Shown here one piece after another: positions 1 through 35,274 of a stretch of 35,274 nucleotides of DNA. Both the position numbers and the translations under genes were made by a program. Positions within the stretch are counted from its first letter, which is position 1; each line of letters begins with the position of its first letter. The notes beneath the pieces are model-generated. The model saw nothing but the letters and a program-made list of their open reading frames with translations. It was not told the origin of the DNA and searched no databases. This DNA is from Desulfocapsaceae bacterium (lineage in GTDB: Bacteria; Desulfobacterota; Desulfobulbia; Desulfobulbales; Desulfocapsaceae): NCBI GenBank assembly GCA_031292275.1, contig JARLHL010000076.1, forward strand, positions 1 through 35,274. Direction: 5' to 3'.

Positions 1-523
1 GTTCATTGCCGGAAATGAATGTCTGTATGCTGGTATTATGGTTGGCCAGGGTGACGACGCCGGAGCCCTCATAGGCAGCGATCAGCCCCTCAACCTCCGT
101 CAGGCCCAGCCCCACCACCGCCCGCATGCCGCCGGGAAACTTCTGACCCTCCCGCTCCATCAGCGCCCCCCGCCTGGCGATCAGACGGATGGAGTCCTTA
201 AGGCTGACCACACCCGCTGCATAGAGGGCGGCATACTCACCGGCGCTGTGTCCGGCAAAACAGCTCACCGGCATATCATGGCCCAGGGCCTTGCGCACCG
301 CGCACCAGCAGATCAGATTGGTCACGGTAATGGCCGGCTGCAGGTGAATGGCCCGGCTCAACTCGTCCATGGGCCCTTCATGACACATCGTCCCCAGGGA
401 GAAGTCACAGACGGCATCGGCCTCTTCCATAATGGCGGCACACTCCGGATCGGCCTCCATGAACCCATTCCCCATGCCTAAATACTGGGACCCCTGACCA
501 GGAAAAAGCACAGCAATTTTCAT
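1..523 (-). CDS. fabD: Malonyl-CoA:ACP transacylase FabD, 3' end cut by window edge
   Basis: FabD moves the malonyl group from CoA to acyl carrier protein, the entry step for chain extension in cytoplasmic type II fatty acid synthesis. The reading frame starts at an ATG (complement of 521-523) and gives 174 residues before the window ends, against about 300-310 for the family. The N-terminus carries the typical FPGQGSQ motif (residues 7-13) and the nucleophile elbow GHSAGEY with the catalytic serine at about residue 93. The gene begins 13 bases after the lspA stop on the same strand, so it is probably co-transcribed with ileS and lspA. The C-terminal catalytic histidine lies outside the window, so its presence cannot be checked. 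The motifs and the N-terminal position fit FabD better than a polyketide acyltransferase, but with no C-terminal half the call rests on one domain. Confidence 0.9.
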   Translation of the reverse strand, partial: MKIAVLFPGQGSQYLGMGNGFMEADPECAAIMEEADAVCDFSLGTMCHEGPMDELSRAIHLQPAITVTNLICWCAVRKALGHDMPVSCFAGHSAGEYAALYAAGVVSLKDSIRLIARRGALMEREGQKFPGGMRAVVGLGLTEVEGLIAAYEGSGVVTLANHNTSIQTFISGNE

Positions 524-536
524 ACGATACTCCCTA

Positions 537-1019
537 TCATAGCTGCGACTTCATTTTTTCTTCGCGAAAATTAATGGCCAGAAACAGCCCTACCCCCAGA
601 CAGATTGCCGAATCGGCCACATTAAAGGTCGGCCAGTGGTGTGTCCCCACATAGACGTCAAGAAAATCGATGACCCAGCCGAACCGCAGCCTGTCGACGA
701 CATTTCCAGCTGCACCGCCGGCAATGAGGGCAAAGGGAATGGCATATCTGCTCCGACCATTCTGCAGCCGGAAATGGGCAAGGGTCAAGCCCACAACCGC
801 CAGACAATTGATACCGACAAAAAAATAATGTCCCCAGGGTGAGTCGTGATGGGCAAACATACTGAAGGCCACCCCGGTATTTCGTACGTACGTCAGATCG
901 AAAAGTCCCGGAACTATCTGCCGGGATTCATAGAGGTGAAACGACTGCATCACCCAAATTTTTGTGGTCTGATCCAGCCCTATCACCGCAAAGAGTACGA
1001 GGAAATACAGCATGTTCAC
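537..1019 (-). CDS. lspA: Lipoprotein signal peptidase (signal peptidase II)
   Basis: LspA is an inner-membrane aspartyl protease that removes the signal peptide from diacylglyceryl-modified prolipoproteins. The 160-residue protein has the family length and four hydrophobic segments. The conserved blocks are present: GLDQ near residue 16, VRNTGVAFS (45-53), GNVVDR (105-110) with catalytic Asp109, and FNVADS (132-137) with catalytic Asp136. The likely start is a GTG whose first bases overlap the ileS stop as GTGA, a usual translational-coupling arrangement. An ATG two codons later is an alternative start. The gene lies between ileS and fabD on the same strand; ileS-lspA is a common bacterial pairing. 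Confidence 0.96.
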   Translation of the reverse strand: MNMLYFLVLFAVIGLDQTTKIWVMQSFHLYESRQIVPGLFDLTYVRNTGVAFSMFAHHDSPWGHYFFVGINCLAVVGLTLAHFRLQNGRSRYAIPFALIAGGAAGNVVDRLRFGWVIDFLDVYVGTHHWPTFNVADSAICLGVGLFLAINFREEKMKSQL

Positions 1020-3841
1020 TCAGCCTTGAGGCCCAGGTCCGCAAGAATAGTACAGCATCGCTCACAGATCAGAGGATGTTCGGCATTGGTGCCGACGGTG
1101 GCGGACCGGGTCCAACAGCGTTCGCACTTGCCCCCGTCCACAGGGCGTACCATGATGGACAGCCCCTGCACCTCCTCGCTGAAGAAAGGGGCAAGCCCGA
1201 CATCCGGAAATTCATCCACGCCGGTGATAGCTGAGACAATGGAAATCTCTTTTAATGTCTGCCACTCGCGGGTCATGAAATCCCCCAGCTCTCCTTCCAT
1301 CAGCAGCAGGACTTCAGCCTCCAGGGGATGCCCGATGATCTTTTCACGGCGAGCAATCTCAAGGGCCCTGGTTATCTCGGAGCGCAGGGCGATCAATCGG
1401 GTCCATCGGGCCTCACCCTCCTGGTCCAGCAGGCCGGCCACCGGCGCAGGAAATTCGGCAAAGAAAACGCTGGCGGACAGCGGGGCCTTCTGGGGATCCA
1501 GGCCATAGAGATGTTCCCAGGTCTCGGCAGCGGTAAAGCTGAGGATGGGCGCCATCAGCCGGATCAGGCCATCCAGGATAATAAAGAGCGCCGTCTGGGC
1601 CGAACGTCTGGCATGCGAATCGGTCCCTGAGGTGTAGAGCCTGTCTTTCAGGATGTCCAGATAGAAGGCGCTCATGGTCATGCCGCAGAAATAATTCAGG
1701 CTGTGATAGATTGAATGAAACTCATACCGTTCATAGGCACTTACAACCTTTTCCTTCAGCTCCTCAAAGCGGGCAATGGCCCAGCGGTCCAGATCAGGAA
1801 GCTCCTGCAGGCCGACACAATTTTTGCCCGGATCAAAGTCATGCAAATTCCCCAGCATATAGCGGATGGTATTGCGTATCTTTCTATAGGCATCGGAGAT
1901 CTGCCTCAGGATCTCATCGGAGACCTTCACATCGTCACGGTAATCTTCACTGGCAACCCAGAGACGCAGGATCTCAGCCCCATATTTCTCAATAACCTCG
2001 CCGGGAGCCACCACGTTGCCGATGGACTTGGACATCTTCTTGCCCTGGCCGTCAACCACATAGCCATGGGTCAATACGCCTTGATAAGGAGCCCTGTCGC
2101 GGGTGCCGATCGAGGTGAGCAGGGAACTCTGGAACCACCCGCGATGCTGATCGCTCCCCTCCAGATAGAGGTCTGCAGGCGACCGCAGCTCCGGACGCTC
2201 CTCGCAGACCGCGGCATGGCTGACCCCGGAGTCGAACCAGACATCCAGGATGTCCTCCTCTTTCAGGAACTCGTTACCGCCGCACTGCTGACAGACGGCC
2301 CCCTGCCCGAGGAAATCGCCGACCTCGTACTTGAACCAGGCATCCGCACCTTCCTGCAGGAAAAGTTCATCAATTTTTCGGGCCAGGGCCTCGCTCTTCA
2401 CTACCGTACCGCAGTCCCGGCAGCTGATCACGGTAATCGGCACGCCCCAGGTCCGCTGGCGCGACAGGCACCAGTCCGGTCTGCCTTCCACCATGGAAAA
2501 GATGCGCTGCATTCCCCAGCTGGGCGTCCACTGGACCTCCTTTATGCTTTCCAGGGCCTTTTCCCGGATGCCGCTCCTGTCCATGGCAATGAACCACTGG
2601 GGGGTGGCCCTGTACATGACCGGCTGCTTACACCGCCAGCAGTGAGGATAGCTATGCCGGATATCGTCCTTATAAATCAACATCCCGGATTTGCTCATAT
2701 CTTCACATATGCGCGCATTCACCGCCGGGACCTGCAGTCCGGCATAAGGGCCGGCCTCTGCTGTATAGATCCCCTGGTTGTCGACGGGGGAAAGGATCTC
2801 CAGGCCGTAGCGGAGCCCGGTCTGATAGTCGTCTGCCCCATGACCGGGAGCGGTGTGCACACAACCGGTTCCTGCCTCGATGGTCACATAATCGGCCAGC
2901 ACCATCAGGGAATCGCGATCCATAAAGGGATGGCGACATCTGCGGTTTTCGAGCTTCCGGGCCGAGAAGGTGGCGATGATCGAATACTCTGCAATGGAAA
3001 AGCGCTGCAGCACCGATTCTGCCAGATCTCTTGCCATGATCCAGACTTCATCGCCCACAGCCACTGCGGCATATACGAAATCAGGATGAAAGGCCACCGC
3101 CAGATTGGCGGGCAAGGTCCAGGGAGTGGTCGTCCAGATAATGATCGAGACCTGCCGGCCGGCAAGGGCCTGATCGATATCGGCCAGATCCTCGGTCACC
3201 GGAAATTTTACATAAACAGAAGGCGAGGTGTGGTCATAATACTCCACCTCCGCCTCAGCCAAGGCCGTAGTGCAGGTGGAACACCAGTAGACGGGCTTTT
3301 TATTGCGGATAACCGAGCCCGAGAGCAGGAACCGGTTGAACTCCCGGGCGATGGCCGCCTCGTAGGGAAAGTTCATGGTCAGGTAAGGATTATCCCAATC
3401 GCCCAGGACCCCCAAGCGTTTGAACTCCTCTTTCTGGGCCTTTATCCATTTTTGGGCATATTTGCGGCAGGCCCCCCGCTTGGACAGCTTGGAGATCTGA
3501 TCCTTCTTGGCACCCAGTTCCTTGTCGACATTATGCTCAATAGGCAGACCATGGCAGTCCCAGCCTGGTATATAGGGGGCGTTGAACCCGGCCATGCGCC
3601 TGGCCCTGAGGATAATATCCTTTAATATTTTGTTGAGGGCATGCCCCAGATGAATATGGCCGTTGGCATAAGGAGGGCCATCATGCAGGACATAGAGTGG
3701 CTTATCCTTGCAGGATTTCTGGATTTGTCCATAAAGATCCTCCTTTTCCCACCGTTTCAGATACAGGGGCTCCTTCTGGGAGAGATTGGCCTTCATATTA
3801 AACTTAGTCTGAGGCAAATCAAGGGTTGCCCTATAGTCCAT
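1016..3841 (-). CDS. ileS: Isoleucyl-tRNA synthetase
   Basis: IleS charges tRNA-Ile with isoleucine and edits misactivated valine in the cytoplasm. The 941-residue length is typical of the bacterial class I enzyme. The HIGH-type motif reads HLGH (residues 64-67) within PYANGHIHLGHALN, and the second signature KMSKS is at about 601-605 followed by IGN. The WFDSG block of the catalytic core is also present. The C-terminus has a four-cysteine zinc knuckle (Cys906, Cys909, Cys926, Cys929), the mark of bacterial-type IleS. The ATG at 3841 is preceded by a strong AAAGGAG ribosome binding site. The gene heads a minus-strand group with lspA (4-base overlap) and fabD. A promoter candidate and an inverted repeat lie about 45-130 bases upstream. 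Confidence 0.98.
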   Translation of the reverse strand: MDYRATLDLPQTKFNMKANLSQKEPLYLKRWEKEDLYGQIQKSCKDKPLYVLHDGPPYANGHIHLGHALNKILKDIILRARRMAGFNAPYIPGWDCHGLPIEHNVDKELGAKKDQISKLSKRGACRKYAQKWIKAQKEEFKRLGVLGDWDNPYLTMNFPYEAAIAREFNRFLLSGSVIRNKKPVYWCSTCTTALAEAEVEYYDHTSPSVYVKFPVTEDLADIDQALAGRQVSIIIWTTTPWTLPANLAVAFHPDFVYAAVAVGDEVWIMARDLAESVLQRFSIAEYSIIATFSARKLENRRCRHPFMDRDSLMVLADYVTIEAGTGCVHTAPGHGADDYQTGLRYGLEILSPVDNQGIYTAEAGPYAGLQVPAVNARICEDMSKSGMLIYKDDIRHSYPHCWRCKQPVMYRATPQWFIAMDRSGIREKALESIKEVQWTPSWGMQRIFSMVEGRPDWCLSRQRTWGVPITVISCRDCGTVVKSEALARKIDELFLQEGADAWFKYEVGDFLGQGAVCQQCGGNEFLKEEDILDVWFDSGVSHAAVCEERPELRSPADLYLEGSDQHRGWFQSSLLTSIGTRDRAPYQGVLTHGYVVDGQGKKMSKSIGNVVAPGEVIEKYGAEILRLWVASEDYRDDVKVSDEILRQISDAYRKIRNTIRYMLGNLHDFDPGKNCVGLQELPDLDRWAIARFEELKEKVVSAYERYEFHSIYHSLNYFCGMTMSAFYLDILKDRLYTSGTDSHARRSAQTALFIILDGLIRLMAPILSFTAAETWEHLYGLDPQKAPLSASVFFAEFPAPVAGLLDQEGEARWTRLIALRSEITRALEIARREKIIGHPLEAEVLLLMEGELGDFMTREWQTLKEISIVSAITGVDEFPDVGLAPFFSEEVQGLSIMVRPVDGGKCERCWTRSATVGTNAEHPLICERCCTILADLGLKAE

Positions 3842-3882
3842 ACTGATCTCCTTTTATACAAACAAAACCGTAAGTAATCGAA

Positions 3883-3956
3883 TTTATAACTTATTACCGA
3901 GAGCCGTCCCGCTACCGGCGGAAAGAGCGGTCGATTACCAAACGCAAAGTTATAAA
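3883..3956. repeat. Inverted repeat in the ileS leader region
   Basis: The arms TTTATAACTT (3883-3892) and AAGTTATAAA (3947-3956) are perfect 10-base complements separated by 54 bases. The GC-rich interior can form a short hairpin of its own (CCGC/GCGG). The upstream arm, on the minus strand, contains the candidate -10 box of ileS. The pair could be two copies of a protein operator or the base of an RNA stem; the sequence does not decide between them. No T-box signature (TGGNACCGCG) is seen. Confidence 0.4.
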
Positions 3957-3976
3957 GAATAACAAGTGCGATTCAA
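3949..3976 (-). promoter_or_regulatory. Candidate ileS operon promoter
   Basis: Read on the minus strand, TTGAAT (complement of 3971-3976) is followed after 16 bases by TATAAC (complement of 3949-3954). These match the sigma-70 -35 box in 4 of 6 positions and the -10 box in 5 of 6. Transcription would start near 3942, giving a leader of about 100 bases before ileS. The -10 element sits inside one arm of an inverted repeat. The prediction rests on sequence match only. Confidence 0.4.
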
Positions 3977-4083
3977 GTTGCAAGCGATAAATGTGTCTGC
4001 TGCATCTTTATCCTAGATCCAAAATCCTCTGCCGCCCCCCTCCGGCAGCGCCTGCAGATAAAATACAGTCGACAGCAATACAT

Positions 4084-4112
4084 TTGACATAATATACCGA
4101 TTTTATTAAAGT
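4084..4112 (+). promoter_or_regulatory. Promoter of the ftsEX-envC-ctpA operon
   Basis: A perfect TTGACA -35 box (4084-4089) is followed by a 17-base spacer and TAAAGT (4107-4112), which matches the -10 consensus in 4 of 6 positions. The predicted start of transcription is near 4119, about 110 bases ahead of the ftsE ATG. It is the best sigma-70-type promoter in this intergenic region and has the correct orientation. Confidence 0.55.
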
Positions 4113-4228
4113 ACGGACATAGCAGAAGAAAAAATGACGCCCGCCAAGGCAGAGAAGATAAATTATTCCATACATTTCACCAACTTCTTCTTCCTCACCA
4201 CCGATATCCAGCAAGAGAAGATTTCGTC

Positions 4229-4936
4229 ATGACAGACACCAATGCCCCCTCACCTCCGATCATTGTTGAAATGATAAAGGTCAGTAAGAGTTATCCCCCT
4301 GATATAAAAGCGTTGGCAGACATATCCATGACTGTTGAAACCGGCGAGATGTTCTTCCTCATTGGTATGAGCGGGGCGGGAAAGACAACCCTTTTAAAAC
4401 TCATTTGCAATATGGAAACCCCGAGTAATGGCTTAATCGAGGTCTCGGGCCAGAATATCCACCAGCTCAAGGGAAAAAAGCTGGCCCGGCTGCGCCAGAA
4501 AATCGGCGTGGCCTATCAGGACTTCAAACTCCTGACCGACAGGACCGTGGCTGAAAATGTCGCCATCGCGATGGAAGTCTCTTACAAAAAGCCCCCTATC
4601 ATCTCCAAGCGGGTCAAAGATCTCCTGGCCCAGCTGCAACTTTCCGACAAACACGATACAATAACCGGGGAGCTCTCGAGAGGCGAGCAGCAGCGAGTGA
4701 CCTTGGCCAGGGCCGTTGCCAACTCGCCAACCCTGATACTGGTTGATGAACCCACAGGCAATCTGGACGCCACAACCACTGAAAAGGTTATGAATCTTCT
4801 CAATAAATGCAACAGTTCCGGGGCAACCATTATTATTGCCACCCACGATGAATCCCTGTATCGGCGCTCCAACCATCGCATCATGGAGCTCCATCGCGGG
4901 AAGATCCGGCAGATCAACGGAGGCGTCCAGGTATGA
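4229..4936 (+). CDS. ftsE: Cell division ATP-binding protein FtsE
   Basis: FtsE is the cytoplasmic ATPase of the FtsEX complex, which uses ATP hydrolysis to drive a conformational change in FtsX and so switch on periplasmic murein hydrolases at the division site. The 235-residue protein is a single ABC ATPase domain: Walker A GMSGAGKT (46-53), Q-loop Gln97, signature LSRGEQQR (149-156) and Walker B LILVDEP followed by TGNLD. The signature has Arg in place of the first Gly of LSGGQ, a common FtsE variant. The stop overlaps the ftsX start as ATGA. Neighbours ftsX and an EnvC-like activator gene make the assignment firm against the similar LolD and MacB ATPases. A GAGAAGA ribosome binding site precedes the ATG. 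Confidence 0.96.
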   Translation: MTDTNAPSPPIIVEMIKVSKSYPPDIKALADISMTVETGEMFFLIGMSGAGKTTLLKLICNMETPSNGLIEVSGQNIHQLKGKKLARLRQKIGVAYQDFKLLTDRTVAENVAIAMEVSYKKPPIISKRVKDLLAQLQLSDKHDTITGELSRGEQQRVTLARAVANSPTLILVDEPTGNLDATTTEKVMNLLNKCNSSGATIIIATHDESLYRRSNHRIMELHRGKIRQINGGVQV

Positions 4937-5820
4937 ATTTCTGGTTTGCAGTCTTAAGGCAGGTCGGGCGCAATCTCCGCCAGACATGGGCCTCACAGCT
5001 CATGACCCTGCTTACTGTCAGTCTTTCTGTCCTGATCTTTGCCTTTTTTTATCTTATTTACACGAATATGCTCAATGTAGGCGGCAAACTGGGGGACGAC
5101 CTGCGTCTCATCGTCTATCTGAACGATGAACCCGGCCCTGAAATGCAGGAGCAACTTCGACGGAAAATAACCGATTTCGATCAGGTTCAGGAGATACGGT
5201 TCATATCGAAAGCTGACGCCTACGAGCGCTTTGCCAATCAGTTGGGAGACAATAAAGACGTCCTGAAGGATATGCCCACGGATTTTCTGCCTGCCTCAGT
5301 CGAGGTCGTCCCCCTCAAAACACTCCGGAGTCTCAACCAGGTCAAGCTGTTTTCCGAGTATCTGAGCAAGCTTCCGGGCACCCTGAAGGTCCAGTACGGA
5401 CAGGACTGGGTCGAGCGATTTTTTTATTTTATCCGACTCCTCTCCATTGTTGTCATCTTGAGCGGCAGCCTGCTGATCCTGACATCCATCTTCATGGTGG
5501 CCTACACCATACGCCTGACCATCATGGGGAGGCAGGCGGAGCTGGAGCTGCTGAAGCTGGTAGGCGCCACCAACAATTACATCCGCACTCCCTTTATGCT
5601 GGAAGGCCTGCTGCAGGGATTCTTCGGTTCATCCTTCGGACTTGTTTCCCTATTCACTCTCTATCAGTGGATAAAGACACATTTTTCCGGGCCGGGGATC
5701 CTGAACCTGTTCAGTTTCACCTTTTTCACCCCCCATATTCTTGCAGTCATTATCATCATCTCCATCCTGCTCTGTACCGTGGGCAGCTATATGTCAATGC
5801 AGAAATTTCTGCGTATCTGA
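4933..5820 (+). CDS. ftsX: Cell division protein FtsX
   Basis: FtsX is the inner-membrane partner of FtsE and transmits ATPase-driven motion to periplasmic coiled-coil activators of cell-wall amidases. The 295-residue protein shows the family topology: a first membrane helix at about 22-45, an extracytoplasmic domain of about 115 residues, then three more helices at about 165-195, 218-245 and 262-290. The cytoplasmic loop after the second helix has the RQAELELLKLVGAT block typical of FtsX permeases. It overlaps ftsE by four bases and ends six bases before the envC-like gene, so the three proteins are probably translated as one unit. Confidence 0.95.
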   Translation: MNFWFAVLRQVGRNLRQTWASQLMTLLTVSLSVLIFAFFYLIYTNMLNVGGKLGDDLRLIVYLNDEPGPEMQEQLRRKITDFDQVQEIRFISKADAYERFANQLGDNKDVLKDMPTDFLPASVEVVPLKTLRSLNQVKLFSEYLSKLPGTLKVQYGQDWVERFFYFIRLLSIVVILSGSLLILTSIFMVAYTIRLTIMGRQAELELLKLVGATNNYIRTPFMLEGLLQGFFGSSFGLVSLFTLYQWIKTHFSGPGILNLFSFTFFTPHILAVIIIISILLCTVGSYMSMQKFLRI

Positions 5821-5826
5821 TCTCTC

Positions 5827-7119
5827 ATGGTCCACGACAGCATACACATCCTTTCTGCCCAGCCATCGGCAGGCTGTTCACTCCTGAGCAAGACGCTTCA
5901 CTGTGGTCTGCTGCTGCTCCTGACTGCCGCCGTTCTTTTTCTTTTCGGCTCTCCCTTGGAAGCGGCAGCCGACAATGCGGAAAAACAGCAGCTTGAAACC
6001 AAGATCAACACCCACTGGATCAATATCCGCCGTCTGCAGGAGGACATCAGGCTGCAGCAGGATCAGCTTGACACCAATGCCTCCCAGGAAAAACAGCTGC
6101 TGTCGGAAATGGAAAACATTGATGTCCGCCAGCAGGAACATCGCGACAAACTCGCCGTCCTCAGAGACAGAATGAAAGTGCAGCAGGATCTCATTGCCCT
6201 TAAGGAGAAGGAGCTTGCCAGGGGGCTCGCAGCCAAAAATGCCGTGCAGATCCATTTGCAGAAGAGGCTCAGCGCCTACTATAAACTGGGTAAGATCGGT
6301 CTTATCAATGTGGCTTTTTCGGCCCACTCACTCCCCGAGCTCCTCTCCTTTCACGATTCCTTCCAGTCCCTCATCAGGCATGATCAGGATCTCATCGACA
6401 GCTACCATAGATCCATCAATGATCTGGAGAAGGTCAAGGAGGCCATGACACTTGAAAAAAATCTGTTGCAGGAATTCATCACGCAGGAGGAGGATGAAAG
6501 AGGCAGGGCCGCAGCCACCAGGCAGGAGAAGGAAGACCTCCTCACCCTGGTCCGAACCAAGAGCAAACTCCACGAGAAGGCCATCAAAGAGATGCGGGAG
6601 GCTGGCAACAATCTCTCAAGCCGCCTGGCTGCCCTGCAGAAAAAACAGGAGCTCCTCGACCAGGGCTTTATGCTGAACAAGGGGAAACTGTCTCCTCCCG
6701 TCCTCGGCACAATCATCAGCCGTTTCAACCAGGAAATCACAAATAAGCTCGCTATATCAAGCAAATCAAACGGAATTTCCATCAAGGCCCCGGACGGAAC
6801 CAAGGTGCATGCGCTGTTTGACGGAACGATCCTGTTTTCCGGATATCTCAAGGGATATGGCAATACGATTATTATCGATCACGGTTACCAGTATTATTCC
6901 ATTGTCTCCAGAATGGAAAAATTGCTCAAGAATAAGGGTGATGAAACGAAAACTGGTGATATTATAGGAGTGATGGGCGATACGGCAACCCTGATCGACG
7001 AAGGGCTCTACCTGGAAATACGCCACGGCAGCCAATCCCTCGATCCGATGGAATGGCTGGACAAAGACAAGATTTCCCAGAACGCAGCTGAAAATATTGC
7101 CCCGGCAACAGCACAATAG
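5827..7119 (+). CDS. envC: EnvC-like murein hydrolase activator with degenerate LytM domain
   Basis: The protein (430 residues) has a membrane-spanning signal segment at about 22-45, a long charged coiled coil at about 50-285, and a C-terminal M23/LytM-like domain at about 290-412. EnvC proteins connect FtsX to the periplasmic amidases that split septal peptidoglycan. The LytM fold is recognisable from the GYGNTIIIDHG block (343-353), but the zinc-binding positions of active M23 enzymes are not conserved. The usual HxGxD becomes SNGIS (314-318), the AHL histidine becomes SRM (361-363), and the HLHFE motif becomes LYLEI (394-398). This is the pattern of non-catalytic activators such as E. coli EnvC. 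Its place directly after ftsX supports that role. The name is by function and context; a generic M23-domain label would also be correct. Confidence 0.88.
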   Translation: MVHDSIHILSAQPSAGCSLLSKTLHCGLLLLLTAAVLFLFGSPLEAAADNAEKQQLETKINTHWINIRRLQEDIRLQQDQLDTNASQEKQLLSEMENIDVRQQEHRDKLAVLRDRMKVQQDLIALKEKELARGLAAKNAVQIHLQKRLSAYYKLGKIGLINVAFSAHSLPELLSFHDSFQSLIRHDQDLIDSYHRSINDLEKVKEAMTLEKNLLQEFITQEEDERGRAAATRQEKEDLLTLVRTKSKLHEKAIKEMREAGNNLSSRLAALQKKQELLDQGFMLNKGKLSPPVLGTIISRFNQEITNKLAISSKSNGISIKAPDGTKVHALFDGTILFSGYLKGYGNTIIIDHGYQYYSIVSRMEKLLKNKGDETKTGDIIGVMGDTATLIDEGLYLEIRHGSQSLDPMEWLDKDKISQNAAENIAPATAQ

Positions 7120-7154
7120 ACCACCTTACTTAACCTGATCAACGGCAGAATACC

Positions 7155-8516
7155 ATGTATACGAAAATCGCCCCGGTTGTCAAAGTTTCTGTTTTTTTTA
7201 CCATTTCTATGCTGTTTCTTCTCTCCTCCGCCATGGCGGATGTCACCCAGAAAGAAAGGGAGGAAACCTATAAGCAGCTTGAGTTATTCGCCAATGTCCT
7301 CAGCCTCCTGCAGGAGAACTATGTCGATCCCGTCAACACCAAGGAGCTGATCGATGGCGCCGTCAACGGCCTGTTGCTCTCCCTCGACCCTCATTCTTCC
7401 TATCTCACTCCCCAGAATTTCCAGGACCTCAAGGATGAAACCGACGGGAGCTTTACCGGCATCGGCATTGAAATCACGATGCGCGACAACATCCTGACCA
7501 TTGTCTCTTCCATTGAGGGGACCCCCGCCGATCAGGCCGGGCTGAAGGCCAAGGATATGATCGTCAGGATCAACGGAGAATCAACGAAGGAGATGAACCC
7601 AATGGATGCCCTCAGGAAGCTTCGCGGCCCCAAGGGGACCAAGGTCACCATTACTATACAGCGGGAGGGGTGGAAAACATTGAAGGACTTCACTCTGGTG
7701 CGGGACACCATCCCCCTGCAGTCGGTGAAGGCATTCTTTCTTGAGCCGGGCCTTGCCTATACCAGAATCACCAATTTCCAGAGTCAGACAACCGCTGACT
7801 TTAAAAAGGCCCTGCACGACATGGAAGCCGTCCATCCCATAAAGGGACTTATCCTTGATCTTCGCAACAACCCGGGAGGCCTTCTTAATCAGGCGGTCAG
7901 CACTGCCGAGATCTTTATCGACGAGGGGATCATCGTCTCCACCAAGGGCAGGACCCAGGACCAGAACATGACATTCAAAGTCCATGAGAACAGCGGGGAG
8001 GGGAAATATCCCATGGTTGTCCTGGTCAACGAAGGGTCAGCCAGTGCCTCTGAAATTGTCGCCGGCGCCCTCCAGGATCACAAACGGGCAATCATAGTCG
8101 GAACCCAGACTTTCGGAAAAGGATCCGTACAGACCATCATCCCGCTTCCGGACGGCGCGGCGCTCCGTCTCACAACCGCCCGCTACTATACCCCTTCGGG
8201 CCGTTCGATTCAGGAAAAGGGAATCACACCCGATGTGGAGGTGGCCTATGTCCCATACGCGCCCCAGACCGATGTGAAAGGCTCAGATTCCGATATCACC
8301 CGGGAAGTCGACCTGAAAAATCATTTTAAGAACAAGGATTCGTCACCGAAAAAAACCGACGCGCAGCAGGAGAAGCTGTCTGTGGAGGCAATCAAACTCA
8401 ACAACGATATCAAGGACAGACTCAACAAGGACAACCAGCTGCGTTCAGCCCTCAATATCCTGAAGAGCCTGGACCTTTATTCGGAGTTCAAACAGACCAG
8501 GCATCAGAGCAAATAA
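7155..8516 (+). CDS. ctpA: Carboxyl-terminal processing protease (S41 family) with PDZ domain
   Basis: CtpA-type proteases cut near the C-terminus of periplasmic substrates, often peptidoglycan hydrolases, using a Ser/Lys dyad. The 453-residue protein has an N-terminal signal peptide (residues 10-28, ending AMA), a helical region, a PDZ domain at about 97-170 and the S41 protease core at about 190-370. The catalytic serine is in GSASASE (Ser295) and the lysine in FGKGSVQT (Lys322). The last 80 residues are charged and helical. It starts 35 bases after the envC-like gene on the same strand, so it is likely part of the ftsEX operon. That suggests a link to turnover of cell-wall hydrolases or their activators, which is inference from position. 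Confidence 0.95.
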   Translation: MYTKIAPVVKVSVFFTISMLFLLSSAMADVTQKEREETYKQLELFANVLSLLQENYVDPVNTKELIDGAVNGLLLSLDPHSSYLTPQNFQDLKDETDGSFTGIGIEITMRDNILTIVSSIEGTPADQAGLKAKDMIVRINGESTKEMNPMDALRKLRGPKGTKVTITIQREGWKTLKDFTLVRDTIPLQSVKAFFLEPGLAYTRITNFQSQTTADFKKALHDMEAVHPIKGLILDLRNNPGGLLNQAVSTAEIFIDEGIIVSTKGRTQDQNMTFKVHENSGEGKYPMVVLVNEGSASASEIVAGALQDHKRAIIVGTQTFGKGSVQTIIPLPDGAALRLTTARYYTPSGRSIQEKGITPDVEVAYVPYAPQTDVKGSDSDITREVDLKNHFKNKDSSPKKTDAQQEKLSVEAIKLNNDIKDRLNKDNQLRSALNILKSLDLYSEFKQTRHQSK

Positions 8517-8518
8517 AC

Positions 8519-8587
8519 CCGGCCTGAAGGCCGGAAAGGACAGGCCGTCTTGCTGCGCAGCTGTGCTGCTGGCAGCGGACGGCCTGT
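8519..8587. terminator. Two hairpins between convergent ctpA and era, possible terminator region
   Basis: Three bases after the ctpA stop is a 6-base stem CCGGCC/GGCCGG with a TGAA loop (8519-8534). Five bases later comes a perfect 10-base stem ACAGGCCGTC/GACGGCCTGT (8540-8549 with 8578-8587) enclosing a 28-base loop. Neither is followed by a run of T, so classical Rho-independent termination is not evident. The convergent setting makes a role in ending transcripts or protecting their 3' ends plausible. The remaining bases to 8707 show nothing further. Confidence 0.4.
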
Positions 8588-8707
8588 AATGTATCATCCG
8601 GAGGAGAGAATCAGCTTTTTATTTACACGGCCCGTTAAAGACGACCCCTTGCAGCCCCACCCCTTCGGTTTAGAGCTTTTTTCCCTCTCGGCACAGTTTG
8701 CCCGGTC

Positions 8708-9625
8708 TTAGAAATAGCCCAGCTCTTTCAAGAACCGTTCGTCCTGGGACCAGTTCTTCTTCACCTTCACCCAGAGCTTGAGCAGCACCTTCTGCTCCAT
8801 CATCTTCTCGATGTCCCTGCGGGCGGCGGTGCCGATCCTCTTCAGCGTCCCCCCCCCCTTGCCGATAATGATCCCCTTCTGCGATGTCCGTTCCACGACG
8901 ATGGCCGCATGGATGGTCACCATTCCTTTCTCGGTCTCCTCCTTAAAAGATTCGATCAGGACCGCTGAGGAATAAGGGACCTCCTGGCCGATCTGCAGAA
9001 AGATCTTCTCTCTGATGATCTCTGCCGCCAGAAACCGTTCCGTCGCATCGGTGGGGATATCGTCAGGATAATACCGGGGCCCCAGGGGCAGGATCTGCAG
9101 AATTTCTGCAATCAGCCTCTCCGTCCCGTCGGCATGCAGTGCAGACATCGGCAGCACCGCCTGAAAGGGATGGATCCGGGCATACATCTCGATCAGAGGC
9201 AGAAGTTTTTCCTTGTCCAGCAGATCGACCTTGTTGAGGATCAGGATGGCCGGCGCCTGCAGCCGCGCCATGTACTCCGAGAGTTCCCTGTCCTTTTCCG
9301 CCTGCAGTTTTTCCGGCAGGGAGGCCGAGGCATCCAGCAGAAACAGCACCGCATCGACCTCGCTCAGGCTCTCCAGGGCAATACGCACCATCTCCCGGTT
9401 TAAGGGCTGATCCGCCTTGTGCAGTCCGGGAGTATCGATCAGAACGATCTGATAGCCCTCATCATTGACCACCCCCAGAATGCGGTTGCGGGTGGTCTGC
9501 GGTTTTGGGGTGACAATGGAGATTTTCTGCCCAAGGAGCGCGTTCATCAGGGTCGATTTACCGGCGTTAGGAGGACCTACAATTGCTACCATGCCGGATC
9601 TCACCGGTGTATCGGTCTGATTCAT
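8708..9625 (-). CDS. era: GTPase Era
   Basis: Era is an essential GTPase that binds the 3' end of 16S rRNA and checks small-subunit maturation. The 305-residue protein has the family length. The G motifs are in order: G1 GPPNAGKS (17-24), G3 DTPG (64-67), G4 NKVD (131-134) and G5 SALHAD. The C-terminal KH RNA-binding domain has the expected IIIGKGGGTLKRIG stretch with AARRDIE after it. The ATG at 9625 lacks a good ribosome binding site, and a second ATG eleven codons on is possible, but the longer start keeps the usual leader. The gene stands alone on the minus strand, divergent from the RNase II-like gene and convergent with ctpA. Confidence 0.97.
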   Translation of the reverse strand: MNQTDTPVRSGMVAIVGPPNAGKSTLMNALLGQKISIVTPKPQTTRNRILGVVNDEGYQIVLIDTPGLHKADQPLNREMVRIALESLSEVDAVLFLLDASASLPEKLQAEKDRELSEYMARLQAPAILILNKVDLLDKEKLLPLIEMYARIHPFQAVLPMSALHADGTERLIAEILQILPLGPRYYPDDIPTDATERFLAAEIIREKIFLQIGQEVPYSSAVLIESFKEETEKGMVTIHAAIVVERTSQKGIIIGKGGGTLKRIGTAARRDIEKMMEQKVLLKLWVKVKKNWSQDERFLKELGYF

Positions 9626-9834
9626 AAAGGAGTCGCCATAATTTTATTGAATTCTATAATTATTGAGGGTGCTCAAATCACAATTTCACACTATACTGCT
9701 TACCGTTTCAGCGTGTTGCGTCAGGCGTGCCGGACTATAACATCCCTAGAGGGCAACGCATACGGTATTTTCCATAAACAACCATTAAAGATCCCATACA
9801 GTTCTTTTTGTGGTACTTCAACGTAAAAGGCTCA

Positions 9835-11829
9835 ATGGTTACTTCTGGCAAGATTATAGAATATCTAGAAAATGGAAAATTCGTCTGCGCTTTTGTGACC
9901 GAATGCCAGAACAAGCGGACACGCTCTCTCAACCAGAACGGCAGAGAGATCAATCTGCCCTTTTCACGCATTGTCCACTGTTCCACCAATACCTACCCGG
10001 CAAGTCTGAACCGGGAAGACCTGATCCGAACGCTGAAGGCCACCAACGACACCCGCATCTCCCTGATGCAGAAAATCAATCTTGAAGAGATATGGGAACT
10101 CGCCAGTGAGGAGAAGTCAGACTCCTTCGAACCTGTCTTCCTGGCCGGGCTGGTCTTTTCCGGCGAGGCCAGCGACGATATGGTTTCGGCCTTCCTTCGA
10201 TGCGTGTTTACTGATCATCTCTATTTCAAATTCAAAGAGGGCCTGATCCGGGCCAACTCTCCCGAGCAGATGGAACACCTCCGACGCCAGCTCGAGCAGG
10301 AGGAGAAAAAACGCAGCCTGATCACCAACGGGGTTCAGTCACTGACGCTGCTGAAGGACTCAGCAAACGTGGTCTTAAGCCAGGATCTCCGGGAATGTCT
10401 CAATCTTGTCAGGGACTACTATCTGTTCGGCACCGATGCCGAACATGCCGACCTGGCTGTCCAGATCCTCAAGGAGGCAGGGCTGCACCGTCCCCATGAG
10501 CCCTACCACCTCCTGGTCAAGGCAGGGATCTGGAATAAAAACGAGAATATCCCGCTCTTACGCCAGGGCCTGCCAGTCGGTTTTTCTCTGCCGGCCCGCC
10601 AGCAGGCCGAAGGCCTTCTGCAGACCAATGTGGAGACCCTCCTGCAAGACCCGGTCCGCGTGGATCTCTCCAATCTGGCACCGATCACCATCGACGGCGG
10701 CACCACCCTGGATTTTGACGATGCCCTGACCATTGAGGAGCAGGAGGGGAATTATCTGGTCGGCATTCACATTTCCGATGTGGCACATTATGTCCGGCCC
10801 GGTTCCCCCCTCTTTCTGGAGGCCATGTCCAGAGGGACATCAATCTATTTTCCTGAAGGACAGATCCCCATGCTGCCGCGGCATCTCTCCCAGGGAATCT
10901 GCAGCCTGATTCAGGGTGAATTGCGCGCCACGATGAGTTTCATGATCCTGCTGTCGCCGGAGGCCGAAGTCCTGCGGGTACGGATTTCGCCCTCCATCAT
11001 CCGCGTCGCAAGGAGACTGACCTACGAAGAGGCCGACGAGCAGATGCAGAGTGATCCGCAGCTGCGAATTCTCGATATGCTGCGGCAGAAACTGCGCCGG
11101 AGGCGGGTTGAGGCGGGGGCCCTGCTGCTCCCCTTCCCCGATGTGAACATCTTCGTAGATGGCGGCGGCAAGGTCCACGTGAGCCTGAATCCTTCTGACA
11201 CCCCGGCCCGCACCCTTGTCTCGGAGATGATGATTCTGGCCAACAGCGAAGCCGCCCGCTTTGTCGCGGACAGGATGGCTCCGGGACTCTTCCGGGCGCA
11301 GGGGCCGCCAAAGCAGCGGCTGATCACCGGCGACGACAACGATCTCTATCTCAACACACGCCAGCGAAAACAGATTTCCCGCGGTGAACTGCTGAGTCAG
11401 GCAAAAGAACACAGCGGTCTGGGGGTTGGCCAGTATACGACTGTCACCTCCCCCATCAGGAGGCTTCTCGATCTGGTGATGCAGCATCAGCTGCACTCCC
11501 TTATCAGACGGCAGCCCTTCTGCTTTTCCGAAGAGATGTGCAAAGATTTCATCGCAGTCATCACCCGGACACTGTCCCAGGCGAACAGCGTGAAACAGCA
11601 GCGGCACCGCTATTGGCTGTTGAAATACCTGGAGGACCGCAAGGGTCAATATCTTGATGCCCTGGTTATCGAGTCAGGACCGAAACGTGTCGGCCTCTTG
11701 CTCACCGACATTCTCATGGATGTCGATCTGCCGGCACAGCCCGGAAAACGACCGCCGGCCGACACTTTGGTCAAGATTAAAGTCGCCAAGGTCGATGCCC
11801 TGGACAACATCATCGCCATGGAATGGTGA
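9835..11829 (+). CDS. RNase II family (RNB domain) 3'-5' exoribonuclease
   Basis: The protein (664 residues from the chosen start) is a processive 3'-5' exoribonuclease of the RNB superfamily. The RNB core spans about residues 270-600 and has the acidic metal site TIDGGTTLDFDD, with Asp287, Asp293, Asp295 and Asp296 matching the four catalytic aspartates of RNase II. The second core motif TSPIRRLLDL is at about 538-547. The N-terminal 200 residues lack clear paired cold-shock domains, and the C-terminal 65 residues form only a weak S1/OB-like segment, so it is neither a typical RNase R nor a typical RNase II. I chose the ATG at 9835, preceded by AAAAGG, over a TTG nine codons upstream. It is a single gene divergent from era and convergent with glmM. 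Confidence 0.88.
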   Translation: MVTSGKIIEYLENGKFVCAFVTECQNKRTRSLNQNGREINLPFSRIVHCSTNTYPASLNREDLIRTLKATNDTRISLMQKINLEEIWELASEEKSDSFEPVFLAGLVFSGEASDDMVSAFLRCVFTDHLYFKFKEGLIRANSPEQMEHLRRQLEQEEKKRSLITNGVQSLTLLKDSANVVLSQDLRECLNLVRDYYLFGTDAEHADLAVQILKEAGLHRPHEPYHLLVKAGIWNKNENIPLLRQGLPVGFSLPARQQAEGLLQTNVETLLQDPVRVDLSNLAPITIDGGTTLDFDDALTIEEQEGNYLVGIHISDVAHYVRPGSPLFLEAMSRGTSIYFPEGQIPMLPRHLSQGICSLIQGELRATMSFMILLSPEAEVLRVRISPSIIRVARRLTYEEADEQMQSDPQLRILDMLRQKLRRRRVEAGALLLPFPDVNIFVDGGGKVHVSLNPSDTPARTLVSEMMILANSEAARFVADRMAPGLFRAQGPPKQRLITGDDNDLYLNTRQRKQISRGELLSQAKEHSGLGVGQYTTVTSPIRRLLDLVMQHQLHSLIRRQPFCFSEEMCKDFIAVITRTLSQANSVKQQRHRYWLLKYLEDRKGQYLDALVIESGPKRVGLLLTDILMDVDLPAQPGKRPPADTLVKIKVAKVDALDNIIAMEW

Positions 11830-11932
11830 ACCAGCAGGGCGGGACCAGACCGGCCGGCCTCAACAAATCATGAAAGCGTGTCACTCCGGCATGACCAAGC
11901 TGCTGCTTTGACGAGATTTTCCTATAAACCAA

Positions 11933-11956
11933 GACTGTTCCTCCTCCGGAACAGTC
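11933..11956. terminator. Hairpin between convergent RNase gene and glmM
   Basis: A perfect 9-base stem GACTGTTCC/GGAACAGTC with a 6-base loop lies in the 162-base gap between two convergent genes. Seven bases after it is the 12-base palindrome GCAGGGCCCTGC (11963-11974). Neither strand has a strong T-tract after the stem. The position suits a bidirectional terminator, but the evidence is the structure alone. Confidence 0.35.
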
Positions 11957-11991
11957 CTTCCCGCAGGGCCCTGCCCTCAAAGGACGGGCAA

Positions 11992-13344
11992 CTATCCCCG
12001 GTCGGCAGCCATCACCAGATCGCTGAGTTCATCGGCAATTTCGTGGATCAGCGCCCGGTCCTGGCCTTCCACCATCACCCGGATCACCGGCTCGGTCCCT
12101 GAGGGTCGCACCAGAATCCGACCGGTATTCCCCAGCCGGGACTCACAGGCCTTCATCGCCTCGGAAAATCCGGGAATGGTATCCACATTCATCCTGCTGG
12201 CGGTACGGACATTTTTCAGGATCTGGGGAAAGCTCTCCATGACGGTGGCCAGTTCGGACAGGGACCTGCCCCGCTTCTTCATGATGGCCAGCAGCTGCAG
12301 GGCCGCCAGGATTCCGTCGCCGGTGGTAATATGATCAAGGAAAATCAGATGGCCGGACTGCTCACCGCCAAAGGAATAGCCCTCCCTGCGCATACACTCG
12401 ACCACATAACGGTCACCGACCCCCGTCCGGACCAGCGAGCCGCCCATCTGCTCCATGGCCTTCTGCAGCCCCATATTGGACATGATGGTCGCCACCAAGG
12501 TCTTTCGGTTCAGCTTCCGCTGTTTCAGGAGCTCTTTGGCACAGATTGCCATAATATGGTCGCCGTCGACGATGTTGCCCTTTTCATCAGAGACGATAAG
12601 CCGGTCACCGTCGCCATCCAAGGCCAACCCGATATCGGCCCCCAGTTCCCTGACCTTGGCGGCCATCAGCTCAGGATGCAGGGCCCCGCACTGGAGGTTG
12701 ATATTCTTGCCGTCCGGATGCACACCCAGCGCGGTGACTTTGGCCCCCAGCTCTTCAAAGACATGAGGGGCCACACCGTAGGTTGCGCCATTGGCACAGT
12801 CAAGGACGATATGAAAGTCGTCCAGGACATAGTCCCGGGGAAAGGTGTTTTTCAGAAAAACGATATACCGTCCCCTGGCATCCTCGATCCTGGCCGCCTT
12901 GCCCACCTCGTCGGCAACGGGACGCAGCGCCTCCATCTTCTGAGAGAAGATCAGATCTTCCATGGAGGCCTCCACCTCATCGGGGAGTTTAAATCCGTCA
13001 TGGGAAAATATCTTGATGCCGTTATCCTGAAAGGGGTTGTGCGAGGCAGAGATGACCACACCGGCATCGGCTCGCATGGAGGTTGTTATAAAAGCAATGC
13101 CCGGAGTCGGCACCGGGCCGACCAGCAGCACATCCACACCCATGGAGCAGATTCCGGCTGCCAGGGCATTTTCTATCATATAACCGGAGACCCTGGTGTC
13201 CTTGCCGATAACAATCCTATGTCTCCTGGCCTGATTCTTCACGGTAAAGGCAATCGCGCGACCGATCTGCATGGCCATCTCAATGGTCATCGGATAGATG
13301 TTGGCAACACCGCGGACCCCGTCCGTTCCAAATAGCTTTCTCAT
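11992..13344 (-). CDS. glmM: Phosphoglucosamine mutase
   Basis: GlmM converts glucosamine-6-phosphate to glucosamine-1-phosphate on the path to UDP-GlcNAc, the precursor of peptidoglycan and lipopolysaccharide. The 450-residue protein has the four-domain alpha-D-phosphohexomutase signatures: start [12 protein letters not shown], the phosphoserine loop ISASHNP (Ser101), the magnesium-binding DGDGD (Asp243, Asp245, Asp247) and the phosphate-binding RPSGTEP near 425. It is the last gene of a minus-strand cluster with cdaA and cdaR; the same gene order is well known in Firmicutes, where CdaA, CdaR and GlmM interact and GlmM restrains the cyclase. The gap from cdaR is 66 bases. Confidence 0.97.
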
Positions 13345-13410
13345 CGAATCCTTGCTGGTTGTAGTGGTGAAATGAGACGAGGCGGGGCGATATCCTTTTC
13401 GCGCTCGTCC

Positions 13411-14382
13411 TTATGGTCTTTTTTCCGGTTCAGGCTTCTTTGGGGCTGGCTTTTTCACCAGGGACACGGATCCAGGCTCGACCTTGACGACCTCCACGGA
13501 CATGGCCGGATCAGTCGGCGTAACCTGTACCTTCAGCCCGTCCTCTCCCGGCTTACCAACGGCTGAAACCGTGAACAGGCTCTTGTAATCCATATCTTTT
13601 TTCATATGCAACTTCGGAATCTTCAAGGTAACCTTCACCTCATCCGGGACGACCTGCTGCAGATAGCCATCGACAGCAAAGCGGACAGGGACATTGGTCA
13701 CCGTCTTCTCCACCACATCATAGCCTATGACAATATCAGCGGTGATGGAGGTCTCGCCGATGAGATCAACCAGGGCAGGTTCGAGATCAAGAGGAATCTG
13801 CTGCTGAACGGATTTGGCCAGGCCACCGATATTGATCGGTATGGTTTTCAGGGACTCAACCTGGGACAGGACGGTCTGCGGTCCGGTGATGGCAATGGTA
13901 TCCGGGGCGATCTGCAGGTTTTTCAAGACATAGCCGGGTGCGACGCTGCCCGTCATCACCGGGGTTACGGAAAATTTTTTCTGGATGAGTTTATCCAGAG
14001 ACAGGATGAGCGAGGAGGGCTGGACCCTCAGGACCTGGATTCCTCTGCCGACAGAGATGGACTTGTTGTCGATGGTAACCACCCTGGTCCCCGGAACTGC
14101 ATCGGAGAGATCCACCTGCCTGGCCGTCCCCTTCTTGCCGATATCAATCAGCAGCGAACGCGGCCCCCGAACCGTCACATCTATATTTTTTTTGAATTTA
14201 TTTGAGATTATCAAATCTTTGGGCATATTGATGATCTCGATGGGTATGGTCACATTCGTGTCGACGGCATCCTGGCCACCGACAAAATACCAGAGCAGTA
14301 TCGCCAGACACAGCGAGATGAACCGCAGAAGCCATTCTTTGGACCACAGCTTTTGAAGATTATGGAATTTCAGCTGTTTCAT
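13411..14382 (-). CDS. cdaR: YbbR-domain protein, CdaR-type regulator of diadenylate cyclase
   Basis: The 323-residue protein has one N-terminal membrane helix (about 17-34, WLLRFISLCLAILLWYFV) and then an extracytoplasmic region with at least three YbbR-type repeats of 75-90 residues. Each repeat is a beta-rich unit with blocks such as VTVRGP and IAITGP. The C-terminus ends in a lysine- and proline-rich tail. CdaR proteins sit in the membrane with the diadenylate cyclase CdaA and modulate its activity. The start overlaps the cdaA stop by four bases (ATGA), which fits a stoichiometric complex. Function is assigned from the domain and the neighbouring genes. Confidence 0.9.
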   Translation of the reverse strand: MKQLKFHNLQKLWSKEWLLRFISLCLAILLWYFVGGQDAVDTNVTIPIEIINMPKDLIISNKFKKNIDVTVRGPRSLLIDIGKKGTARQVDLSDAVPGTRVVTIDNKSISVGRGIQVLRVQPSSLILSLDKLIQKKFSVTPVMTGSVAPGYVLKNLQIAPDTIAITGPQTVLSQVESLKTIPINIGGLAKSVQQQIPLDLEPALVDLIGETSITADIVIGYDVVEKTVTNVPVRFAVDGYLQQVVPDEVKVTLKIPKLHMKKDMDYKSLFTVSAVGKPGEDGLKVQVTPTDPAMSVEVVKVEPGSVSLVKKPAPKKPEPEKRP

Positions 14383-15170
14383 GACCGATTAATCCAATTT
14401 TTCCATGTATAGATAGGTCCTTCCTTACCGACGAAAATCGCCCTCAGACTGTTCTTCAAGGTCAGCTCGTCACCGACTGTCGTCAGCGCCCCGTGCTGGA
14501 CCAGGGAGACTTCCTGGGTCTCCTCTGAAACCACCAGCACCACGGCATCGGTCTCCTCCGAAAGGCCGAGGGCGGCCCGGTGTCTGGTACCGAAACGTTT
14601 ATTAATATACGGATTCTGGGTAAGCGGCAGGATACAGCCGGCTGTCTGGATCCTGCCTTTCGTCACAATGACACCGCCGTCATGGAGCGGCGAAACGGGC
14701 ATGAATATGGAGATAAGCAGCTCTTTGGTCAAATAGGCGTCAAGGTCAAAACCCGATTCAACATAGTCCCGCAATCCCATCTCGCGTTCAATGATGATCA
14801 GGGCGCCGATGCGCCGTTTGGAAAGGTAGAAGATCGCACGAATCACCTCATCCAGTTCTTTTTCTTGCACGTCGGAGTTTTTCTGGAAAGGCGACTTGCC
14901 GACCTGGGTCAGCGCCCGCCGGATATCCTGCTGAAAAACAATGATGATGATGAGAAGAATGGAGCTCAAAAAGGTCTTCATCATCCACATGAGGACCGTC
15001 AGATCCAGGACGGTGGCCATAAAATAGACGATAGTCAGCACCACGATCCCGAGAAGCATCTGGACCGAACGAGTCCCTCGTATTATCGACAAAAGTTGAT
15101 AAATAACAAAGGCGACGACCAGGATATCGAGAATATCCTGCCAGCGTATGATATTGAATATTTCTAACAT
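14379..15170 (-). CDS. cdaA: Diadenylate cyclase CdaA (c-di-AMP synthase)
   Basis: CdaA makes cyclic di-AMP from two ATP at the inner face of the membrane. The 263-residue protein has three N-terminal membrane helices (about 11-30, 36-57, 62-80) followed by a DAC domain at about 95-245. The catalytic motifs are PLHDGG (Asp164) and GTRHRAA (Arg196-His197-Arg198). The usual DGA motif reads DGG here, a conservative change next to the catalytic aspartate. The gene is translationally coupled to cdaR and followed by glmM, the standard c-di-AMP gene set. Upstream on the same strand, 171 bases away, is a potassium channel with an RCK_C domain, a type of domain known to bind c-di-AMP in other bacteria. 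Confidence 0.95.
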   Translation of the reverse strand: MLEIFNIIRWQDILDILVVAFVIYQLLSIIRGTRSVQMLLGIVVLTIVYFMATVLDLTVLMWMMKTFLSSILLIIIIVFQQDIRRALTQVGKSPFQKNSDVQEKELDEVIRAIFYLSKRRIGALIIIEREMGLRDYVESGFDLDAYLTKELLISIFMPVSPLHDGGVIVTKGRIQTAGCILPLTQNPYINKRFGTRHRAALGLSEETDAVVLVVSEETQEVSLVQHGALTTVGDELTLKNSLRAIFVGKEGPIYTWKNWINRS

Positions 15171-15341
15171 CGGGGAAAAACGAGGTCACGTTAACGGTTA
15201 GTGCATCACGGAGGGGTCCCTCTGCCGGGACACTTCGAAAACCCGGCTTCACCGCTCTTTTCTGCCTGTTCCTACAGTGTACAAAATTTTTTACTTCTTT
15301 TCATCGAAAATTTTTTTGAAATTTCAGGTTTTTCGAATTCA
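15171..15341 (-). other. Intergenic region between K+ channel gene and cdaA
   Basis: These 171 bases separate the channel gene from cdaA on the same strand. The part next to the channel stop is very AT-rich and contains the palindrome TGAAATTTCA flanked by CGAAAA and TTTTCG, which could form a weak terminator on either strand. I see no convincing -35/-10 pair and no recognisable riboswitch. It is therefore unclear whether cdaA is read from the channel transcript or from its own promoter. Confidence 0.35.
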
Positions 15342-16703
15342 TTAAAGAATAGGCCTGCCCGACTGGAGATGACTTTTGACAATACCGATTATTTCCTGGG
15401 CATCAGGGCTCTTGACGACGACGGTATCGGCGCCGGACTCCAGGGCCTTTTTCCTGGTTTCATCGTGGTTATCGGCCGTGAAGAGAAAAAGTTTTATGTC
15501 CTTGCCGATATCCTGCTCCCGAATCTGGCGACAGACATCGAATCCCGAGATGTCAGGGAGCATCAAATCGACAACCGCCGCGTCAGGCTTCTCCTCCAGG
15601 ATCAGTTCATAGCCTTCCCTGCCGTTGACAGCGGTTATGATGTTGAATCCCGCCTTCTGAAACAGCCTGGTGTACAGACGCCGGATAACCGGATTGTCAT
15701 CGATCAGGACGATCTTCTTGGGCTGCTGGGTCCTGGCCTCCGTCATAACCACCGGATGTTCTCCGCAGACCAGCAACTCGTCTCCCATCTGCAGCCGGAC
15801 ATCAAGGGTCGGCATCAGGATATCTCTGCCCTCCCTGCGCATTCCCACGATGGTACCGCTGAGAATCTGGTTTGCAGTTTCCAACGCATGCGAGGCAAGT
15901 CCGGATTTTTCGTTGACCATGATCCAGTGCGGGACGTTCCCGATAACGCTCTCCCGGCTGTCTCTGATCTTGTCCTCCATGGTCTTCATCAGGATCCTGT
16001 CCGCCACACGCCTTCCCGCCGAGGCGTAGGGTGAGATAACGGAATCGGCACCGGCCCGCAGGATCCTTGATTCCGAGGAGGCAACCTCAGTCCTGGCGAC
16101 AATATGCAGGGTCGGATTCAACTCCCGCGCCGTCAGAACGGCACAGAGATTATCCGGATCGGAATCCAGAAGGGCCAGGAGGGCACCAGCCCTTTTGATG
16201 CCAGCCTCAATCAGGGTTTCTTCCCGGGTCGCATCCCCCGCCAGATAATTATAGCCCTGTTCGGCCAGGATCCTCAGATGTTCTTCGGACCGGTCAATGA
16301 CGACGAAATCGACGCCGATACTGTGAAAACGGTCCGCTGAGGCGGCCCCGACCCGGCCATGGCCGCAGATGATATAGTGGCCGTCGAGTTTCTGTATCTT
16401 TTTTTCCATGGCTTTTTTCCTCAAATTCGGATTCGAGGCCCTTTCGATCATTGATTCGGTGAAGGCATGGGCGGCAAAGGCCAGACTTCCAACCCCGAAG
16501 AGAATGAGAAAAATGGTAAAGACCCGCCCCGCCTCGGACAGAGGATGAACCTCTCCGAATCCAACCGTTGATATGGTTATGACAGTCATATAGAAAGCAT
16601 CCAGGGGCGGGAAATGCTCAATCTTCACATATCCGACCGTGCCGACCCCCAGAAAAAAAAGGGTCACTGCCAGGGCAACCCATATGCGTCGTCGACTGTC
16701 CAT
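15342..16703 (-). CDS. Two-helix K+ channel with RCK domains fused to a receiver domain
   Basis: This 453-residue protein joins three modules. Residues 8-85 form a two-helix potassium pore: helix at 8-28, pore loop with the filter TVGFGE (46-51), second helix at 61-82. Residues 108-325 are an RCK unit: an N-terminal Rossmann fold with the nucleotide motif GHGRVG (114-119) and an acidic strand end VVID, then a TrkA_C-like lobe at about 245-315. Residues 330-450 are a complete response-regulator receiver domain with acidic pair Asp335/Asp336, phospho-acceptor Asp379 in VVDLMLPD, switch Thr409 and Lys431. So gating could depend on potassium, on an RCK ligand (NAD(H), ATP or c-di-AMP) and on phosphorylation. 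No histidine kinase gene lies nearby. It is upstream of cdaA-cdaR-glmM on the same strand and divergent from the DUF748 gene. The ribosome binding site is weak. Confidence 0.88.
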   Translation of the reverse strand: MDSRRRIWVALAVTLFFLGVGTVGYVKIEHFPPLDAFYMTVITISTVGFGEVHPLSEAGRVFTIFLILFGVGSLAFAAHAFTESMIERASNPNLRKKAMEKKIQKLDGHYIICGHGRVGAASADRFHSIGVDFVVIDRSEEHLRILAEQGYNYLAGDATREETLIEAGIKRAGALLALLDSDPDNLCAVLTARELNPTLHIVARTEVASSESRILRAGADSVISPYASAGRRVADRILMKTMEDKIRDSRESVIGNVPHWIMVNEKSGLASHALETANQILSGTIVGMRREGRDILMPTLDVRLQMGDELLVCGEHPVVMTEARTQQPKKIVLIDDNPVIRRLYTRLFQKAGFNIITAVNGREGYELILEEKPDAAVVDLMLPDISGFDVCRQIREQDIGKDIKLFLFTADNHDETRKKALESGADTVVVKSPDAQEIIGIVKSHLQSGRPIL

Positions 16704-16939
16704 ACCGATAATCTAAGAGAGACTCCAAATCTTTTGTCGGATCACATAAATACCTTTGCATATCTTTATCAGGTAAATAACATAATTAAAAGGTCCCTTT
16801 TCACATTATTCTGTTATAATGCATGCTGATTGCGTTCCTGCACACTGCCCCGGCTTATCAGGGCGGCAGACACTATTCTCACGCGGATTCCAACCGAAGA
16901 GAGAGCCTGATCTCATTTTTTCAGCGACCTACAAAACCA

Positions 16940-19900
16940 ATGCCAGACCACTTCAGTTCCATCCCCATTGAACACGACACAGCCCCCCGCCCTCCCAAGA
17001 GCAAAAGACCGCCGAGAGAGAAGAGGCCAGCTCGGGGAGAAAAGAAACGAAAACTTCCGCCCTTAAACCCCTACGTGCTCTCTGTCCTGATCGTGGTCCT
17101 TCTTGTAGCTTTATACTCCGGCGCAGGCTTTGCGCTAATCCCCGTCCTGCTGCAATCGCATCTTGCTCAATACCTGCGGCAGAACACTGACATGGGCCTG
17201 GAAATCGGGAGTGTACAGTTCAACCCCTTCACCTTTCATATTCATCTTACAGATGTCACGGTCAATCATGAAATCGCCGCCGGAAAGGAGCCGGCATTTC
17301 TGAATGCCGGCGACATCATGATTGCGTTCTCCCCCCTTTCTGCGCTCAGGAAGACCTTTGTCTGCAACGAATTCAGGATTAGAAAACTGACGATCAACAT
17401 CATCCGCTACAACGACAGCAGGTATAATTTTTCCCAGGCCCTCACCCCCTCGGGCACCGGAACTGCCGGAGACGCCATCCAACTGCCCTTTCTCTATTCC
17501 ATCAACAACATCTCCGTCACCGACAGTTCCGCCATCTTCGATGACCGGGTCTCGGGAAAGATTCACAAGGCCGAAAAGATAGAGCTGACCCTGCCGACAC
17601 TTGCCAACACGCCGTATCAAGCCCAAACCTCCGTGACACCTGCTTTTTCCGCAGTGATCAACGGCAGCCCGGTGCAATTGACCAGCCAGGCAGCCATGCC
17701 CGGCACAGCGGAGGGCGATCAGACCCGGCTCACTTTCGACCTGCACGCCGTAGACCTCCCCCTGTACTTCGGCTATCTCCCCTCCTCCCTGCCCGTCCAG
17801 CTTGCCAAAGGTACGGCGGATGGGCAGATGCAGGTATCCTTCACTCCGGATAAGGATCAGACCAAACGCCTGACCATCCTCTTCCAGATGGACATGAAGG
17901 ATATCGAACTGCAGACACCGGACCGTGCCCTCAGCGCCTCCATCCCCGCGGCCCGCATTGAGGGCGACCTGCAACCCTTTAGCGGGGATCTCCGCCTGCA
18001 AAACATCGCGTTTCACGGACCGGACGTCAGCCTGCAGTCCACTTTCTCCGAACAGACGCTGGACAGCCTGCTGCCGACCGCAGAGAAAATCACGACCAAA
18101 GACGGGGCGCAACTGGCCAGGCCTCTCTTCACCTGCACCCTTTTCACCCTGGACAACGGCAGCCTGCATCTTGCCAGGACAAAGGAAATAGGAAGTGCTG
18201 ACAAGACCTACCAGGCCCTCAAGCTGAGCATTAAAAATTACAGCAATCAGCCTCAGACGACCACGGACAGCCCGGAAAACCGATGCAGCTTCACCCTCGG
18301 CGGTGAGCAGGCCGGCCCCGCCGCCACCTTCTCATGGCAGGGAGAGCTGGACGAAAAGAACACCGCCAGGGGGACCTTGCAGCTCAACCGATTTCCCGCC
18401 TCCTTTTTCACCTCGTATTTTACCGACGGGAAGGACACCGACATGAGCGGGACAGCCGACATGAAGGGCAGTCTGTCCATTCAGCGCAACCCGGGAGAGA
18501 AAAAACGGTTTTCAATAAGGATCACCGAAGGGCTGGTAAAGTTTTCCAATCTCGGGCTGGCGGAAAAGAAAAATGAGTGGCTGCGTGCCGAGAGCATGAC
18601 TCTCGGACCGATAGATTCGAAAAACAACAGTCTCGACATCGGCAACATCTTCCTCCAGAATGCCACGCTCACCCTGTCTCAAGACAAATTCCCCGGTTTT
18701 CTTGACTCACTGCTGAAAAAAGACCCCAGCTGCAGGGTGCATGGGATTGACCTTTCTGGAAATATCATTCTCAAATCCGGCGAAAACACCAAAAGCCCCC
18801 TGGTCCTCAGCGATGTCAGCCTGCAGGCCAACGGCCTGGAAAAGGATACCAGGGACAAGGGAAATGTCGCCTTCACCGGCAAGGCGGGTCAATCCGGAGA
18901 AATCAAGGCTAAAGGCACAGTCGCCTTAGGCCCTTTCAGGGCCTCGCTCGCCGTGGAATTCTCCGGGCTGCAGTCCAAAGAACTTCTGCCCTGGTATACA
19001 GATTCGCCCTTTCTCCTGGAAGGCCAGGCGCGGCTGGAAGGGGTGGGCCGCCTCACCTATCCGGAAAACGTTTTCAAAGGCTCGCTGCGCATCTCAGAGG
19101 CCCGATTTGAAAACAAGGCGGCGAAATCAGCGCTTGCCTGGACCAGCGCCAGTTTTCAAGACGTCACCTTCACGAAAAATCCCTTTCAATTCAGCAGCGC
19201 CGCAGCCCAGATCGACAGCCCCGTCCTGAACTACACCCAGGCAGACGAAAAGAGCAGCGTCTTTGAACAACTGGCCCTCTTTATCAAAGGGCTTCTTCCC
19301 GAACGCGGCCCTGCGGAAAAGGCCACTCGCGGCCCCGACCTGGAGATCAAGGCAGTCACTCTGACCAAGGGAACCCTTACCTACAGGGATCAGCGGCTCT
19401 CTCCGCCCTGGCAGCAGGAGATATCAGCCGTTGCAGGAGAAATCCAGCGGCTCTCTTTTCCCGCTACGGCAGAAGGCATTGCCTATTCATTTTCCGGGAC
19501 ACTTGCCGGCAAGCCCCTGACCTTTGAGGGCACGGCCGATCTGTCCGCAACGCCTCTTGCAGTGCAATCCACCATCAACATGGCGGATTTACCCCTCTCC
19601 ATGTTCAAAGAACAACTGCCGCCCCTTGTCAATATTGACCCGGGCAAGGGCGCCTTCGACCTGGCCCTGCAGGATACCTGGAAAGGCGGAAAGGAAAATT
19701 TTGAGGCCCACTATTTTTTTCACGGCATCTCTCCCACCTCCCCTTCGGCGGACACGGCCCTCCCCCTGGCCCTTCTTACCGACAACCGGGATATCTATGA
19801 ATTCACCCTGTCCTTAAAGGATTCTTCTGAGAATGCCCCCTTATTCGCGGAGACAGTAAAATATTTCAAAAGGATAGTTGTCAAATCCGTCGTCGCGCCG

Positions 19901-20497
19901 CTGCTCCTGACCAATGAGACTTTTTCCAGACTGGCTGTTGACGACACGCCGGATTTTTCCGATGGCACCGGAATCCTGTCGGAAAAGGGCAGGACCAAAC
20001 TGACCCTGTATCGCGATCTGCTTGCCGCCCATCCGCGGATCAAGCTCCTTATTACCGGTATGGTGGATATGACCACCGACAAAAAGGCCATGGAGGACAG
20101 GCTGAAGGAGGCCGAGGCCAGGCGGGTTGAAAAGGAAAACAGCAGACGGTCGCAGGAACTGCAGAAACTCCAGAGCCAGCGGCAGCGGCAGGGCCAGCAG
20201 AAGGAAGGCATAGAGGAAAAGGATATCCCAGCGGAGGAGCTGACCAAGTATGCCCCGATCCTCCCGCAGACCGTAGTGGTATCCGATAAGGCCATGCGTG
20301 AACTGGCCGCACAGCGCTCGGACGCGGCCTATGATTTCCTGACCTCTGAGCTGGGGATCGGCAAAGAACGGGTGCAGAGACAGACGCCTGAGCAGACTGC
20401 GGAATCGGCAAACCGGGTGGGTATCACCCTCAGGCCCCTGGCCGCGCCGCCAGACGCATCGCCCCCGCCGAACCGGATGCCTGAGGAAAAGCCCTGA
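16940..20497 (+). CDS. DUF748 (AsmA-like) large envelope protein
   Basis: This very large protein (1185 residues from the chosen start) has a basic, proline-rich cytoplasmic N-terminus, one membrane anchor at about residues 40-68 and a long periplasmic region of beta-rich segments matching the DUF748 pattern, such as the early GLEIGSVQFNPFTFHIHL stretch. DUF748 proteins are related to AsmA/TamB-like proteins thought to bridge the periplasm and move phospholipids or support outer-membrane assembly. The last 200 residues contain an OmpA-like helix-strand piece (KLLITGMVD), a highly charged coiled segment and a proline-rich end, usual for this family. The frame is open back to an ATG at 16823, but that start overlaps a TATAAT-like box (16815-16820) and adds 39 residues without hydrophobic or family character, so I prefer 16940. 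The gene is monocistronic and converges with the TIGR03790 gene. Confidence 0.82.
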   Translation: MPDHFSSIPIEHDTAPRPPKSKRPPREKRPARGEKKRKLPPLNPYVLSVLIVVLLVALYSGAGFALIPVLLQSHLAQYLRQNTDMGLEIGSVQFNPFTFHIHLTDVTVNHEIAAGKEPAFLNAGDIMIAFSPLSALRKTFVCNEFRIRKLTINIIRYNDSRYNFSQALTPSGTGTAGDAIQLPFLYSINNISVTDSSAIFDDRVSGKIHKAEKIELTLPTLANTPYQAQTSVTPAFSAVINGSPVQLTSQAAMPGTAEGDQTRLTFDLHAVDLPLYFGYLPSSLPVQLAKGTADGQMQVSFTPDKDQTKRLTILFQMDMKDIELQTPDRALSASIPAARIEGDLQPFSGDLRLQNIAFHGPDVSLQSTFSEQTLDSLLPTAEKITTKDGAQLARPLFTCTLFTLDNGSLHLARTKEIGSADKTYQALKLSIKNYSNQPQTTTDSPENRCSFTLGGEQAGPAATFSWQGELDEKNTARGTLQLNRFPASFFTSYFTDGKDTDMSGTADMKGSLSIQRNPGEKKRFSIRITEGLVKFSNLGLAEKKNEWLRAESMTLGPIDSKNNSLDIGNIFLQNATLTLSQDKFPGFLDSLLKKDPSCRVHGIDLSGNIILKSGENTKSPLVLSDVSLQANGLEKDTRDKGNVAFTGKAGQSGEIKAKGTVALGPFRASLAVEFSGLQSKELLPWYTDSPFLLEGQARLEGVGRLTYPENVFKGSLRISEARFENKAAKSALAWTSASFQDVTFTKNPFQFSSAAAQIDSPVLNYTQADEKSSVFEQLALFIKGLLPERGPAEKATRGPDLEIKAVTLTKGTLTYRDQRLSPPWQQEISAVAGEIQRLSFPATAEGIAYSFSGTLAGKPLTFEGTADLSATPLAVQSTINMADLPLSMFKEQLPPLVNIDPGKGAFDLALQDTWKGGKENFEAHYFFHGISPTSPSADTALPLALLTDNRDIYEFTLSLKDSSENAPLFAETVKYFKRIVVKSVVAPLLLTNETFSRLAVDDTPDFSDGTGILSEKGRTKLTLYRDLLAAHPRIKLLITGMVDMTTDKKAMEDRLKEAEARRVEKENSRRSQELQKLQSQRQRQGQQKEGIEEKDIPAEELTKYAPILPQTVVVSDKAMRELAAQRSDAAYDFLTSELGIGKERVQRQTPEQTAESANRVGITLRPLAAPPDASPPPNRMPEEKP

Positions 20498-20554
20498 TCC
20501 GCCGCAATCGGTTCCTCCTAAAAGGCCCCGTGCCCTCTTACTTCCGAGAATCTT

Positions 20555-21712
20555 TCATGACTTGCTGCGGCCGGTCAGTCCGGGCCTGGGCGAGAGGGGC
20601 CTGAACGGCTGGTACAGCGGATCGCCGACCAGCACCATCTGCCAGGACAAATAGGGAAGAGCAATCAGATAGCATTCGCCGAGGCTCAAATATCCGTCAA
20701 CGAGACTGCCGAAGAAGATATCCGGCAGTGGAAAACCCTGCACATAGGGTTCGTACACGGGCCCGATAGTCGCCACTGCACCTCTCTCCAGCATATTCAG
20801 ACACCAGACCTGGCTGGAGGTATCCTTAAGCGTTGTACATTCAGAACTGGCAATATGATAGCCGATGGCCCCCAGACTCCAGGTGAAACTGTCAATATAG
20901 TGACCAAGTGAGTACCAGCCGCAGTAAAGGGCGGCATGGTCACACTCCCCGGGGCCGAAAAGACTGCCCTCTTTGAGCACTGTCGGCATCCTGGCCTTGA
21001 CCAGTTGCTCCGCCCTGTGGATGGCTGCGTCATAGAGGGCATATCCCGAAAGGTTTTTGTCCTGGGGAAGAGGCCAGCGGGCATTAAAATAGCCTATGCC
21101 CTGCAGGCCTTTCTTTTCCGCAGCGAGGGTATCGTCGATAATTCGATAAACCGTCTTCGCATCAGGACCGTCCAGACGGCCGACCATCAGGACCTCGTCC
21201 TTCCCCACCAGCGTCTTCTTGTTCTGAAATCCAAGAAAATAAGGATTTTGCACCCAACCTTCCAACGGATAGGAATCTACCAGGGCAAGGGCGATCTCGG
21301 AATCTACGGACGCATGCTGACTTTCCGCAGCTGTTTCTGATAATTGCGGAGTGGATGGAGGGGGCATGATCTTCAAAGGCATGCCATAGAACAGGACCAG
21401 GCAGTGTACCTTGCCTGTTTTTCGCAATGTTTTTACTGCTTCACGCACGGGAAAAAGCACTGCCTTCTGATATTCTTCCCGGGAAATCGCCTCATTGGTG
21501 GACACAGAAACGGAGAGCAGCCGGTCATCAGGGATTTTTCTTTTCTTCATGTAATACCGGGCAAGATCTTCGGAACCGCTCATCCGGCTATTGGCTATGA
21601 CCAGAATTTCACCGGGATCCAGGGCAGAGGCGCTGTCCTCGTTTAAAAAAAAAATTCCTATGGCAAGTAAAACAATTCCCGAACACACTGAAATGAATTT
21701 ACTCTTCGTCAT
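20555..21712 (-). CDS. Exported TIGR03790 family protein, function unknown
   Basis: The 385-residue protein begins with a signal peptide or anchor (hydrophobic at about 10-26, then SASA) and continues with the block DPGEILVIANSRMSGSEDLA that marks the TIGR03790 family. The family has no established function. Later features are a hydrophobic strand LVLFYGMPLKI, a CGWYSLG segment, a SSECTTL segment with a cysteine, and a near-terminal VLVGDPLYQPF. The GDP-containing end and the strand-rich layout recall gingipain-like C25 peptidases, but a catalytic His-Cys pair cannot be fixed by eye. I chose the ATG at 21712, preceded by AAAGGG, over a TTG three codons upstream. It is transcribed away from the sigma-54 activator gene. 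Confidence 0.78.
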   Translation of the reverse strand: MTKSKFISVCSGIVLLAIGIFFLNEDSASALDPGEILVIANSRMSGSEDLARYYMKKRKIPDDRLLSVSVSTNEAISREEYQKAVLFPVREAVKTLRKTGKVHCLVLFYGMPLKIMPPPSTPQLSETAAESQHASVDSEIALALVDSYPLEGWVQNPYFLGFQNKKTLVGKDEVLMVGRLDGPDAKTVYRIIDDTLAAEKKGLQGIGYFNARWPLPQDKNLSGYALYDAAIHRAEQLVKARMPTVLKEGSLFGPGECDHAALYCGWYSLGHYIDSFTWSLGAIGYHIASSECTTLKDTSSQVWCLNMLERGAVATIGPVYEPYVQGFPLPDIFFGSLVDGYLSLGECYLIALPYLSWQMVLVGDPLYQPFRPLSPRPGLTGRSKS

Positions 21713-21783
21713 AGCGACCAACCCTTTGACAAGGTTAAGATATTAGTTTTTCGTAAAACTGGAAAAAAAATATGCAGCCTTTT

Positions 21784-21795
21784 CTTCATATGAAG
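21784..21795. repeat. 12-base palindrome in divergent intergenic region
   Basis: CTTCATATGAAG is a perfect palindrome lying between the divergent TIGR03790 and sigma-54 activator genes. It is followed by TATAGTATAACACG, which contains -10-like hexamers on both strands. It could be an operator controlling one or both genes. There is no second copy in this gap, so support is limited to position and symmetry. Confidence 0.3.
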
Positions 21796-21881
21796 TATAG
21801 TATAACACGTATTCCGGAAATCAGGATCAAACCTTTCTCATACTTGTCTTGCTCAATCACAGCGGATGGAAATATACCAGA

Positions 21882-23366
21882 ATGGACGAACTTAGCACCA
21901 ATAAAGAACTCGACAGATTGATCGTCAATCAGCAAACTCTTCTTGATGTAATGCCGGAAATGGTCCTGCTTGTCGATAATGATCGGGCCATCGAATATAT
22001 GAATCCGAGCGCCACCCAGTTTTTTGGTGATCTCACACAGCAGGCATCAACCAATCCCCGATCCCAGGAAATAAGAGCCGCTCTGCTTGAGGAAGTCAGA
22101 AACCAACTTGGCGCCTCGAACAAAAATGGCGTCATGACCACGGTCATCCATAATTATCATCTGGAATACAGTATTGCGCCCTTTGTTGGATATCGTGGCG
22201 ACAATCTCTTCTGGCTGATCATGCGGGATGTCACCGAAAGGAAGACCCACGAACAGGAAATGGCCCTCTTCCATAACAACATTGAACTCATTCTGTCGCA
22301 GAAAATCAACGAGCTCAAGGAAAGCGAACTCATCCGCAACAAGCTCCTGAAACAGCTGAATACAATGAAGAACCATCTGGAATACCAGCCGACGGAAGGG
22401 ACGATGGTTGGTTCCAGCAAGGCCCTTAGAGAACTGCGCGACATGGCCCATCAGGTTGCCAAATCCGATGCAACCATCCTAATCACCGGAGAATCTGGAA
22501 CCGGCAAGGAGCTCGTGGCCAATCTGATCAGGGAGACCAGCAACAGAAATGAAAAGCCATTTCTGAAGATCAACTGCAATACAATCAATGATTCACTTCT
22601 CGAAAGCGATCTTTTCGGTTATGAAAAGGGCTCCTTTACTGGCGCTCATGCCCGCCGGAAAGGAAAATTTGAGGTAGTGGACGGCGGCACGATGTTCCTT
22701 GACGAGATCGGCGACATAAGCCCGCGTATGCAGGCCGCCCTGCTGAGAGTTCTGCAAGACGGAGAAATCATCCGGGTTGGCGGAAACACTCCTATCCGGG
22801 TGGACGTCAGAATCATTGCGGCCACCAATCGCGATCTGGCCACGGCCGTACAGGAAGGGACATTCAGACTTGATCTTTACTATCGCCTAAATATCATTAA
22901 TATCTCCATTCCTCCCCTGCGGGAGAGAAAGGAAGACATTGTCAGTCTTGTAACCCATTTCGTCAGAAGATACCGGCTGGCCTTTAAAAAGGATGTCAAT
23001 TTTGTCCCCAAATCCATCATGAACAGATTGTCCAACCATAACTGGCCCGGAAACATCAGAGAGCTGGAAAATGTGATCCAACGTGCTGTTCTTATGGCAA
23101 AAAGTAATGTAATTACAGAACAGGAACTGATCTTTGATGTGCCCGCAGGAGAGGAAAAGGACAAGTCATATCTTTCTCTTCTGCAAAAATTCGAAGGGCT
23201 TCCCCTTAAAAAAATCACGTCGGAAATCGAGAGGGATATTCTCCTTCACATCCTGGCAAAGTATAATGGTAACGTGGCCAAAACCGCCCAGATTCTGAAA
23301 ATCGGCAAGACAGCCTTTTACGACAAAATGAAGCGGTACGATATCTCAGCAAAAAATCTCAAATAA
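21882..23366 (+). CDS. PAS-domain sigma-54-dependent transcriptional activator
   Basis: The protein (494 residues from the chosen start) is an enhancer-binding protein for RNA polymerase with sigma-54. Its order is: PAS sensor domain (about 15-118), a predicted coiled coil (about 120-168), AAA+ ATPase domain (about 175-405) and a C-terminal Fis-type helix-turn-helix (about 450-485). The AAA+ motifs are Walker A GESGTGKE (203-210), the sigma-54 contact loop GSFTGA (250-255, a GAFTGA variant), Walker B TMFLDEIGD, and LRERKEDI in the arginine-finger region. It has no receiver domain, so the signal probably enters through the PAS domain. I prefer the ATG at 21882, with GGATGGA upstream, over a TTG eleven codons earlier. 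The next gene downstream encodes a PilZ protein and has a sigma-54-type promoter. Confidence 0.93.
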   Translation: MDELSTNKELDRLIVNQQTLLDVMPEMVLLVDNDRAIEYMNPSATQFFGDLTQQASTNPRSQEIRAALLEEVRNQLGASNKNGVMTTVIHNYHLEYSIAPFVGYRGDNLFWLIMRDVTERKTHEQEMALFHNNIELILSQKINELKESELIRNKLLKQLNTMKNHLEYQPTEGTMVGSSKALRELRDMAHQVAKSDATILITGESGTGKELVANLIRETSNRNEKPFLKINCNTINDSLLESDLFGYEKGSFTGAHARRKGKFEVVDGGTMFLDEIGDISPRMQAALLRVLQDGEIIRVGGNTPIRVDVRIIAATNRDLATAVQEGTFRLDLYYRLNIINISIPPLRERKEDIVSLVTHFVRRYRLAFKKDVNFVPKSIMNRLSNHNWPGNIRELENVIQRAVLMAKSNVITEQELIFDVPAGEEKDKSYLSLLQKFEGLPLKKITSEIERDILLHILAKYNGNVAKTAQILKIGKTAFYDKMKRYDISAKNLK

Positions 23367-23376
23367 CCAAAACCAG

Positions 23377-23392
23377 TGGCTCACAAATTGCA
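23377..23392 (+). promoter_or_regulatory. Sigma-54 (-24/-12) promoter upstream of the PilZ gene
   Basis: The sequence TGGCTCACAAATTGCA matches the sigma-54 consensus TGGCACGNNNNTTGCW at 10 of 12 defined positions. The essential GG (23378-23379) and GC (23390-23391) are exactly ten bases apart. It lies 11 bases after the activator stop and 57 bases before the PilZ ATG; transcription would start near 23403. A sigma-54 activator gene directly upstream provides a natural regulator. No enhancer site was identified. Confidence 0.62.
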
Positions 23393-23448
23393 TAAGCTCT
23401 ACCAAGCGAATTGTAAGTGGAGATGAACACTTGAATATATGACCTGAA

Positions 23449-23991
23449 ATGAAAAAAATTAACCAACAAAGAAAAATCTGCCTGTTCTGGTCTCCAATAG
23501 ACAGGATCTGCAAGATGCAGGCAACGGGACTCTTTATCCCCTTGGATGATCACATCGAGATTTATTGTCTAAGGGCAGAGCATGTACTCTGTCAACAGTA
23601 CAAATTAAACGCCAGTTCCCATGAGGAATCCCAGGATGCGGGGACAGAAACCATTAATCGCCGCATGCAACTCAGGGTCAGGGGGAATTACAACCTTACT
23701 CTCTTGCGGCTGAATGAATCCGGAAATGTTATCGGCGACCATCCCTCCATTGCCAGCACACTGGATCTGAGTTCCGCAGGCATGCGCCTGACAACTCGAG
23801 AGTTGCTCATGCACAACAGTATTATCCAGTTTCATTTTAAAACTTCCTTCCCCTCTCCCCTGAAATCGGGATTGGCGAAGGTGAAGTGGTGTAAACCGGC
23901 CGGAAACAATCTGCAATATATGGCTGGCCTGGCATTCCAGAGTGACCAGGTCATTCAGGCCATGAATGACTGGTTCGGATCACACAGTTAG
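23449..23991 (+). CDS. PilZ domain protein, probable c-di-GMP receptor
   Basis: The 180-residue protein has a C-terminal PilZ domain at about 69-178. Both parts of the c-di-GMP binding signature are present: RRMQLR (71-76, the RxxxR element) and DLSSAG (106-111, the DxSxxG element). It should therefore bind c-di-GMP and act as an effector, for instance in motility, surface attachment or exopolysaccharide control; the target is unknown. The N-terminal 65 residues show no family I recognise and contain three cysteines. The ribosome binding site is weak. The gene follows a sigma-54 activator and carries a -24/-12 promoter. Its stop overlaps the stop of the convergent transporter gene by four bases. 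Confidence 0.85.
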   Translation: MKKINQQRKICLFWSPIDRICKMQATGLFIPLDDHIEIYCLRAEHVLCQQYKLNASSHEESQDAGTETINRRMQLRVRGNYNLTLLRLNESGNVIGDHPSIASTLDLSSAGMRLTTRELLMHNSIIQFHFKTSFPSPLKSGLAKVKWCKPAGNNLQYMAGLAFQSDQVIQAMNDWFGSHS

Positions 23992-25565
23992 CCTGTCCGA
24001 TCCTCTTTCAGCTCCACAACATCCTTGGCCAGCCAGACCAGCACCAGGACAGGGATCCCCAAGGCCGCGGTGAAGAGGAAAAATGGCCCGTATCCCCAGG
24101 CATTGACCATCTCACCAGAATAACCGCCGATGAGTTTGGGAAACAGGGTCATCATAGAACTGAACAGCGCGTATTGCACTGCGGTAAACGAGACATTGGT
24201 CAGAGTGGACAGAAAGGCAACAAAGGCCGTCGCCGCCATGCCAGCGCTCAGGTTGTCGAAGGCGATGACTAATGTCAGCATTCCGATATCGGCGCTCCCC
24301 CTGGAAAGAAGCATGAAGAGGAGGTTGGAGCCTGAAGACAGGGCAGCCCCGAGAAATAAAATCGAATAGACGCCGAACCTGAGGGTCAGGATACCGCCCA
24401 GAAAACCTCCCAGTATTGTCATGCCGACGCCATAGACCTTGGTTACCCCTGCAATGACATCCTTACTGAATCCCATATCAATATAAAAGATATTGGAGAC
24501 CACCCCGAGTACAATGTCGGATATTTTATAAAAGCCTATCAGGGTTAAGAGCAGTATCGCAGTACGAAGACCGTAACGTGAAAAAAAATCACGGATCGGA
24601 TCGACATAGGTATCGAAGACCATCTTCCGGTCAACCATTCCGGCAAACAGAGCGGCCCGCACGCCGAACCCTGCAACAAGCAGGGCTCCCCCCAGCCGGC
24701 AGGCCTCAACGCCAAAGTTCACCAGATTCATCGTACTTATCGACAGATGTCTGGAGAGATTTTCCTTGAGAGCCTGGGCAGGCGAACCGCTGAAGAAAAA
24801 TGCGGCGGCAAAAAGGCCTGCAACCAGGAGAAACAAACCAAGAAAACGAGCATATTGCCAGGTTGTATAGATGTCTTGCGCCGATGATTTTTTTCTTTCG
24901 GGCTCCGGGATAAGCAGGGTGGTTACAACTCCTACAGACATGGCAACGGCCATGGTCAGATAGGTGGAACTCCAGGCGCTGTAATGATAGTGCTCCTTGC
25001 TGGTCCCGAAGAAGGTGGCGATAAAGAGCGCGCCTGCCCCGGCAGCCAGCATTCCAAGGCGATATCCGGCAATATACATGGATGACAGCAGGGCCTGTTG
25101 AGAGGCATCAACACATTCAATACGATAAGCGTCAATGACAATATCCTGGCTCGCAGCGGCAAATCCCAGCAGGACTGCGGCAATGGCCATGGAGGTCAGG
25201 CTGTTCCCACCATGAACCGGGTTCACGAGGGCCATCCAGATTATCGCTGTGATGATCAAAAACTGGGAGACAAGAAGCCAGGAGCGCCGCCGTCCCAGCC
25301 GTGGGGTCAACAGCGGCAGGGGCATCCGGTCTACCAGGGGAGCCCAGATAAATTTAAAGGAATACCCGAGCGCGGCCCAGCTGAAGAAGGTCACCGTGCT
25401 CCGGTCTATACCGGCCTCCGTGAGCCAGACAGAGAGAGTAAAGAAAATCAGCGAAAAGGGGATGCCCGCAGAGACGCCAAGAAACAGCATGGCCTGCGCC
25501 CGCGGGTGCAGCCAGGAAGTCACGGTTTCGCGCCAGCTGCGTTTTTTTTTATCAGGCCTGCTCAT
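23988..25565 (-). CDS. AmpG-like MFS transporter
   Basis: This 525-residue inner-membrane protein has about 12-14 hydrophobic helices and the AmpG/acetyl-CoA transporter-like opening: GIPFSLIFFTLSVWLTEAGI, then FSWAALGYSFKFIWAPLVDR and LGRRRSW. AmpG imports anhydro-muropeptides for cell-wall recycling. The middle of the protein has an extra hydrophobic segment (about 235-300) that is not in the basic 12-helix plan. No recycling genes (nagZ, ampD, anmK) are adjacent, so the substrate is not confirmed by context and other small molecules are possible. The gene diverges from cysS and converges with the PilZ gene. Confidence 0.75.
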   Translation of the reverse strand: MSRPDKKKRSWRETVTSWLHPRAQAMLFLGVSAGIPFSLIFFTLSVWLTEAGIDRSTVTFFSWAALGYSFKFIWAPLVDRMPLPLLTPRLGRRRSWLLVSQFLIITAIIWMALVNPVHGGNSLTSMAIAAVLLGFAAASQDIVIDAYRIECVDASQQALLSSMYIAGYRLGMLAAGAGALFIATFFGTSKEHYHYSAWSSTYLTMAVAMSVGVVTTLLIPEPERKKSSAQDIYTTWQYARFLGLFLLVAGLFAAAFFFSGSPAQALKENLSRHLSISTMNLVNFGVEACRLGGALLVAGFGVRAALFAGMVDRKMVFDTYVDPIRDFFSRYGLRTAILLLTLIGFYKISDIVLGVVSNIFYIDMGFSKDVIAGVTKVYGVGMTILGGFLGGILTLRFGVYSILFLGAALSSGSNLLFMLLSRGSADIGMLTLVIAFDNLSAGMAATAFVAFLSTLTNVSFTAVQYALFSSMMTLFPKLIGGYSGEMVNAWGYGPFFLFTAALGIPVLVLVWLAKDVVELKEDRTG

Positions 25566-25784
25566 TCTTGTCTTTTCCTCGTATTGCGATTATGCTGTCA
25601 ACCTAAGCAGAAATGATAATGCCCAATCTCCATCAAAAACACAAGGTAATTGAAGCTGTTAATATTCGCCCGACTGCCATCGTGCCCCCTGCTCAGGATC
25701 ACACTGGACGCTCTTGAGCTGCCGCTCCGCCTCCAGAGCGGCAGGGCAAGGACAGGACAGCCTCTGAGGTGAAAATAAGGAATT
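25566..25784. other. Divergent intergenic region with hairpin in the cysS leader
   Basis: The 219 bases between the transporter gene and cysS contain a perfect 9-base stem CTGCCGCTC/GAGCGGCAG with an 8-base loop (25719-25744), ending 40 bases before the cysS ATG. It is not followed by a T-run. No T-box signature or clear promoter pair could be assigned. The stem may affect cysS expression at RNA level, which is speculation. Confidence 0.4.
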
Positions 25785-27257
25785 ATGCCGATCAAAATCT
25801 ACAATACACTCACCCGAACGAAAGAAATATTCACTCCCCTTGACCCCAGCAACGTCAAGATTTATGTCTGCGGCATTACATCCTACGACTACTGTCACAT
25901 CGGACATGCCCGCTCTGCGCTTGCCTTTGACATGATTGTCCGCTATCTGCGCTATCGCGGCTTCCCCGTGACCTTTGTCCGCAATTTCACTGATATCGAC
26001 GATAAAATCATCAAAAGGGCAGCCAAGCAGAACACCACCACAGAAGAACTGGCCAATCGGTTCATCAATGAATTTTATATCGACATGGACGGGCTGGGAA
26101 TTGACCGCCCCACCCTGGAGCCGAAGGCCACCGAGCATATCGATGATATGATCGCCCTGATTGCTGAACTCATCGCCTCCGGCCTGGCCTATCAGGCCGG
26201 TAACGACGTCTATTATTCGGTGAACAATTTCCCGGAATACGGGAAGCTTTCGGGACGAAACCTCGACGACATGCAGGCCGGGGCCAGGATCTCCGTTAAT
26301 GAGCAGAAGGAAAATCCGATGGATTTCGTCCTCTGGAAGGGATCCAAACCCGGAGAACCGACCTGGAAAAGCCCCTGGGGACCAGGTCGGCCAGGATGGC
26401 ATATCGAATGCTCGGCGATGAGCCGGAGATATCTGGGCAGCACCTTTGACATCCATGGAGGCGGGCAGGATCTGATCTTTCCCCACCATGAGAATGAGCT
26501 TGCCCAGAGCGAAGGGGCCAATAAAGCGCCCTTCGTCACCACCTGGATCCATCATGGCTTCGTGACCATCAGAGACGAAAAGATGTCTAAATCCCTCGGA
26601 AATTTTCTCACAATCCGGGAGATTGCAAAACTCTACCATAGAGAGGTCATCAGATTTTTCATCTTCTCCACCCATTACCGCAATCCCCTGGATTTCTCCG
26701 AGGCTGCGATGCAGGATGCGACCGCAGGCCTGGACAGGCTCTACCACTGCATCGCCGCCATTGACGCGCTGCCGGAAGGAACCCCGACCGCAGCCTCCGG
26801 CATCCCGGCCAGGGACCAGGAAATTCTGAATACAATGGAAGAGCGATACCAACTGGCCATGGATAACGACTTCAATACGGCCCAGGCCCAGGCCATCCTG
26901 TTTGAAGCAGCCAAGGCCTTAAACAAGATTGAGCAGCAACTTCCCCGGAACCCGGCGGCCGGGGATGTCCTCTTTCTCAGGGAAACGGTCGTGGTCCTGA
27001 AAAGGCTTGCGGGTATCATGGGAATCCTGCAGGAAGATGCGGCCGCCTACCTGAGCGGTAAGAAGACCGCCCTGCTTGCAGGTCTCGATATTGACGAAGC
27101 CACCATCAGCGCGATGATCGACGAGCGCAATGAGGCCAGAGGCCAGCGCAACTGGACCCGGAGCGACGAGATCAGGGACCAGCTCCTGGCCCGGCATATT
27201 GAATTGAAAGACGGTCCTGCCGGGACCACCTGGGAAATAAAACGAAACCAGACCTGA
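25785..27257 (+). CDS. cysS: Cysteinyl-tRNA synthetase
   Basis: CysS charges tRNA-Cys with cysteine, using a zinc ion to select the substrate thiol. The 490-residue length fits the family. The class I signatures are HIGH (38-41) in CHIGHAR and KMSKS (266-270) followed by LGNF. Zinc ligands are Cys29 in VCG, the cysteine of WHIECSAMS, and the histidines of FPHHENE. The segment after Cys29 reads ITSYDYC, where most family members have PTVYDY; this is a mild variation. An ATAAGGA sequence precedes the ATG. The gene is followed at 13 bases by amrB, so the two are likely co-transcribed. Confidence 0.97.
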   Translation: MPIKIYNTLTRTKEIFTPLDPSNVKIYVCGITSYDYCHIGHARSALAFDMIVRYLRYRGFPVTFVRNFTDIDDKIIKRAAKQNTTTEELANRFINEFYIDMDGLGIDRPTLEPKATEHIDDMIALIAELIASGLAYQAGNDVYYSVNNFPEYGKLSGRNLDDMQAGARISVNEQKENPMDFVLWKGSKPGEPTWKSPWGPGRPGWHIECSAMSRRYLGSTFDIHGGGQDLIFPHHENELAQSEGANKAPFVTTWIHHGFVTIRDEKMSKSLGNFLTIREIAKLYHREVIRFFIFSTHYRNPLDFSEAAMQDATAGLDRLYHCIAAIDALPEGTPTAASGIPARDQEILNTMEERYQLAMDNDFNTAQAQAILFEAAKALNKIEQQLPRNPAAGDVLFLRETVVVLKRLAGIMGILQEDAAAYLSGKKTALLAGLDIDEATISAMIDERNEARGQRNWTRSDEIRDQLLARHIELKDGPAGTTWEIKRNQT

Positions 27258-27270
27258 GAGGGGGAACAGC

Positions 27271-28074
27271 ATGGCCAGACTACCAGCAGTTGCAGGCCGT
27301 TTCTATCCCGCCGACCCTTCCGAGCTTGCCCGAGAGGTCCGCAGGCTGATCGGTACACCGCCGGCCGACAGGCAGAAGGCCCTGGCCCTGATCTGCCCCC
27401 ATGCAGGATACATGTATTCCGGCGGGCTTGCCGCTGAAACGATCCGGCAGGTCATCATACCTGAGACGGTGATCATTCTGGGGCCCAATCATTACGGCCA
27501 GGGCGCGGCTGTGGCCCTTTCGACCGCAGTCTGGAAAATGCCCGCGGGGGATGTCCCCATCGATATGGATATGGCCCGGGCGATCATGGCCGCCTTGCCT
27601 GCGGCAAAACATGACGAAACGGCGCACAGACTGGAGCACTCTCTCGAGGTCCAGATCCCCTTTCTCCAGGAGATGCAGAACAATCTGACCATTGTGCCCG
27701 TGGTACTCTCCGCCCTCTCCTATCCTCAGTGCGAAGAAATCGCAGCCGCCCTGGCAGACTGCATACAGCAGTCGGGGAGGGACGTCCTCATCCTGGCCTC
27801 GTCGGACATGACCCATTACGAATCGCGACAGGTTGCAACCCGCAAGGATTCCCTCGCACTTGACAGGCTACTCAACCTGGATGCCGCAGGATTGTACCAG
27901 ACCGTCATAAATGAAAAAATTTCAATGTGCGGTTTCATTCCCGCCACCATTGCAACCCTGGCCTCCCTACGGTGCGGTGCCAGGCAGGCCAGGCTGGTCC
28001 GGTATACCGACTCGGGCGAGGCCTCCGGAGACACAGCCCAGGTGGTGGGCTATGCCGGTCTTATCCTTTTATAG
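27271..28074 (+). CDS. amrB: AmmeMemoRadiSam system protein B (Memo family)
   Basis: The 267-residue protein belongs to the Memo family, whose fold resembles class III non-heme iron dioxygenases. Conserved blocks are PHAGYMYSGG (His44), LGPNHYG (His74), RLEHSLEVQ (120-128), SSDMTHYE (His182) and MCGF (Cys220). These correspond to the metal-site His and Cys residues described for Memo. In many bacteria it is encoded with AMMECR1 and radical SAM partners (amrA, amrS), but those are not in this window. The biochemical role in bacteria is unsettled. It follows cysS on the same strand and is followed by tRNA-Gln. Confidence 0.92.
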   Translation: MARLPAVAGRFYPADPSELAREVRRLIGTPPADRQKALALICPHAGYMYSGGLAAETIRQVIIPETVIILGPNHYGQGAAVALSTAVWKMPAGDVPIDMDMARAIMAALPAAKHDETAHRLEHSLEVQIPFLQEMQNNLTIVPVVLSALSYPQCEEIAAALADCIQQSGRDVLILASSDMTHYESRQVATRKDSLALDRLLNLDAAGLYQTVINEKISMCGFIPATIATLASLRCGARQARLVRYTDSGEASGDTAQVVGYAGLILL

Positions 28075-28094
28075 TTTCAGGATGCCCGGTGATT

Positions 28095-28128
28095 TTTCCT
28101 TGACAGCCAAGGTGTTTTTTTTTATATA
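28095..28128 (+). promoter_or_regulatory. tRNA-Gln promoter, overlapping a short hairpin with T-run
   Basis: A perfect TTGACA (28100-28105), a 17-base spacer and TATATA (28123-28128) place transcription near 28136, about 17 bases before the tRNA. The same bases form a 5-base stem CCTTG/CAAGG (28099-28103 with 28109-28113) followed by TG and nine T residues. That could act as a weak terminator for cysS-amrB. The promoter reading is the stronger one. Confidence 0.6.
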
Positions 28129-28152
28129 GTTGACCTCATCATTCGACATTGA

Positions 28153-28226
28153 TGGGGGATGGTCTAATGGTAAGACAGCGGACTCTGACTCCGCTTATCG
28201 AGGTTCGAGCCCTCGTCCCCCAGCCA
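28153..28226 (+). tRNA. tRNA-Gln (anticodon CUG)
   Basis: The 74-base gene folds as a complete cloverleaf. The acceptor stem is TGGGGGA (28153-28159) paired with TCCCCCA (28216-28222), then the G discriminator and an encoded CCA. The anticodon stem GCGGA/TCCGC closes the loop CTCTGAC, giving anticodon CTG at 28185-28187, which reads CAG glutamine codons. The T-arm contains GGTTCGAGCC. It has its own promoter and terminator. The more divergent region with the zinc genes and the IS begins just downstream. Confidence 0.97.
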
Positions 28227-28235
28227 AGAAAATTC

Positions 28236-28269
28236 AAGCACTTATCGTTAATTCGGTAAGTGCTTTTTT
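28236..28269 (+). terminator. Rho-independent terminator of tRNA-Gln
   Basis: A 12-base stem, AAGCACTTATCG with CGGTAAGTGCTT (one wobble pair), encloses a 6-base loop and runs directly into a string of T. It begins ten bases after the CCA end of the tRNA. This is the clearest intrinsic terminator in the window. Confidence 0.9.
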
Positions 28270-29086
28270 CGTTTAAAGTGTTTTCTGGCCCGCTCCTATC
28301 CCGCCTTTTTATTTTCTAAGGACTTAAAAAAGCCGATACAGTGTAACCGTATGGGCCTTTTCTATCCTGAAGAGTATTGATATTGTCTTTATGAAAGAAG
28401 AACTCGGGGTTAAATCAATCGAGCATCTGGAGGTGCGGGAAAGGACGTGCCCGGGGATGACCAGGGAAAAGAAAAGTGGCTCCGGTTGTTTAAACAAAAT
28501 TCTGTTAATCTTAAGTGGAATCTCTGCTTGTTTTTATGCTGCTTGTTCAATGATCGGCAATACTTCTCTTATTATTGAAGTGGTATTTTTTCAGAAAAGG
28601 AATTGTTAGGTATTGGCAATACCAATCTGCCGAATAATAAAAAGTCAGTTCTTTACTTCCTCTATCGGTCGCAACGGATGTGCCCCCTCTCCATTCCTCC
28701 TGCCAGCGCCAGCCAACGGGTTATTCACTGCCTTCTTTGCCTAGGCGACAAGTTGAGTCGCTGAATCCTCACTTTTAAAAATAAAACGAGGAAGACACAA
28801 CAGCGGGACTTGGGTGCATAAAGAAACATAGCCAGTGTTACGAGCAATAGTAGAAATCCTAAGTTGACGCGATGGTGATCGAGCTAGATCTTTGAAATGG
28901 CAATATTAATGCTTGTCATGATCCATACCCCTTAACAATTCAGGAAGCTCAACCTCCGAGATGTGGCATAAATCGAAGATTGGCATATCAAACCTATGTC
29001 TGCTGGAAAATGGATGAGTCAATAATCGTTTGTTCATTCCTTATGATTGTGCACAGCTTAAACTGCGGTCTAAAAATAGTGGTTCA
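28270..29086. other. 817-base stretch without a convincing gene
   Basis: No open frame here has a good start, a ribosome binding site or family resemblance. Frames of 72 codons (28391-28609, plus) and 26 codons (28906-28986, minus, with a His/Asp-rich end) can be read, and a 52-codon hydrophobic frame without a start lies on the minus strand at about 28730-28885. Structures seen are the palindrome GGTATTG-G-CAATACC (28609-28623) and GCCTAGGC (near 28739). The stretch may be decayed coding sequence left from insertion next to the tRNA, but that is inference. Confidence 0.5.
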
Positions 29087-29641
29087 TCATACCACCGTCA
29101 TTTCCAGATGAAGAATCAACCCGACCTTGGCCAGTGCCTGGGATAAAGCATCATTGATCGGCATGCGTCTGGTACCAAGGCCTGGGTGGATGACTGTGAC
29201 CGCAATGCCATAAGCCTGGAAAATCGGTATATCTCCACTTGCCATCGTTTCACCACCACTATCACTGCTGGTTGTATTTATTGCTGGGGGCATATCTCGA
29301 CATCGCGCCAGCTTAACCTGCCCTTGACGGTCCCTGTTGCCGGCAAAACCGAATAACCGGCAGACCAGCGGCCGATAAGAATAGAGACTACAACCGCCGC
29401 TGTCGGGATGGCTGAGATCGGGACGAAAGAGGATACACTGGTTTGAGTCGGCCTGCTTTTCGATGCGTTTCAAAAGCAATTTCGCCTGATTGGTTCGCAA
29501 CAGGTGAAAGGCTGAGGGAATCATTTCAAGCACAGTCGATTCCACTTTTTCAGAAACGCAGCAATGTACACAACCGCCGGGACAGGAAAGAACGGAACTC
29601 TGCTGATAGACAGCAACAGCCAAGTCAGCCTCACTATACAA
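29087..29641 (-). CDS. YkgJ family cysteine-cluster protein (putative metal-binding)
   Basis: The 184-residue protein has the cysteine layout of the YkgJ / zinc- or iron-chelating domain family. The cluster CPGGCVHCC is at residues 20-28, and further cysteines are at 69 (QCILF), 84 (GGCSLY), 94 (PLVCRLFG) and 114. Family members bind a metal ion, but their role is not established. The start is uncertain. The frame opens after a stop near 29684 and contains no ATG before the cluster; a TTG at 29641 is used here, and a non-standard or lost start is possible. The gene lies downstream of the Zur gene on the same strand, separated by 325 bases, so a link to zinc homeostasis is suggestive only. Confidence 0.72.
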   Translation of the reverse strand: MYSEADLAVAVYQQSSVLSCPGGCVHCCVSEKVESTVLEMIPSAFHLLRTNQAKLLLKRIEKQADSNQCILFRPDLSHPDSGGCSLYSYRPLVCRLFGFAGNRDRQGQVKLARCRDMPPAINTTSSDSGGETMASGDIPIFQAYGIAVTVIHPGLGTRRMPINDALSQALAKVGLILHLEMTVV

Positions 29642-29966
29642 GCCTAAAATTTGGACTTCCAGGTTCTGCAGAATAGATATGATTCAAACACTATGTAGAT
29701 TTTGAACAATACGGCTGGCCCGAATGGGTCGAACTGGTCTGTTGACAACAGCTAACTGCTATATAGGTATGAACAAGAGAAAAAGCTATGACTCTCTCAC
29801 GAGTAGCGAACAATCAAACGTATGGCGGTAAACCGCAGATTTATACAAGGTTAAACGTGCCGAATCAGTCGGGCCTCCTTTCCTTCCACCTCTAAAGTCT
29901 ATCTATCTCTCAACCATGAAATTTGATGATGTCCTCTTATCAAACTAAAGTGATAGGAAAAATCAT
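29642..29966. other. Intergenic region between Zur and YkgJ genes
   Basis: These 325 bases contain no frame worth calling and no clear promoter, terminator or Zur-box-like palindrome. Base composition is AT-richer than the core genes. I see nothing more in it. Confidence 0.4.
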
Positions 29967-30458
29967 TTATGCTTCGCCCTGCCGGCAACGAGAGCAACGG
30001 CCTAAAATTTCGATAGTCTGCTGAAGAATTTGAAAATCTGCAGAATGAGCACTTCCTTCGATGGCTGCATTTAAGTTATTGTCGTTCAACTCCACCAGAA
30101 CATGACAGGAGTCACAAATAAGAAATTGCCCATCATGGGGTTTCCCGGGTTGAGAACAGCCGACAAATGCATTTAGTGAGGTGAGTTTGTGGACTAACCC
30201 CTGCTCCAATAGAAAATCGAGAGCTCGATAAACAGTGGCGGGAGCGGCGTATCTCTCTTTTTGCAATATTTCGAGAATAAGGTAGGCCCCGATCGGTTTG
30301 TGCCCTCCCCAAATTATTTCCAGTACCCGGCGGCGAATGGCTGTCAATCGCTGCCTACGGCTTTGGCAGAGCTTTTCAGCCGCTGTTATGGCAGCAGTGA
30401 TACAGTTTTGGTGAGGATGATCTTTATTGAGGAATTCACCTGCGACTGGAAAATTCAT
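29967..30458 (-). CDS. zur: Fur family regulator, Zur-type
   Basis: The 163-residue protein is a Fur-family repressor: an N-terminal winged helix (about 25-95, with recognition segment APATVYRALDFL at 72-83) and a C-terminal dimerisation domain. The structural zinc site is formed by Cys115/Cys118 (ICDSC) and Cys155/Cys158 (CSRC). A second metal site probably uses His90, Cys101 and His108, in the FVGCSQPGKPHDGQF stretch characteristic of Zur-type proteins. Zur with zinc bound represses uptake genes. The neighbouring znuABC and the Zur-box-like sites upstream of znuA support this call over Fur or PerR. The gene follows znuB on the same strand after a 251-base gap that could hold its own promoter. 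Confidence 0.9.
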   Translation of the reverse strand: MNFPVAGEFLNKDHPHQNCITAAITAAEKLCQSRRQRLTAIRRRVLEIIWGGHKPIGAYLILEILQKERYAAPATVYRALDFLLEQGLVHKLTSLNAFVGCSQPGKPHDGQFLICDSCHVLVELNDNNLNAAIEGSAHSADFQILQQTIEILGRCSRCRQGEA

Positions 30459-30709
30459 TCTTATCTGCTCACATAATTTTTATTCTGCTAATTAAAGACA
30501 CTCAAAGGGAACCATCAGTTTGGAGTATCCTTTAGGAAGCGTGGCATGTCTGCACGACGCATCTTAATATATTGCAAAGCGGCAAGCCTCGGAGGCTCTG
30601 CATTCGATAATTACCAGGTCCAATTCACTCCTCCGATTATCTCTACTCTATTTATCACGTTGGCTAATCTAACCCATCGAAGTGGTATTGTCCATTCTCA
30701 GTCTGGTCT

Positions 30710-31525
30710 CTAGGCAATCCAAACTGGCTTCTGGGTCCGCAACATACGTGGTAACAAGGTTGAGAACAGGTAGATTCCTGCGCTCAGGGCAGTGATCCAG
30801 AAGCTGCTGGGCCAGTCGGTATAGAAAGCCAATGTAATCCCTGACCAGGCCTCGGCCAAAGCAAGGCCCACGGAGAGCAGCAGCCCCCGCCCAATTCTTG
30901 TCGTCAATTGCTGAGCTGCCGCCGCCGGGCCGACCATCAGGGCAAAGACGAGGAGCACGCCAACGATCTGGGCACACTCAGCGATCGTCAACGCCGTCAC
31001 GGCGAGGAAGAGGACTGAATAGAGTCGGAGTGAAACTCCCTTCGCTTCGGCAAGCTCGGGTTGCAGACTCGCAAAGAGCAAAGGTCGTGAGATAACCGCG
31101 AGCGCAGCAACGCTGATAATGCCAAGGGCTAAAAGTATCCACACTGTATTCATATCGACGGCAAGGACGTTACCGAACAGCAGTGCAGTCGCTTGGGATG
31201 CAAATGCCGTAAAAAAATGCAGGAACAACAGGCCAAACCCCAGCGACAGGGCGAGGACAATACCGATTGCCACATCACGTTGGGCGAGACGTTCGCCCAA
31301 AAACCCCATACTGACGCCAGCTGCAACTGTCATCGCGACCATACCCCAGAGTGGTGCCACACCGATAAGGACGGCTCCAGTGGCTCCCGTAAAACCGACG
31401 TGGGCCAGAGCATGGCCTGCGAAGGTCTCTCCGCGCAGCACAAGAAAATATCCTACAAGCCCCGCAACAATTGAAACGATGGTCGCCGCTGCGAAGGCGT
31501 TTTGCATAAAATCATATTCAAACAT
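30710..31525 (-). CDS. znuB: Zinc ABC transporter permease ZnuB
   Basis: ZnuB is the inner-membrane channel subunit of the high-affinity zinc importer. The 271-residue protein has about eight hydrophobic helices and the ABC-3 family features: an N-terminal MFEYDFMQNAFAAA opening and the GETFAGHALAHVGFTGA stretch in the first third. The stop overlaps no other gene. It starts eight bases after the znuC stop and is the third gene of the znuA-znuC-znuB operon. Confidence 0.93.
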   Translation of the reverse strand: MFEYDFMQNAFAAATIVSIVAGLVGYFLVLRGETFAGHALAHVGFTGATGAVLIGVAPLWGMVAMTVAAGVSMGFLGERLAQRDVAIGIVLALSLGFGLLFLHFFTAFASQATALLFGNVLAVDMNTVWILLALGIISVAALAVISRPLLFASLQPELAEAKGVSLRLYSVLFLAVTALTIAECAQIVGVLLVFALMVGPAAAAQQLTTRIGRGLLLSVGLALAEAWSGITLAFYTDWPSSFWITALSAGIYLFSTLLPRMLRTQKPVWIA

Positions 31526-31533
31526 CGTTCAGA

Positions 31534-32358
31534 CTATCTCCCAGGAATGTGTGTTTGCTCGGACAGGAGATCATGGCGGTGCTCGTCGCGTTCCACATCG
31601 TGGCCTCCGGACATCACAAAGATTCGATTTTTCAAACGGACGACATCAATTTCGGAGCCATAGATGCGCGACAATACCGGCCCTGTAATGACTTCGTCAA
31701 CAGTACCAAGAGCAGCTTGCCCATGCCCGAGGTAGAGAACACGGTCAATTGTGCCAAGCAATGGGTTCAGTTCATGGGCACTGAATAAGACGGTGATCCC
31801 AAGTTCAGCTTGGAGTGATTTCACCAGCGCCACTACAGCCTGCTGGTGATGAGGATCAAGGTTGCTCAAAGGTTCATCCAAGAGCAGCAGCTGCGGCCGG
31901 CCGATCAGGGCCTGGGCCAGCAGCAAGCGCTGCTGCTCTCCACCTGAAATCTCGGCCAAAGGGCGGTGTGCCAACTCGCTTGCGCCAACAAGGGCAAGCG
32001 CTCTATCGACCTCGGCGCGGTCGGTTTTCCCAAGGATAGGCATACCCAGCCGATGACCGCCGACAACACCGGCTACGAAATCCCAGCCACTCAGTCGCAT
32101 GGTGCCAAGAGCTCTACGAACCTGAGGCATATAGCCGATATCGGGATTCCCTCGGGTAGCAAGCCGGCCAAGCACATCTATTTTGCCTCCCCCTGCCGGC
32201 ACCAGACCAAGAGCGGCGCGCATCAGGGTAGTCTTGCCGGCACCGTTGGGCCCGAGTACGCCTATGAATTCCTGCTGCACGATTTCCAGACTGACATTAT
32301 CCAATACGACATGACCGTCCAGCCTCAGGGTGACATCATGGAAAGATATCGCGTTCAT
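31534..32358 (-). CDS. znuC: Zinc ABC transporter ATP-binding protein ZnuC
   Basis: ZnuC hydrolyses ATP to power zinc import through ZnuB. The 274-residue protein is one ABC domain with Walker A GPNGAGKT (36-43), signature ISGGEQQR and Walker B LLLLDEPLSNLD. The C-terminal 60 residues form a short extension ending in a charged, His-containing segment (GGHDVERDEHRHD), which could bind metal; this is inference. The ATG overlaps the znuA stop by four bases, so the two are translationally coupled. Confidence 0.94.
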   Translation of the reverse strand: MNAISFHDVTLRLDGHVVLDNVSLEIVQQEFIGVLGPNGAGKTTLMRAALGLVPAGGGKIDVLGRLATRGNPDIGYMPQVRRALGTMRLSGWDFVAGVVGGHRLGMPILGKTDRAEVDRALALVGASELAHRPLAEISGGEQQRLLLAQALIGRPQLLLLDEPLSNLDPHHQQAVVALVKSLQAELGITVLFSAHELNPLLGTIDRVLYLGHGQAALGTVDEVITGPVLSRIYGSEIDVVRLKNRIFVMSGGHDVERDEHRHDLLSEQTHIPGR

Positions 32359-33233
32359 TGAGCCTGCTTGGAAAGTGCCTGGTCGACAGCATTAAGCTCG
32401 CTCATCATCCAGCTCTGGTAGTTTTTATCGGGGGGCTCGGTTTCAGTGGCTCCGACGATTGGAATATGCGAAGCTTCGGCAATCTCCTTCATCCGGTCGG
32501 CTGTCGGGTCCGAAGCTTGACTGTTATAGATCAGTAACTTGACCTGATGGGTCTTAAGATCCTGCTCAAAGGCAGCGATGTCAGAAGCACTGGGCTCGGT
32601 GTTATTCATCACGGCGAGTTGGAAGGACTGGTTTCTGACTTGCATGCCGAGGGCATCGAACATGTAGCCGAAGATTGGTTCCGTAGCCGTAACGGATGTG
32701 CCGGCTAAGCGCAGACGGAGATCGGTGATCTTTGCTTGGATCGGCTTCAATGAGTCCTCAAAGTGCGCCAAACGACTTTCGTATCCGGCTTTATGACCGG
32801 GATCATCCGATATCAACGTCTGGGTGAGAACTTTCGCCAGTTCCAACATTGTTAGCGGATTATACCAAATATGTGGATTGTCGCCGGACTTTTTCCCGAT
32901 CAAATCGGCAACAACGATTGTTTTAAGATGGGTTGAGTTGGTAGCCTTGAGCAGCTTTTCCATCCACGTGTCGTAATCAACGCCGTTGTATATTACGATT
33001 TGTCCGGTCGAGACATTCCGGCCCACAGAAGGGCTTATCTCGAAAAGGTGCGGATCCTGGTCTGGATTGCTCATGATGCTGATCACTTTTGCGTCCGGAC
33101 CGCCGATCTGCGTTGCGATGTCACCGTAGAAGTTCTCTGCGGCAACGATATTGATTGGCTTGGCTGCCGGTTGTGCCCAGGTGATTGTTACCGCAAAAAA
33201 CAAGATAGTGGCTGCAATGGCAATGGTTTTCAT
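32355..33233 (-). CDS. znuA: Zinc ABC transporter periplasmic binding protein ZnuA
   Basis: ZnuA captures zinc in the periplasm and delivers it to ZnuB. The 292-residue protein has a signal peptide (1-20, ending TWA before Q) and the cluster A-I fold with metal-binding candidates His62 (DPHLFE) and His121 (NPHIWYN). The position of the usual third histidine appears as Glu185 in ATEPIFGYM, and the His/Asp-rich loop of E. coli ZnuA is absent. The metal preference is therefore not certain from the protein alone; the adjacent Zur-type regulator argues for zinc. A GGAGGG ribosome binding site precedes the ATG. It is the first gene of the operon and divergent from the porin. Confidence 0.9.
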   Translation of the reverse strand: MKTIAIAATILFFAVTITWAQPAAKPINIVAAENFYGDIATQIGGPDAKVISIMSNPDQDPHLFEISPSVGRNVSTGQIVIYNGVDYDTWMEKLLKATNSTHLKTIVVADLIGKKSGDNPHIWYNPLTMLELAKVLTQTLISDDPGHKAGYESRLAHFEDSLKPIQAKITDLRLRLAGTSVTATEPIFGYMFDALGMQVRNQSFQLAVMNNTEPSASDIAAFEQDLKTHQVKLLIYNSQASDPTADRMKEIAEASHIPIVGATETEPPDKNYQSWMMSELNAVDQALSKQAQ

Positions 33234-33285
33234 TTCGCCCTCCGATAAGATGTGAGTTTTGTTGAAAAATGCTCGATAAATCGCC

Positions 33286-33338
33286 TTGACAAATTGTCAT
33301 GTTATAAATTAATACTTGTTATGTTATAACATAATACT
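33286..33338. promoter_or_regulatory. Tandem Zur-box-like operators and porin promoter
   Basis: Two copies of an 18-base site, ATGTTATAAATTAATACT (33299-33316) and ATGTTATAACATAATACT (33321-33338), match at 16 of 18 positions and start 22 bases apart, about two helical turns. The second lies on the 16-base perfect palindrome TTATGTTATAACATAA (33319-33334), which resembles the known ATGTTATANTATAACAT-type Zur box. A TTGACA box (33286-33291) upstream of the first copy, with a weak -10 (TAATAC) inside it, could serve the porin, so bound repressor would block it. The same sites lie about 65-105 bases upstream of znuA. Confidence 0.7.
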
Positions 33339-33442
33339 ATCTTTTCAAGGTTTATTCCTGTAAATCTTCGTATGAATAGAAGTGACTCAAACCTGAGGAT
33401 GAATTGTGTTTTTTGCTTTCGGAAGAGGAATTACAAAAATTT

Positions 33443-33448
33443 AAGGAG
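33443..33448 (+). promoter_or_regulatory. Ribosome binding site that sets the porin start
   Basis: AAGGAG lies seven bases before the ATG at 33456. An in-frame ATG at 33372 has no such site and would add 28 residues in front of the signal peptide. The later start is therefore preferred. Confidence 0.75.
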
Positions 33449-33455
33449 AATAAAG

Positions 33456-34925
33456 ATGAGTCACTGTCCAAACCTTGTGCGGTTTACCGAAATGGTCATA
33501 TTTTGCTTATGCCTTCTGCCCGCGACCGCTCAAACTACCCATGCTGAGGAAACATCACCTGCTTCATCGGCAGATCAAACTGACAGCGGTGCACCTCCTG
33601 CAGCAGAGGCTCCGACGGGCCTATGGGAACGCCCAAATTTCCTTGGCGATATGGGTGGCCTGCGAACGGTTCTCGGGAACTATGGCATCACCTTTGGTCT
33701 CACGGAGACAAGCGAGGTGTTGGGCAATACGACTGGTGGCCTGCACCGCGGTTTTGCCTATGAAGGCTTGACGACGATGACCTTGACTATGGACACAGAT
33801 AAAGCATTCAACTGGTCGGGTGGGACATTCAATGTCAGTGCCCTGCAGATACACGGCCGCAACCTGAGCGCCGACAACCTCGACAATCTTCAGACTGTAA
33901 GCGGGATTGAAGCATCTGATTCGACACGACTCTGGGAACTCTGGTTCCAACAGGCATTTTTAGACGGCAAGGCTGACCTGAAGATCGGCCAGCAGAGCAT
34001 CGACCAGGAGTTCATGACCAGCCAATGCTCTAGTCTGTATGTCAATACCATGATGGGCTGGCCGATGGTCCCCTCTGCCGACCTTTATGCTGGTGGACCA
34101 GCCTATCCCTTGTCCTCGCTTGGTGTCCGTTTACAGGGGCAACCGACTGAATCGTTGAAACTGCTGGGCGGAGTGTTCAACGACAACCCCCCCGGCGGCC
34201 CCTTCAACGACGATTCCCAGCTGCGGGGCAATGAAGCCTCCGGTGTGCGATTCAACCTGAACACCGGGGCTCTTTTCATTGGGGAGGTGCAATATTTGGT
34301 CAACCCGCCCTCAGGCGACAAAAATACCCCGAGCAAAGATACCGGCGGCTTGCCCGGTACATACAAGCTGGGCGCCTGGTACGACACCGGGAACTTCTTT
34401 GATCAAAGATTCGACACAGGCGGTCTGTCATTGGCCAATCCGGCCAGCAACAGCCATCCACGAACGTACGGGGGCAATTTCAGCATTTACAGTGTTGCCG
34501 ACCAAATGGTATGGCGTCAGTCGGACGGTCCCCGCTCAATCGGTGTGTTTGCCCGAATTATGGGCGCTCCTGCTGATCGCAATCTGATCGACTGGAGCCT
34601 GAATGCAGGTGTGAACCTAAAAGGCCTTGTCCCGGGGCGTGATGACGACACCTTCGGCATTGGTTATGGATGGGCGCATGTCAGCAATCAGGCGAGTGAC
34701 CTCGACAGAGATACAGGCGTATTCAAGGGGACGGTCTACCCCATTCGCGACTCCGAACAGTTCATCGAGGTAACTTATCAATATCAGGTAGCACCCTGGT
34801 GGATCATTCAGCCTGACATGCAGTATATCATCAACCCAGGCGGAGGACTCTCAAACCCACTCAATCCCTCAGAGCGCATTGGCAATGAGTTGGTTGTCGG
34901 CATACGCACAACAATCATATTTTGA
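33456..34925 (+). CDS. OprB-type outer membrane porin, probably Zur-controlled
   Basis: The 489-residue protein starts with a signal peptide (about 1-30, ending THAEE) followed by a linker rich in Ala, Ser and Pro, then an OprB/carbohydrate-selective porin domain. Landmarks are WERPNFLGDMGG near the start, LWELWFQQAFLDGKADLKIGQ in the middle, YPLSSLGVRL, and a C-terminus ending in phenylalanine (RTTIIF), the usual outer-membrane barrel sorting signal. OprB proteins are best known for sugar uptake in Pseudomonas. Here the divergent znuA gene and shared Zur-like operators suggest a channel induced by zinc shortage; its solute is inferred, not shown. No TonB-box or plug domain is present. The IS element begins 22 bases after the stop. 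Confidence 0.87.
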   Translation: MSHCPNLVRFTEMVIFCLCLLPATAQTTHAEETSPASSADQTDSGAPPAAEAPTGLWERPNFLGDMGGLRTVLGNYGITFGLTETSEVLGNTTGGLHRGFAYEGLTTMTLTMDTDKAFNWSGGTFNVSALQIHGRNLSADNLDNLQTVSGIEASDSTRLWELWFQQAFLDGKADLKIGQQSIDQEFMTSQCSSLYVNTMMGWPMVPSADLYAGGPAYPLSSLGVRLQGQPTESLKLLGGVFNDNPPGGPFNDDSQLRGNEASGVRFNLNTGALFIGEVQYLVNPPSGDKNTPSKDTGGLPGTYKLGAWYDTGNFFDQRFDTGGLSLANPASNSHPRTYGGNFSIYSVADQMVWRQSDGPRSIGVFARIMGAPADRNLIDWSLNAGVNLKGLVPGRDDDTFGIGYGWAHVSNQASDLDRDTGVFKGTVYPIRDSEQFIEVTYQYQVAPWWIIQPDMQYIINPGGGLSNPLNPSERIGNELVVGIRTTIIF

Positions 34926-34928
34926 TCA

Positions 34929-34954
34929 ACATTGACCTGTCGTACATTGACCTG
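34929..34954. repeat. Direct repeat ACATTGACCTG at the IS left border
   Basis: ACATTGACCTG occurs at 34929-34939 and again at 34944-34954, 15 bases apart. The second copy runs into TGACCTGCCCCCC, a typical IS3-family terminal sequence. The first may be a duplicated end fragment or part of the target. Confidence 0.5.
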
Positions 34955-35274
34955 CCCCCCAAGAATAGTTCCACAAATTATGTTATATTTGGGGAAGAAT
35001 TAAAAAAGGGGTAATTATCTTATGGGAAAACGAGGCTATCAACCGGAACAAATTATTTCGAAGTTGCGTGAAGCAGAAATTCTTTTAAGTATCGGGCACT
35101 CAGTGCAAGCAGCAGCCCGGAAAATCGGCGTTACTGAACAGACGGACTACCGCTGGCGCAAGGAGCACAGTGGTATGAAGATCGATCAGGCCAAGCGTCT
35201 TAAAGAGGTGGAGAAAGAGAACAGCAGGCTGAGGAAATTGGTTGCTGACCTCTCCTTGGACAACGCCATTTTAA
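34948..35274 (+). mobile_element. IS3-family insertion sequence, left part
   Basis: The element probably begins at TGACCTGCCCCCC (34948-34960), which matches the terminal inverted repeat of IS407-like IS3 elements. It contains the start of OrfA and continues past the window. The right end, OrfB and the target duplication cannot be seen. Confidence 0.7.
35022..35274 (+). CDS. IS3-family transposase OrfA, 3' end beyond window
   Basis: The 84 visible residues are the N-terminal transposase_8 helix-turn-helix of an IS3-family OrfA: MGKRGYQPEQIISKLREAE, then the DNA-binding stretch IGVTEQTDYRWRKE, then the leucine-zipper segment DQAKRLKEVEKENSRLRKL. The usual TEQTYYRW motif has Asp for the first Tyr, an unusual but possibly neutral change. 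OrfA is normally joined with OrfB by a programmed -1 frameshift; the shift site lies beyond the window. A weak AAAAGGGG ribosome binding site precedes the ATG. Confidence 0.9.
   Translation, partial: MGKRGYQPEQIISKLREAEILLSIGHSVQAAARKIGVTEQTDYRWRKEHSGMKIDQAKRLKEVEKENSRLRKLVADLSLDNAIL

Follow-up and report, generated by a model that had tools for sequence, protein, structure and literature searches.

Among solved structures, the nearest relatives of the protein described here are two RCK-gated K+ channels. MthK, a Ca2+-gated K+ channel (PDB 1lnq and others), shares with it a pore of two transmembrane (2-TM) helices, an RCK_N and an RCK_C domain, and aligns with residues 13-315 (6e-25), but has no receiver domain. 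The second best solved relative is GsuK (PDB 4gx0-4gx5), a TrkA-domain RCK-gated channel from Geobacter; its chain differs in giving two RCK_C matches and, again, no receiver. Receiver (REC) domains are familiar chiefly from transcription factors and enzymes, which they switch. Those of RR468, PhoP and YycF have the same fold and the same five phospho-switch residues as the receiver discussed below, but receivers of their type stand alone or before a DNA-binding domain, whereas this one is fused behind an ion channel. An RCK_C domain is also what the channel has in common with KtrA, KtrC, KhtT, CpaA and BusR, whose RCK_C domains are described as c-di-AMP receptors in PMC8517857.

Domain organization of the channel

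The window, a stretch of 35,274 nucleotides from a Desulfocapsaceae bacterium, encodes a protein in which a K+ channel is followed by an RCK unit and then by a complete receiver domain (Table 1). The sequence-only reading had proposed this layout, and a Pfam domain search bears it out; TVGFGE, D335/D336, D379, T409 and K431 all lie where that reading had placed them. The open reading frame runs from an ATG to a stop codon without interruption. With a filter of the pattern TVG(Y/F)G(D/E) and two transmembrane helices the protein falls, by its sequence, among the 2-TM RCK-gated channels, and its fused RCK_N and RCK_C domains, the latter matching TrkA_C at the cut-off, place it with the alignment over residues 13-315 in the MthK-like class.

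Table 1. Features of the channel gene and of the adjoining cdaA locus. Positions are those of the window.
Feature	Residues	Positions	Strand	Basis or remark
K+ channel-RCK-REC gene	453 aa	15342..16703	(-)	
Ion_trans_2 pore, two TM helices and pore loop	13-85	16449..16667	(-)	Pfam 3.2e-16; closest solved chains MthK
Selectivity filter TVGFGE	46-51	16551..16568	(-)	
TrkA_N / RCK_N Rossmann unit with GHGRVG and acidic D137	110-225	16029..16376	(-)	Pfam 4.6e-32
TrkA_C / RCK_C	260-315	15759..15926	(-)	Pfam 3.9e-6; borderline, 27.1 bits against the Pfam cut-off of 27
Response_reg receiver domain	331-442	15378..15713	(-)	Pfam 1.4e-23; Foldseek matches to receiver domains
REC helix alpha1, candidate kinase-docking or gating-ring interface	338-350	15654..15692	(-)	
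Asp379, predicted phospho-acceptor	379	15567..15569	(-)	49/49; counterpart, by alignment, of residue 53 in the solved receiver RR468
Channel-cdaA gap, 171 bases		15171..15341	(-)	no terminator-like site on (-)
cdaA, diadenylate cyclase		14379..15170	(-)	TIGR00159 1.1e-70
ybbR/cdaR-like gene		13411..14382	(-)	Pfam YbbR 5.7e-17
glmM		11992..13344	(-)	TIGR01455 4.1e-183
Divergent DUF748/AsmA-like gene, upstream boundary of the block		16823..20497	(+)	Pfam DUF748 4.2e-94

A frameshift or an assembly error joining two genes could in principle produce such a fusion. The same layout is present in 48 other distinct sequences from other assemblies, all 49 falling into one clade, and we found nothing that speaks for an artefact, which leaves it a negligible chance. 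Across this family the filter begins with TVG in 43 of the 48 readable members and with SVG in the other 5. Residue 50 is other than glycine in 4 of these 48 and in 14 of 43 related channels lacking a receiver, and one REC-fused member (L045:6001-7383) has TVGYSA in place of TVGYGE. In RCK_N, the three glycines are kept in 49/49 sequences, and residue 137 is likewise always E or D. Two single-chain AlphaFold models, a first one (pTM 0.33) and one of RCK_C-REC (pTM 0.59, with a low-confidence linker), are too weak to place the receiver.

Distribution and phylogeny

Relatives comprising both the channel and the receiver occur in 11 of 58 near relatives and in 44 of the 242 genomes sampled within the order, the window's own genome being counted in each; two of the 44 order members are incomplete, one at a contig end and one at masked bases. 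A draw from the phylum gave 7 positive genomes out of 395 (own genome included), 4 of them outside the order. Bit scores drop sharply, from at least 550 for REC-fused proteins to about 300 or less for REC-less channels. The distribution beyond the phylum rests on a pattern scan of named genome contigs, in which 15 of 17 loci proved to be channel-RCK-REC and all 17 carry deltaproteobacterial, Desulfo-genus or unspecified proteobacterial titles. On viral contigs no channel-REC relative was found, two loci matching the REC part only, nor was one found on plasmids, where four records cover at most 70% of the query.

After removal of duplicates the family comprises 49 distinct sequences, the window's included; one of them is without residues 1-74 (contig end) and another without the end of the receiver (masked bases). 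For one member (L049) the contig title reads Desulfopila sp. IMCC35006, with no MAG label. The channel-RCK-REC protein is a real, conserved family in a sulfur-cycling bacterial group. In a tree of the channel core, built from the 49 REC-fused and 43 REC-less sequences and midpoint-rooted, the REC-fused channels group together as a single clade (support 1.0, against 0.57 on the paralogue side). Read from this tree, a single fusion event would be the simplest explanation, not a proven one.

A search of the open-licence literature, which does not prove novelty, turned up no description of a channel-RCK-receiver protein. Both the channel class and the switch are known, but their combination is one that we did not find described. 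We expect that such proteins very likely already lie unremarked in protein databases.

The receiver domain and its predicted input

The receiver has the acidic pair, phospho-accepting Asp, Thr/Ser and Lys of two-component receivers: D335, D336, D379 and T409 are kept in all 49 sequences and K431 in 48, the remaining one being cut by masked bases. HPt domains are partners of receivers in phosphorelays, and one homologue (L178:5945-7786, G301:C17; 614 aa) continues behind the receiver into such a domain (PF01627, 1.1e-9, above the cut-off), giving the order channel-RCK-REC-HPt. It is the only HPt fusion among the 49 sequences, and its HPt tail matched no solved structure at E 0.1.

The helices of the receiver vary to different degrees. 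Over the 49 sequences the entropy of alpha1 is 0.54 bits, against 1.42-2.05 for alpha2 to alpha5, and in subsamples of 10 from the nearest-20 set it is 0.12 bits, against 1.38 for alpha4 and 1.12 for alpha5. The corresponding values in an OmpR-type control of 10 sequences are 0.81, 0.48 and 0.43; this control is a single family, with two members from the window's own genome and the rest from its relatives, and on the whole its sequences resemble one another more than those of the test set do (0.52 versus 0.77 for REC entropy). In an alignment with RR468, the four positions changed in the rewired receiver of PDB 4ja2 correspond to V339, I340, L343 and L347, which are kept in 48, 49, 49 and 48 of the 49 sequences, respectively. 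As judged from these alignments, an alpha1 that varies so little would suit a kinase or phosphotransferase partner that stays the same. The conserved helix could alternatively be an intramolecular contact to the gating ring, for which R289, R290 and D294 of RCK_C are candidates for the partner surface; these residues are kept in 17/17 sequences of a smaller set, but are less than universal among the 49.

Together, the intact phospho-residues, the HPt-bearing homologue and the unusually fixed alpha1 favour a putative phosphorylation input from a histidine kinase, as the sequence-only reading had proposed. That the receiver instead serves for structure or docking and has lost its need for phosphorylation seems decidedly improbable to us: the freely varying alpha4/alpha5 face beside a fixed alpha1 would suit such a role, but nothing would then oblige the domain to keep its phospho-switch residues, and these positions are kept even though identity to the window's receiver drops as low as 0.52 among 17 sequences. 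The signal might also run the other way, with the RCK ring sensing the nucleotide or ion state, the receiver reporting it into a phosphorelay and the channel serving as the sensor. The HPt domain downstream of the receiver in G301 agrees with such an arrangement, and the conserved alpha1 would suit a histidine phosphotransferase as a docking site no less than a kinase. However, receivers normally act as inputs to the domain to which they are fused, the conserved filter indicates that the protein should conduct, and HPt is present in only 1/49 sequences; we regard this reversal as improbable.

Among 24 open reading frames of the window that were scanned, Pfam identified no kinase gene (HisKA or HATPase). 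In other genomes the hunt for kinases was by neighbourhood and not systematic, Pfam being run on 7 neighbouring proteins only. Near the REC-channel gene of G037 lies a histidine kinase (L057:3260-4984), and near that of G618 lie two hybrid histidine kinases (L177:9002-11329 and 12330-13988); all three are possible partners. Clusters of neighbouring genes, computed for 28 of 29 channel loci (L169, with no channel match at the threshold, was left out), show that the neighbours differ between families.

Gene order at the cdaA locus

Downstream of the channel, cdaA, ybbR and glmM adjoin on one strand and constitute a cdaA-cdaR-glmM locus, with cdaA providing the only diadenylate cyclase (DAC) match in the window's own genome. 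The distance of 171 bases between the channel and cdaA, and their common strand, are as the sequence-only reading had given them. DAC matches are found in 58/58 near relatives, and the presence of the cyclase is therefore uninformative about the channel.

We compared channel places with DAC places in 49 genomes, 24 of the window's family and 25 from elsewhere. Within the family, cdaA follows the channel directly, on the same strand, in 18/24 genomes, or in 19/24 if G021 is included, where two overlapping contigs make the link; these agree over the first 60 bases tested, and their channel ends differ by at least one residue. Channel and cdaA are apart in four further genomes (G199, G181, G244 and G015); in G015 the DUF748 gene adjoins cdaA, leaving no space for the channel between them. 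The remaining family genome, G207, is not judgeable (contig end, no DAC found). Outside the family, the linkage was found in none of the 25 genomes, of which 21 were fully judged; the other four are G219, G158 and G618, with no DAC match at the threshold, and G148, in which the contig ends after the channel. The proximity that had been noted is real in most of the window's family but was not found in the genomes surveyed elsewhere. The channel is not a general member of the cdaA-cdaR-glmM locus, and its linkage with cdaA is a lineage-specific gene order. This order is kept across five genera of the family; the four unlinked genomes form one group in the tree, so that a single gain and a single loss of the gene order explain the data without repeated recruitment.

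RCK_C and c-di-AMP

The linkage bears on a further proposal of the sequence-only reading, that the channel integrates phosphorylation of the receiver with c-di-AMP bound at the RCK_C dimer and supplied by cdaA. In PMC10117811, the signature of c-di-AMP-binding RCK_C domains is given as (I/L)(I/L)X2DX1RX5N(I/L)(I/L). Its exact form, as given there, is absent from all 65 REC-fused sequences (duplicates included) and from all 43 REC-less channels. Relative to these REC-less channels, every one of the 49 distinct REC-fused sequences has a two-residue deletion, between residues 278 and 279, at the arginine of this signature. The best partial matches to the signature cover 2-4 of 7 positions in REC-fused proteins and 2-5 of 7 in the paralogues, so that the groups overlap; by the same count the known receptors KtrA, KtrC, KhtT and BusR have 7, 6, 4 and 2 of the 7 (among the RCK_C proteins of the window's own genome, L196 and L197 were left out of this comparison). 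Because BusR binds c-di-AMP with 2/7 positions, the absence of the signature lowers the probability of binding and does not exclude it.

Profile comparisons separate the two groups of channels. With an RCK_C profile of 14 REC-fused rows, the best solved matches are KtrA (4xtt, 0.0097), BusR (0.033) and CpaA (0.13), all with weak E-values and, for KtrA and CpaA, with alignments that span half of RCK_C or less. The REC-less profile, also of 14 rows and including one from the window's own genome, gives far better matches, to KhtT (3.1e-13) and then KtrC and KtrA. A single-sequence match of RCK_C to BusR (E 1.7) was dismissed as insignificant. The pocket residues of BusR, as listed in PMC8517857, were compared by eye with the RCK_C alignments and lent no support to binding.

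The REC-less paralogue in the window's own genome (G000:C52:99258-100199; L103:6220-7212) shares pore, RCK_N and RCK_C with the channel and is 35% identical to it; it and its relatives lack the receiver and carry an arginine at the site of the deletion in 40/43 sequences. With the KhtT/KtrC-like RCK_C profile of its family, the paralogue is a more promising candidate for gating by c-di-AMP.

Conservation within the REC-fused family is likewise lowest in RCK_C, with a mean identity to the window of 0.44, versus 0.68 for RCK_N and 0.64 for REC (17 sequences). Integration of both signals thus has on its side the gene order in 19/24 family genomes, the identity of the best solved matches, which are c-di-AMP receptors even if the matches are weak, and the precedent of BusR, which binds without the signature. 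Against it stand the 2-4 of 7 signature positions and the deleted arginine position in 49/49 sequences, the low conservation of RCK_C, the far better profile matches of the REC-less channels (in which, too, the exact signature is found in 0/43) and the want of linkage outside the family. On this balance we hold it to be unlikely; binding of c-di-AMP by RCK_C finds no support in these comparisons, and the channel-RCK-REC protein most likely does not bind it.

Two matches to the c-di-AMP riboswitch family RF00379 lie elsewhere in the genome (G000:C45:58100-58240 and G000:C109:49010-49146), one directly before a gene for the K+ transporter Kup and the other about 300 bases before an SLT transglycosylase-domain gene; matches to this family occur in 10 of 58 genomes, the window's own included. 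The match before kup suggests that c-di-AMP probably acts on K+ uptake at the RNA level. The channel and cdaA may then be linked through cytoplasmic K+, which would make direct binding unnecessary.

Proposed mechanism

The reading that we favour, and consider fairly probable, is that a phosphorelay directly controls this RCK-gated K+ channel, without c-di-AMP binding and with cdaA acting in parallel. The 2-TM channel would assemble, presumably as a tetramer, around an MthK-like RCK gating ring, each subunit ending in a receiver on a short flexible linker. Asp379 would be phosphorylated by a histidine kinase or phosphorelay, of whatever identity, and the gate would be biased, toward either opening or closing, according to which receivers around the ring are phosphorylated. 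The RCK_N nucleotide site, presumably for NAD or a nucleotide of the ATP/ADP class, would stay as a second, metabolic input. The neighbouring cdaA would serve the same K+ and turgor programme in parallel, with c-di-AMP acting on K+ uptake through the kup riboswitch. More tentatively, and with somewhat less than even confidence, we suggest that the K+ channel became a direct output of the phosphorelay when RCK_C lost its ligand pocket, through the two-residue deletion and the loss of the arginine, and control passed, once, to the fused receiver in the family's ancestor.

With a receiver as part of a K+ channel, bacteria would possess a direct pathway from a kinase to the membrane potential. If this is true, the response of ion flux and membrane potential to a sensor kinase would take seconds and bypass transcription, and the protein would serve as a natural model for designing a channel gated by phosphorylation. 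The REC-less paralogue, as a point of comparison, would make the exchange of ligand control for phospho-control testable in one group of organisms.

The channel-cdaA gap and an atypical family member

In 12 relatives the gap between the channel and cdaA measures 107-462 bases. Two blocks ahead of cdaA in this gap, TTTGTACACTG and TAACCGTTAA, are common to the window and its close relatives L052 and L038, and the TTTGTACACTG block might be an internal promoter; consensus scans placed no sigma-70-like promoter on it in the window or in L052, and the numbers of promoter-like and terminator-like sites in the window are about those in shuffled sequence. An Rfam scan of the window returned one tRNA only, and thus no known riboswitch before the channel or cdaA.

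One REC-channel, L170 (G158:C33), falls inside the linked clade of the window's family and belongs to a genome of another family that has no DAC match; either horizontal transfer or a misbinned contig would account for its position.
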